Assembly: GCA_032209605.1 (NCBI GenBank)
Contig: JASFXZ010000037.1
Span: forward strand, 1,302,001 to 1,366,000
DNA: 64,000 nt
DNA from: Mactromeris polynyma
Taxonomy: Eukaryota; Mollusca; Bivalvia; Venerida; Mactridae
Direction: 5' to 3'
Below, piece by piece: positions 1-64,000 of the stretch. Under the pieces are notes generated by a model. That model saw only the letters and a program-made list of their open reading frames with translations. It did no database searches and was not told where the DNA came from. The position numbers and the translations under genes were made by a program. How positions within the stretch are numbered: position 1 is the stretch's first letter; each line of letters starts with the position of its first letter.

Positions 1-23
1 TCCTGACACAAAAACACCTGTAA

Positions 24-362
24 CAGTCTGATGATCTTAGTAGTGAATCTGAGGACGATCATGTAACCCCAGTACCAGATGCTAGGAAGTTTTCATCCTC
101 CAAGTATGAACGTAGGTTTAACTGGCTTTATTATAGTACTGCCAAGTTGGGGTATTGTTGCAAGGTGTGTGAAATCTTTTGCCCAGTATTATCAAATGGT
201 CAGATGAATACTTCTGTTGAAGGTGTGAGGTTAGGTTCACACCCTTCCAGAAAGCTTAACGAACACAATGCCTCCAAAAACCATGTTGCTGCTTGTCAGA
301 AACAAAGTAAAATCAACTCGACTGCTAAGATGAACCTTTTGTTTGGAGAAGCAGAATGGTGA
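24..362 (+). pseudogene. TTF-type zinc-finger fragment of a hAT-like transposase or ZMYM-type gene
   Basis: An open frame runs to a TGA at 360-362. It begins with an acidic Ser/Asp/Glu stretch, then FNWLYYS, a YCCKVCEIFC cysteine cluster, GSHPSRKLNEHNASKNH and a final AAC. This order (aromatic WL-Y, C-x2-C, a Lys/His block 'KL-EH--SKNH---C') is the TTF-type zinc finger found at the N-terminus of hAT-like transposases and ZMYM1-like proteins. A splice-acceptor-like tract ends in 'aacag' at about 26, so this could be an exon that starts there. No dimerisation or catalytic hAT region follows: the frame stops soon after the finger and the next 2 kb is non-coding. Most likely a truncated transposon copy; an exon of a gene lying mostly left of the window is possible. 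Confidence 0.45.
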
Positions 363-389
363 GGAATGTGCACGGAATCGCCGTTACAG

Positions 390-556
390 AATGATAGAAA
401 CATTGACCTGTAATAAAGCATATTTACATCACTGCAACACTGAAGTGTAGTGAATACAAGGGTATTATGCGCATTATTTTCCCCCTATTTTCCCCTCACA
501 ACGCTATTTGCCCCTATCGAAGGGCCCTGCCACCATTCCCCTAGAAGTGAAAAAAA
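390..556 (+). repeat. Dispersed repeat, copy A
   Basis: This stretch (tgatagaaacattgacctg ... cattcccctag) recurs in the same orientation at about 3577-3787. Shared blocks are 'catcactgcaac', 'gaagtgtagtgaata', 'cctcacaacgct' and 'attcccctaga'. Identity is high by eye, with indels. No coding potential is seen. Confidence 0.7.
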
Positions 557-2756
557 TCTCTGTACTGGTACAACGGAATTAACAAGTTTCGAACTTTATA
601 TGAATTTTGGAATTCACCAATACATGCCCTGTTAGTCGCCTGGTTTCATATGGCTTCGGAAAATTTTAGTTACACATTAAAATTGTTGGAAAAAAATTAC
701 GTCAACATTGTTTGATATTATTATATGGATAAAAACATTACAAATGGAATATAAACAGCAAAACCGTAGAGCGTTAATACCTAAATCAGTCCAGAGAAAT
801 TTATAATGAACGACTGTGTATTAAACATATAATGACATATATCAATACGCTTGTTTTGTGCCGAGTATTCTGTTACACTGGGTTAAGTGTCAACCAAAAT
901 GGCTGTTCCATCGCAAGAAAATACTACAAACTGTTTGAACGATTTTGTATTGGTATATTATTTGCTTGTATTGTCGCGGTACTAACGAAATAAAGCAACA
1001 GATAATAACTGACTACAATTTTCTTTTGTGTTTAGTTTCTTCTATGAAATGTTTAACATTTAATGCTGAAAATATAATTTCTTTAATATTTTCCATACCT
1101 TTTCCTATTGTGCCAAATTGGTTCAATCATCAATGTATGTTTCGATTCAGGGTCAATTGACCCTTCCTCATTCGCACTCTAGCCACGCCCACCTTAGCAA
1201 CAGGTGCTCATTGTAACTACGTTAGACAAGCGCTTTACAATAATATTTACGTAATGTAATTTTAGAGTGTCTTCCAAGCGATTTTACGTTAAATAATCTT
1301 TGTGATCAAACTTTGATTCGGCATTGTTCACCTGTCTGGTTTCCTGATAAGAAAGTAGTACTCAAAGAAAAATCAACATCATAGCCAAGCGTCTTATTTA
1401 AAAGTGGACATATTTTATACTACAGCGACAAAAAATGCACTAAATTGACTTCTTTTGGATAAGATAAGGATATTTAGTAATGTCTAAATTATAATCTGTC
1501 ATCAAAAATATTTGTTAAAAGTCCATGACATTTGTGGTAAATACTTTGTTTTAAATTGACAAAATAGTCTGTTTAATAAATAATTTCGAGAGTGGACAGA
1601 CATTACAATATTAGGATTATTTCTCAAATCATCAATAAATCATTCAACACATATTAAAAAAATTCAAGAAATTATGCCTTAAAGAAACAAGACCAGTTTT
1701 GGCTTGGACAAATTGTATAATATTAGGCAATAAACAATATTGTCCCCTGTGTGCACTATCTAGATATCAATCTTGTCCAGACCCCTAATCAGCATTTCTC
1801 TTAGTCTGCTTTGTCTGCCCCAGTTGGAATCCAATATACATCCAATCAGTGTTTCCTGTCATCATCTGACACATATAATTATACAGTACAGTTGAGAAGT
1901 GTCAATTATTGTGTGGTCATTATGTTTTGCAGTTATATTTGAATGAATAGTTTCATTCTCAGTGAAAAGACTGCATGAAGAACATAAGACATCAAGAATG
2001 GTATAAAAGTTCAGTTGTTTAGGAGGTCTATTAAAAAAAAACACCACATAAAATTGGTTTACATTTAGGTAACAATAGTTCTATCCATGTAGCCTCCAAT
2101 AGTTCTATCCATGTAGCTTCTAACTCGTCATTAAGCAGATCACTACGCTCATTCCGGTTGGGTAAGGAAACAAACAGTTTTATTGCAAAATATCTTTTGG
2201 ATATACGAATAAAATGTAATAACCTGCATTAATAAATTAATTTCCAATCAAATGCATTTATTTCATTGTCATTGCAACAAAAATCGATTCTCATTGAACA
2301 AAAAGTCAGCTGTCATCACAACAACAATCGGCCATTTTGAAGAGGACTCAATTCCAGTGACGTCACTGCGCGCACAAAACCAAAACAACTACCGGTCTGA
2401 ACCGATCAGATAAAGTGTGCTTTTACAATGCAGACGCGATCAAATTTCAAAGTCACCATTTAAAGGTAAAAAAGAGCATTATTTATATTAACCTAGATAT
2501 GATTGGAAATAGCGGAAAATGTACTTTTTTGTCATTTTGTACTTCTAGATTAAATTTTTACCTGTTTGTTTTGCATTTTCAGCTAATTTTAAGTTTGACA
2601 GTTGCGTTCAGGTATTGTAAATATTTCGACAGGAACCATGTGAATGACGTCATCAAAATAAGTGTACCACGCGTTGTAAACAAAAATCACCGGGATGAGG
2701 GCACTTGACGATACATCATTATCCTTTAATCACAACCATTTCGATAACCACAATAC
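557..2756. other. AT-rich intergenic DNA with two CRE-like sites
   Basis: No convincing coding exon is seen. Two perfect TGACGTCA palindromes (cAMP-response-element type) lie at 2358-2365, next to GCGCGC, and at 2645-2652; a third is at 4636-4643. The 97-codon frame at 2415-2708 lies between the first two sites, has no recognisable domain and looks like chance. The CRE sites could mark an old promoter but no adjacent gene was found. Confidence 0.4.
2074..2121. repeat. 24-bp tandem duplication
   Basis: The 24-bp unit beginning 'aatagttctatccatg' occurs twice head to tail (2074-2097 and 2098-2121) with two mismatches near the end of the unit. Confidence 0.85.
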
Positions 2757-3268
2757 AAACTAGAATGCGTCCATAGGACACAGATGCCCCCACTTGCAAC
2801 CTTTGTCACAAAAGCAAATGCTATTATTCTGCTCTTAGTTTGTGAATGGAATTCAAAATTACCAAGTGAACAACTGTACTGATTATGGTGTTAAGTCAAG
2901 GGCCATAACATGGCATTTACTGGGCGTAACCATACATGAAACCCCAAGTGCACAACTATACAGGTTGGTGAACATTCCTGTAAAGTCTTATGATTCTGGC
3001 TCATATATTTTTGGAAATATGAGTGACGCAAGATTGCATACTCTGTAGGCTATGTTTCAACTAAGTCAAGGGCCATAACTCTGCACGTACTGGACACAAC
3101 CAAACATGAAACCCCAGGTGCAAAACTACATAGACTGGTGAACATTCCTGTAAAGTTTTATGACTCTGGCTCATATTCTTTTGGAGATATGAGTGACACA
3201 AGATTTTGTGACGGACGGACAGACGGACAAGGGCAAATCTATATCCCCCCCTTTTCAGGGTGAGGGCA
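2757..3268 (+). repeat. Two-monomer dispersed repeat, copy 1
   Basis: Two ~170-bp monomers stand in tandem: 'taagtcaagggccataac' starts at 2892 and again at 3062. Each continues with 'catgaaaccccaggtgca', 'ggtgaacattcctgtaaag' and 'atatgagtgacacaagatt'. A 'gacggacggacagacgg' run and 'ccccccttttcag' close the element. The same leader, the two monomers (the first internally deleted) and the tail recur at 57205-57590 in the same orientation, so the dimer is the mobile unit. Similar sequences are common in bivalve genomes. Confidence 0.75.
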
Positions 3269-3576
3269 TAAAAAAAACAATTAAATTTATTTATGAAAAA
3301 ACAATTCATTTCACTGATAAAAACGCGTCCATTAATACAGAGGATAATAAGCAAGAATAGTGATATGTTCACCTTATTTACTTCATAAGAAAATACATAA
3401 TCACAAACAATATATATCATCTTTAAAACATAACAGTTCTGTGCAGTGGTTTTCGGACCCATTCCCCTCACTCAAAAGTATGTTTTTTTCCCCTTTTCTC
3501 AGTTAAAATTCCCCTCCTACAGCTTTTTTTTTAAATTGGAGATATGTTGCCAGTATTGTTGATATTTTTAGTCAGA

Positions 3577-3787
3577 AAGATAGAAACATTGATCTGTAAT
3601 GAAACTAACCAATCTGTTAGCATATTTACATGTTTACATCACTGCAACAAAGAAGTGTAGTGAATATAGACATAGAAACGTTTACTTTAAATGCACATTA
3701 TTTTCACCCTATTTTCTCCTCACAACGCTTTTTTCCCCTATTTAACTTTAAGGGCCCCGCCAACATTCCCCTAGACTGAAAAGAAAC
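3577..3787 (+). repeat. Dispersed repeat, copy B
   Basis: Same family and orientation as 390-556, longer by short insertions (for example 'ctaaccaatctgttag'). It ends at the shared 'cattcccctaga'. The following 100 bp has short recurrences of 'aggggtc' but no gene. Confidence 0.7.
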
Positions 3788-4235
3788 ACTGCTGTGTTAT
3801 ATACATAAATCAGGGGTCAAAAAGTCTAATTAAAATTAGGGGTCGAGATGTCCTAGGGGTCGAACTGTCATGGGCCAAAATGTCTTAGGGGTCAATTGTC
3901 TAGGGGGTGAAAAGTCTAGGAGCCGAATAATTTGAATTTTACCATTACTATTTAACGACTCAACCACCTAAGTTGTGAATATCTTCGCCTTTTCATTGCA
4001 CTTAAAATACACTTCTATCTTTAATATGCCGAAAGTGTGAACAACTTTGCCTTTTTATTACGCTTCAAAAGTGGGCCGAGTTGACCCTTTACTGATGTTT
4101 TGTTGTCAAAATACTGCGAAACCGGAAGTAATGCAAAAATAGCAGCAAACACCCTAGTTCAACTAGTTGTTCCTTTTAAATGTGCAGATTAATTAATATG
4201 TGTATAAGTCAAACTCCAGTACCCGCAGCGTTTCC

Positions 4236-4995
4236 CTAGACCACGGTTCTAGTTAATCCGAGCCTTCTCTGTCCCTAAACCAGCCCCTTTTACGAGTTTT
4301 GATATTTCATGTTGCTGGTTAGGGTCAGAGGAACTCCTATAGTAAAAACCCGGGGATTTCCTCTCCCGCGCGGGAGAGGAACTTTAAATCAATATATCTA
4401 TGTAAACATTCATTGGACTAACATTTCAAGCATATACATCTATTATCAATATATTAATTAACCTATCTGAACCGTAACATTTGTTTTGAAAACCTTGAAT
4501 ACGTTGTAACGGTCAATCCTTTTCAGAGTAAGCTAAAAAAATAATTTTCTTCATGTAAATTATGTATTTGGGTCAAAGCACCTGGCTGTCACGTGATCGA
4601 AAACGAGAGGAATTTTAATGCCTTCACCGCTTGTATGACGTCACTTTTCCTTGCGAGGGTACCGCGTTATTATGCAAATGAACAATATGGCTGATTTCGT
4701 AACGATTTCGGTACTGCATAACATAAATGTTTTTTTATGAAACTACAGTAGATAAAGGGGCAGTTTTATCATTGCAGATTGGTAAATTAAATATCAATTT
4801 ACCGATTTGTTCGGCTAACTTTCCGTTAAAATGAGACCAAACGCTACATACACCGTTGAAAGTACACGACTGTGTGGTTTTTAGTAATCCCCGGGTTTTT
4901 ACTATAGGAGTTCCTCTGACCCTAAGCCGCAAAAAAAAAAAAAAAAAAAAGGCTACAGGGTCAGAGAAGTCTCGGATTAGGTTCTAGTGTAGAGA
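4236..4995. mobile_element. Non-autonomous inverted-repeat DNA element, ~0.75 kb
   Basis: 4321-4357 is an exact reverse complement of 4887-4923 (37 of 37). Outside these arms the repeat resumes in a diverged block: 'taatccgagccttctctg' near 4255 pairs with 'cagagaagtctcggatta' near 4963, giving terminal arms of about 100 bp interrupted by an A21 run (4931-4951) on the right. The ~530-bp core holds no reading frame of note. The layout suits a MITE or deletion derivative of a TIR transposon; the target duplication could not be read. Confidence 0.65.
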
Positions 4996-5144
4996 CTAGT
5001 AGAGGTATGGTCCATGGACCTGTACATTATACGTAGCCCCTGCCAAAACACAATGCCATATTTAGGCCGACATTAATAATATGTTTGTTTCCCCTCCAGC
5101 GACCTTAGCCCACAAAGTCGAATAGAAATAAAATTTACGCTTAC

Positions 5145-5342
5145 AGCTCTTGGGTTACACGAATTGTCTTCGTCAAACGGCCAGTCTGAAAATGTCATCA
5201 AACGACATGTTTCAAAGAACATACAGTACTCTTCCTTCTTGCAGTTTTGATATTCTGATACTTCTTTGCCTAGTTTAATCGCAGATTTCTTTCTGCTATT
5301 TTTCTTTGATGATTTCTTTGCCTTTGATCCTTTTCCAGACAT
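5145..5342 (-). CDS. BIRC5-like: Survivin-like BIR protein, first coding exon (partial)
   Basis: This 66-codon exon starts at the ATG at 5342 and ends at a donor read on the minus strand as GCT|GTAAGC. The last third, MFFETCRLMTFSDWPF, matches the opening of the survivin BIR domain (F-x3-hRhxTFxxWPF), with the following acidic stretch and a Cys-x-Pro. The intron falls in phase 0 just after the CxPxx motif, where the first intron of vertebrate BIRC5 lies as I recall it. Survivin is a chromosomal passenger subunit in mitosis and an inhibitor of apoptosis. Unusually, about 30 residues precede the BIR and are packed with Lys and Ser, resembling a nuclear signal. The zinc-binding half of the BIR (CxxC...H...C) and the C-terminal helix were sought on the minus strand down to position 1 and not found, so downstream exons are outside the window or lost. 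Confidence 0.65.
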
Positions 5343-5643
5343 TTTAACAATTTTAAAATCTGCGGCATGAAAATCGGAAGACCATGGGTAAACAATTTTC
5401 CAACTGTTGACTTAACCGTTGTCGTCACACTTCCGGGATAAAAATAACCGCACCATATCGCAACCAAGTATAAATAGACAAATATACTAAATGATGTTCG
5501 GTTACACAAGCGCATATATATACTATAAACGTGAGACAATGTTTGCGTTATTATTATCCATATAGGTCTGGCTAATATTTCCATTCGACTGCTATTATGA
5601 TGTAAAAGATCTCCAACCATTTACAAACATGGTTTTTGTACTC

Positions 5644-5871
5644 TGCTGTGTCCAACTTTATGTCACATTTTCATGATAATAATACATGTATTATTTGTTC
5701 ACACACATTTTATCGTGTGTTTACTAAATTAGGCATACTATGTTGTATATGTAATAAAATGTCTGGCATTGGTTGGGTTTCAGACATTTCCAATCCACAT
5801 TTGTGTTGGTATATTTACTGTGACGTAAATGAACTGCATTGACAGGGGAACACATGTATAAAACCACAATT
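5644..5871 (+). repeat. Dispersed repeat paired with 62622-62833
   Basis: Begins 'tgctgtgtccaactttatg' and ends near 'aactgcattgacagggg'. It is clearly homologous, in the same orientation, to 62622-62833. Both copies lie about 300 bp upstream of the start codon of a minus-strand gene. Confidence 0.7.
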
Positions 5872-7683
5872 TATAAGTGCAACATAATAAAGTAGTTTAG
5901 GTTTGCTGTTTGGCTACCCTGCTTTATTATGTGTATACATACTAGCTGAGTGGACAGGTAGTGACTGCTTTGCTTAAATTATTTGTCTTAAGACCTTTCC
6001 TGCCTTTAGTCACGTTTATCTTACTTATATTTTTTCCACCCTGGATCTGATAAACTAGTCACAAAAAGCGGAGGGTAGATATTCAATATGGCGTCATTTG
6101 TAACAACCGAATCCCTCTTTCACTTTATATTTTCTTTTCCCCTCTGAATCACACGCCTTCTTCTGCTGGTACACATTTGTGTTTCGGCGCAGCCGTACTA
6201 ATATGGTTTTGCTATTTGCATATCAGTGTTTTGTAAACCAATCAAATCTTAGTTTAACCACCAAGGCAATTTCTCTTCAACCCAACAATGTTTGTAACCT
6301 ATAGGTCCGTGATTTCGGTAAGGCCTGTATATTTGTTTACCAAACCCACGGACCTATATAGGTCCGTGCCAAACCTAAAAATATTAACTTGTTTATTGCC
6401 AGAAATATTTAAGAATTTTACTTGATAGTCTCCCTTGATTATCCCTGATTCTCCAAGGTGCGAAACCATTCGGAAATCCTCGGCCAACTACGTCAGGTGC
6501 GAAACTAATTGAATTGTCTCCCTTAGACATCGATCGCGGGGAATGCGTCACGGATAAAAAAAATCGATACAGGGTCGATATTCGTTGGCGCCTTGATTAG
6601 CCACCCCGCTGTGTTTAATCAGCATAATGAAATTGCCCCTGGCTGAACTAATTTATCAGAATGTATTATACATTTATGACACTTATATTGTAGCCTCTTT
6701 CGAAACAAATAATTTAAAATTGAATTATGCACCATAAGGTTTTGTCTCTCTTTTTTTGCAGATGGTAGCTACTTAGCTTTCTAGCATCGCAAAGCTACAT
6801 TTGTCTTTTTTAGACACAAATTATAATGACACTGAAAAAATACAACTACTTATTTTGTATGTTACATTTAAAAACATGATCTCGTATTTTGACGATGGAA
6901 TGAAATTATTTATACCGTCATCATATGTGCATTGGTGATAATATCTAATTGAAATAATTGTGATATATTATGTACAAGTGTGTACGCCGGACAATATGTA
7001 TAACATTCACGCGTGTAGTTTGAATAAAGTATAAGCAAAGAACTAAATAAACGGTATTTAGGTCTTTGGTATAAGTGATAAGTTTTATCATTTTTGCAAA
7101 ACACATCAAGCTACGTTGTCTTACTATTGAAGTGAATTTATGCATACGAAAAGCATTTAGTGTATATTATTCATTGAATGATTTCTCTTTCGTCTCTTTT
7201 CTCGAAAAACGCTATAAAACTTATAAAACGAATATCGAACCTAGTGGTTTTAAATTTACATTACATAAGTTATGCAGGCTATTTGTCTAAATAACTGTAA
7301 CATCTGTATTACAATATTAATATCATATTTTCACTTTTAAATATCAAGTTAAACAATATCATTATAAAAAAATGTATTTATTGTAATCGTGTTTTGAATT
7401 TTACACCTTTACATATTAAAAAGTCAATTTATAGTTAACCACTCCAATATTTTATTTCAAGGCAATTCTATAAAATGTCACATTTCCCCCACAGTTTTCC
7501 CTATTAAGAGCACTAATTGTTAATTAACAGCTTGTATAATCGCTGCATCCCTCTTGATCACTTCAGTTAGATGTCATGCTGTACACGCACTGTTGGATAC
7601 CGATCACGCGTACACCGCAATATATTGTGTATTAAAAATTATTGGAAAAAAATTGTATTTTCATTTTTTTCAAATAACATTGC
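5872..7683. other. AT-rich intergenic DNA; 22-bp perfect palindrome at 6347-6368
   Basis: No gene was recognised. The palindrome cacggacctat/ataggtccgtg (6347-6368) is preceded by another copy of one half at 6301-6311, so three half-sites lie within 70 bp. Reading frames here are short and of low complexity. Confidence 0.5.
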
Positions 7684-8027
7684 TAATTTAAATCAAACAG
7701 GGAAGCATGAAGATCATATTTAATTCGCATTTTAAAAACACCATTAAAATATTTATATTTTGTAGTTTATGCACATATGTGAATAAATATTGTACTTAAA
7801 TATAAATACTTTAAATATGTATCTAAAAATGGGATATTTTATGAAATTACAGTTTTTCGTGTGTTTTTCAGTTAAAGATATAAGGATCAATAAGGATCAA
7901 TAATAACAATTTTAAATCAAACAGGGAAGCATGAAGATAATAATCAATCATAAAATAATTTATATCATTTTAAAAAGGAAACATTGAAGTTTGTGCTCAT
8001 ATGTGAATAAATTATGTGAATTAAATA
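7684..8027 (+). repeat. Diverged ~115-bp direct duplication
   Basis: 'aaatcaaacagggaagcatg' occurs near 7691 and again near 7915, each followed after ~80 bp by 'catatgtgaataaat'. The two units are about 225 bp apart and diverged between the anchors. Confidence 0.65.
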
Positions 8028-8852
8028 ACAAAAACATTATGATAATTTAAAAAACTGTTTACTCTATATTTCAATAGACACAAATTGAGCGAACTGACAA
8101 ATCGATACCGCCGATAGCGTATTTTCAAGGGAGACAATTTCATCAATAAGCCAGCGATTTGCTTGGGATTTCTGGCAATGTTATGTATTTTTCTTCCGAA
8201 GCAAAGTAATGAACACAAATATTACGTAAATGGTTTTATGATAGCCCCAAAAAATCTTGATCACGATAGTGGCGTTTTTCTTATTATTGTAAACAAGCCA
8301 TTGTTGTATGAAAACCAGATGAACATAATACTGTTTGCCTTACTGCGTCTGAAAGTGGGTTGTATAGTGTATTTCAAGATTTATCCAGTAAGTAGTGTTG
8401 TTAGTCATCCCCACGGGGAATTGTTCGGTTTTGGAATTATGAAGGTTTTGTTTGTTTTATGTACCAGTCGCGAACATTTATATTGTTTTAATCAGATAAA
8501 TCGCTATGTAACAATTAAGTTTATTAAGAAGAATGTGTGAGTTCACGAATTATGCAATAAGTATACTGTGTCAATGACTAATCTAACTACGGAGTTATTT
8601 TTATCCATTATCCTACGCAGTGAGCCCCCTTACAGGCGTTGAAGTTTCTGAAGTATAGCGCAATTGAATGACCGACAGTCTTAACATTTAGGCAATTTTT
8701 AAAACAAATTTTAACCTTTAGATTGCAACAAATTTGCATACTTCAAGTTGCGCTGACCGCCTTTTCTAAATATATTTCTTATTTAACATTACTTGTAATT
8801 GTTTGTTCGACGCTGATGTTTTGCGATTAAATTTATTTAGATGTATATACAT

Positions 8853-9127
8853 AGTTCTCACATCTACAATATTTACCTCCCTTGTTCTGATTTGTCGGCT
8901 ATTTTGATAGGCAAAGTTCCTTCAAGTTTATGGGGAATACAATGTAAACGATGATAAACTTATCCGATATATAAAAAATAACTTATCCATTATGCTCATG
9001 TGGGCATTTGACTCAGTAAGTTGAAGAAAAGGTCGTTGTCACATGCAAATTCTCTTGGTATTTTCTCAATTATCAAAATGGCCGACAGTTAAAAACAAGG
9101 GAGGTAAATATTGTAAATGTGGGAACT
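8853..9127. mobile_element. 275-bp MITE with ~56-bp terminal inverted repeats
   Basis: The left arm 8853-8908 (agttctcacatctacaatat ... attttgat) is mirrored by 9072-9127 (atcaaaatggccgac ... gtgggaact) with few mismatches. A third arm-like copy lies at 34267-34321. There is no coding capacity. The target duplication is not clear. Confidence 0.7.
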
Positions 9128-10082
9128 TTGTATTAAGTTCCCCATTCCCCATGTGCAGTTCTTTGACTTGATATTATATTCATGTTCTTTTCTCCCCCTT
9201 TCGGCCCTTAGCCACTGGCTTTCTTGGCTTTTCCCGCCGTGAATTTAATCCATTCAAGGTATGTCCATAATTGTTGTCCCCTAAAATTATTTAAAAGTGT
9301 TTTTCTGTTAGTCAGCCACACAATTCATTGCTCCCGATCCCGATACGTATTTGCCCCTGCATCTCCTCAATCCCTAATGTTTCGTATACTGGTGTTTCCT
9401 TGGGGTCTGTATGAGGAGGCATTGTCTTGTGTGTATGTGGTGTTCCCTGTTACCTTTTTATCGGTTGGATGTTGTAGTAGCACTCGTTTATCAAAAAGTC
9501 TTCCGCAAATACGTATACCTGCGCGTGTGAGTAAACGGATGATGACTAAAGTGGAGCGTTTACAACTGATGTTTTCCAGAATTTTACATAGTAGTATTGA
9601 CATGAGAGACATATATTGATAGTCTTCAGCAAGAGGGCACGTCGCCTTTAGTAAAAGTGAATAGATGTTGACTATGACCAATCACTTAATGAGCACCACT
9701 GGACACCGATGTTTACAGGCATGGATCCACCGGGGGCCAAGGGGGTCCGTCCACCCCCCCCCCCCCAGTAGGCTGAGGAATGTCCCTTTTCCATTTCTAA
9801 AATAAAACTATTTCAAATGATTAGGACTCAGGGTTGCAATTCTTTTTAGAATATCAAGTGCAATGCATCGATTCATTATCATTTTCCTCTTTATTTACAT
9901 TATATAACGGAATGTATAATAGACGCAACAGAGAGAGAAACCTGTCGTGGTGTTGTTCTAGTAACAAACATTTGAAGGGGAGTTTACTGAATTCATTAAA
10001 CTTTTCTTACAATAACTTTGCTAAATACAATCATTTGAATTTAATACTAAGTCCTATAGTTTTGCAAAATATGCTTAATTAA
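9128..10082. other. Intergenic stretch with possible retroelement remnant
   Basis: The segment near 9200 (cggcccttagccactggc / tttcttggc) resembles the reverse complement of 28985-29020, so both belong to one dispersed family. Overlapping frames on both strands at 9224-9681 have no domain I recognise. A C-homopolymer lies near 9752-9766. Confidence 0.3.
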
Positions 10083-10655
10083 AGGGACTCGACTCCAGAT
10101 TCTAAATTGCAAAAAAATCAATAAATTGTTTCAAAAACCGATTTTTATCGTCTTGTTCGTTCGATGACAGTAAAATAAGATAATTGAATGATTAAAATGA
10201 TCGAAAAGTTATGAAATTACGCCAGTTTTTAACATTTTGCCTTCGCAAAATCTATAGCGTTACTAACGGTATAAAAATTAAAAATAGAACCAGCGCTGAG
10301 GATTATGGGAGGTTTCAGAAATTTGCACTGGAATTCCGCGCGTGCGCAATCAATTGTAAACAGACTGACAGCCTTCGTGATGCCTGCTAAATAAACGGCT
10401 ATCGCTAAAATGTGTACGCAAACTAGCCACAAAAACTGTTTCGGCTGACAAAATGTGAACATCGGGGACGAGGTGATCTTGTGGATTCTAGTAAAATAGT
10501 GTATTGGAGCGCAAAACGATTCTACAGTTGCAAAATGCGTGATAGACAGGTAAGAGGGATTTTCTCAAAATGATTGTTATCGTATTGAACGTAAACAATA
10601 TGTTGTCAAATTTCAAGTATTTGTATAATTCGCTTAAGAATGTATGATAGACTGG
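10083..10655. other. Transposon-end-like sequence and NRF1-like site
   Basis: 'aaagggactcgactccaga' at about 10081 is repeated inverted at 28179-28197 (tctggagtcgagtcccttt), indicating the terminus of a repeat family. An NRF1-type motif CGCGCGTGCGCA lies at 10337-10348. A short exon-like 'ATGCGTGATAGACAG|gtaaga' lies near 10535-10549, but no continuation was identified. Confidence 0.35.
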
Positions 10656-10736
10656 AGTCAGTTTCGTAAATTAACAGTACCCCACCCTCCGAAGATCAAT
10701 ATACGTGTGTAAAGGATACTTTAAATTTGTGTTTAA

Positions 10737-10800
10737 TTCGCTGGACTTGTAATCCAGGTGACCTGGGTTTGATTCCCTCATGCCTCGATCAAGAAGGACA
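10737..10800 (+). repeat. tRNA-like SINE head (degenerate)
   Basis: 'cttgtaatccaggtgacct' followed by 'gggtttgattccctc' resembles an anticodon arm and B-box/T-loop of a tRNA. No intact acceptor stem is seen, so this is a SINE remnant and not a tRNA gene. Confidence 0.4.
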
Positions 10801-12275
10801 ATTTCTCCTCCCACATGTATATTATTTTAGAGTTAATGAACTCTGGTGATTATGAAAGTAATTTAAAGGGGTAGGGCTCGAACCCACTACATTTCTGATG
10901 GCAATGTAATTGAGAGTTATGTTCTTGGTACAACATGATAGGCCAACAAAAATCTACTAAGGCAGTGTATCATGTACTAGTATCATGTTAGTAACTCGGA
11001 TGTAAAGTACACTCTGTAACTAAGTGCACATTTCTTTATACCTGTAGTATGATGTATTTGTTATGATGTATGTTTTGCTTCCTCATGCCTTGTCTTGTCA
11101 TGGATCATTGTATTTTTGGTCCATTTGGGCTTCTGCTTAGTGAGAGGAAGTCTCCCATCCCAAAGTTATTCAGACGCTTCCTAGCCTCAACTTCTACAAC
11201 TTCTCAAATACATTTGATCCATCATAAGACTAATTCAGCTGGTCAAATAGAAAGATTCAGAAGCTGATTCCCCATGCTTGGTCAAATTCAACCGAATTAT
11301 TCTGTAGGTGTATTCTGATGAACCTTGATAGTTAAAATTATTAAGATTCATCAGACAAATTTGGAAGTGTTATCACTTTGCCTATACCCATACTAACTCC
11401 TTGTAAAATTATGTCTGATTGTAATGTTTGAGCTGTGAAACTAAAGTGAGCAAATCAGGACAACTATGCCCACCTTGTTATTGATAATGTTTGGTTTGTA
11501 AAACATAAGACCTATATGTATTATGTATTTATGTATATGTTATTTACTTAGGGTGAAGTTTGAATGATCAAGCTCTAACACAGAAGACATACATGTATGA
11601 CTATGATCTTGATTATGATCTGGATGACCCCACATATCACTTTTATCAGACAGAGGAGTAGGATATTTCCAGTGTGTAAGGTAACTACATTGAATTGTTA
11701 TTTAAAGATTTTCATCTGTTAATTAAGTCAAATAACAATTTGACAGACATGATTTTATGACATTTCTGCTCTGATAGAATAGTATGTCATTTCTAATCAA
11801 TAACTGGAAAATGAGGGTCTACTACCGACTCACTTCATAGATGTATATAGGAATCAAGTGTGTTGTCTGTTTCTTAGGTCCGTTTAGATATCTTGTAAAG
11901 CATGTGTTTATGCTTTTCTTTTGATAATCATGTTCTTTTGTCTTTTTTAAACTTTGTATTGAGTTGGTAGTAAGCATTAGTCCTGATAAGAAGTAAATCT
12001 TTCAAAAGCACTTGAATTTTGTGTCAAATGTTCTGTATGAACCACAGTTACTTGAAAGTTTCAAACTAACTATTTTAATGTTCTATATGGCCTATTTACT
12101 ATAATATTCTTATTACATTTGTACCATGAAGCATGATAGGAAAATATTTGTTAGAAAATAAAATGTTTGTTGGTACAGAATGTTTTACATGTCATAGGAA
12201 TATTAGTAAAGCTATTTATAAGTAAATCTGGTGAGTAAAAAGCATTGGAGCTAATCATGATTATTTTAAATGTAG

Positions 12276-13004
12276 GTTGCATGTATGAAAGACAATGAAG
12301 TATTAAAACCATTGTTGAAAGATGTAACCAATCATTGTGCTGAAACATTAGGTGGCACTGTACTTGAAATGAAGGTAATTTGTTTCTTGAAGCTATGAAA
12401 CATTGAAGCCATCTTCTAACAGCATATACCCACCAATTGGGTAATACATTCTTTAATGCACTTCATTTTAGAGTGGTTTTATGTTAAAAGTATATTATTA
12501 TTGAGCCCTTAGCAATGGGCTTGATATAGTCGCCACAATAGCGATACAGTCTATGTGCGTGCTCATGACTGTCAGTTAACATTTGTTTTATATATTTATA
12601 CACTCGGGGATTCCACTAGGTGCTGAATCTCAAGGGTCATTTTGATAATTTTTGACCAGACGTTGCCATTTTATGGCCAAAATGCCTACAATAAAGAGAA
12701 AAATTGACCCTTCAGCCAGAATCCTAAGGGTCAAACAAGGGTCAAATGGAACCCCTGACACTTATTTGATCATTTACATCCTATTTTTCATCTTGAATTT
12801 TCTCATGACATAATTATAATGTCCAGTGTTATGGAAATATTTGCATGATTTCATTTTTGAATAGAATTTGTTGTTGTATTTCATTCATACATTTCAACTA
12901 GTGGCTTCTATCATTAAGAGTATCTATATATATTTCAGACAAAGTGGGCGTCTGTTCTAAAAACAGTGCTAATGGAGCTAGGCCCTTGGAAAATGTTACC
13001 ATAG
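12276..13004 (+). CDS. Candidate two-exon coding fragment, unrecognised
   Basis: Exon-like block 12276-12374 is preceded by 'tgtag' and followed by 'gtaatt'. It is exactly 33 open codons (VACMKDNEVLKPLLKDVTNH onward). The next block 12939-13004 follows 'tatttcag' and joins in the same phase (TKWASVLKTVLMELGPWK), then stops at TAG 13002-13004. The composition looks protein-like but I recognise no family, and no start exon was found. It may be the 3' end of an unknown gene, part of a decayed transposon, or chance; the joined-phase agreement is the main support. Another protein-like acidic stretch (YDYDLDYDLDDPTYHF) lies near 11598-11645 and ends in a stop. Confidence 0.25.
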
Positions 13005-13489
13005 AGCAAAACGCTTAGTAGAAGCACAAACGATTCCCACAGTACAATGTATGTTGCATGCCAGTAAGTATACTAATTATTAGTACAAACATAGATTAAA
13101 AGATTACTTTGCTGTGAAATAACATTTAAAAAGATTTGATAATGTGAGTTTCAGTTTGTCAGTCTTCATCAGGAATACTATTATAAAACAACAGAACAAA
13201 ATGCTATAAATTAATAGCTATTTCTGTTGAACTATATATAATAAAACCACACTGAGACTAGTGATGGATAATCGGACAAGTTTCATTATTGATAACCGCA
13301 TTGGACATAATCGAAACATTTTGTTTTTTAGTGTAAGTACAATGCTGACAGTTAATTTCATTTATACAACTTTATATATATATCTATTTTTTCTACATTT
13401 AACAGCAATTAGGTTTTACACACTCGATCTAATGTCATTAAATCATTTCATCATTCAATAAATGTTTTTGTATGTTTACTTTGCATATA

Positions 13490-13990
13490 TGACCCTAACG
13501 GTGCATAAGTAACCCACTCTTTCCTTTGGTAACTGAAGGTTACTTCTTCTATCTCTTTGGTACCTACTCATACTTTTGGAGAATTTGGAGAATTTCTTCA
13601 ACATTACCCTAGTATACTAAATGCTTAAAAAATGAAGAATTTCATGAAAAAACAACCCTTGCATTTCCAGTTACCAGGTTACTACACTATATCTATGGTT
13701 ACTTTGAAGTGACTTTTGGTTACTCTCTGTAATTATTGGTAACTTTTCTCATACTATCAAAATATGAAAAAACTACTCTTGCATTTCCAGTGACCAGGTT
13801 ACTACACTATATATATGGTTACTTTGAAGTTACTTTTGGTTACCAAGTCAACTGAATGGTTACTTTTCTCATTCTATTAAAGTATGAAAACAGACCCTTG
13901 CATTTCCAGTTACCAGGTTACTACACTATATCTATGGTTACTTTGAGGTTTCTCACTCTATTTAATGGAAACTTTTCTCATATCTATTAC
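13490..13990 (+). repeat. ~120-bp minisatellite, three to four units
   Basis: 'cttgcatttccag' recurs at 13658, 13778 and 13897 (spacing 120 and 119), each followed by 'accaggttactacactata' and 'atggttactttga'. A weaker unit precedes them from about 13500. The motif 'ggttac' and its variants fill the array. Confidence 0.85.
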
Positions 13991-14104
13991 TTTGTATATT
14001 TGTATTTGTCTGAGTACATTGAAACCATTTCTATATAACTGTAATATTTGAATGTCGCCGACATCGGCTGTCCAGTGATGATTTTTGATTATTTTCTATA
14101 ATCG

Positions 14105-14274
14105 CGCCATCACTAACTGAACTCAGTAACTGAGATCCTTGAAAACTGGTTTTCTTATTGAGGTGGTCTTAACAATGTGTTGAATAAAGAGTAAACAATG
14201 AAAATGGCCTTTCAAATTGTGATATTAATTTTGAGGTGGTCTAATTGAGATGGTATTTAAGTGAGGTTTTACTG
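14105..14274. mobile_element. Partial pogo-like MITE copy
   Basis: Ends 'gtgaggttttactg' followed by TA at 14275-14276, matching the right end of the element at 55898-56041. Internal 'ggtggtct' blocks also match. The left terminus is degraded. Confidence 0.5.
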
Positions 14275-14402
14275 TAAATATATGGTGTACAGCATTTCCA
14301 ATAAATCCTATCATGCTTTTAGGCTTGATGTTAATACATTTTCAATTGCAGAAGAAAGCTTCAACATACATCTACTGAGTAGCCACTAGACTACAAAACA
14401 AA

Positions 14403-15090
14403 ATGGCTTCAGGTACTTATTATGTTTACATATTTTTATTTTATTTTGAGCATTATTGAGTAACAAATGTGATTGACAACTGATTAATAAAGTTGGGAAG
14501 TCTAGGCTAAACTCCACATTTGTCATCACTGCTTCTGCTCTGAATTCTTGAAAATTTTAGAGGCAAAACATTTGTAATATTTCTGACTGACAAATACTTA
14601 TGCTAAACATTATATTGGTAATTTAATCAGTGTGAAGTTATTCTCATAAATGGTTTACAGCTAAAATTGACTGCTGTAACTTGACATTATCTGGTTGGCA
14701 CACTATTGCTACTGAAATTTCAAATCAACTGAATGTGAATATCAAATCTAGTTTGATAAAAAGTACTGGTTACATCCTGGTGATACTTGCAAATAGTGCA
14801 GCACAGTCTAAATCTGAATTTCCTTGTAGATTCCAATGCAAACTTGTATAAACTTGATGTTCTTAGTGATTTTTATTTTGGTTACAAGTTCTATTTTCAA
14901 ATAATATGAACTAATCTATTTTTGTTCCAGATGCAAATGAACATACTCAAAGGCAACCAACAATAATTGAACTGTGACAAAGGAGTATGAATATATTCCT
15001 AATCTGCTGATGGAAATTTGTATGGAATTTGTTGTAAATCTGTTGTTAACATGACGCTTGAGGAGCACCATTCCCAACAAATTTCAGCCA
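14403..15090 (+). pseudogene. Decayed coding fragment, unrecognised
   Basis: An exon-like 'ATGGCTTCAG' (14403-14412) ends at a 'gtactt' donor and joins in phase with 14931 after 'tttgttccag'. This gives MASDANEHTQRQPTIIEL and then TGA at 14975-14977. A one-base shift reopens a protein-like run (VTKEYEYIPNLLMEICMEF) to about 15050. The pattern of good splice signals plus a frameshift suggests a broken gene or transposon exon. I recognise no family. Confidence 0.25.
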
Positions 15091-15554
15091 CCATTGCTCC
15101 AATATCACCACCAGTTGAGAGAGAAAAAAAAATTCTGGACTGAAAGGGTGGTAGATCACTGAGATTGATAATTGATGCGTCAACCGTTTGATTATCTTGG
15201 CAAATTATTGGCAAGATCCAGTTTAAGCCAAGGCCTATATGCCATTGATTTTAAAAAAGACAAAAAATGTTCCAGTCTTTAATTAGAATGTTGTTCCAAT
15301 AAGACTTCAGTCAAGTCTGAATACCGGTTATAGGAGAACAGATGGTCTACAGTGTGTTTGGGCAATTTAAACTTGACAGCAAATAAGTTGTACTTGAAGC
15401 GCAAAAGTATTTAGAACAATTCACTCTTTTACATTTATCTAGTTATATTACCAACTCAACCAGCGAGGAACAAGTGAAGACAAGTTACATTTTTGTCGAG
15501 CCTGCTTGCAATGATATCGATATAGTCCCAACAACAGTGATCCGGGGTGTGTGT

Positions 15555-16010
15555 TTCTGTCTTGATATTCTTTTTCTGGACCATTACTCTGTCACTTATT
15601 GGAGGATTTTCAAATGTCTTTGCAGAAATGTTAACCATGATGAGCCAGAATGTTGTGAGCAAGTTCCATGTCTGTAGCTTAAAGGTCGAACTCGCATTTA
15701 GAAGTCAAACACGGGTCTAAAACATCTTGTCCAGACCATCACACTGTCATTTATTGAGGGTCAAAGGTCAATGTGACACTTCGGAGCAAACATCAAAAAG
15801 ATTAGTCGAAACATTTTGTCCGGAATATTACGCTGTCATTCATTGGGATTCCTACATGTCTTGGCACAATTGCTCATCATAATGACCTCATGTGTCATGC
15901 AAGACCCGTACCCTACCAGTACATTACGATAGCTCAAAGGTCAAGCTCACACTCAGAAGTCACAAATGGGTGAAATAGATATGCACTCACTGTACAGCAT
16001 TATATATTGG
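15555..16010 (+). repeat. Dispersed repeat with degenerate tandem units
   Basis: The phrase 'gacca(t)(t/c)ac(a/t)ctgtcactta' recurs near 15577, 15733 and 15822, each leading into 'gtcaaaggtca' or 'aaggtcgaactc'-like sequence. These are low-identity copies of one unit with no coding potential. Confidence 0.5.
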
Positions 16011-16297
16011 TATTCTCTTGACAATTGGTGGGCTTGACATGTAGCCTTCACTCAGGTCATCTAGTTAGTAAAAGTGCTCTCATGAAATATGATTATTATA
16101 CAACATATCATTACTTTTAAGCACCATTTGTGGATAATTTCCAGTACATTACTTATGATTAGATAATCCCAATATTCTCAATAATGAGGTGCATCATGAA
16201 ATGACATGATTATTTAGATCTTTATATTTTTCAATTCAATAGTTAAGTTAATATGTTCTGTTGAATGCAGCATGTAAGAGTTATTATATAAGGAGAT

Positions 16298-16414
16298 GTC
16301 ATGTAGTTTGCAGTGTTGTACAATGTCGCAATACAAGAATTGTTTTTATTTATGTTTTTTTGTTTCAGTATAGATGTTTTTCTTTCTGTTGATATACAGT
16401 CGGACCTCATTTTT
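16298..16414 (+). repeat. Outer direct repeat, left copy
   Basis: 'catgtagttt ... acaat', then 'ttcagtatagatgtttttc' and 'tgatatacagtcggacct', resembles in order and orientation 23636-23745 (catgtagtttt, ttcagagtagatattttta, 'caatatactgtcagtcgcac'). Identity is roughly 70-75 percent by eye. The two copies bracket the 7.2 kb element. Confidence 0.5.
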
Positions 16415-16664
16415 ATGTCTCCCTTAGAGACACATTTTGTCTTTGACGTCTGTCTGTCCGTCAGTCCACTTTCAGCTTGTCAGCATTTCATCTCCTATAT
16501 AGTCCATGTGACAGACCGAATTTCATTACCAAACTGGTGAACAGATCCAACAATGATTTTCAGTTAGTTTGATATATAAGGAGTCCGAAATCAGTTGATG
16601 GACTTCTGGGTCACTTTGCCAAATGACATTTTGGCGGCCATTTTGGCGGCCATCTTTAAACTGT

Positions 16665-17324
16665 TTTTATAAAATGACTACCCACAGAAAAACTTTAATA
16701 ACTCCTCAACCAAACGAGCTATCTCCATGAAATATGGCTCAAAATGTTTGTGATACAATGTTACATTAGAATACATATATTTTTAATGTTGTTTTTATAT
16801 AATAGGCTCATAAGGAACATAACATTAAAGAAAATGTACTATTTTTAATGTATTTTTATAATATTTTCATAATTTTTCTTCTTAAACTTTTTTTTGAAAG
16901 CATATAAGGGTTCATAAAGGCACCTTAAATTCGCATAAGTTGTACCCAAAGACGAAATCAGAAAAAAACAAGTGAAAAAGATATGAACCGAGTCATGGGA
17001 AAGGTAATAGCAAGGAGTAGTGGTGACTCAAAATTAACAAAACGAAGAAGGAATAATGGTTGATCTTTGTCTCGTCTCTAGCTTACAACCTGTCTGACAA
17101 AGGTGACCTTACCAGGAAATAAAATTTCCAGACAGCATAGCTTGTAAGATCAAGGAGACACTCAAGCCCCCCTACCACAAACAAGGTGTCAACCACAGGG
17201 GGGGTGTTTTTTTGTGTTTTTTGTGTTTTTTTGTTTTTTTGTTGGTTTTTTGTTGGTTTTTTTGTGGGATTTTTAAAAAAAAAATCTGTAATGCATGTAC
17301 TTCTATTGTTATGGATGTTTTAGT
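16665..17324. other. 3' flank of the large ORF with A-rich tract
   Basis: Immediately after the stop on the minus strand (plus 17195-17285) is an A-rich run broken by single Cs, then the left inverted arm. No AATAAA was found close to the stop on the minus strand. No gene is seen here. Confidence 0.4.
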
Positions 17325-20300
17325 TCAGTCATTATCACTATCACTGTCATCTGGATTGTTGAATTGATCATCAACATCCACTTGCATATTTGAACAGTCC
17401 TGTAACTTGCAGGCGGGGGTGCAGCGCAAGCCATTTATTAAACATGGACACTCTTCATTACAGCGTCTAGAGCACTTGCAAGACATAAGTTCAAGTACAA
17501 CTTGTGGAGCTGGTGGTCTTGTTAGCCAACATATCACTAGTTGTCCATCTTCTACCTTCCACCCATGTCCATCAGTTGGATTTGGTACCTCTGGTGAATT
17601 ATTCAGACTTCTCTTCCAGATTGCAGCTTGGTAATTAGCACGATACGTATGTTGCATTAGTGCATCTCTACATGGCGGGAGTTGTCCAGATGAAAGTTCA
17701 CCTTTTCTTGATCGGAACATTTCATACCTGAGCCGGTTAACATCTGTAATCTTTGTATTCGAACAATACATGCTGCATGTAAATGCTTCTATAATTTTGA
17801 ACATATCCTCTGTGATACGCCATTCCTGTCCAAATACCTTGAACATGTCTCTAAATTCTATGTTTTTGCTGATTAAATTGACAGACTTTACCTTACCCTG
17901 GCCAGCAAAGGAGCTGACAGTATCACAACCTGTATATGCATAGACACCAATCAATGCACTACACACATCATGTCCAAGAGTTATACCAAGTTGTGACATA
18001 TCTATAAGTCTAATTGTATTCTTTTTACCTCTTCTCAATAGGATTCTTGAATCTATTTGTAAGTGTAAAGATAGTAGGAGAATGAACACGTCAGTATCCT
18101 CAGATATAACTACAACCTTGTGGTAGCTTTCTGATGCATGTTTCACATGGATCATCATTCTTGTGTCGGCTTCTTCGTGACTAGATTCCAGCTCATGAAT
18201 CTCTGTCACCTCATCCTTAGTTATACTAAAGCACTTCTTACCAGAGGTTACCATCAGTATTGTATTACCAAGCTGTTCTCTCTTGCGTTGCTCTTGCCAG
18301 TTTTCTGCCAAGAACATGGTAAGTTTTGATTTACTTTCAACGCTAGCTAGAACACGTTTCCAGTTTTTGATTCTGTGTCCTGCTTTTATTTGACTGAATA
18401 CAATTCCATCCTTTGAACCTCTATGTGCTCGCTCTGCAGTTTTTATGGATTGTTCTCGATATATGTCAAACACTACATCAATTCGTACACTCCCCCTACC
18501 ATCATGGAGAACTTTATTAAGTATAGCGTCTGATAATTCATCAAATGTCAAATTCTCACCATACACCATCTGTACTATTGCCATGGCATCAACTATTGTT
18601 GCACGAGTACCAGATGCACATTCAACATTTGCTATTTTTTTCTCCAGATACTTTCCTAATGTGGCTTTACATGTTTTTTTCATTGTTCCATCAGCATTAG
18701 CTAACGCCCATGGTTTCGGACCTAGGGGATATGCAAATACCTCTTTCATATCCAATTTTCTGTTTTGAGCAATCAAAAGCATTTGTCCGAAAACACGATT
18801 ATCTGATTTTAAAATCAATTCTTTGTTAGCTCCAGCTTTAATAACAGTATTTTTCTGTAAAGCACTGAATGTCTTTAATTTCAGTTTCTTGATAGGTTCA
18901 TAGAATCCTGCACCCGACTCCAATTTATTCATGTGACTTTTGAAAGCATCTGCGCCCTTGCAGTGAGCTTTCAGAAGATCATTTGTTATTGCCGGAGTTG
19001 CTGCAGCACCAGTAGATAAACATACAAGATCCGATGGCTGATTCGTAAAAGGATTTGTCCAATTGTTTTCAAGCATATCGACAATTGACATCACATCGGT
19101 TTCATCTCTCTTAATTCTTGATGGTTGAAGGTCGACATGACCAAGTCCTTCATTACTCTGCCCAGATATGGATATGAGCTCTCTCAGCCGTCTTAAAGCC
19201 TCAGCCCTGTGTTCTGCAGTCATGTAAAAGCGTGTCAATGCACTTTGCTTCAGACTGAAGCCTTTTGTACCACCAGCAGTTTGTGTGTCTTTGTTGACTG
19301 TTTCCTCTACAGTTTGGTCAATGGGAATTTTGGCAAAAGGATTTGCTTGCCCAAGCTGAACTGAGAACCCACCGTGAAGAAAATGCGCATGTAGGTCCGG
19401 GCAGGTCTCCTCTAATTGGGTCATCTGTGCATAATAAACGGGTAGATATCGGGAGTAATTAGTTTTGTCCATTGCAAAGCACCAAGGGAGCATTGCTTTT
19501 ATGCTTGCTAAATGAAGATACCAGTCACCACCTCGGTCTGCTCGTATCAGTCCAAGCAATATCTCAACCATGTCAATATACATCATCCAAAATGCTGCCA
19601 GGTGACCACTGTCATGTCTTAGGGCATTCAAGTAACAACGGAACAGGTGTAAAATTCTCTGACATGACTCTTCATTCATACAAGATGCAAGTGTTGCAGC
19701 AGAAGTATCATTGTGCATACTCTTCACATTTTGCAAAGTTGTATCTAAGCGTGGTAGATCTGCATTATGGTTCTTTTCCAACCATTCAATGAACCCTGTC
19801 CATGCAAGTCGCATTAGAGCTTCATATGTAAGCTTGTGCAGACGTACACCTCTGTTATATTGTTTTCCTTCTAACACTTTGTCAATCGAGCCTTCAGCTA
19901 TCACCCCTGATTCTACTGCAATATCACGAAGTCCTGCATCACGAAACATTTTTCCAATGACTGACAACATATTGCAAATAACATGGAAATTGCCCATCAT
20001 CAGCAGAATATTCTGGAATTTGTGTTTGTGTTTCCATGTAACTTCTGTTGCCTTAGCATATAGAGCCTGATCCATGATAACAGCAATCTTGTCAACACCT
20101 AGGTGTTGCTGTATGGAGATAGACTGTGTAAGTATTTCTTGGACTGTCGACAGTTCTGTGGCAGGTGCATTGATTGTAGGCAAATATCCAACCTTATCAG
20201 GATACACTTTCACATCATCTCTTGTTTTGATATTGAATCCAGTCCAAGAGCTCACCGTTTGGTTCACGGTGTCATGAAGTCTCGTGATTACCCACAGAAA

Positions 20301-21986
20301 GTTTTTCTGTTTAGCAATTTCAATTGCATCTGTTAGAGGTATGGATATGTCAGTACTCTTCAATGGGGGAGGATCTTCTCTCTTGGCCGAAATATAAATG
20401 GGTAGATGTTGCTCAGGCAGATTTAATGTACGCCTTTTATACTTTCTGTCCACGGTTGATATTTTTTCTGGCATACATGAATGTGATTGTGGCTGAACTA
20501 CAATTCCATTTACACGATGTGATGTACCTGCCCCAGTCAGTGTTTCTTCCAGTCTATCAATATTATCAAAAGCAAGCACTGTAGGAATACACACATTCGT
20601 CCATGAAGGTAATGCCGGTTTGTGTTCCTCTTCATTGCTCATTTTTTCTATGCACAATGATGTATCAATCTCCTGTAACCGTGTATATGAACACCCGTGG
20701 CCCAGGCGATTCAATGTCTTAATGAGTTCAACGTTGCCAGTCAATGTTTTGACAGCCCAAGGAAGAAGTATATGTTTTGGAGTTAGGATTCGTGAATTTG
20801 TCACAGCACTTACGATATCCTGACCAAATGAGAATGTCAGGCGTTGGACTTTGTCAGAGATAGCAGACTGACTACCACCAAGAAGTACTTCTAAGAATCG
20901 GACAAGACAGTCAGGCAGTTGAACATACTTGTCAGTCAACTCCTGTGGATTTGGTGGCCATGACTGCTCCTTAATTCCTTCTAGTATTTTATCTCTAACA
21001 ATTTGAGCCACATGATCTATTGAATGTTCAAATGTTTGGGTTTGTGTGTACGTTTCGAGTTTGTGTTTTAGGACAAGGAAGTCACAGGCAATGGATTCCA
21101 TTGATAGGTTGTAGGGTTTTACATAAATTTTGTTGCTAGTACCAGCTGTGAAAAAGTGTAAAGTGTCACCAAATTCAGACTCTAGATTTCTACGAATGTG
21201 GGTTTTAGTAGATTGTCGTATGTCTTCAATGCCATCATCAAGTAGCAGCTCTACAAGCTTTGAAGTTAGTTCGACTAAAGAAACAATACGGGGATTTGAG
21301 AAAAGATTGATACGGATGAATTTGTATAACAATTGTAATGCTTTGTTTTCAGCTGTGATATAGTCACATTTCTCGTCCATAACTCTGGAATCAGTTGTCA
21401 TTTGTTTAAGAGAGCATTTTGTGTACTTTTTATAGCAAGAAGCGTGGTAACAAGCCTCCGCTGCTACAATGTCACGTGCGGTAATGGAAAGTATCTTTGT
21501 GTCGCCTTTATGTGTTGCGGTCGACCTAAGTGTAAGGTCAGCGCGAAGATCGACTGCCTGAATCAATGTTTCTCGGGTCGATGTACCTTTCAAACATTTG
21601 TTTTTGCATTCACAAAAGATGCATAACCGATCATAAATACGTGTAGTACCTGAGGCACCTTGGCGTAAAGATTGTCTGAGACGTTCCTCAGTAGTCTCAT
21701 GTTCTATTGCACTTTCATTAGAAAGATGCTTAAGCCTATTCAATTCCTTTTTGTGGGTAAAATTCGACCTGCATTCCCGGTGATAATTTACATGAGGTAT
21801 AGCACTTGAATTTTCCACAAATAAATTCAATATAGGATTGAACAGCCTAATTTTTGCAGCTTCATAGAGTGAGAGCCATGAACTTATATCTTTCGGTTTG
21901 ACAAGTTCATACGATGGTGCATTCTTTTTACATATAATGCATGCAACATGCTCAGTTTTCAACCTTTTAACTGAACAGTCAGTCAT
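17325..21986 (-). CDS. Intronless 1553-aa protein: zinc modules, XPG/FEN-like nuclease and CXC motif
   Basis: Starts at ATG 21986, stops at 17325, with no intron. Residues 16-72 and 122-184 each form C-x2-C ... H-x2-C, two copies of one zinc module. A conserved-looking middle has FDNID (473-477), MDQALYAK (638-645) and GNFH (665-668), possible acidic sites of an RNase-H-like core, followed by helical sequence. Residues about 1268-1370 look like an XPG-I/FEN nuclease: HEEAD (1270-1274), ISEDTDVF (1294-1301, the D-x-D of FEN1) and YTGCD (1351-1355) followed by a GQGK helix-hairpin-helix-like turn. A C-terminal CXC (tesmin/TSO1-like) motif, C-x-C-x3-C-x3-C-x-C-x6-C-x3-C-x4-C, spans about 1503-1532, then an acidic tail. 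Related uncharacterised proteins occur in many aquatic animals as far as I know. The frame is fully open, so the copy is recent or under selection. Host gene versus transposase is unresolved. Confidence 0.85.
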   Translation of the reverse strand: MTDCSVKRLKTEHVACIICKKNAPSYELVKPKDISSWLSLYEAAKIRLFNPILNLFVENSSAIPHVNYHRECRSNFTHKKELNRLKHLSNESAIEHETTEERLRQSLRQGASGTTRIYDRLCIFCECKNKCLKGTSTRETLIQAVDLRADLTLRSTATHKGDTKILSITARDIVAAEACYHASCYKKYTKCSLKQMTTDSRVMDEKCDYITAENKALQLLYKFIRINLFSNPRIVSLVELTSKLVELLLDDGIEDIRQSTKTHIRRNLESEFGDTLHFFTAGTSNKIYVKPYNLSMESIACDFLVLKHKLETYTQTQTFEHSIDHVAQIVRDKILEGIKEQSWPPNPQELTDKYVQLPDCLVRFLEVLLGGSQSAISDKVQRLTFSFGQDIVSAVTNSRILTPKHILLPWAVKTLTGNVELIKTLNRLGHGCSYTRLQEIDTSLCIEKMSNEEEHKPALPSWTNVCIPTVLAFDNIDRLEETLTGAGTSHRVNGIVVQPQSHSCMPEKISTVDRKYKRRTLNLPEQHLPIYISAKREDPPPLKSTDISIPLTDAIEIAKQKNFLWVITRLHDTVNQTVSSWTGFNIKTRDDVKVYPDKVGYLPTINAPATELSTVQEILTQSISIQQHLGVDKIAVIMDQALYAKATEVTWKHKHKFQNILLMMGNFHVICNMLSVIGKMFRDAGLRDIAVESGVIAEGSIDKVLEGKQYNRGVRLHKLTYEALMRLAWTGFIEWLEKNHNADLPRLDTTLQNVKSMHNDTSAATLASCMNEESCQRILHLFRCYLNALRHDSGHLAAFWMMYIDMVEILLGLIRADRGGDWYLHLASIKAMLPWCFAMDKTNYSRYLPVYYAQMTQLEETCPDLHAHFLHGGFSVQLGQANPFAKIPIDQTVEETVNKDTQTAGGTKGFSLKQSALTRFYMTAEHRAEALRRLRELISISGQSNEGLGHVDLQPSRIKRDETDVMSIVDMLENNWTNPFTNQPSDLVCLSTGAAATPAITNDLLKAHCKGADAFKSHMNKLESGAGFYEPIKKLKLKTFSALQKNTVIKAGANKELILKSDNRVFGQMLLIAQNRKLDMKEVFAYPLGPKPWALANADGTMKKTCKATLGKYLEKKIANVECASGTRATIVDAMAIVQMVYGENLTFDELSDAILNKVLHDGRGSVRIDVVFDIYREQSIKTAERAHRGSKDGIVFSQIKAGHRIKNWKRVLASVESKSKLTMFLAENWQEQRKREQLGNTILMVTSGKKCFSITKDEVTEIHELESSHEEADTRMMIHVKHASESYHKVVVISEDTDVFILLLSLHLQIDSRILLRRGKKNTIRLIDMSQLGITLGHDVCSALIGVYAYTGCDTVSSFAGQGKVKSVNLISKNIEFRDMFKVFGQEWRITEDMFKIIEAFTCSMYCSNTKITDVNRLRYEMFRSRKGELSSGQLPPCRDALMQHTYRANYQAAIWKRSLNNSPEVPNPTDGHGWKVEDGQLVICWLTRPPAPQVVLELMSCKCSRRCNEECPCLINGLRCTPACKLQDCSNMQVDVDDQFNNPDDSDSDND

Positions 21987-22174
21987 TGCAATTATGAAAG
22001 CTTAGATAGAGTAAGTTTTCACAAGTGATTACAAGAATTGTCAAACATAACTGATTGCTAGCTTGATACGAGAGAAATAACAGTCTGATCTTAAATTGTG
22101 TTATCAGTATGCTCGCTATATTACGTCACATCCCGTGATTTCAGTGATGACGTAAATTTATCGATAGATCTATG

Positions 22175-22556
22175 TTTCGTGGTCGTAGCCGAGTGGTCTG
22201 TGTACTGGCATTGTAACTCGGCGGCCCGGCTTTACATCTCCGTCACGAGATATATACACTTCTATGAAAACTTGACAAATGTTGACTTTCTTCCACATGT
22301 GTTGAAGTTGCTGGCTTGTGGAAGGGTAGTTATAGATATAAGTACTGGTGATGGTACGGTCCAGGAGAACAAGGCCGCCGTATATGACTGAAACACTGTA
22401 GAAAAATGGGATAAAACCAAATTTAAAGCAAAACAAATCCTGATTTCTGACGAACAAACAGAACAGACAGACGGACGGTCGATCAGACGGACGAACAGAC
22501 GGATGGACGGATAAAACACCTATAGTCCCTTCCGGTTAAATACTGCTAGGGGACTA
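22175..22556 (+). repeat. tRNA-headed SINE, plus strand
   Basis: 'ggtcgtagccgagtggtct' is a tRNA-Leu/Ser-like A-box region and 'cggctttacatctccgtcac' stands where a B-box would be. A long conserved body follows ('gttgctggcttgtggaagg', 'ggtccaggagaacaaggcc', 'gaaacactgtagaaaaatgg'), then a 'gacggacgg' run and 'tagtcccttccggt' at the end. It lies inside the putative 7.2 kb element, upstream of its gene. Confidence 0.6.
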
Positions 22557-22904
22557 ATAAAGGCCTTACATGTACAAAAAACGGTTGTATCGGAGATTGT
22601 TGAAAACAGTCTATTTAAATTACTTAAAATATCTCTATTTATTTAATATCCGTTGGCGTAAGATCCCGACTTCTTTTAGGACTTCCTGGTGAAGATCTAT
22701 CGATGAAATGTATAATTTAGTTGCCTAGAAGTATCCTCTGCATATAACAAACAACAAATGGATAAATTCAATTCCCGATTTGATTTCAAAGAGAAAAAAT
22801 AATGAAAAAAATGAAAAAATATCAAAACTTTCTTAAAATATCAATAATTCTGAACTTATTATTTAATTACAACATAAGAATGGTTATTTCAACATATGTG
22901 GGAT

Positions 22905-23614
22905 TCAAGTACGAACATTTTAGTACAAGTTACAAGGCGATAGCTCTTGTTAGTGAGGAGTAATTAAGGTTTTTCCAACCCTTCCGATTGTTTAAAATAA
23001 TGGCGGCCATCTTTAAAGATGGCCGCCAAAAGGTCATTTGGCAAAGTGACCCAGAAGTCCATCAACTGATTTTGGATAGCTTAGATATCAAGCTAACCGA
23101 AAATCATTGTTGGATCTGTTCACCAATTTGGTAATGAACCTTCGAATTTCAGGACCTGGGACATGGACTAATACTGTTGGGTGAAATTCAGCCAAACTTC
23201 ATAGGATTAATCAACAACAAGGGTAGTTGTGCATCTTTGTTGTTTCGTTCTGCTCGGATAATGTTCACTGAGTTATGACCCTATGATGTGTTTATTCATA
23301 TTTATTTGTCCGCGCTTCATCTCCAATATTGCTGGTTGGCTTTCAGACAAACTTCACAGGATTGATAAGCATCAAGTGTAGTTGTGAATCCTTGTCGTTT
23401 CGTTCTGCTCAGATAATTTTCACTGAGTGATTGCCCTCTGTTTTTATGCATGTACAGTGTTTGTCTGCGCTTCATCTCAAATACGACTGGTTGGATTTCA
23501 ACAAAACTTCACAGGATTGATAAGCATAAAGTGTAGTTGGGAATCATTGTCGTTTCGTTTCGCTCAGATGATTTTTCACTGAATAATGGCCCTTTGATGT
23601 CATCGGGGAGACAT
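22905..23614. repeat. Right inverted arm with palindrome and subterminal tandem units
   Basis: The inner part mirrors 16500-16750. 23001-23028 is a perfect 28-bp palindrome (TGGCGGCCATCTTT/AAAGATGGCCGCCA). Outside it, units carrying 'cttcacaggattgataagca' and 'tgtcgtttcgttctgctcag' recur near 23195, 23348 and 23500, about 150 bp apart. The left arm lacks this tandem expansion. Confidence 0.6.
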
Positions 23615-23635
23615 GTTTTTTGTTTAAAAAAGAAC

Positions 23636-23745
23636 CATGTAGTTTTAATTGTCATACAATATCTTTATTGTACATGTACTATTTCTTTCAGAGTAGATAT
23701 TTTTATTTCTGTCAATATACTGTCAGTCGCACCTTGTTTAATTGA
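23636..23745 (+). repeat. Outer direct repeat, right copy
   Basis: Counterpart of 16298-16414 in the same orientation; it starts about 20 bp beyond the right end of the putative transposon. Confidence 0.5.
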
Positions 23746-24384
23746 CAGCCTTCTATCGGAATACTGGTATCATCCGAAATAAATGTCACGTGGCTATTTG
23801 AAACCATGTTTACTTTTTAATAGAGTTTTGGACCTGATAAATTCGACAGAACTGATCCGACTTCTATTGTTATTTCATGAATGTGTATTTAACTGCATAA
23901 AATGTTCGGTAGTAAATAAAATTCATATTTGTTGCAGCAATTCTTTTGTATTTAATTTGCTATTAGTTGTATCTTCAAGGTATGTCGGATTTGTGCTGTT
24001 TCTGACTTATAACAAAATTCAGGACAAAAATAAACAAGAAGAGGTTGTGCAGTTAAACAAGATATATTTGCTAACCATTTTTACTGAATGTCTATGAATT
24101 TGGATTATGATAATGTAAACCAAATGTACATATATCTATCATAAAATTGTGACATAATAACAATTTGCTAGTTTGCATAACATAGTACACAAGATATAGC
24201 ACTTGTAAGAGTCAAATGCTCCCAAAAATGTGTCTTATGAACTCACTTTAAAAAGATGCCATTGTATCATAATAAACTTCGTTACCCTTAGACTAAACAA
24301 AACATATGGTTCACAGTCTGTACTGTCCATATTTCAGAACTCATGAAAAATGTAATTAAACAAACACTTTTTGCATGAAGTGTA
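23746..24384. other. AT-rich intergenic DNA
   Basis: A 104-codon frame at 23783-24097 is Cys/Phe/Leu-rich with no domain and is probably chance. Nothing else is recognised. Confidence 0.4.
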
Positions 24385-24925
24385 ATATTTAAAACAAGAC
24401 GGCTATGGTGGCCCTTTATTGCTCACCCGAGTATATTGCCATCCTGGTTTCAAGGTTCCATGAGGATTTTCAATGATTTGACCTTGTGACCTACTTTTTG
24501 ACCCAACATGACCCAGTACCACACTGGAATTGCATCTTGTTAAGACCAACATTCTGATCAAGTTTTATGAAGTTCCGATAGAGAATGCAGCCTCCCAAGA
24601 ATCCTTAAGGATTTTCAATCATTTGATTCTGTGACCTAGTTTATGACCTCAGATGACCCAGTTTCAATCTTGACTTAGATTTTATTAAGGCAAACATTTT
24701 TACCAAGTCACACTTACATAAAGTAAAAATGAAACCTCTGGAGTGTTAACCCAGTTTTGAACTTGGACTATATTTCATTGAGACAAACATTCTGACCAAG
24801 TTTAATGCAGACCAGGTAAAAGATGTTACATATCAAGTGTTAACAGTCTAAATTGTAGACGACGACGGACACGGGGCGATCCCAATAGCTCAACTTAAGC
24901 ACTTCGTGCTCAGGCGAGCTAAAAA
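24385..24925 (+). repeat. Dispersed repeat ending in an 'agcacttcgtgct' hairpin
   Basis: Contains repeated phrases 'gatttgaccttgtgaccta' and 'attctgaccaagttt', then 'gacgacggacacggggcgat' and a terminal imperfect hairpin 'agctcaacttaagcacttcg' / 'tgctcaggcgagct'. Only the hairpin end recurs at 40030-40085. This tail is common in bivalve repeats. Confidence 0.7.
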
Positions 24926-25433
24926 CACTGGACATGGTCGAGTTTGTTGGACTCTTGGTCTCAAACAAGCATTAAATTTAATACAAACATTAAAAATAGT
25001 TTAATTAATAAAAAAGTCCCATTACTTGTTATTATGACTTTTCCCCTGTTGAATTGATTAATTTCAAACTAACTGTACATCAATATAGGTGCATGATCAG
25101 TGAATATTACTTGATAAACCCTGACACATCTTCTCTGGAATATTTTTATTTCTATGTTTCTCTCTATTACTTTTAAATACTGACTAAAATGCATAAAAAG
25201 TTTCAAAATTAAATTGCTATACTACATTCCAGCTAACTCATTGGAAAAATCTTTCATTTGAACTTTTGTCTACAAGTTATTTCAATAGAGAGTAATGACA
25301 AATGGAGATACAGTGGAATCACATTATTATGCAACATTTAAATTTTATGCAATGCTATTAACTATTTGAACATATCTGAAACACAGCCGAGTTTTAAGTT
25401 GTGTAGCTGTTCATAAATGAACAAGGATCGAGT

Positions 25434-25500
25434 AAGTCGCTGTGGTGTAGTGGTTAGCATACTGGAACGGAGACAGGGGTGCGAATCCTGGTAGCTCCAT
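25434..25500 (+). repeat. tRNA-like SINE head
   Basis: 'tgtggtgtagtggttagcat' matches an A-box region of tRNA-Glu/Val type and 'ggtgcgaatcc' a B-box. Acceptor-stem pairing is weak, and a SINE-like body follows, so it is not called as a tRNA gene. Confidence 0.55.
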
Positions 25501-25594
25501 TGACCAATTTTTCATGTTCCTCAAAAGATGAGTTTATAACTATCATTCCAACATTTCTCAAATGAACCAGAACTGGTGGATGAACAAAATATTA

Positions 25595-25760
25595 CACTTT
25601 AATTAAAGTGAATAAACCCCAACTTTTGATGTCTAAGTTGAATGAACATGAGCATTGAAACTGAAAATTAATATTTAAAATACCATTTATGAAAGAATTA
25701 CCACTGGATGGGGTAGTTTGACTTTGCAAGGTTCATCAACTTTTGTCAAGAAATAACAAT
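25595..25760 (+). repeat. Dispersed repeat paired with 37825-37990
   Basis: 'taagttgaatgaacatgag', 'gaaaattaa', 'ccactggatggggtagt' and 'gttcatcaacttttgtc' recur in order at 37825-37990 with substitutions. Confidence 0.6.
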
Positions 25761-25799
25761 TGTACTAAAAAGAAATAATGTTAACAGTCTTTAGAAGAT

Positions 25800-27440
25800 G
25801 TTCACTTGCACATTGTATTTAATCTATCAACCAACACAATGTCTACTTGGTATACTAGTCCCCTTCTGGATTGAAAGATTTGTTCTGTATATCTATGAAC
25901 ATAGACAGCTAGTGCAAGTCTTTGATTGTATCCCCGCAAGCACCCATATAGTCATAGAACAAGCTGCCTATAGGCAGAATGCATGTAGGCTCTGCTCTAT
26001 CTGTGTCTTCTTAATGACTATGCTTGTCTAGCTAACATGTCATCTCTGAATGTCAGTTGTAGGCGCAACGTTAACTGATCAGTGATTGTTTACCTATCCT
26101 GAAAATACAAAAATACAACACAGTAATATATAGCTACATAAACTTAATTCTAAAAAATAATCAACAGAGTTTGTAATGAAATGCAAATTTATGCCAACAT
26201 TGAAATTAATAAATAAAAAAGTTTAATAAATAAAAAAGTAAGTATTTAGTCCCTGCTTAATGGTTATCATAAACAGTAGGAAGACTCATACATACCCTAT
26301 TGTCAAAATGGTGGTCGAGAAATTGAAACCCACTGAGTCAGGTGTGATCAATATCTAACAATCTCTAATTTAGGCACACATACTGGTTAGTTACCAAGAA
26401 AGCAGTCATCAAGAGTGATAAGTATAAGCTTTTTGAAAATGAGTAAGTTTGAGCTTAACTGTATTTGTATTGGTATAAATATACAAGGACATTGAAAATA
26501 TAAGGAAGGTACATTTGTTTACCTAACTGGTTGTCTGTCGTTGCAATACTGTGGGGCCATTCTATAGCAAACTCTGTCTTCATCTCTGTACAATGTACAT
26601 ACACACCAGCTGGGTACAGGCGCTAAGGGTTCTGGTTCAACGGGGCCTTTTTTGTGAGGACAGCAGTTATATCCAATATTACCAGAGGCTGACTTTCCGT
26701 CAGCTCCTTCAACGTTTTTCTTCTTTCATCATCCATCGTTCTATCATGTCCTGGAAGCATAATTGCTCTTTATATAAATACATTTATAAACAAAACTTTA
26801 ACAATGCAGACAACAAGCAAATTTATTGAATTGATATCCCTTGTAGAATAAGACAAATTACAGAAAATATAAATCAATTAGTTATTTAATATCCATCGAA
26901 AAGACCACATATCGTTTCGGCGGGGGATAATAAAAATTAAAATCGTAGAATGAGGTGGACAAAAGGAAAGGAGACAAAATAGCTCAATTTTAGAACTTCA
27001 GATCTAAGTGAGCTCAAAAGTTTGAAACAAACTTTTGGGCCATTCTTGATCTTTAGATGAATTGAAATGAGCTGTACATTTTACATATTACATGTATAAA
27101 GCATGGAATAATTATACTCAGGAAAAGATCAACACAGCTACTAGAAAAGATTTGTCAACTGCGCATCTATATATATACAATGTATATAGATATATTATAA
27201 GACTCACAAAAAGTTTAAAAGCATGGGGAACTTAAAACTCAGTGGAAATACATTAATGAATTCAAACTGATTTTTAACCTACATGTGCTTGCTGTCTTCC
27301 CTCTTCACGTAGCCGCATCATATTCTCCTCTTCATCTTAAATTCAATTTCAAACGGCCTTCATCTGAACACTCACTGTCCACCCCTACCATGGCCTCTAC
27401 CTTCCCATGCCCCTGTATAGTGCAGTGTCTTCGTCACAGA
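25800..27440 (-). pseudogene. P2X7 C-terminal-domain-like pseudogene
   Basis: Three coding-like pieces follow in order on the minus strand. First, 27440-27295: Gly/Arg-rich, then DSECSDEG and, after a one-base shift, DEEENMMRLREEGRQQA. Second, 26765-26527: MDDERRKTLKELTESQP, then after another shift GYNCCPHKKGP ... APVPSWCVC. Third, 26045-25800: AYRQLVL, a TGA where Trp would be expected, then LYG ... NQRLALAVYVHRYTEQI. The order PVPSWCxC, then AYRQ--LW--G, then NxR matches the cysteine-rich P2X7 intracellular C-terminal domain as found in many mollusc proteins. At least two frameshifts and a stop show it is broken. Family assignment is from memory of the motif pattern. Confidence 0.45.
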
Positions 27441-28149
27441 GGCTGGTGACCCCTACAAATATTAAAAAAGCTTTCCTGTAAATTAACACATATGTTTAAG
27501 AACTTGAACCCATCAATAGATGATCCTTTGTAAAGTTTGTTAATTATGATCTATCAAGGGCTACTTTCATTTTCATTCATGCTAATTAAGATAAAATTAT
27601 CGTATAAACCATTTGAATAATAAAATACTTGCTTCATGAGAGGGCATTTTAACAAAATGGTGTAAATAACAAATAATATTAACTTACAACATAGACCCAA
27701 TTAGCTAATTAGGTATCGTCAAATTATTTTGAAATGACCCCTCGTGGTAATGTCGCTATGAAGAATGTCCAATTACGTCAATATTTCAACGATCAAAATA
27801 AAATTCAAGTCGTCTTTGTCTGTAAGACGTATAACTGACCTAAATACTGCCAAAACATCGTATATTTATTGGATAACAAACAATGTGAAACGAAGAAAAC
27901 ACTTACTACGTCGGCAATCGGAGACGCAGATTCTGCAGTCTTGTCTTGTTTACAAATGTGTAATCGGTCACGTGGTATTTGTTCTATATTCGCTGCGGGA
28001 ATTCCGTGTTATAAATATCTCGGGATACCCCGACCTACTCAATGTTTATCGTACGAAATGGACTGGATTTTTTATGAAAAACGCATTTTTTAGCATTTTA
28101 AACTACATTTCTCCATTAAATATTGTGTTAAATATAATTTAACGCAATT

Positions 28150-28200
28150 ATTTCTCAAACATGTTTTTTTGGGTCATTCTGGAGTCGAGTCCCTTTAAAC
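28150..28200. repeat. Transposon-end-like sequence, inverted copy of 10083
   Basis: 'tctggagtcgagtcccttt' at 28179-28197 is the reverse complement of the sequence at about 10081-10099. The rest of the element could not be traced. Confidence 0.5.
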
Positions 28201-29639
28201 TAAATGCTAAAAATGTGTATTCTCTAACTAAATTGACATGCTTAATATGATATGTAAATGTTTTGTTATTAGATATTTAAAAAATAAATAAACATAAAAT
28301 CATTTTCAATCTTGTCACTTTAGGCTTATTTCAATTCGCCACCGGAAAACCATATGGCGAACATGCAGTCTCATACATTTCTTAAAAAATTGGTTACTAA
28401 CCAGTACTAGCATGTTCTTCATGTGGAAATTAAATGTAACTGCCAATTTTCCCACCAGACAGGAATTTCTTGATCCGGGCATGGTTTGGAAGATCTTACA
28501 TATTCTTTGAATCGATTGGTCAATGCAGTTCTTCAGTATTACGTTTGAGATGTTATGGCTTTTGAAGTATTTAAATATTATAGTTAAAGATTTTCAACAC
28601 ACAGGATCGCCCTTTTGAAATCTTGTTTGCTGACATGTTGATGGTATTCAAATTTGTTTCCATGCATGACTCTTCTTCTACCTTGTTCATCAAACGGTCA
28701 ACACCCACTATTTATAACTACTACTGGAAGGGGACTATCTTGGGACAGCATTTAGTGTTAAAGAGAGATTAAATTGTTACAGATTTATCTCGACATCCAT
28801 AAGATCTCTCCTTACAGATCCCCGTGAAACAACAGTATATAAAACAATAGGGACTCAATGGGTGCAAGGGCAACCATGTATGGAAAACACGATGCAAAGA
28901 ATGGTCCGGTCGACAATCAAAAACAACCACGGAGAGGGGGACAGGAAGGGGGAGTTTAATAGATGGAGCACATCACGAAACTAGCCAAGAAAGCCAGTAT
29001 AGTCATAGGCCGAAAGATGGAAGAAAAACAATAATTAAATTACATGTATGGTTAAAAGTACTACAAACGAGATGCAATTGGATGAAACCTAGCTGAAAAA
29101 GTTCTTGCTGAATTTCCTTATCAGTTGATTTAGGTTTAACAGATCTATATAGATGTTTTGAGACTTGTACGCGTCGACAATTCCATTTTCAAGTAGAACA
29201 ACTCTTTTTATTGTTTAATAAGATATCTAGATAAGCAGCTGTAATGATGTCCCAAATCGTAGCTGATATAGTGAGATTTAAAGTATATCAAACTAACACC
29301 ATTGAAGGTTCCATGCTCTTATACAAACTACACGCAGCGGTTATCTTCCCTCGCAGTACATCAATAACTATAAGGGGATTGGCTCTTTTAATCCAAAACT
29401 AACCTCTAAACCAAGGCAACGCAGGTAACTCTTATAAACGTATATTCATAAGACCGTACGGGTTATCTCCCTTACATTTACATAATATTCACAGCAACGG
29501 TATGTACTTTTCGCAGATTTTTTTTTCATTTAGCAATATTAAATTCATATTATTATAACGAACATATATGGTATATAATCAATTACAAGACAATCTGGTG
29601 TCGGCGGTGGTTTTAAAAATAATCACTTTATTTATCACT
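28201..29639. other. Intergenic DNA, no gene seen
   Basis: 28840-29040 is more GC-rich and shares a short segment, inverted, with 9190-9225, suggesting an old repeat. No exon was recognised. Confidence 0.35.
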
Positions 29640-30043
29640 GCGGAGAGTTTGCATATGGGTGCGGACCGTTTTATCCTATTGCGCACGGCTCTATCCTTTA
29701 GCGCATGCGCATAGCGTTCAGAAAGTGGACGAAGTGAAATTATTTATTAACGTTTCTACGACTTTTCATTTAATCGTTGACAGGTATGCAACCTCTTATT
29801 TAGCCTTATTATTATTTAAATATCAGAAATAGCTTTATATCTAGTTAGTTCAGTTGTTAGTTTATGTCTTCTCATTGTCACATGACGATGTCAAGCGTTT
29901 GACGTAAGATAAATTTTTGTCATTTCGAAATTCTTCATTCACTGTATATAAACACCGTTTCGCTTTAACCTACACCTTATTTTATTAACGGTATTAGTGA
30001 CAGTTTTGGTGTTCTATAAGGTCAGCAGTTAAACAAGTTTATT
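29640..30043 (+). promoter_or_regulatory. Candidate promoter and noncoding exon 1 of the LITAF-like gene
   Basis: TATATAAA lies at 29945-29952. About 30 bp downstream is 'ttaacctacacc', a plausible start region, and a strong donor 'TTATT|GTAAGT' follows at 30043/30044. This suggests a ~70-nt noncoding first exon. An NRF1-type GCGCATGCGCA is at 29701-29711, with a second 'gcgcac' nearby. The first coding exon (31971 onward) opens with an acceptor before its ATG, so a noncoding leader exon must exist upstream; this is the best candidate seen. Confidence 0.45.
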
Positions 30044-30189
30044 GTAAGTTATTTCTTTCTTTAATTTAGTATCTATTGTTATTATTGATTCAATACATGT
30101 GTTGGTGTCAATTGTGGCGTTGATAGTGATACCGTAGTTCAAGTGTACTCCTATTTTGTCATATTGATTTATTTAATACAACAAATATT

Positions 30190-30480
30190 TGAAATGAAGT
30201 AAATTAAGGGGAAAAGTGCGCCCAATGTGGGGCTCGAACCTATGACTCCCTAAACACTAGTACGGCACTAACGACTGAGCTAACCGGGCGGCGGTCCGAC
30301 CTCACACAACCAAACTCCTTCCCCTTTGGGCATTCGAGACTCAACCACCGTGTACCGTCAAACACCGCTGCCACTATTGAAGTAAATCAAGGGGAAAAAG
30401 TGTGTCCGATGTGGGGCTCGAATCCAGAACTCCCTAAACACTAGTATGGTACTCTACTTACTGAGCTAACTGGGCGGCTG
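30190..30480 (-). repeat. Two tandem tRNA-like SINE heads, minus strand
   Basis: On the minus strand 'gcccggttagctcagt' (A-box) and 'ggttcgagccccacat' (B-box) occur at 30220-30297 and, diverged, at 30405-30478. The units are about 175 bp apart, and both are followed by 'cttttccccttaatttac'-like sequence. Pairing is incomplete and a conserved body is present, so these are SINE copies and not tRNA genes. Confidence 0.55.
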
Positions 30481-31975
30481 TCTAACCCCACATCGCCACA
30501 GAAGAATGCAAAAACTTTGTGGCAAGTCTTTCTAAGGCATTTCAAGCTTAAAAAAACTATGTTTAATAGCAAGATGTTAGTAATGCTAAACATAATCGGC
30601 CAATCAAAGAAATCTTGGAAATTCAAACCCTCTTCATTAACATCTGTAGTCCAATTTTAGACATGTACATGCCCATTCAAGTTTTAACCATAATCATTCA
30701 TAATGTTGTTTATTTACATTTTACTTTCACTTTGCATATATAACCGGAAAATGTCAGAATGTGAAATTAGTCAATAGTTATGTAGGGTCGTATTTATAGG
30801 ACTACAACATCTTCATCCTTATCACACAGAATATTACTTTCCATTTCTGCTGGTGTGCATTTTCAAGGGTATTGTCAGCTTTTGACTGAAAAGTTAATCA
30901 TCCTTTCCTCAGCTGTTTGTGTTGCTCACAAAATAGTCGTAGGCTTTCTTGTGAGTTTTTGATTGTCGAGGCTGTAATAACTAATATGTATAGTTTGAGC
31001 GTCCAGTGCCCTGAAAAGGGGGAGACAAATGCCTTGGTAAACTTAAAAAAGTAAAGACAATATTTTGGAAACAGTTTGATACATACATGTCATATTCTGT
31101 ACATGCTTATTGATTGTCTCTGTTTTATTTACAGTAATCAAGACAATTTCTATTGTTTCTGACAAATTCTGTTAGTGCTGATTACCTGTCTATATTAACT
31201 TATCAACCACACATTTTTGGCTAAGGAGTCTGTAGATATTGAGGGTTGGGATTACAATAATTAACTGGCACCATATATTTCATTGCTTGAGACATGTTCA
31301 GGTGGACAATTTGATAAAAAAATCAGAATTTTTCCAGTTTCTACAGGTGACGCTATTTTATCCATTCAACACACACAATGTACGTAACAAATTAGTTCAT
31401 TGATAGAAATGCTAAAAATATTAACAGTACAGAATTATACACAGTTATACTTATCTGAATTGTTCGACTATCGGCCAAATTCCATTAAAACAATTATCAG
31501 TCCTGGTCATGTCTGTTTGACTAACAACTTTCAGAAAGTCTGATTTATATCGAAGTACACTAAAATGATTAAAATGAAGACCTTCCAATTTAGTTTAGGT
31601 CACCTAAGGAGTGGAAACAAACACCAAATTTAGACTAAGGTCCTAGCAGTGGAAACAGTTCCTTCCCCAATTCAGTAATGCCAGTTAGAGGGCATAACTC
31701 ACAGGGTGTTTAACCTATGCTTTCAATCTGTATTAAAAGTAGAAATTGGATTTGAACAAAAATCATTTATTTTTCTGTTTACTCATGGATATTAATCCTA
31801 TAAATTATGCAGTGAAAACTTCAGATAGTAAAATAATCTCCTTTTGATACAAGTCGGCATTTTGCAAACTTGACTTTTATAAAAGGTTATCTTCATATAT
31901 TACGTTATAATGTGAATTAATTTTATTACAATTTAAAAAAGTCTTGTCAGTATTGTTTTTCCAATTTCAGCAAAA

Positions 31976-34900
31976 ATGGCTGCACCACCCCCATACCCAG
32001 GCAATGAGAAGGGAGGAGTGATGCCTCCACCAAGTAAGTTGACTTATCGTTATATTACGCTGCGCTGTAGGTCTTTAATAGGCTGTTCCATCTACATGCA
32101 AAACATACAATTTTCATACTCATTACTATATTATAGTCTTACATATTACTTAGAAATACTCAAAGTGATACACAATACTAAAATGATTTTTTCACAATTT
32201 ATTGTTGATAATGCTTACAAGTATATCCTGAATAATTTTGCCAGATTTATCGTGTGAAACAGGATAACAACCACTTATATAAATGTTTTTATGTGCTGTT
32301 TTCAGCCTCTTTCAAACATAATTGAGAAACCTCATTTGAGTTTGATGTCAATGCTACTGATAATATTATATGCAGTAGGACATTGTTTATTCGAATTCAT
32401 TGGGTTTTAAATTTTATTTCAAATAATTCATGGTTTCTGGAATAGCCCATTTTGATTAGATGCACTATAAAATATATTACATCAATAAACAAACTTTGTC
32501 CAAAGTTATGTACCATCCGAAAACGTGCCACAAGCTGTCACCGGTTTTATTTTGCAGCATTCTCAATCTAATGATCACGGAGCAAACTGACGCTGATTAC
32601 TTAAATCAATTACATATAAAAACCACTGGTAATCAACCATTGGGGGTCAATTTAGTGAAATTAAGTTGTCGTCCGCACCTTCGCCGATACCGTTAAGGGG
32701 TCTATTGTGTGTCGTAAAATTGTGTAAACAAGTTGACACGCGAGTTAAATGGTCTAATAAGCGTGAACTAAAACCGCAATTTACTGGATTTGCAGGACAT
32801 ATTACGGGATAAATCGATCGAATTTTATCATCAACTTTCAAATTATAAGCATTTTAAAGCTGGAAATCGCTGAAAAGGTCGCGCACCACCAAATTTAAAT
32901 GTCAATTTTCTCGAAGGAGTGGGCGCATGTAAAAAGGCAAACATTTGCTTTCAACAAATTGTGTGCGGCAAATCCGATGAACAACTTTTCAATTTGGTGT
33001 GGCCTTACCCACAATTTTTTATATCGTAATACAGAGGAAAGAGATGGGGACCTGAGTTTTCTGATGATACTAAGTATTCGGATAGAAGGTTATTGAATAA
33101 ACGAGGTCTGCCTGTATACAGTATTGAGTAAAATTATCATATACAAGTGTATTTATTGATCTAAAGCGTTGACCCAAGCAAACATTTTTATCTTAAAGAT
33201 AAATAATCTCTATTTATATTGGGGATGTCACAATACACCTAAAGTGTACTGGGATAAATTGCTATGTATGAGCAGTGTAGCACAGTGACCAACATAGTAC
33301 TCTAACATGAAGTTCCATCCACAGCTATCACCTTGTACTTGAACAAATAGAAATTTCTATTTTACTGGTTATTTGAGGATTTTAAATTTGTTAAGTCATG
33401 AAAAAGTTCTTTATTCAGTGAAAATAATTTTTTCATTTTCTGTTTTTTCTCATTTAATAGTTTTTTTCATGATTTTATATTACAATTAAAATTTGATCAG
33501 GACATCTTTTCTTCATACAGATTCTTTGTACACAAACATGTAATAGTCATATTTATGTACATTATAGTACGCACCACAAGACTTTTGTGTCTATTAATGA
33601 ATAACATAGATAGATACATTGTACAAATAAATAAAAAAAGTTTACAGTGGGTTTTAACCAGGAAGTTTTTAAAACATAGTGATTTACTGCCCTGGCTATT
33701 CACATGTATGAAGAATTTTCTCTCGATTAACATTGTTATCTAAATAGTTAAACCCTTACCTACCCTTGTCAAAGAATGGTTGACAAGTTTGGTTCATTTA
33801 AAAGTACAGTCATGTATGTCTGTATCAATCCAAATACGAAGTTCCGGGTCACTGGTTACATTTACAGATTTGTATAGATGGCAAACTACTGATATTGGCT
33901 GGTGTACTAGCAATTAACACTATATACAGTTCCATAATCATGTTGATTTACTTCATATACTTTTGTACTGTGTAAACTTGTAGTTATCTGTTTTTCTGGT
34001 ACAATTTTACAAGAAATTACCCACGTTTTGGAACTTATTCTAGAAGTATTATTTTGCTTTATTGCAATCAATATGTCAGGTACATCTGTTAAAACTGTTT
34101 GATATATGTTAAATTATTGTAACTAGATAATTCTTTACATTGTCTGAAATGTGTATAGGTGCTGCTGTTGTGCCACATTCTTTTATAAGTATATGAATAG
34201 GGCTGTCGTCATTAATTGCAATATCGATGTATTGACGATATAGTCAAATTGAAGATGAATCAATACAGTTCTCACATCTACAATATTTACCTCCCTCGTT
34301 CTGAATGTCGGCCATTTTGATAAAAGCATAAACGAAACAACGGTCCAAACGTTTTTGATTTTTGTCTTGGATGAAGATTCGACTATGGCAATTAAAAGCA
34401 TGAAATAACCTTCTTACGATGATTTCATTACAAGAAATCATCGAAAGTCTAGAAAATGTTTTCTTTGTCGACAAAATATTGATACCGGTAATTATCTTGG
34501 CATCTAACTCGAAATTTGATAATTGTGCAGCTTTAGGCGTTGCTTTCACTCCCCCTGTCCTTTACAACAGTAATTAACATTAAAAACTAAAAGCTTGTCA
34601 AGCTTCTACACCTAATAAGTATCCCCACTTCGGATATTATAGCTTTAGGGAGTGGAGGATTGACTTTGATTCTGGACTGTTCATTTTCTTTTACCTCTGA
34701 TTTATAAGAATGTAGAAGATCTATAACATAAGGGAAGCAAAATGAGAGATTAATATTCCCACATTGTAACATGATTGTACAATAAGAATGATAAGGGCAC
34801 GGAATAACTTATGAAAGTTGAAAGTAAGTTGTCTGCCAATACCAGAATAACATTGGTTTTTACTTTTCATCAGAAGCAACTGTGTATTACAGCAAAAGCT

Positions 34901-37900
34901 TTAAGGAAACCCTTCCAAAATGATGCAGGGGACTTTGCCACTGGTTCCCCACATATGCGGCCCCCTTGACCCCGGCAAAATTTTCCTCTTTTCACACTTC
35001 ACTGTTGGCATCCCTGTATGTACAGGTCCAGTGATAATCTGATACACATTTACTGGCATTCATACTGTTATTTGCTAGCATTAATTATTCATGTATAATA
35101 CAGTGACTAGCTGGTTAAAGCTTGTTTACAAATTACTACAATAGGGAAATCAATATAAAAGATTAGGTATGATGTTATAATAATGTCAAAGTAGATATAA
35201 AACATTCACTTATAGTTAAGTTTTCCATTGAATAAATGAGTGTACGGAAGTAATACTTATAACAGTGTACTTTAGTTATACTTATAATAACGAAATTATG
35301 AATTTAATTACAAAAAATATCTTCATTGCATGTAGATGCATGGTGTACTGACTAGTCGTCCTAGCCTTCTCTGATACAATGTTTTAATGTGTTTTATTTC
35401 TGATTTCAGACCCAGCTTATCCCCAGCAAGGTAATATAGATCTCTTCTTATTTCAAGTTCTTCAGCTTATATACAGGTTTACCAGAGCCCTCATTTCATG
35501 TTTTCCTGAGCCAAATTTTGGCCTCAATTACCATTTTTTGTGGTATAACTTACAGTATGGCTAAATTTGTTTTTGAAAAGATTTTTTTTTTAGTTTGGTT
35601 GAAAACCTTTGATAAAAATCCCCTATCAACTGGCCCCTATTCCTGAGTCCCTTTAAATGGAGTAAGGGCCCTGTATATTAATGTGCTGTCTGATCATTAT
35701 CTTATTTATCATTTAATGCATACTGGTGTGTGTATATTTATGGATTATATACCTGCATTGTACTTATTTATGCTGTCTATTTGTTAAAATTCATACTAAC
35801 CTTTAAACAATTGTATTGTTATAAAAATGGAATGAAATTTTATCACATAATGCTCATTTGTGTGACATTTGATAACGTTTTTGTTTTGTATTAACTGTTT
35901 TTAATTGAAAAAACTAGCTATAGACTGTAGAGAAGCATTACATTATAAGATATTACAGGATGGTTATAGATTACAGTAGTATCTGAGTGTACTATTTAAT
36001 ACGGAATGCATAATGCTGAATAGGAGGCTGGCGGTCAGCACGTGCCAGATAGGGTGAACATTTTATATTTTGCTTTGTTCTTAAGTGAAATTCTTGGTAT
36101 TATCTGCAGTACATTTAGTCTTTAAAACAAATGACTCAAATGTGACTAGTGTTTATTATTAATGTATTGGAAATATCAGATTATTGTGTCTTGTCTTAAA
36201 TGCATATAGTATATACAATGTATATAACATATATAATATTATTAACTGTATTAATATTTTGGTTCTTTACTATGTTTACCAGAATTTAATTACAATTTAA
36301 TACTCTTAATGCAATCCTTTGTAACGATTCATGTTGTGATATTATCATGACCCAGTTCAGGACATTTTGTTTACTTTAGATTGCTTAAAATTACTCCTAG
36401 TTTAAATCAAACAGCTTTTATATTTTGGCTTAGGACTGAATTCAACAATTTCTCAGTTCCTAAATAGATACAAATGTATTCAAAAGTGTGATAGAATGTA
36501 TGTATTGTCATTAAGCAATTTTGGTTACCTTTATTACAAACAACTAGTTTACGGAACCCCATACGGTCAGCCAGGTAAGAGCATGAGATTGTTTCCTGTC
36601 AAGTCCTGTTTCTGTGTTATTGTTCACATCTCATTTAACATGTCGTTAGTCCCACGGTGACAGTTGTTTCACTAACAAATGTTATAAATAAATGGCCAGG
36701 CTGTGCAAATTGTATAATTGTATCTAATAATACAAGTTTAAGTCTTCTCTGTCTTATGAGTAATTTCTCTTTTAAGCCCCACCTTTACTAATTGCCCTGC
36801 AGTCACCAAACTTCACACACATGTTTATTGTTTTGCACCTGGTTTTCAGTTTTCACATCAGACCATTGACACTTGGGTTATGGCCCTTGACTTATACAAA
36901 GTCAGAGGGCATTCTATATCAGCAAGTTAGTGCCATGCACTGCTCCTTAAGTAATTGTCCTACAGTCACCAAACTTTACACAAATGTTTATTAGGATAAG
37001 TTGTGCACCTAAACTTCACAAAAATATTTATTAGGATATGTTATGCATGCTCCTGGGTTTTATTTTTGGACCAGTCGAGTTAGGGTCCTTGACTTGCGAA
37101 AAAAGGAAACCGGGAGGATCCATGTACAATGGACACAAATTTAGTTTGTCAATTTAGGTCACCCCACAGGCATTTCATATTCATTTTTACTGATATGATG
37201 TCAAAAGTAAGATCATTACCCTCAATTGATTTATTAATTTATAAAAAAGTTATTTATTATAGTGTCACCCCTATTTAAAAGGTCAGCCATTTCTGACTTA
37301 TGAGACACCTACTTGCTGAGCACATTTACGTACCAATTCCTATCCTTTAATGCTAGGCACCAGGCAGGTAGGTGCATGGTACCTCACCAACCAGCTATAT
37401 CAGAACGGACTCCTACTGGGATTCAAACCTTCAACCTCCTGCTCCCAAGGCGGATGCCTTAACCGCTTGATCATGGAAGATTTTGTTGTTTTGGGTGGTA
37501 TTTAGTCTTGTATTACACTTTGAAAACTTGTTATGAACAATAGGATCACAGAACAGTGGTCAATAATGCAGGGGTTTCCCTGACGCAGAAATCTTGAGTC
37601 CCTGACTCCCTTTTCTTTCTAGGGACTCCCATTTTCCACTTACTGTGCATCCCTGGGACCCGTAATATAAAACTATGTAATGTATAAACTGCATATATGG
37701 GACACTACAAATTTACTAAGGACCCCCAATTTGTCAAACACGAGGTTCCAAGGACCCCTTGCTGAAAAACCCTAGGGAAACACCTGATAATGTTATAACG
37801 GTTACATGTAATGTTATTATTACTGTTAAAGTGAAGAAACCTGTATTTTTTTATGTCAAAGTTGAATGAACAATGTGAGCTGAAATAGAAAATTAACAAA

Positions 37901-40900
37901 TTAAAAATATTAAAAAAACATGAAACATATATATACCATTGGATGGAGTAGTATAGATTTGTATTGTTCATCAACATTTATAAATAAATGACAGCCTTGA
38001 GTAATAAATGTTTCCACATATCATTTACACCCAGAAGGATTATACGTGCATGAAGCAGAAACTCACAACCTTATTTGTAAAAACCACAAATATTTTATAC
38101 TCATGTAAACAACAAACTAATACATTAATGAATTAGTTCAATATTGAACAATCTGTACATCTTTTGAAATAAGTTATTCTGAGTTTTTTTCCCTTAGATG
38201 GTAATTAAATGTTTGTTTTGACAGGTTTACTCATTGAATCATGTTGTGTACATTTGTATAGTATTACATTTGCTTCTTGTTAAGAACATTTTGTAGTTAC
38301 ATTGTATCTGTGTATTTTGAAGTATGTAATATTTGTTGTAAAAGTCCGTTCTTTTGTCCGACTTTGTTAGTATTTTAAGTTAATTACACTGTCTAAGCAC
38401 TTTCCATTTGTCAATTAGCATGTTTGTGAAATATTTGTTGAATACCTGTGTGTAAAAATGTGGAACCCTAAGCCTAAAAACACAATTGTTATTTTCATAT
38501 AATATTGCCACTTAAATTTTTGAATTCAACATACTACCTGATATAAGTATTTGTGTATATACAAAGAACTGTTATTAATAATATTGTGTTAATTTATGTA
38601 TTCCTGTCTGGTTAGCTCAGTTAATACATGTTGAGCCCTAGGCTGTCACCCAGGTGGTCTGGGTTCGATTTTCAGTAGTGAAATGACTTTTGGCTATGGT
38701 CATTTGTCCTCCACCTCTGATTCATGTGGGAAAGTTGTCAGCTGATAGCTAAAGGGCAAGTTACTGGTGGTTGTTAGTTAATTCCAAGAAGACTGGTTGG
38801 GTCAACTGACTGCCATATATATATAACTGTAAAGTTTTTGAAAAGCAGCATCAAACCCAAGTACATGTAACACAAGCAAATGTGAGCGCCGCTGTACGAT
38901 TTCCAGAAAACGTCACATGTGACATCACCATGTATTGACAGTAAGCAATATTTGCCCCATATGGCAATATGAAAACGAAGTGACCATAATTATGGAGTAA
39001 ATATTGTTTCCTGCTTTCAAATAGTGACATCACATGTTGCAGTTTTTTTAAATGCTAAAGAAAAGGTTGTAAATCCCATAGCAGCACTCATGTGTATTTT
39101 TGTTTAACATAGAGACTTCCTGATAGCAATGTTTAAGATATAAACGACTGTATATATTTATGTTTGTATACCAAGTTGCCAATGAAGTTTATCTATAAAG
39201 TGATCTCAAAATCGATTGATTTATACCTGAAATCCGCATTCTGTTTTACGGATGTCCCTTATCTATAATATATATTGATAAATCAATCTTCTTGACGTCC
39301 AAGTTGAAGTAACCAAGTCATACTATTCGGATACTCTTTATATAAAAGGATTAGTTTATGCCATTACTGTCGGCCGGCGAACATTCATTTTGCCAAAAAA
39401 TTCTGAATGTTTCCAATATGAAGTCATCATTCAATTTCTCTGATTTCTTAATGCTGTATATAATTTTACAAACTTTGTTTTTATAAATTTGATAGCAGGT
39501 GTCCTCTGATTTATGTGAAATCTTGTCATGGAACAGTAACCTTTCCTTAATTTTGTTGTTACAATACAATGTATGGCTCTGTATAGTAGTGCAATAATAC
39601 GTTTCTATGGTAACAGTATGTATTAGTGATAATATTGTGCAATTAACATTGCAGTGTAGTATTTATATATACTGTATTTTACACAGTATGTAAATCTAGA
39701 GATGTCAGTTAGATGTGGGGGCCTGCTTAAACCATTTATTGAACTCACTATTCTACCACTATATTTGTAATATATCTATTTATTTTCTTAGGCGGATCCC
39801 CCTATCCCCAGCAGCAGCAGCAGCAACAGTATGGTATGCAGCCAGGTAAATGAGTGAAAATGCTGTTACTTTTGTTTTTTGATGTTGTTCAAATTCACTA
39901 TCATTTGGAAAAAGTCTTTGTTTTCGCTAATGTCTCCAAAAAAGCTTTCAGAATTCAGTTCATGGTAAGGAGGAAAAGATAGGCTTGATGGTGTTAGCGG
40001 AAACAAACAACTTTTTACCCTTTATAGCAAGTCACTGACTCGCCTGAGCACTTCGTGCTCACAGCGAGCTATTAGGATCATCAGATGTTCGTCTTCCCAA
40101 GGCTGTCCAAGCTTGCTATGATTCAATCGTTTCAATTCAATCTCAATCAAACTTTGACACTATATAATACTGTATAATGATGATAAGGTATTTGTTAAGT
40201 TTTATTATTGGCCAAAGCAAACGATTCAGTAAAGACTATAGTTTATAAAAATTGACCTGATCCTGACCGTAATGGATGGCTATTACACAGAATATATCAA
40301 AGTCTGCTAGCGAATTGTGCATTATCAGTCCTTTTCATAGTTTATAGTATACTTTGTGTAATACTTAACCTATAGAGACCCAGGGATATATATGGACAAG
40401 AAGTAAAGTGACTCTATGCTAACAGATGTCAAGAGGATTAGTTCAAGATATTAAAGCCTCTATTATCAAAATATGCTGTATTTATAAAAATGTACACACC
40501 CCAGCACTTTTATTGCTAAATGCACTGTATAAGCCACACATGGTTAACTGATCTTACCTAAATTTGATTTTTCTTTTATATTCGCAACTTCAGTTTTTTG
40601 GCAGTATCCCAACCTTGCATGTTGTGCTGTATGCTTTATTGAGTTCAGGAGGGGGGTTGCCACGGTCCCTGATTTTAATCTATCACCACAATTTATAAAC
40701 ATTCATTGTATATAAAAAATAGCACATTCATATTCAGTTTCTAGATCAGCCATGTGTAGGCTTTATAGGTTTTAAAGGTATTGTTGACTCAACATGTAGT
40801 AAAAGTCCTGATGAATAACTGAGAAAATATAATTTAGTGAATGAGTCTGTAAGATGACCTTACAAGGGTCAAACCAAACTATGCATTATTCATCAGTTAT

Positions 40901-41502
40901 CAATTTTCATCTGCTCAGTTTGGAACTTGATCAGAATGATGTCTTCAATGTAGGCCAAGTTCTATTATGTCAATGTTGGTTGTTGGTCAAATCATAGAAA
41001 CCTTGTGAATACAATCACCATGAATCATGCTCAGACTGATGGTCTCTGTGAAATAGAGGCCAAGTTTAAATGGTGAGTTAAGGCCAGATTAGCAATGCCA
41101 TTATGTTAAATCATAGAAATCTGTGCGAAAAGTCTGTTACTAATTGGCTGTATTCAGAACCAAACTGATAGATACCTATATGGTTGCAGCTCTATTTGTA
41201 GTATACTAACAGTCTTATTCTACTTTCAGCATGATTTATTATGTTGCTAATTATTATAACTGCATTTGGTCAAGTATTAAATATTGTATGGAGCTCTCGG
41301 GAAGATAACGTCCATCCCTCATCATGCATGCAGTAGTTACACATCGCTTCCTTTGTAGGTTACAATAGATGTTCTTTTATCTCACATTAGCTATTGCTAT
41401 GTTGTCTCAGCATGTTTTTGTGTTTTTTTGTGTGAAGTGAATTTGTAGGTTTGTTTTTAGTGGGATTTCAGCTTTTTGCTCAAGGATGAGCTGTTGTGAT
41501 TG

Positions 41503-41565
<63 letters not shown>

Positions 41566-44500
41566 GACTAAGAAGTTACAGAATGATTACTTTAATAATC
41601 CAGTTTATGATGCTTGATTAAGTAAATTAACAATGTTGTACCTTGTTAATAATTCAGAGGCCACATTTCTTCACCAATCATAAACTTTGCAAGTGTAATT
41701 ATTTCCATAACATCTAGAAACTGCTTCAATTAAGAGCTCAATAATTATTGTTCAAGCAATCCATTAGTTATTGCCTTTGAACTCACACTTTATTGGACTA
41801 TATTGCCATTTTGTCATTGAATGAGCAATATTGGGGCCATCATGGCCTGTCTGTTTTGTTTTATCGTTTACTGCCCTATAAGTACATTATGTTTGTACAT
41901 TGACATATATATCGAAAATATTCTGAAATTGCTCACTAACAGAACATTTAGCTTCCTGTATACGAGTTATTTATTGGAAGGTTAATGCTGCGTGGATATA
42001 GTGTGCCATGAGCATGATGAATAAATACAAAATGTAGACGGTATGAAATATCTATATGCATGCAGAAAGTCTTACCTGTGCATTCACTCCCCCCCCCAAA
42101 CTGCTCTTAATTATTGTGTATTTCTTGGGGTAGAATAGAAAAGGAATAACCTGCATGATGCACTTAACCCTAGCCAATCCATTGTCATGTCATTTGTCAC
42201 AATTACAGAGCAAAAATATACAAATTGATAAAAAACTACATACAATAGGATAACAGAAGGCATGTTTATCTAAAGGCGATTGTTCTTTCTATTAATAATG
42301 AATATTAGTGTCTACCTAGGTAGGCACTGCATGTAGATGTTAATGTAGCTATTGATTTATTATTGTCTAGGTGTAGAATTGATTTTATATTGTTAATTCA
42401 TTTTCAGTTAGTAAAAGTCTTATTCATTATCCAAGCATTGGGTGTACACATTGACACAAACTAGCAGTTGGGTCCCATGTGTTGATTGCCGAGTCTCTAG
42501 CTTTTCTATGATCAATGTTCAAATTGTTTGTTATTATGAATCAGCTATCTAATTTTGAAGTAGCATAAATTACTCAAGGCAAAGCAAACACCTGTATTGT
42601 ACTAAAATCTAACTTGATTTGTTTGCAAGGAAATAAGCTCATAATCAAAGAACAATTTTATTCTAGTATTTAAACTGACTTGCACCATATAGTTCATGAG
42701 TTATAATCTAGTTTTTACATGACTTTCAATGTTCATAGTTACTTCACGTACTAATATGTTCTGATTCTCGTACAACTTTCAGCCTTTCAATGTTTCTTGT
42801 GATCTGAAGATTAAAATTAAACTAGTAATATATAAAAATATTTCTTTTATTATTAATTGTTACAGTATATAGATATTATTTCAGCTCTTTATGGATGTCA
42901 GACTGGCTGTTTGTACTTTGATATACAGTTTTAAGAAATAATGAACAAAGTGAATATTTCAGGGCTGGTATACCGGTATATGAAATATGAGATGATGAAT
43001 AATTAGTCGCCAATATATTATATAGTATTGTTCTTATACAGCCCAGTACAATGCTCCTGGACAGCAGGCTACCACTGTTGTTGTGACACAACCTGCCTAC
43101 CAAGTGGTACAACACTTCCGCGAGTCCCCTGTGCGCATCAAGTGTCAGTTCTGCCAGGCCGATGTTGTGACATCTACTTATTACGAGACAGGAACCCTGA
43201 CATGGGTGGCTTGCTTCGTTATTGCTATTGTTGGGTAAGTCAGAGGCAAACAGTTGGTTCCGTAAACTGAAATTTAATACACAACACAGTACATGTAGTC
43301 ATTTGGTGATCTTGGAAATGTATTCACGTTTTGTTTTGAATGTGACAAGAAACGTTCAGAAATTTAAGAGATTTGTCATCATAAATTGTGCCTAACTCAA
43401 ACAATTGAAAGATGCGTCATCAAGTTTTCATTTATTTGCGGTTTAGGCTTCATATTACAAGCATTTATGAACGTACATGCGAGCTAATACTTTAATTTGA
43501 ATTTTTTATGTTCATAATGATAAATTTCTAGGAAAATAGTGGAAAATTTAATGGATGCATTCAGAAATAATTGTGACCCTTGGTGATGAATCTGAATTCT
43601 TTAGAATTATAATTGATCAGATATTTGATAAATTGACTTCCCATAGAAAAAACTCTAAAATTTGTCTTAAAAAATAACTGGGGTACAATATGTTTTTTGC
43701 ATATAATATTAAAATTCAGCTCTAACATTTTATGTCAAGTTCTCTTATTATGAAATTGGTTATGAAAGAACAACAAACATATGTGTATGACTATGAAAAG
43801 AGGGATTGTTCAACTGCTTGATAGTTTTGTAATGTAACCAAAGAGTGTCTTTATTTTTCATATAACAACCTAAAGCAAATAAACCCTTTTAGCTTGTGTT
43901 GAAATAAATAAGCTTAAAACAGGATGTGTTTGAAATGAATTTAGATATGCTAAGTTAGATTTCATCAAATGTTCGACATAGACAGAAAACTTTTCTATTT
44001 ACTATAACCCAACACCATTCTCAGTGTTAGATTTAGTCAACCATTATATTGTGTTGTGAACAAATTGTAGTCAACTGCTTATTTTAACTATGGCTTGAAT
44101 TGCATGCACTTGTCAGAAGAACTACACTTCCGTTTCTATGAACCTTAGATTCACCCATATGTCTATCCATAGAGTTATGTGCTGAGCTAACCAATTTTAT
44201 ATGACCAAAAGTGAAACAAACTTCATAGGAAATTAAGTCATTTATTCAGTGAAAGGTGAGTTAATGGCCCTTGGCACCGTAAAAATGGCCTGATGAAAAC
44301 GTGGCCGGGCAGTTTTGACCTTGCTTAAATCAGTGAGAGCAGATTTATGGCCCTTGATAAATATCCTTTCGAACACTGAATCTCATTGTCCACATTTTTT
44401 GTGATGTATTTGACCTGGAGCAACAAAACTTCTCTGCAAATGATTCAATGAGTGATGTTATGCACATGATAGTTGAACTTCAATCCAATCAGTGAGGGGG

Positions 44501-46534
44501 TATAATATCATGGATTGATACATGTATCAACCACACACCATAACATTACATATCTGCCAGCCTACATTTCAGTTCACTTTCATTAGCTGTCTGCATACTT
44601 CAAAGACATGTACATTAGGCTCAAAACTCCTCTTCCTTATCCAGGTCTGGAGACAAACCATGCATGAGTTCAGTAGAACTTCACCCCTACCCTTCTGAAG
44701 GTAAAAAGGATGACTTTAATTGGATGTACATGTACTTGGATGATTGTACATGCTGTTATATACTGGTCTCATCGGCCACTTCATTATATTGAGAATCTTC
44801 TCTTCATTATGAACAAGTGGTCTGATATGATGAATGTAATCAGGCTTTTTACTATAGTTCCCATGGGTCTGACTATCGGACCCATTCCCAAACCAAAATA
44901 TACCAATCAAAAAATAATTCCCAGTCTAAAGCACACTACGAAAAGTCGTCGACCGGATTCACCTGCTTTATTACTGGGGAGCCGCAAAATAAACATCAAA
45001 AAGACGGTTCTTTTAACTATGAAAATTCCCAAAATTAGAGTTGAAGCGATTAAATTTCTTCCCAAATTGGCAAATTTTACGACACAAATTTTCCCAATTT
45101 ATCTAGGGTCTTTACCCCAAAATGGACAGAACAAGGCCTGGTAATATTGACAGGTTCGACATGTCAACTTTCTTTGGAATCATTATCATTGACTTCTGCA
45201 GTCAAAATCAACAGAAAATGTTTTCAGTATCTTTTTAGGAAATTTGAAATAGTACTGATAGGTTACACACATGTGACCTGTATAGATATATGATTTGACA
45301 TTCCTTATAAAATAATTATGCTCCAAACTACTTCAGTGATGTATAAGACCACGAAGTGGGAGCACCTGTGTCGTATTGACACTCTGACACTTATTTTCTT
45401 TTTCACTGAGTCTTGAGAAGTGAACTGAGGTTCTGTAATCAGTTTCCTTGTGGCTTTCACCAGTATTGAAGGCTTCCATATTTGTTATGGCAGAATACTA
45501 ATCAGTTATCTAGAAATATGACCGAGTATTTGGTTTGATTCATTTATACATATAATTATGAGCTAGTTATTTGATAAACTGCCAAAACATAACTTGTGAG
45601 ATAAACCCAATATTAAACCCTAACAGATATAGCATATACATTTTTGTAAGATGTAATGGTTGATATCACATATGACATACATTAGTTATCTATAACATCA
45701 AGCATATAACCTTTCACTGGGCAATATTGGGTAGTCGGATATTATTATATTTACACTGTGGGTACATTGTACCTCTTATACATACCTGAGTTGATGTGTT
45801 TATCAAATTACAGTGTGGGTATTCTAAAAACTTGACAAACTAGTCCACACAACTGTCTACTTGAGTAATATTTTGCAATACAATATTTCGCAATGTTGCT
45901 GGTTGACGTCTTTAGAAGTAAGTGGTGCAGAACTGCTAATTAAACTGATTTGATTTAATATGTGTATGGGTCTATTTTTAGAAAATGAAATTTGTCTAAC
46001 AATATTTTCAACTGACAATTATTACCAAAGTGAGGGTTATAAATGATTAACACACCACAATGAAAACACTGTTTCAAGCTAACATGAAGTATTAGCAATA
46101 CAGATAATGTATTATTCACTACGCAGGAACACTTACATATGTAATGTTGCTCTGGCCAAACCCTTTAACTTCCTATGTATTCTTCTGACAAAATCAATTG
46201 GTTTAGGGAATCTTGATGCACCCCGTTGTTTTTATCTTTCTTTGAAGAATTAGAAGTATTTGAGTGCATTCAATCTAGCATTTATATGTTTGCATTTTTT
46301 TTTTCTTTAAAACGTTATCTTGAAAATGTATTTCTGTAAACAAGTTACATTTGATTTATTTAAGTAATTGTGTACAGTTATTTTTGGTTCTCTTTTTGCA
46401 TGCTGCCTACTTTTGATTATTTCAGATGCTGGCTGGGATGCTGCTTGATTCCATTCTGCATGGATGCTTGCAAGGATGTTGTGCATCAGTGCCCAAATTG
46501 TCACCAACAAACCGGACGCTACAATCGCATGTAA
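31976..46534 (+). CDS. LITAF: LITAF-domain protein (LPS-induced TNF factor homologue), complete, six coding exons
   Basis: Exons 31976-32033, 35410-35430, 36548-36574, 39792-39845, 43042-43234 and 46426-46534 join in one frame to 153 residues; all introns are GT-AG. The N-terminus carries PPPY (residues 4-7), a PPxY site for NEDD4-type WW domains, then a Pro/Gly/Tyr/Gln-rich linker with Q7. The LITAF domain follows: C88-x2-C91, a hydrophobic stretch rich in W, V, I and C that inserts in the membrane face, and C140-x2-C143 in HQCPNC; the four cysteines form one zinc knuckle. Such proteins sit on the cytosolic face of late endosomes/lysosomes and aid ESCRT-linked sorting. Exons 2-4 (21, 27 and 54 nt) are all phase 1-1. 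Poly(A) signals AATAAA lie at 46848-46853 and 47191-47196. The first coding exon begins at 31971 after 'atttcag'. Confidence 0.9.
34267..34321 (+). repeat. Solo MITE arm
   Basis: Matches the left arm of the MITE at 8853-9127 (agttctcacatctacaatat ... gccattttgat). No mirrored second arm was found nearby. It lies in intron 1 of the LITAF gene. Confidence 0.55.
36770..37095 (+). repeat. Dispersed repeat in LITAF intron 3
   Basis: Two or three degenerate units share 'agtcaccaaacttcacac', 'tgtttattaggat' and 'ttatggcccttgacttat'. No coding potential. Confidence 0.55.
37370..37480 (-). repeat. tRNA-Leu/Ser-like SINE head, minus strand
   Basis: On the minus strand 'gatcaagcggttaaggcat' is an A-box/D-arm-like sequence and 'gaaggtttgaatccc' a B-box. 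A proper acceptor stem is not seen. Confidence 0.5.
37825..37990 (+). repeat. Dispersed repeat paired with 25595-25760
   Basis: See 25595-25760; same orientation. Located in LITAF intron 3. Confidence 0.6.
38605..38855 (+). repeat. tRNA-derived SINE in LITAF intron 3
   Basis: The head 'tctggttagctcagttaat' and 'ggtctgggttcgatttt' are A- and B-box-like. The conserved body reads 'ctgattcatgtgggaaag', and the tail 'actggttgggtcaactgac' ends near 'aaagcagcatcaaaccc'. The same body phrase occurs at 48365, and the tail at 52870, showing one SINE superfamily. Confidence 0.7.
40030..40085 (+). repeat. Hairpin end of the 24385 repeat family
   Basis: 'gactcgcctgagcacttcg' / 'tgctcacagcgagctatt' forms an imperfect stem-loop and corresponds to the end of the 24385-24925 element, in reverse orientation. 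Only the end is preserved. Confidence 0.5.
41503..41565 (+). repeat. (AATC)n microsatellite
   Basis: About 15 nearly perfect tetranucleotide repeats in LITAF intron 4, ending at 'cagacta'. Confidence 0.95.
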
Positions 46535-46847
46535 CGCACAGTGCATGGCAGTCGTAGTGCACGCGTGCTTAACTTGGTTACAGCCTATTCAAAAGACAAG
46601 TGCACATTTATAGCAAAGACTGTAAAGATGTTTTTAACTATATAACCAACTTCTAATTAATGTCATGATTTTAAATGACAAACAATGCATTGTGTTGCTG
46701 TCGATTTTAAACTGATTTTACTTCATGTATTTCTGTACTGTCAGCTTGTTGTACATACCAATGCAGTTGTGATTATTTTTCATCCAACTATACAAAGTTA
46801 AACACAAATTAAGACACTTTAAGGCATAGTATGTACTCGGTGAAAAT

Positions 46848-47196
46848 AATAAAACAATATTTGTAGTTTTTATTTTTGTATAAACATATCTTAATTTGTT
46901 CTATATTATCCTTTTTTTACTTCTATTTTACTGTACACCGCACTAGAAAGGACTGCACAGAAAAGTGGACCAGAATATTGGTGCACTAGCCCTTGTTGTT
47001 TTTATGTGTCATATTTTGTTTTATTTGTTTAGTTTTGAATCATGACATGAATTTTGGCTTAATCAGATTTTAACATAAAACATTCTGATACTTCTAGATT
47101 TTATACACTTGAAAGTATAGATTCTGTCGTCGTTTTGTTATTCCACATAATTTATGTTCGTCAAGTTCATGTTGTGTATTCTTTTTTTAAAATAAA
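46848..47196 (+). terminator. Candidate poly(A) signals of the LITAF gene
   Basis: AATAAA at 46848-46853 is followed by a U-rich stretch ('tttgtagtttttatttttg'), a good cleavage context about 315 nt after the stop. A second AATAAA is at 47191-47196. Confidence 0.5.
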
Positions 47197-48160
47197 TCCA
47201 ATCCCACTTACAATGTGTAACTGAACTCGCTCAGTAGCTCGTAGCTTTGACATATCGTTGAATCTGCTGAAATTTCATACTTTTTACAATGACTTTGTTT
47301 AGTTTTATAAAGAAATCACAAACTTGTACTTCTCGAACTGTGAGGCTTTGCTTGGTCATTTATTTAACTTATTTTTAAATCACAATCGGCTACATGTACT
47401 TACGATGTTAATGTATCGAGATAGCTTAACATTGAAGACGTAGAAGCAGTTCTAGAACGATTTTATTGTTGTGTTGATGTTATACCTGTAGCGTCATACT
47501 TTTTGTCTGTGATAAAAGTTTGTTTTAAATATATTTTAGGTGAATATAGATTTGCAATTCCAAATATCATTTCACCACTTATCATTTAGAGTTTGTTTTA
47601 AACTTTGCTGTCTGGAGCCAGGATATTATGTTTCAATGGTATCTGGTTATAGGATTCGAGAAACTGTTGCTACTTTAGGAGCAAAATGTGCCTTTTATTT
47701 GATTTTCAGTAATCTGTGCGATTTGTGAGTTGCAATTTGTATTTAATTCTTGGAAGTGTAACAGTAAATAAATGATATTGGATACATTGCCCTTGGCATA
47801 ATGTTATGACAAAATACACTATATCTGTAAGTTGATAAAGCTTTAATAAACTTCTCTCATTTTATCTTGCTATTTTTTTTCATTACTTATTTTTAACTAT
47901 TTGATAAAGAAGGTTCTGATTTACACAAGACAATTGAGAGAATAAGGAATCAAACAGTTGGCTGGTGCAGTATAAGCAAAGTAACTGACTGTACAATTGC
48001 TGCTTCTTTATTTACAAACCTAAGTTCTTCAGCAGTGGAAGTAATTACCTAGAACCCATACATACACATTCACCACTAAGCACACATGAAACATCAGTAA
48101 GTTAAGTTGTCTAACGTCCTGCTTAGACTGAAATCCAAGGATTCATCAATGCAATTCTTT
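47197..48160. other. Intergenic DNA between the LITAF paralogues
   Basis: No exon was recognised. Further AATAAA motifs at 47767-47772 and 47845-47850 could serve longer transcripts of the upstream gene. Confidence 0.35.
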
Positions 48161-48164
48161 TAGT

Positions 48165-48480
48165 CTGCCTGGTTAGCTTAGTCAGACCGTCTGCCTGGTT
48201 AGCTCAGTCAGACCGTCTGCCAGAGCACTTGTCTGCTAGTCTAGAAGTTATAGGTTTGAATCCTGGGTGAGGCTGATGTTGTCTGCTAGTCTAGAGGTTA
48301 TAGGTTTGAATCCTTGGTGAGGCTGATGTTGTCTGTAACAATCCACAGTTATTTGTCTTCCTTCACTGATTCATGTGGGAAAGATGTCGGTTGCTTGTAA
48401 TAGAACAGGTTTGTTCTGGTTGGTTACCTAGGAAAGCTGGTTAAGATGCAGCCAAGACATCATCGTGGTATAAACTAAAA
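48165..48480 (+). repeat. tRNA-derived SINE with internal duplications of both promoter boxes
   Basis: A 26-bp block holding the A-box (tctgcctggttagct...) is present twice in tandem. A ~50-bp block holding the B-box (ctagaagttataggtttga) is also present twice. The shared SINE body 'ctgattcatgtgggaaag' follows at about 48367. Confidence 0.7.
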
Positions 48481-49987
48481 CATGTACAGGATTTATGTTC
48501 AGCTGCACTTAGTTCTACTGTTACAATTCTTCTAGAGCATGCTTGTTACACACAGCAACAACAAAATGTTATCAGAACCATCATTTCTTTGCAAACTACT
48601 GTCCTAATAAAGCATATACAAAATAAAGAATTTACAAAACTTCAAAATTCATCAGACGTCGAATGTAAGCAAGTAAGACTGAAGCCACTGGCTACGGGAA
48701 GTGAAATGCTTATAACCGCAAATATAAAATTTCTACTGTTAATTTTGTCAACTGCAATAAACAATATAGATTTATAACAGGCAGTTGGTTAAATTTCGTT
48801 TAGTTTGCTAACCTGCCACATGTACCAGCATTTAGATTGTACAAAATCAGGTTGAAAATGGGAACTGCATGGAGAAAACAGTTTTTTACTGTAATGTTTA
48901 TGTACTGGAAAAGTTGATGACAAGACAAACATCTGATACTAACGTCACATCGGCTGCTTGTAAAGTTGTAATGAGAACAGTTATGTATATAAGATTTGAA
49001 ACAAACATTAGTTCACAATGCACAATTTGTGAAAAAAATATTCAACATTTGCCTCTGACTTTCCTTTAATATCTATTTATCGGGCATGAGAATTTCCCGC
49101 GGATTCATGGAAATCCGTGGATTTGACACTCGCAAGGACCATTTTTGAGAGAATTTAAGCTGTTGTAGAAGCTTAAAAGCCAGGAGCTTCAGCGACCCCA
49201 ATGGACCCCTTGCCGAATTGTCAGCTGATTTTGACAGTTTGCATTCTCATGTCTGATTTATGTACAAAACTTTTTATTACATTATCATTAATGCTATATG
49301 ATTTATACTATTGTCTAGATCAACATGTACATATTGCTACAGAGGTGTGGAATAGTGCTTTCTCATGCTTACTGGTTGTTTTATTGCAATGTCATCAAAA
49401 TTATGGTCAGCCATCAAATGAAGGCAGATCCCACATTGCTCAGTAATGGAAATATGCCTATGTAGAACCTTCATCTGTCTGCAAGTCAACAGGATGACTG
49501 TCTCATATGATGGGACGGTATCCCTGGGCCCTTATCCACAAACAGTGTAAGACTGGAACTCAAAACTTGGACTTAAAATTTGCAAATTTATATTTACCAG
49601 CCTTTTGTTTTCATTAAATCTAAACAAATGAAATTTTGTCTGAAACAATTGTAAATGCCCTCTCTGCAAAGTTTTATAATAACAATGTAGGAGAAATTTT
49701 AAAGTCTTACGTCTGAGTTTCAGTCTTATAATGTTTGTGAAGGTTCCTGTTGAGGTTCAAACTAAAAGAAGTGAGGTCTGTCAGCCTATTCACATGGCTA
49801 ATTGGGCCCCTGGTGTCTTACTGGACTGGCAATATTAGAACTATGAACAAGATAAAAAGGACTTTCAATTGGCTATTTCATAGGCAATTGTGAATGTTAA
49901 TGCATACACATATTTTGAATACATTAAGCTAGCTATGGAACTGTCTGCCAAATTTGTCTGACAATTTAATTTGGCCAAGTATAGTAA

Positions 49988-50129
49988 AGATTTATTGACC
50001 TGTCAAAATTTGCATATCGTCATGGTCAATGCACGCTATAAATTAGTAATCGGGCCACTTTCGATAAAGACTTATTTATCAAGTGCATTGACCATGAAGT
50101 TATGCAAACTTTGACAGGTCAATAAATCT
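49988..50129. repeat. 142-bp hairpin element with 47-bp arms
   Basis: 49988-50034 and 50083-50129 are reverse complements at 44 of 47 positions, separated by a 48-bp spacer. The ends read 'agatttattgacctgtcaa'. 'ta'-rich flanks prevent a firm reading of the target duplication. Probably a short MITE; the transcript would fold into a long hairpin. Confidence 0.75.
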
Positions 50130-52029
50130 ATACAATACATTAAACTCCACAGTTTTTATGTACTTATGTAAGAGCTAAAAAATAATTGCTTCTTCAATAT
50201 GAGATTATTCTACACCTCTGTTCATGTCCTATACTATACTATACTAATGTTACAATGATTCGATTGTTTTCAGACTTCAGCGACTCGTATTGGTAACTGG
50301 TGAGCCAAATACATGTACGGTCAGAACTGCATAGGACCAACATCTGAATGGTGCATGACCACAATAACTTGATAAAATCTATCTACTTGAATTAATCAGA
50401 CAATTGTTTCCTGGAGTTTAATTGAACGATCTGATTTGGTGATCAAGTTATAGAACTCTAATCAAGGATGTAAGCCAAATTGGTCTATCTGCCTATATAT
50501 GTAGGGTCAGATAGATTTATCTTGCTTTCACTCCTAGTCTCCTTAAAAGATATTGCCACAATTGCCACTTGAGAGGGTGGGTTCATAATAGATTATTCTC
50601 ATAGGTTTTCATGACAAGCTTTGCTATATATACCAGTCAACAAGTACATGATACATGAAATAAATATCAGTTACCAACACAGATATAGATGTAGGTAAAT
50701 TTAAGTCCTTCATATCTAAGAATACTAATTTAACCAGAAGAGCCACAAATCGTGTGAAATGAACTTGTATGTGACTGTTCAGTATTAATATTGAAATTTA
50801 TTTTCAATCCATGCTCTTTATCTGCTAAAAGTATAAAACTGCATTTATTTTATTCTTATATATACTGCTTAAGATGGCCGTCGCGTAAAGATACACATTT
50901 ATAATCCCCTTTTGAAATTTCTAGTTTTGAGCTGTTCTGGGAACGTACTGATACGTTCTGGCTCATCAATTTAGTATTAATAGAGAATATGTCTCAAACA
51001 CAACTAATAAGAGGTTTTAAATCAGCTGAAGCACCATTCTGTCGATGAGCTGGAGTTTAAAAATTTTGTCATGTAAAATTCATGAAGCGGGGATCCAGCA
51101 ATTTACGTCGGGGGTGAGGGGGGTCCAGGTCTTGCAGTATAAGGTCTTTAAATCCCCCCCCCCCCCCTCTGGATCCGCGCATGTTCATGACCCCTGTGTC
51201 GTCACTTTGTTGAACAATCAGGATTAACCCAACATTTCCGAAGAATAGTTTATTTCATCTGCTTTACATTTAAGTAGTCATATTGATGTGTAATGTCCTA
51301 AAATAATATATTGACATTTTGAACTTAAGGGTTGTGGCACTGAAAATCTAAGGGGGTCGTCGTTTTCCATAGCGTTAAAATTGTATTAAAAAGATATGAA
51401 TGAGCTTTATTCTGCGTTTCCGTTATGTATTGAACTGGACTGTTCTTCGCATACTTTTAATTCTTATCTCGTGTCACTATATTAGACCGAAAATGTGAAG
51501 AATAAGGCCGTGACATGGTTTTGGCCGTTTCTTTGAGACTGGCTGCTATACCTACCATACAGCTGTTGTGATGAACTGTCAATAGCTGTTACAGCAGTAC
51601 TTGGGTGTGAAGTTGCTGTATAAAATATCTGGTAGGAAAATAAATAAGAAATATTGCATGCGTCAGTAACTTGTTCATTATTATTTCATTACAAATATTT
51701 AACTAGTTATATTTTGTTCAAACATTTACATAAAGATACGTTGAAATCTACTGAAATATGATTATCAAAAGTAATTCAGACTGTATTTAGGAAGGGACCA
51801 TTGTTGGCTTTGAACCAAAAGTCTTCTCAAGCTTTATTGATCAACAAATAAGATTTGATTCGTACTGAAAATCAAGTACTTCTGAGTATAGCCTTGTTTA
51901 AAACTTCCTGAAATTACCTGTATTTTATTTATACATTTAACAGTGCGTGTAAAGTTAGAGATAAAGACATGTATGTGTATACTTCAACATGCATTTATAG
52001 TGTGAATCATTTTCATGTTGGCTGTTACA

Positions 52030-52110
52030 GATCAGACTAGCATAATGCCTGAGGGGTAGAGCGTCTGACACATGGGCCCGGGATTATAATGGATACTTTC
52101 ACTCAAATCA
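52030..52110 (+). repeat. tRNA-like SINE head (degenerate)
   Basis: 'gcctgaggggtagagcgtct' resembles an A-box region and 'gggcccgggattataat' a damaged B-box. Confidence 0.4.
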
Positions 52111-52220
52111 CAACATTTACCCTTGTGAGTCTGATAAGTGACTCATATTGAGTGTAAAAATGTATGATAATGTTAAATAAGTACTGAATGTTCTTTGTGG
52201 CCCATTTTGATTTACAATAT

Positions 52221-52288
52221 GAGATATGGGAGTAATTATTATGAGTGTGGAGTGTGGAACTCAAACCCAATAATTACTCCCATATCTC
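52221..52288. repeat. Perfect 20-bp inverted repeat with 28-nt loop
   Basis: 52221-52240 (gagatatgggagtaattatt) is exactly mirrored by 52269-52288. Weaker related blocks lie just outside. Confidence 0.8.
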
Positions 52289-52440
52289 CCATAATTTCCA
52301 GAAAATGGACCAAAAAGAATATTCTGCACTCATTTGACATATTCATGCATTTTCCACACTCAAATTATCAATATCAGACTAATAAGAGTAAATTTTGTGA
52401 ATTGAGTGCCGAATGTAAGTAGCAGTTCTAGTCCTGGACC

Positions 52441-52533
52441 TTGATTAGGAGGTCGTTAGTTCGAGCTTTGCATTAAGCACGTTGATCAGGAGGTCGTTAG
52501 TTCGAGCTTTGCATTAAGCACATTGATCAGGAA
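52441..52533 (+). repeat. 41-bp tandem duplication and SINE tail
   Basis: Unit 52441-52481 repeats at 52482-52522 with two to three differences and a third partial start. The unit contains 'gttagttcgagctttgc', a B-box-like sequence. A SINE tail (actggttgggtgaactgac ... 'gaaatggtgttaaaaacc') follows at 52795-52945, so the array sits inside a SINE. Confidence 0.65.
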
Positions 52534-52949
52534 CTAGTATCCAAATGTGGCGCCAGTTCTAGCAAGCAAATGAGGAAACAGTCATTGAGAATGATTTAAA
52601 TAAGTTTTAACTAATCTTCAAGTCCATAGCTCAAAGGGAGGGGGTTCTATGCGGGGGTTCTACGCCTATATTTATGAGAGTTTGATCAGTATGTTGAAAT
52701 GATAACATCAGTTAAATATGTCCTATAAAGTCATTTAACTGATATGCATTCTTAGGTGGTGATTTGTGTGAAAAAATATATCATTTAAAGTCATCTAATG
52801 TCCACCAAGTCTGAATCAAGTGAGTGTGTGTCCATCTTGGTAAGCACTATGAAAAGAGAGCCTACTGGTTGGGTGAACTGACCGACCGATATGTGTATGT
52901 GTTAATAACTGACTGAAATATTGTGAAATGGTGTTAAAAACCTATCGTA

Positions 52950-53569
52950 CACTCATGCTTCATGTAGTTCAGTAGTCTTGTAGTTAACTTCAACAATAAC
53001 CATTCAGGAAGACAACTTTTTACATAAAAGCAAAATTACCTGTTAAAACTCATTTCAAGCCAAACTTTATTGACTGTCTCAATGGCCATGATTCATGGAT
53101 AGGATTGAGGTTAAAATTCTTAAAAAAATATTTATAACTGTAGAATGTTGAAATACTTGAGGTTGAGCTATTTACCAAACATATTTGTTATGTCCTGTGT
53201 GGTTGAATGTTATTTGACTTGACTAAGAAAGAATACACAATCATTTTGTTTGCACTGATAAAGAGATTTAACATTTATGATTGTTAGTAGACCTAAAACT
53301 CAACACGGTGTATACCCGAGGTCAATTTTAAGAACACCAGGATTTTACTGAATTTTTCAATATATACAAATTAATGGTCTCAATTAAAGTTTGTTATTAT
53401 TTGATGTTAGACATTTTAATTACAAATAATGACCTCTTCCGGTTGTCTCGTGTGAATATTTCTCAGTTAATGTAAGAGAATTGTTGCAGTCTTTGGGTCA
53501 ATATATTCTGGAAGACCGATGTTTTAAATAAATTTGAAAATCTGATACTGATGATATTTCATGCACATA
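52950..53569. other. AT-rich intergenic DNA
   Basis: No gene or repeat was recognised. The first exon of the downstream LITAF paralogue may lie here or further left but could not be identified. Confidence 0.3.
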
Positions 53570-54427
53570 TAGTGGAACACGCTTATAACAAGTTTCTGGG
53601 GACCTGGAGCTATACTTCATTATATCCAAACCTTGTTATATCCATACCACAAAATTTCATTATAAATGTAAGGATTATAACAAATTTCGTAATAACATCC
53701 ATTACTGTCGAGTTATTTCTTGTTTACACCTGAAGTAGAGGTGTGTGTAGTGACATAGAACATACATTGTATAAGTTTATTAATGTATTGTATGTTGTCA
53801 CATTAACATACATTGTACTATATATGCAACAGTTTATTGAAACATACTGAAAAACTGAAGTACACAAATTTTGTTTCAAGTGTTCTACTTTTCATTTACT
53901 ATTTTTCCATCTTTACTAGTGACCAGTCAAACGTGAACTGTACATGTATCAATAATACAATCTTTTGACAAAATCAAACCATGTTAAAACTGGTTTGGCC
54001 AGCACAGAAGTTACACCCTATGTAATGTAATGTATGGAATGAAAGCGATTAAATGGTAAAAACAAAAACAAGCCAGTATTTTGCTTATTGATAATTTAAT
54101 ACAGTCCAATTTACATAATACAATTAATACAAATTATGCCACACTAATGCAAACATAACCAATTAGCGAGTCGGAAAATCAGTTACCTGATTTAACACCT
54201 AAACCAACCAAAATTGTAAATTCCATGTACCTTTTAATCGAGTATATGTTTGATTTAAAATATGCCTTTGGGGACCCACAGATTACTATGCTATATCCAA
54301 ATTCATTATAATAGTGTAGTTATACAATGGAATATACAATGTAGAAGAGCTTGGTCGGGGAATAAAAATTACTACGTACTTCCCGATTTTTCGTTATAAC
54401 CAAGTCCGTTATAAGCTTGTTCCACTG
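53570..54427. mobile_element. 858-bp pogo/Tc1-mariner-like non-autonomous element
   Basis: The left end TAGTGGAACACGCTTATAAC and the right end, read inward, CAGTGGAACAAGCTTATAAC form terminal inverted repeats typical of pogo/Tigger-like elements. Both sides are flanked by TA (53568-53569 and 54428-54429), the expected target duplication. Subterminal 'ggggacc' plus 'atatccaaa' blocks are also mirrored. The core has no transposase frame. Confidence 0.75.
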
Positions 54428-54637
54428 TATATCATTGTACTGTTCCTATTATCATTGTCTTGTTCTTACAGTTGTTGTTACTTTAATCAATAAGTGCAAG
54501 GGAGAGAACTTCAAACTGACCCTCACAAAGACATGTATGAGTTATTTATGAACTCCAAGGGAATGTCAAAATTATCAGACAATGCCTCCACTCTGTGTTA
54601 CTATGTAAGTTAATTAAAATGTGTTTTTTTATCGTAG

Positions 54638-55763
54638 CACCACCACCAGATTACTCTCAAGAGACTCTCCCAAGTGCACCACCTATGGGTGGGTATCCGG
54701 CACCTCCCCCGCAGCAAGGTTATCCCCAGGGTGGCTACCCTCAACAGGGCTATCCACAACAAGGTTATCAACAACAGGGCTATCCACAGCAACAAATGCG
54801 ACCACAAGCTGGCGCGACTGTTGTCGTGACAACACAGCCGACAGTAGTGGTACAGAGATTCCGTGAATCACCAGTTCATGTCCAGTGTCCATACTGCCAC
54901 GCTGATATTATCACCGCCACAGCATACGAGACGGGAACATTTGCTTGGTTAATGTGTGCATTGATGTGCATCTTTGGGTAAATTACTTATATGACATTGT
55001 ATACAAATGTATTAGTTATAATATTGGCTCATTATCAGGTTATCATTTGTTGGCTTGTTGAAAGGATGTCGTCGTGTTAAGGATGGATGGTTAGGTTTGA
55101 TCAACATTGCCTCATTTAATACTGCCCGACTTATGAATAACATGGTGTAGAATGTACCAGGCAGGGGGATCCAGGATTTGGTCGGGGGGGGGGGGCGTAA
55201 CTTTTTGGTTTTGCTCCAGCCTTATAGAACGGCAATGACTGTGTTTTATTCTTTGTTTTTAAGTTATTGAACATAAAACCAATTCGTCATGATAGAATAT
55301 GATGCTACAATAAATCAGAATTGCTTATTTGAAAATCTTATAATTAAAGATCTCCGTTTATTTTCGTATTTATACTCAAGACATACAAAAAGTCATGAGG
55401 TTGGGAATTTTAGGGGGGGGGGGCGCGGTGCCTGGTGTCTTATCAAATACAGATATACAGACACTTGAAAATGTCTTATTACATGTTGTTTCATTATATA
55501 GAGGCTATTTAATCACATTTCATTACAATTTAAAGTGTTACTTTAATGACTGAAAATGCATAATCAATGAATGTACATTATCTTACGTGTTAACAGTGTC
55601 ATGTTTACGCCCAAGATAAGTGGATATATATGTAATTGTTTATCACCATTGCAGGTTAGATGCAGGCTGTTGTTTGATTCCATTTTGCTGCGACTCCTGT
55701 AAAGATGTTTCACACAGCTGTCCCAACTGTAGACAGGTGATCCAAAGATACAGTCGAATGTAA
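54638..55763 (+). CDS. LITAF-like: Second LITAF-domain protein, start exon not identified
   Basis: Exons 54638-54977 and 55655-55763 (GT-AG) give 149 visible residues. The frame enters with one base from an upstream exon after 'tttatcgtag'; the first coding exon, with its ATG, was not found. The N-terminal part has PPDY (PPxY type) and PSAP (the TSG101-binding P[T/S]AP motif), then five to six GYPQQ-like repeats. The LITAF domain has CPYC, a hydrophobic stretch ([13 protein letters not shown]), and HSCPNC with a C-terminal RYSRM like the upstream paralogue. The intron splits the domain at the same codon and phase as in the upstream gene, and both last exons are 109 nt, proving paralogy. Expected role: late-endosome membrane adaptor linking ubiquitin ligases and ESCRT. 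An ATG at 54619 could start the frame only if the acceptor is not used. A poly(A) signal is at 56727-56732. Confidence 0.85.
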
Positions 55764-55897
55764 ATCAATATTTCCAGAAAAATCATAGTGACCAACTAGT
55801 CAATTATGGACATTATTGTCTCAATGTACAAACTTGCTGAAAATGTGAATTTCCACTCCTTTTGAAATCATTGAAGCAACATACATGTATGTATATA

Positions 55898-56041
55898 CAG
55901 TGAAACCTCAATAATAAAACCGCCCCTGGTTCTGAAGGCAGTCAGTCTTATCAATAAGGTGGTCTGATTATTGAGTTAATATGTGGAAGAAAAATTGAAA
56001 ACGGGTCCATGAAAAAATGGTCTTAAAGTGAGGTTTTACTG
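55898..56041. mobile_element. 144-bp pogo-like MITE in the 3' UTR of the second LITAF gene
   Basis: Ends CAGTGAAACCTCA and, inverted, CAGTAAAACCTCA, flanked by TA on both sides (55896-55897, 56042-56043). It contains AATAAA at 55913-55918, about 150 nt after the stop codon. A partial relative lies at 14105-14274. Confidence 0.75.
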
Positions 56042-56043
56042 TA

Positions 56044-57204
56044 TATTGAAAGTGATCAAAGTTACAGTTTATAACTGCAGTACAACACCATTCAATATAT
56101 TCTGTTTGCAATTAATACAGTACAATGTTGCACTAATGGCAATCTCGTTGTGTGATCACATGCATTAGCTTTCTGTTTATATACCTTACAGTGTACATAA
56201 CTTTACTGCTGTTCACATATTATCATTTTAAGGATTGTAAAAGTACAAAAATGTACCAGGGTCAAACTGTTCATGGTGGATGAGATTGATACACTTAAAT
56301 TATGCACAGTGTGCATGCATTCAAGGACTGTTATATCCACAGCTTGATATAAACCTAATTCGATGTCTTTCAATATCGATTTATCCATTTTATTGGTTAT
56401 AGGGTGGGCAAGGTTGTTTAAATCATATTTTCGATTATGAACGGATGAATAGGTTGTATACAGCATCCCTATAATCGATATTTAGGTAAACAGGATAATG
56501 AAAGAAATTGCAAATTTGAGTTACAAGTGTCTTGTGACACACTGGGCACATTAAATAGGACAAATATGGTAGGTGCTTTTAGACACTTTTATACCTTGTA
56601 AATAATGTTTTACCTTTTTTCATCATGTTAAATAACAATTTCTATGTCTCATATAATAACAGTCTTGTACTTTTATCTCATTAGTCAAATGTATAAGTTT
56701 GTATTCATGTTTTCTGTGAATAGTACAATAAATGTTTCCTGTGTTCTTTTTTAGTACTACATGCACCCTTTTTTGTGTGTGCTTATACTACATAAAAATT
56801 CAGTTGGATTAGAGTGGTTATACTCTAAAACCTATACATTAGAGCAACACATCAGTGTTAATTAATTATCGCTTCCACAGAATAATTTATTCAGTGTCCA
56901 TGTCTTTATCGGGTGGGTTGTTAGAATTTGACATTGATTGTACGAATTTGGATTTCTCAAAGCTCTGAAACAGCAACAATAGAGTAGTGGTGCTCTAAAT
57001 TTTAGAAGGCATACTAGGAGTGGCCTAGGGATAGACAAGCCAGATTTTTGATTCAAGGTTGTGTGATCAAGTCTCATATTGAGCTGGGTTTGATCATGAA
57101 CTTCACAATCCCTGAATTTGCTGCAAGTAACTTGGAAGCAGATATTGAGTCAGAAGTATAAGTTGTAAGAACATGTTTCACAATCAATGTAACATAAATT
57201 AGTA
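56044..57204. other. 3' flank of the second LITAF gene
   Basis: AATAAA at 56727-56732 with a downstream GT/T-rich run (tgtgttcttttttag) is the best cleavage context. The rest is AT-rich and shows no gene. Confidence 0.4.
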
Positions 57205-57590
57205 ACTAGAATGCGCTCCTACTTGCAGCCTTGTCATAAAAGCAAATGCTATTATTCTGCCCATAGTTCGTGACTGGATTTCAAAATTACCCAGTGCACA
57301 ACTGTACTGATTATGATGATAAGTCAAGGGCCATAACTGTGATATGAGTGACACAAGATTGCATACTGTGTAGGCTATATTTTAACCAAGTCTAGGGACA
57401 TAACTCTGCACTTAATACTGGATACAACCAAACATGAACCCCAGGTGCAAAACTGCATAGACTGGTGAACATTCCTGTAAAGTTTTATGACTCAGGCTTA
57501 TATTCTTTTGGAGATATGAGTGACACAAGATTTTGTGACGGACTGACAAGGGCAAATCTATATGCCCCCCCTTTTCAGAATGGAGGCATA
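57205..57590 (+). repeat. Two-monomer dispersed repeat, copy 2
   Basis: Same orientation and order as 2757-3268, from 'tagaatgcg' through 'ttctgtaaag'-type monomer phrases to 'ccccccttttcag'. The first monomer has lost about 130 bp internally. The terminal 'gacggac' run is shorter. Confidence 0.75.
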
Positions 57591-58907
57591 AAAACTAATG
57601 TTGGCTACAATGTTTGTGCCCAAAGCATGGTGAAACAATATACCGATATCACACTATACATAATTGTATTATAGTACACTTCAGAACAAAATGATTCCGC
57701 ACTTTGTCGTATACTTCCATGTGTGGTAAAATGGGCAATATATTATAATAATTATAGCGTAACCAAATCATGATATGGTGTTTTGCTTTTTAGTACCTAG
57801 TATGCTATATATATTGTAATTGCAGACTTTGCCCAGGCTCATGTACCTAAACCACTAATTATCTGATGAAATTGATTATATCCCAAACAAAGAAGTTATC
57901 ATATAATAAAGACTAGAAGATTTCAAACAAATTCAAGTCAGAATCATGTACCTGGTGACTAACTATTGATTTCTAAGTAAAGATAATTTAGTAACAACAG
58001 TACACTTCAACAGTGCACTACCTCATTCAAAAGGAATTTGAAAACTTATATTGCACTACCATGAAATGTCTGTGAAGTATTTTGAAAACATGGTACATGT
58101 ATTTGGAAACATTGGCAATAAATGGAGGTTTTAACCACTGAAATTAAACATAGAGAAAAACGTGTTATCATTTTAAAATTAGAGAAAATACAATAAAAAA
58201 AGCAACTGTTGGACAGTTTTCACCAACATTTAAAAGTAGCGCTGGTGGTGGACATTTGACTAGTGAACTAAAACTTGATAAACAAATGAGGCATAGTAGA
58301 ATCTCATTCACGTGAGCTCATTAGTGCTGACAAAATTCTTCAAAAAGGGTGATTTTCTGTCATTGCTTGTTGCTTTCAATAAAGGATGTAATGTTCCGTT
58401 AAAATATGGTGTGTTATTGCGACATATTCATCTTCAGTAAATGAAATATAATGTACTAGCAATTCAAATGTGATGAAAATCGAAGGAGACATGGCCAACT
58501 ATGGCTTTCAAATTTTTAGAGTTACGCTAGAAATGGAAGCCCAGGTCTGTCCTGCTAGAGGTCTGATTTTCTAGGCTGTGAATATTGACAGTGGTGTAAG
58601 GTCCATGAGCAAACAAAATACCCATACAGTTTGTAGTAAGAAAATATAACTCTTCTGTATAAAAAAACATTTATATCACAGGCATGGCAATATTATACAA
58701 GATGAAGATGTATATATAATTGATACCAAAAATGCAAGTATAGTAATAAAACATTTCTTCTGTACACAGTAAGTAATGAATGTCCACATTTTGAAACATA
58801 TTTTTTCAGCATACACATCCAAGTTAACAAAGAGTCAACAAATAACTAATCACAACTGTTCAATTCAGTTTTTCTACAGTAAACAAGCACAGTGTTCTTC
58901 TATATCC
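57591..58907. other. Intergenic DNA and 3' flank of the CCDC96-like gene
   Basis: No exon was recognised. No clear minus-strand AATAAA is seen close behind the stop codon at 58908. Confidence 0.35.
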
Positions 58908-61900
58908 TCAAGCTCTTCCACTGCGAGCCTGTTCAATTTTACGTCGTACTTGATTACAATGGAGCGTAAGTTCAGCGTGTTGCATCTTAAGTTGTTCAAG
59001 TTCATCTCTTAAGTTGTCGCCTTCATCTTTACGCTCTTCAAAGTCTCTAAGTAAAGATTCATTTCCTAAAAGTCCACAGTTTTGTTTCAGTCTTTGATTG
59101 TCTATCCTTAAAGCATCTCTAGCTTGTTTGGTTCTGGATAAAACATCTCGTTTCTGAAATACAATAAAATTGAAACCATGACTGTGACAAACAAACCATT
59201 GTAAAACTCGAAAGCATTATAATGCAAGAAATCAATTGACAAACATAAATTCACACATTAAGACATTGATAGAAATGAGACAATAACCAGATGCCCAGAT
59301 GACTGTATTGTGCACCAAATTTTGTTTAAATTCATTTAAAATTGAAAAAGTTGTACATCCATATGGAAAGTGTCGGATCAGAGCTATCAGTTTTGGAAAT
59401 TTCATTGAAGCCAAGGAATTATTTTTGGGGAGGAAGCAGGCTGCAGGAAACCTTCTAATGCACATGGTTCAAAAGTCTCTACATGGGGGGGGTCATCATT
59501 TGAATAATTTTTACTGCTGGGAGATGTCCGACTTGGTTATATTGTATTAAGATGTTCTGGAGAAAAATCTACGGGGAACAACGACATGAGCTAAAATTAC
59601 TGTAATTTATTGAGAGGAAATATTGTGACAGCCAATTACCTGTCCCACATCAGCCTCCACTTCTCGTAGATTTCGCTTTTGTACTTGATTCTCGGCTTGC
59701 ACATACTGTAATTTCTCTTTTAAGTGAGTTAACACTTGTACTGTACTTGTAATCTTCTTACGTAACTTCAGTAATTCCTGAAATATAAAATTGACGAAGT
59801 CTATGAGCAAAGAAATGCTTAACATCATAGAAACCCTCGCAGCACTTTGATTCCACTTGCATTACATTCACACGCTGCTTGATAACACAACCAACTAACG
59901 ACATTCTGTAAATATTTCTACATTATACAAAGCTTGCCCGACTTTCTGTACCATCAGAACATTTTGATGGTTTGTTTAATATCTAAGATCATAGGCTTAG
60001 TGGACTGGTAGAATTGGAGTACATGAACACATTGTTATTGGTAGAGGCATGGCCCAACGTATCAGTCTTAGAACGTTAAATGCCAAGGATCAAGCCTTTG
60101 GAACATGACTCCTGATACATGATATAGAAAATATTAACAGAATATCATTCAAAGAATTGCATAGATTTAAAGTAACCAGTAATGTACAAATATTAACCCA
60201 GGCTGCAATACAAGCGGAAATATTACCTCATTTCTTTCTTCAATCTTTTCATTGTATGTCTGGTTCTCAATCTTCAGTTGTTCAAAATCAATTAAATGTA
60301 AACCTTCAGCCAGCTCCTCCTGAAATGTAATTTATTTCAATTGTTAATCACAAAGTATTGTCTTATTTGAAAAGTCTAGTTTAAGAAAATCATAATTGCT
60401 TGACAAGTAGTGAAGTAAGTAATGCAGTTCATTTACAACAAGTTTGTCAGGCATATTATGGTATGTTGAATATCTGTGAAACATTAAAGAGTGTATTAAC
60501 ATTCACCTACACAAGCATGCAAGTCGTCTTAAGACTAGTATGTATGTAGTAAGTAGATTTGTGTTTATTTTTTACGAAAAATATCAAACAAACAAACAAA
60601 CAAACCTTTGATTTCAATTGCTGTTCTTTCTTTTTCAGTTTGTTTTTCAGTTTAATATTTTCCAATCTGACGTTGATGACTTCCCCTTCCTTTCTGGCTT
60701 CTCCAGCCAAGTATTGTTCAATATCCTGTAAGATAAAACAAGTCTTAGAGTTGTGGATAAGTACATTCATAACCATGGAGACAAGACATTAAAGAGACAT
60801 TATGTTCAACAACAAAAACGGATAAATTAACAATTTCTTGAGTACATTGTAATGATTTTGATCAAACATTGTTGCTTACAAATTTTGTAAGCAACAATGT
60901 TTGATCAAAATCATTACATACTTTATCCTTTTTGAAGTGTTTCTAACTAAAATACTTAATACATTTTGTCACAATTTAGTTCTTAAAATGAAGCTTTTAA
61001 TTATTTTTAGAAACTGTACACAAATATATATATATATTCTAATGGTTATAGATTATACCGCAATTCAAACTTTACATGCATAACATGAATCAATATACAT
61101 ATTAAAATCTGGAATTCGCTAAAGATGAGTTTTTACCAGGGGTACAAACAAAATTTAAGATCTGCTGAAGTTCAGTCAGTGGTTAAATCCTGTCTTTGTT
61201 TCCATTGCGATTCCAGCACAACGTTAATGGTATATTGTTGTTAGTACTGCAGGATTAGAGGGGAAAATCCACATTTATAACTATCCGGAGTATGTCTATT
61301 AATAATATCATTTTCAGTTATGATATGTACAGCAGGTAATTTGAAACCTACCTTTGGTGGAATAGGTCTGCCTGATCGACTGTTTAATGCATTAAGAGCA
61401 ACTTGTTTCTTGAACTCCATAAACTTTCTACGTTCATCATCCACTCGTTCCTTTCTATCCTCACAACGAGACTTAAGCTCCTGTATTTGATGTTTATAAT
61501 TATCACGTTCCTGCATATCTTGTCGTCGGAGATCTTCTAACTGAGCTGAAAGAAAAAAGCAGAAACATGAGGAGTTTTATGAAAGATGAACTAAATTGTT
61601 AACAAGTTCGAAAGTTTTGCACAAAAATAAAAGAATGGATAAAAATAAATGTTTTTTTAATTAAACATTTTCCAAATTCCCTCTATGAATTATAAACAGG
61701 CAAAAATTAGCATCTCCCAAGGAATGTTGATTAACTGAATTTGTGTACATGCACAATTGTCCTATAATGGTGTGTAATGATTTATAATGCGTAGAATGTT
61801 TTGTTAACTTTTTATTTCATTCACATACATGTGTTTGAATATTAATTTCATTTTAAGATCAGTAATTTCATCTTATCACACACAACTTCCACATTTTACG

Positions 61901-62308
61901 TAAAAATGACTATTAAACAAGGTAAAATGTAGACAATTATTTATATGTAAAACTATTTATTTGAAGCTATCACCAACAATGTAATTAATAAGAATTACAG
62001 CTTTGCTTACCCATATATTTCAGATATCTTTGCTCCTGGTCAGTACCATTCTTGTCAAATTCCTGTCGAGTTTCATCAGCCTTTTTCTTCCTGAAGTATT
62101 CTGCTAATTTGTGTTGAAGTTGGAAATTTTGTTGCTGTAAATGTTCTCTTTCTGCAATCGCTTGCTGCAAAGATTTAGGAAAGTCAACAAAACTTAATCC
62201 ACGATTTTTCAAAACAGCCAACAAAGATTCGGTCGTGTAGACATATTTTTCACTTATCTCCACTACATGTACTACTACAGACTCCAGAGACTCGTGAATG
62301 CTATCCAT
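58908..62308 (-). CDS. CCDC96: CCDC96/CFAP184-like ciliary coiled-coil protein, complete, six coding exons
   Basis: Exons (minus) 62308-62011, 61545-61352, 60725-60606, 60319-60227, 59777-59640 and 59153-58908 join in frame, all GT-AG, to 362 residues. From residue ~60 to the end the protein is nearly all charged heptad coiled coil. Exons 4-6 hold the CCDC113/CCDC96 signature: FEQLKIENQTYNEKIEE (residues ~216-232), then LKLRKKI, VQVLTHLKEKL and KQARDALRIDNQRL with CGLLG. This matches CCDC96 closely as I know it; CCDC113 is the nearest alternative but differs at these positions. CCDC96 and CCDC113 form an axonemal complex in the 96-nm repeat of motile cilia and flagella. The vertebrate protein has a longer acidic N-terminus absent here; instead the N-terminus is a short helical segment. 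An X-box-like motif abuts the ATG. Confidence 0.9.
60848..60918. repeat. 71-bp perfect palindrome in CCDC96 intron 2
   Basis: 60848-60882 and 60884-60918 are exact reverse complements (35 of 35) around a single central T. The arms start 'tgtaatgattttgatcaaac'. Located between coding exons 2 and 3. Confidence 0.9.
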
Positions 62309-62320
62309 GTTGATAGCAAC
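62309..62320 (-). promoter_or_regulatory. X-box-like (RFX) motif next to the CCDC96 start codon
   Basis: GTTGATAGCAAC (plus) is an imperfect inverted half-site pair. AGCAAC fits the RGYAAC half of the RFX X-box, and GTTG fits part of the other half. It touches the ATG, within the range seen for RFX targets among ciliary genes. Confidence 0.35.
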
Positions 62321-62621
62321 AGGATTTCTGTCCTGTTTTAGGTAAGCAGGTCAAACTATTATGAAGTTTAATATTTAAATAATCTGCCAAAAAATCTAAA
62401 CAGCAAATAAGAAATAATGAGCTAAAAATAAACTTGACTATAACATGGGAGGTTACTCTTTACAAACTTAAAATGTAACAAGGGAAGTAACTCTAAATTT
62501 AGAAAAAGTAAGGGAGGTAATCACATCATAAAGGTCAGCAATTCTGGAACCGATAAGAATATATTTCTGTTGCATCACTGATTGTCCTATTTAGAGGAAA
62601 GAAGAACAGATTGGTATCATT

Positions 62622-62833
62622 TGCTGTGTCCAACTTTATGTCACACTGATCATAATATATATTATCATGTTCACGACTTTATAGTTTGTTTACTCAACCA
62701 CTTATATTTAATAAAACGTCTGACATTGGTAAGATGTCAAGACATTTCCTATCTACACAATTCATGTGTTTGTGTCTTTACTTTGACATAAATGAACTGC
62801 ATTGACAGGGAAACGCAAATATAAAACTAATTT
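62622..62833 (+). repeat. Dispersed repeat paired with 5644-5871
   Basis: Starts 'tgctgtgtccaactttatg' and ends 'aactgcattgacaggg', with ordered matches to the other copy throughout. Same orientation. Confidence 0.7.
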
Positions 62834-64000
62834 GTATCATTTTGACCAATATGATTATGTTTTATATGATCCAAAAATGAAATTAGTAGTTGGGAGTCCA
62901 TCAGGACAAAAGTCGCTTATTTCTCATGGTCCATGGCATTTTTTAGTAGAAATGTTTCAATACCATATTCATGTTGCCCAATACTAGTTGTCTATGGTTC
63001 TGCACCATGCCACGCGCAAAACCCTCTGTGAAGGTCAGAATAGAGGTCAAAGGTCAATTAAGTGCATTTTTCATACATGTACTTGAAATTGCACTATATC
63101 TTGGTCAGTTTTACAGATAGCATAATCAATATGGTATCAAAATGAAGCTAAGGGATTGGTCTTTTATTTTCACTTACTTCATGCAAATTTAGTATTTTGC
63201 AATCTCCTGAATATTAATGAGAATGTCGGAAAAGGGTAATTTTCGTTAAGAATGCATGTGTATGGACGGCAGATTTATTCCATATCTTTGTAATTTCTGC
63301 TTTTGAAGAACCAAGTGGTGCCGATTTCAAGGTAAGACATAAAATTATTGATATATATTTATATACCTGTATATGTTATTAAATTTTATGTACAATGACC
63401 GCTACATGTGGGTGGGATAAATCGACTCCTGATTACAAAAAATCTCATTTCTGTTTAAAATTGACATTGCTCGTTTTAAAACGAACTGCTTAATGTTTCT
63501 ATGGATGATGTGTAGCATTTTCTTACATTAATACATAGTTGGATAATGACAAACTCTTAATTGTCTTTACACTTATATGACCTTTGACCTAGTTGAATTT
63601 AATTGATACGAATCAAAATCCAATGACCAACATACACAACAATATCGCTTATCAGATAAATCCTGCCGATGCAGATCGATATCGATGGGCTACTGGTCAG
63701 CAGTCAATTTGTCTGTCGGTAGTTTCCGTAAGTAATTGTAAATTTTCCGATGCTCACCGATTGATAACTGGTATGACACAATATTAAACATGTAGCCTCG
63801 GGCTATCTAAGATCTATATATCCGATAAACGCTTAAAACATTATGTTTTATGCACATAATGAGAAAACTATCGGAGTTCGACTTTGTTGATGAAGCATGA
63901 GATTATTTTTGAAAATTAACCTATGTTGTAGGCAAATGGTTTTCTCACGAAGTAAAATATACGGTCCTTGATTGAAGTAATAAAACCGGATGCAGCAAAT
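62834..64000. other. AT-rich intergenic DNA
   Basis: No exon, RNA gene or clear repeat is recognised. Small frames here have no domain. Confidence 0.35.

Follow-up and report, generated by a model that had tools for sequence, protein, structure and literature searches.

Transposons of the Academ superfamily differ in what they encode: in the IS481EU paper (PMC10045372), AcademH elements have target duplications of 9–10 bp and AcademX elements of 3–4 bp, lengths that are tied to the encoded helicase and nuclease, respectively. A survey of bivalves (PMC10294476) places Academ third by number among the DDE/D superfamilies, with 100 curated elements whose mean length of 5565 bp is among the longest. 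For the Kyakuja-Dileera-Zisupton (KDZ) group, duplications of 8 bp in Zisupton-1_PGr and 7 bp in two Kyakuja families are given (PMC12730594). Tn7 divides its cleavage between two proteins, TnsA for the 5′ ends and TnsB for the 3′ ends (PMC9527255). Our search of the literature for Academ or DNA transposons together with XPG found nothing to the point. We take the AcademX nuclease to be of the XPG type.

Here we analyzed a window of 64,000 nucleotides from the bivalve Mactromeris polynyma (contig JASFXZ010000037.1). The window holds one element which, with a probability of roughly 85%, is a potentially autonomous cut-and-paste DNA transposon of AcademX, the nuclease-bearing lineage of Academ.

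Gene and domain organization

The open frame of 1553 codons that an earlier note had claimed for this DNA is present (Table 1). It extends from its ATG to a stop codon and lies on the minus strand; the note gave no strand. Computed from the local base composition, the log10 probability of so many open codons is about −47, and the plus-strand reading of the same interval contains 89 stops. The protein matched no family in Pfam or NCBIfam, nor any PDB sequence in single and profile searches. Structure predictions covered parts of the protein after residue 419.

Table 1. Coordinates of the transposon and its parts in the window
Feature	Position	Strand	Basis
Whole transposon, 6671 bp, one long gene	16500..23170	-	Termini, target duplication, rebuilt empty site
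Target site duplication ATA, left	16497..16499	.	3-bp direct duplication
Target site duplication ATA, right	23171..23173	.	3-bp direct duplication
Inner terminal inverted repeat, left arm, 123 nt, 92%	16522..16644	+	Repeat search
Inner terminal inverted repeat, right arm	23016..23138	-	Repeat search
1553-codon gene	17325..21986	-	Zinc modules, DDE transposase, EXO1/FEN1-type nuclease, CXC; 126 relatives at E ≤ 0.001
Zinc module 1 (C16, C19, H69, C72), residues 16–72	21771..21941	-	Alignment
Zinc module 2 (C122, C125, H181, C184), residues 122–184	21435..21623	-	Alignment
DDE transposase domain, ~residues 441–940	19167..20666	-	Predicted fold and conserved acids
FEN/XPG/EXO1-type nuclease domain, ~residues 1107–1470	17577..18668	-	Predicted fold and conserved acids
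CXC (tesmin/TSO1-like) eight-cysteine motif, residues 1503–1531	17394..17480	-	Alignment and names of relatives

The zinc modules that had been proposed correspond to two CxxC...HxxC sets. In an alignment of 154 rows, the four positions of module 2 are near-invariant (152, 152, 154 and 154 rows), and those of module 1 are conserved in 139, 114, 146 and 149 rows, its position 19 being alignment-dependent (in another alignment, of 67 rows, 24 have C there and 36 have H). Each of the eight cysteines of the CXC motif is retained in 148–151 of the 154 rows; Academ elements have an eight-cysteine zinc finger, to which the cysteines of residues 1503–1531 might correspond.

The transposase part is predicted to have an RNase-H-type core, in which a large helical insertion separates the second acid from the third. 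The candidate catalytic acids, D474 (or D477), D639 and D890 (or E894), are identical in 153–154 of the 154 aligned rows. In the structure comparison the best nine rows came from three transposases (P element, ISCth4 and Hermes), and Foldseek alone gave no match for this part at E ≤ 0.001. The P element, hAT (Hermes) and RAG1-Transib families share the core and the placement of the insertion with the window protein, but they are not matched by sequence (PDB), and we know of no XPG-type domain in any of them. DUF6589 was the one Pfam family seen in six relatives scanned; it turned up in three of them (P0002, P0005 and P0119; best E 1.9e-5), always below the cut-off; the weak matches in P0002 and P0005 fall within the transposase part. 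This family may represent part of a DDE transposase; none of the papers searched for its name mentions it.

Towards the C-terminus, the strings HEEAD (1270–1274), ISEDTDVF and YTGCDTVSSFAGQGK are found in the order in which they had been described, followed by the CXC motif. They contribute five of seven nuclease acids, D1133, D1174, E1272, D1274, D1297, D1299 (the last two in ISEDTDVF) and D1355, all of which are identical in 154 of 154 rows, so that the proposed check for substitutions in homologues found none. K1182, R1189 and K1365 are conserved as well; YTGCDTVSSFAGQGK contains D1355 and K1365, and the GxGK turn spans 1362–1365. The predicted fold, for which comparison with FEN1 and GEN1 had been suggested, is EXO1/FEN1-like. 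Together, this fold and the full set of seven acids point to membership of the FEN/XPG/EXO1 nuclease superfamily, the equivalence of the residues with its active site being drawn from order, spacing and strand positions rather than from a printed residue alignment. The earlier note had named the right type of nuclease, but the domain starts well upstream of residue 1265, at about 1107, and takes in D1133 and D1174 as extra catalytic-type acids. The ExE/ExD pair is there, in the exact form E1272-A-D1274. Members of the superfamily cut flap, bubble or recessed-end DNA, and this candidate nuclease may do so too.

Several differences set it apart from the known members. Unlike the EXO1, FEN1, XPG and GEN1 nucleases (and XRN1/2), it is fused behind a transposase; identity is 8–18% in the 50 rows of the structure comparison, with no PDB sequence match. 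Since D1174 and D1299 are 125 residues apart here, compared with 95 in FEN1 (D86–D181), the domain has extra sequence between them.

Element ends and insertion site

The inverted arms given by the repeat search were also recovered by blastn (92% over 124). Beyond the arms comes a stretch in which the two ends differ, 12 nt long on the left side and 22 nt on the right side; after it they match again, in 10-bp perfect inverted termini, TAGTCCATGT, which form the pair 16500/23170 and are flanked by the ATA duplication. A script comparing 16470–16529 with 23135–23199 returned ten 7-mer pairs, one with a 3-bp duplication, one with 2 bp and eight with none. To the right of the element, the flank consists of a tandem array with a repeat unit of 155 bp (23187–23600, 2.7 copies). 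When the flanks were joined with one ATA kept, they aligned without gaps across the join to two neighbouring array units; in the left flank the final 24 nt alone match the unit (20/24; E 0.007 by itself). We conclude that the 6671-bp element inserted into 155-bp-unit sequence and duplicated 3 bp, the support from the rebuilt site being real but short.

Six other frames of at least 100 aa between the ends were not taken for genes: five plus-strand frames lie inside the gene, and the sixth, on the minus strand (22173–22535), starts in a short repeat. The motif GGCGGCCAT is present where each repeat ends on its inner side, on the left as two direct copies (16633 and 16645) and on the right, in the counterpart (23001–23031) of 16633–16660, as a palindrome (23002 and, inverted, 23019). 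These copies are possible binding sites.

Relatives and their distribution

Protein searches retrieved 126 relatives at E ≤ 0.001 in the first instance, 542 from a distant family member and 207 at E ≤ 0.01 with the transposase part (residues 440–960); the best 120 of each comprise at least 269 different proteins. Source names among the matches listed include Nymphon, Oculina, Actinostola, Branchiostoma, Mercenaria, Nucella, Patella and Capitella as well as Epinephelus, Eleginops, Merluccius and Myxine, and several matches listed carry the name 'Tesmin/TSO1-like CXC domain-containing'. The closest named relative among them comes from a sea spider (75% over 1085 columns); horizontal transfer is only a possibility. 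In a tree built from 32 chosen rows, some of them partial proteins, the window protein groups with P0001 and one Nymphon protein (support 100/100) and Mercenaria with a coral (92/85); Nymphon appears in two places, Branchiostoma in three, and two fishes group with lancelets. The deep part of the tree is unsure, P0113 and P0115 having very long branches. This 32-row tree ignores host phyla, as is the case for mobile elements.

These results also bear on whether the gene has been domesticated by the host, which the earlier note had offered as the alternative to a transposase. A single long intact frame and a single copy in the window would agree with a host gene derived from a transposon, but both inverted termini and the 3-bp duplication are intact beside the tandem repeat, and the relatives are numerous and scattered without regard to host phyla. 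We consider domestication very improbable, and of the two readings only the transposase was upheld.

Scans of genome and viral collections for close relatives found none. An alignment-based scan found no contig in the viral collection and two prokaryote-labelled contigs in the genome collection. One (L001; JAJRVU010000273.1, 1–4401), under a Planctomycetota MAG label, carries the gene for a relative of 1466 aa (38% in its best segment). The contig opens within the protein, and no inverted repeat showed up when it was compared by blastn with its own complement. It is most likely animal DNA misbinned into a bacterial MAG. The other (L002), from a Bathymodiolus symbiont assembly, has a relative at 27% and may likewise be animal DNA in a bacterial assembly. 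Three matches listed in the first search, a Nymphon 'DDX46' protein with a helicase domain (P0111, 16% of the query covered), one with an ABC-transporter name (P0112) and one with other Pfam domains (P0028), were taken for host gene models merged with pieces of the element. Annotators should be warned that relatives are filed as 'hypothetical', as 'Tesmin/TSO1-like CXC domain-containing' or on bacterial contigs in some genome and MAG records.

Classification

The claim of a transposase with its own structure-specific nuclease is supported by the DDE-like fold, the nuclease fold, the termini and the 3-bp duplication. The element fits a kind already named in animals, Academ, of which it is a good example and not a new one. 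With AcademX it shares a DDE/D transposase domain, an encoded nuclease, terminal inverted repeats, great length and a target duplication of 3–4 bp (ATA, 3 bp, in the one copy examined), and no feature tested differs. AcademH, in print a part of the same superfamily, has a helicase and 9–10 bp duplications, against 3 bp here. The 1553-aa protein has no Pfam match at E ≤ 1, to a helicase or otherwise, and the six relatives scanned by Pfam have no helicase; the precomputed domain column for the best 120 of 207 matches to the transposase part also had none, although this does not establish that helicase-bearing relatives are absent. Because the features of AcademX fit, and the duplication lengths of AcademH and of the named KDZ families do not, filing as AcademX is probable, the placement being by described features.

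Another CXC-bearing DDE group, for example KDZ, or an unnamed superfamily that acquired an XPG-type nuclease, appears improbable. CXC motifs are known in KDZ proteins too; however, the 3-bp duplication departs from the 8 bp of Zisupton-1_PGr and the 7 bp of the two Kyakuja families.

Proposed mechanism

In the transposition of this AcademX-like element, the zinc modules and the CXC motif would bind the element ends, and the DDE site would nick the 3′ ends and link them to the target at positions 3 bp apart. Cutting or trimming of the 5′ strand, the one not transferred, would fall to the nuclease. It could act on the donor ends, in the manner of Tn7 TnsA, or on 5′ flaps once the ends have been joined to the target. 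A DDE site that nicks only the 3′ ends needs another way to cut the second strand; the fused EXO1/FEN1-type site is a natural candidate for this step, or for trimming 5′ flaps after joining. Action on the 5′ strand, with second-strand cutting and flap trimming taken together, seems likely to us; second-strand cutting taken singly falls somewhat short of even odds. Since the nuclease acids match the candidate transposase acids in invariance, the nuclease seems to be required for spread.

The nuclease could instead act after integration only, as the element's own FEN1 for 5′ flaps or gaps at the new junctions and not as the second-strand cutter of excision, a role that makes up half of our joint estimate for the 5′ strand. 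A FEN1/XPG-like fold with K1182, R1189 and K1365 conserved agrees with this, and a structure-specific nuclease suits flaps, but host FEN1 could serve, and the strict conservation of the copy that the element carries hints at an earlier step for which it is required; we find this restricted role rather doubtful. Less likely again, though possible, is EXO1-like resection that directs how the donor gap is repaired (by copying the element back, for instance) or GEN1-like junction cutting in a replicative route; likeness of fold does not tell these activities apart, the rows listed sharing one fold.

The likeness to Tn7 TnsA and TnsB, two active sites with one per strand of the end, is by analogy only. 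Tn7 uses two proteins, and its nuclease has a fold different from the XPG type. Tentatively, one eukaryotic polypeptide may hold both strand-cutting sites of a cut-and-paste transposon, DDE for the 3′ strand and EXO1/FEN1-type for the 5′ strand. It would then match TnsA/TnsB in a single protein, the second nuclease being unrelated, and this would account for duplications of 3–4 bp in the nuclease lineage as opposed to 9–10 bp in the helicase lineage. With the ends of a complete element defined and the family aligned, the role of an XPG-type enzyme in DNA transposition becomes testable.

Other features of the window

The inverted motifs ATGTCTCCC and GGGAGACAT (16415–16423 and 23606–23614) occur only these two times in the window and enclose both the transposon and the 155-bp array; they are perhaps the bounds of an older non-autonomous element, later hit by this transposon. 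Beyond them lies a 43-bp direct repeat (16359–16401 and 23682–23724, 81% identical) with a pyrimidine tract and AG in both copies. Elsewhere in the window, two of the ten frames scanned have Pfam matches that suggest an animal-like host, one as a LITAF-like zinc ribbon (54541–54978, plus strand) and the other as a CCDC113/CCDC96 coiled coil (58911–59216, minus strand).
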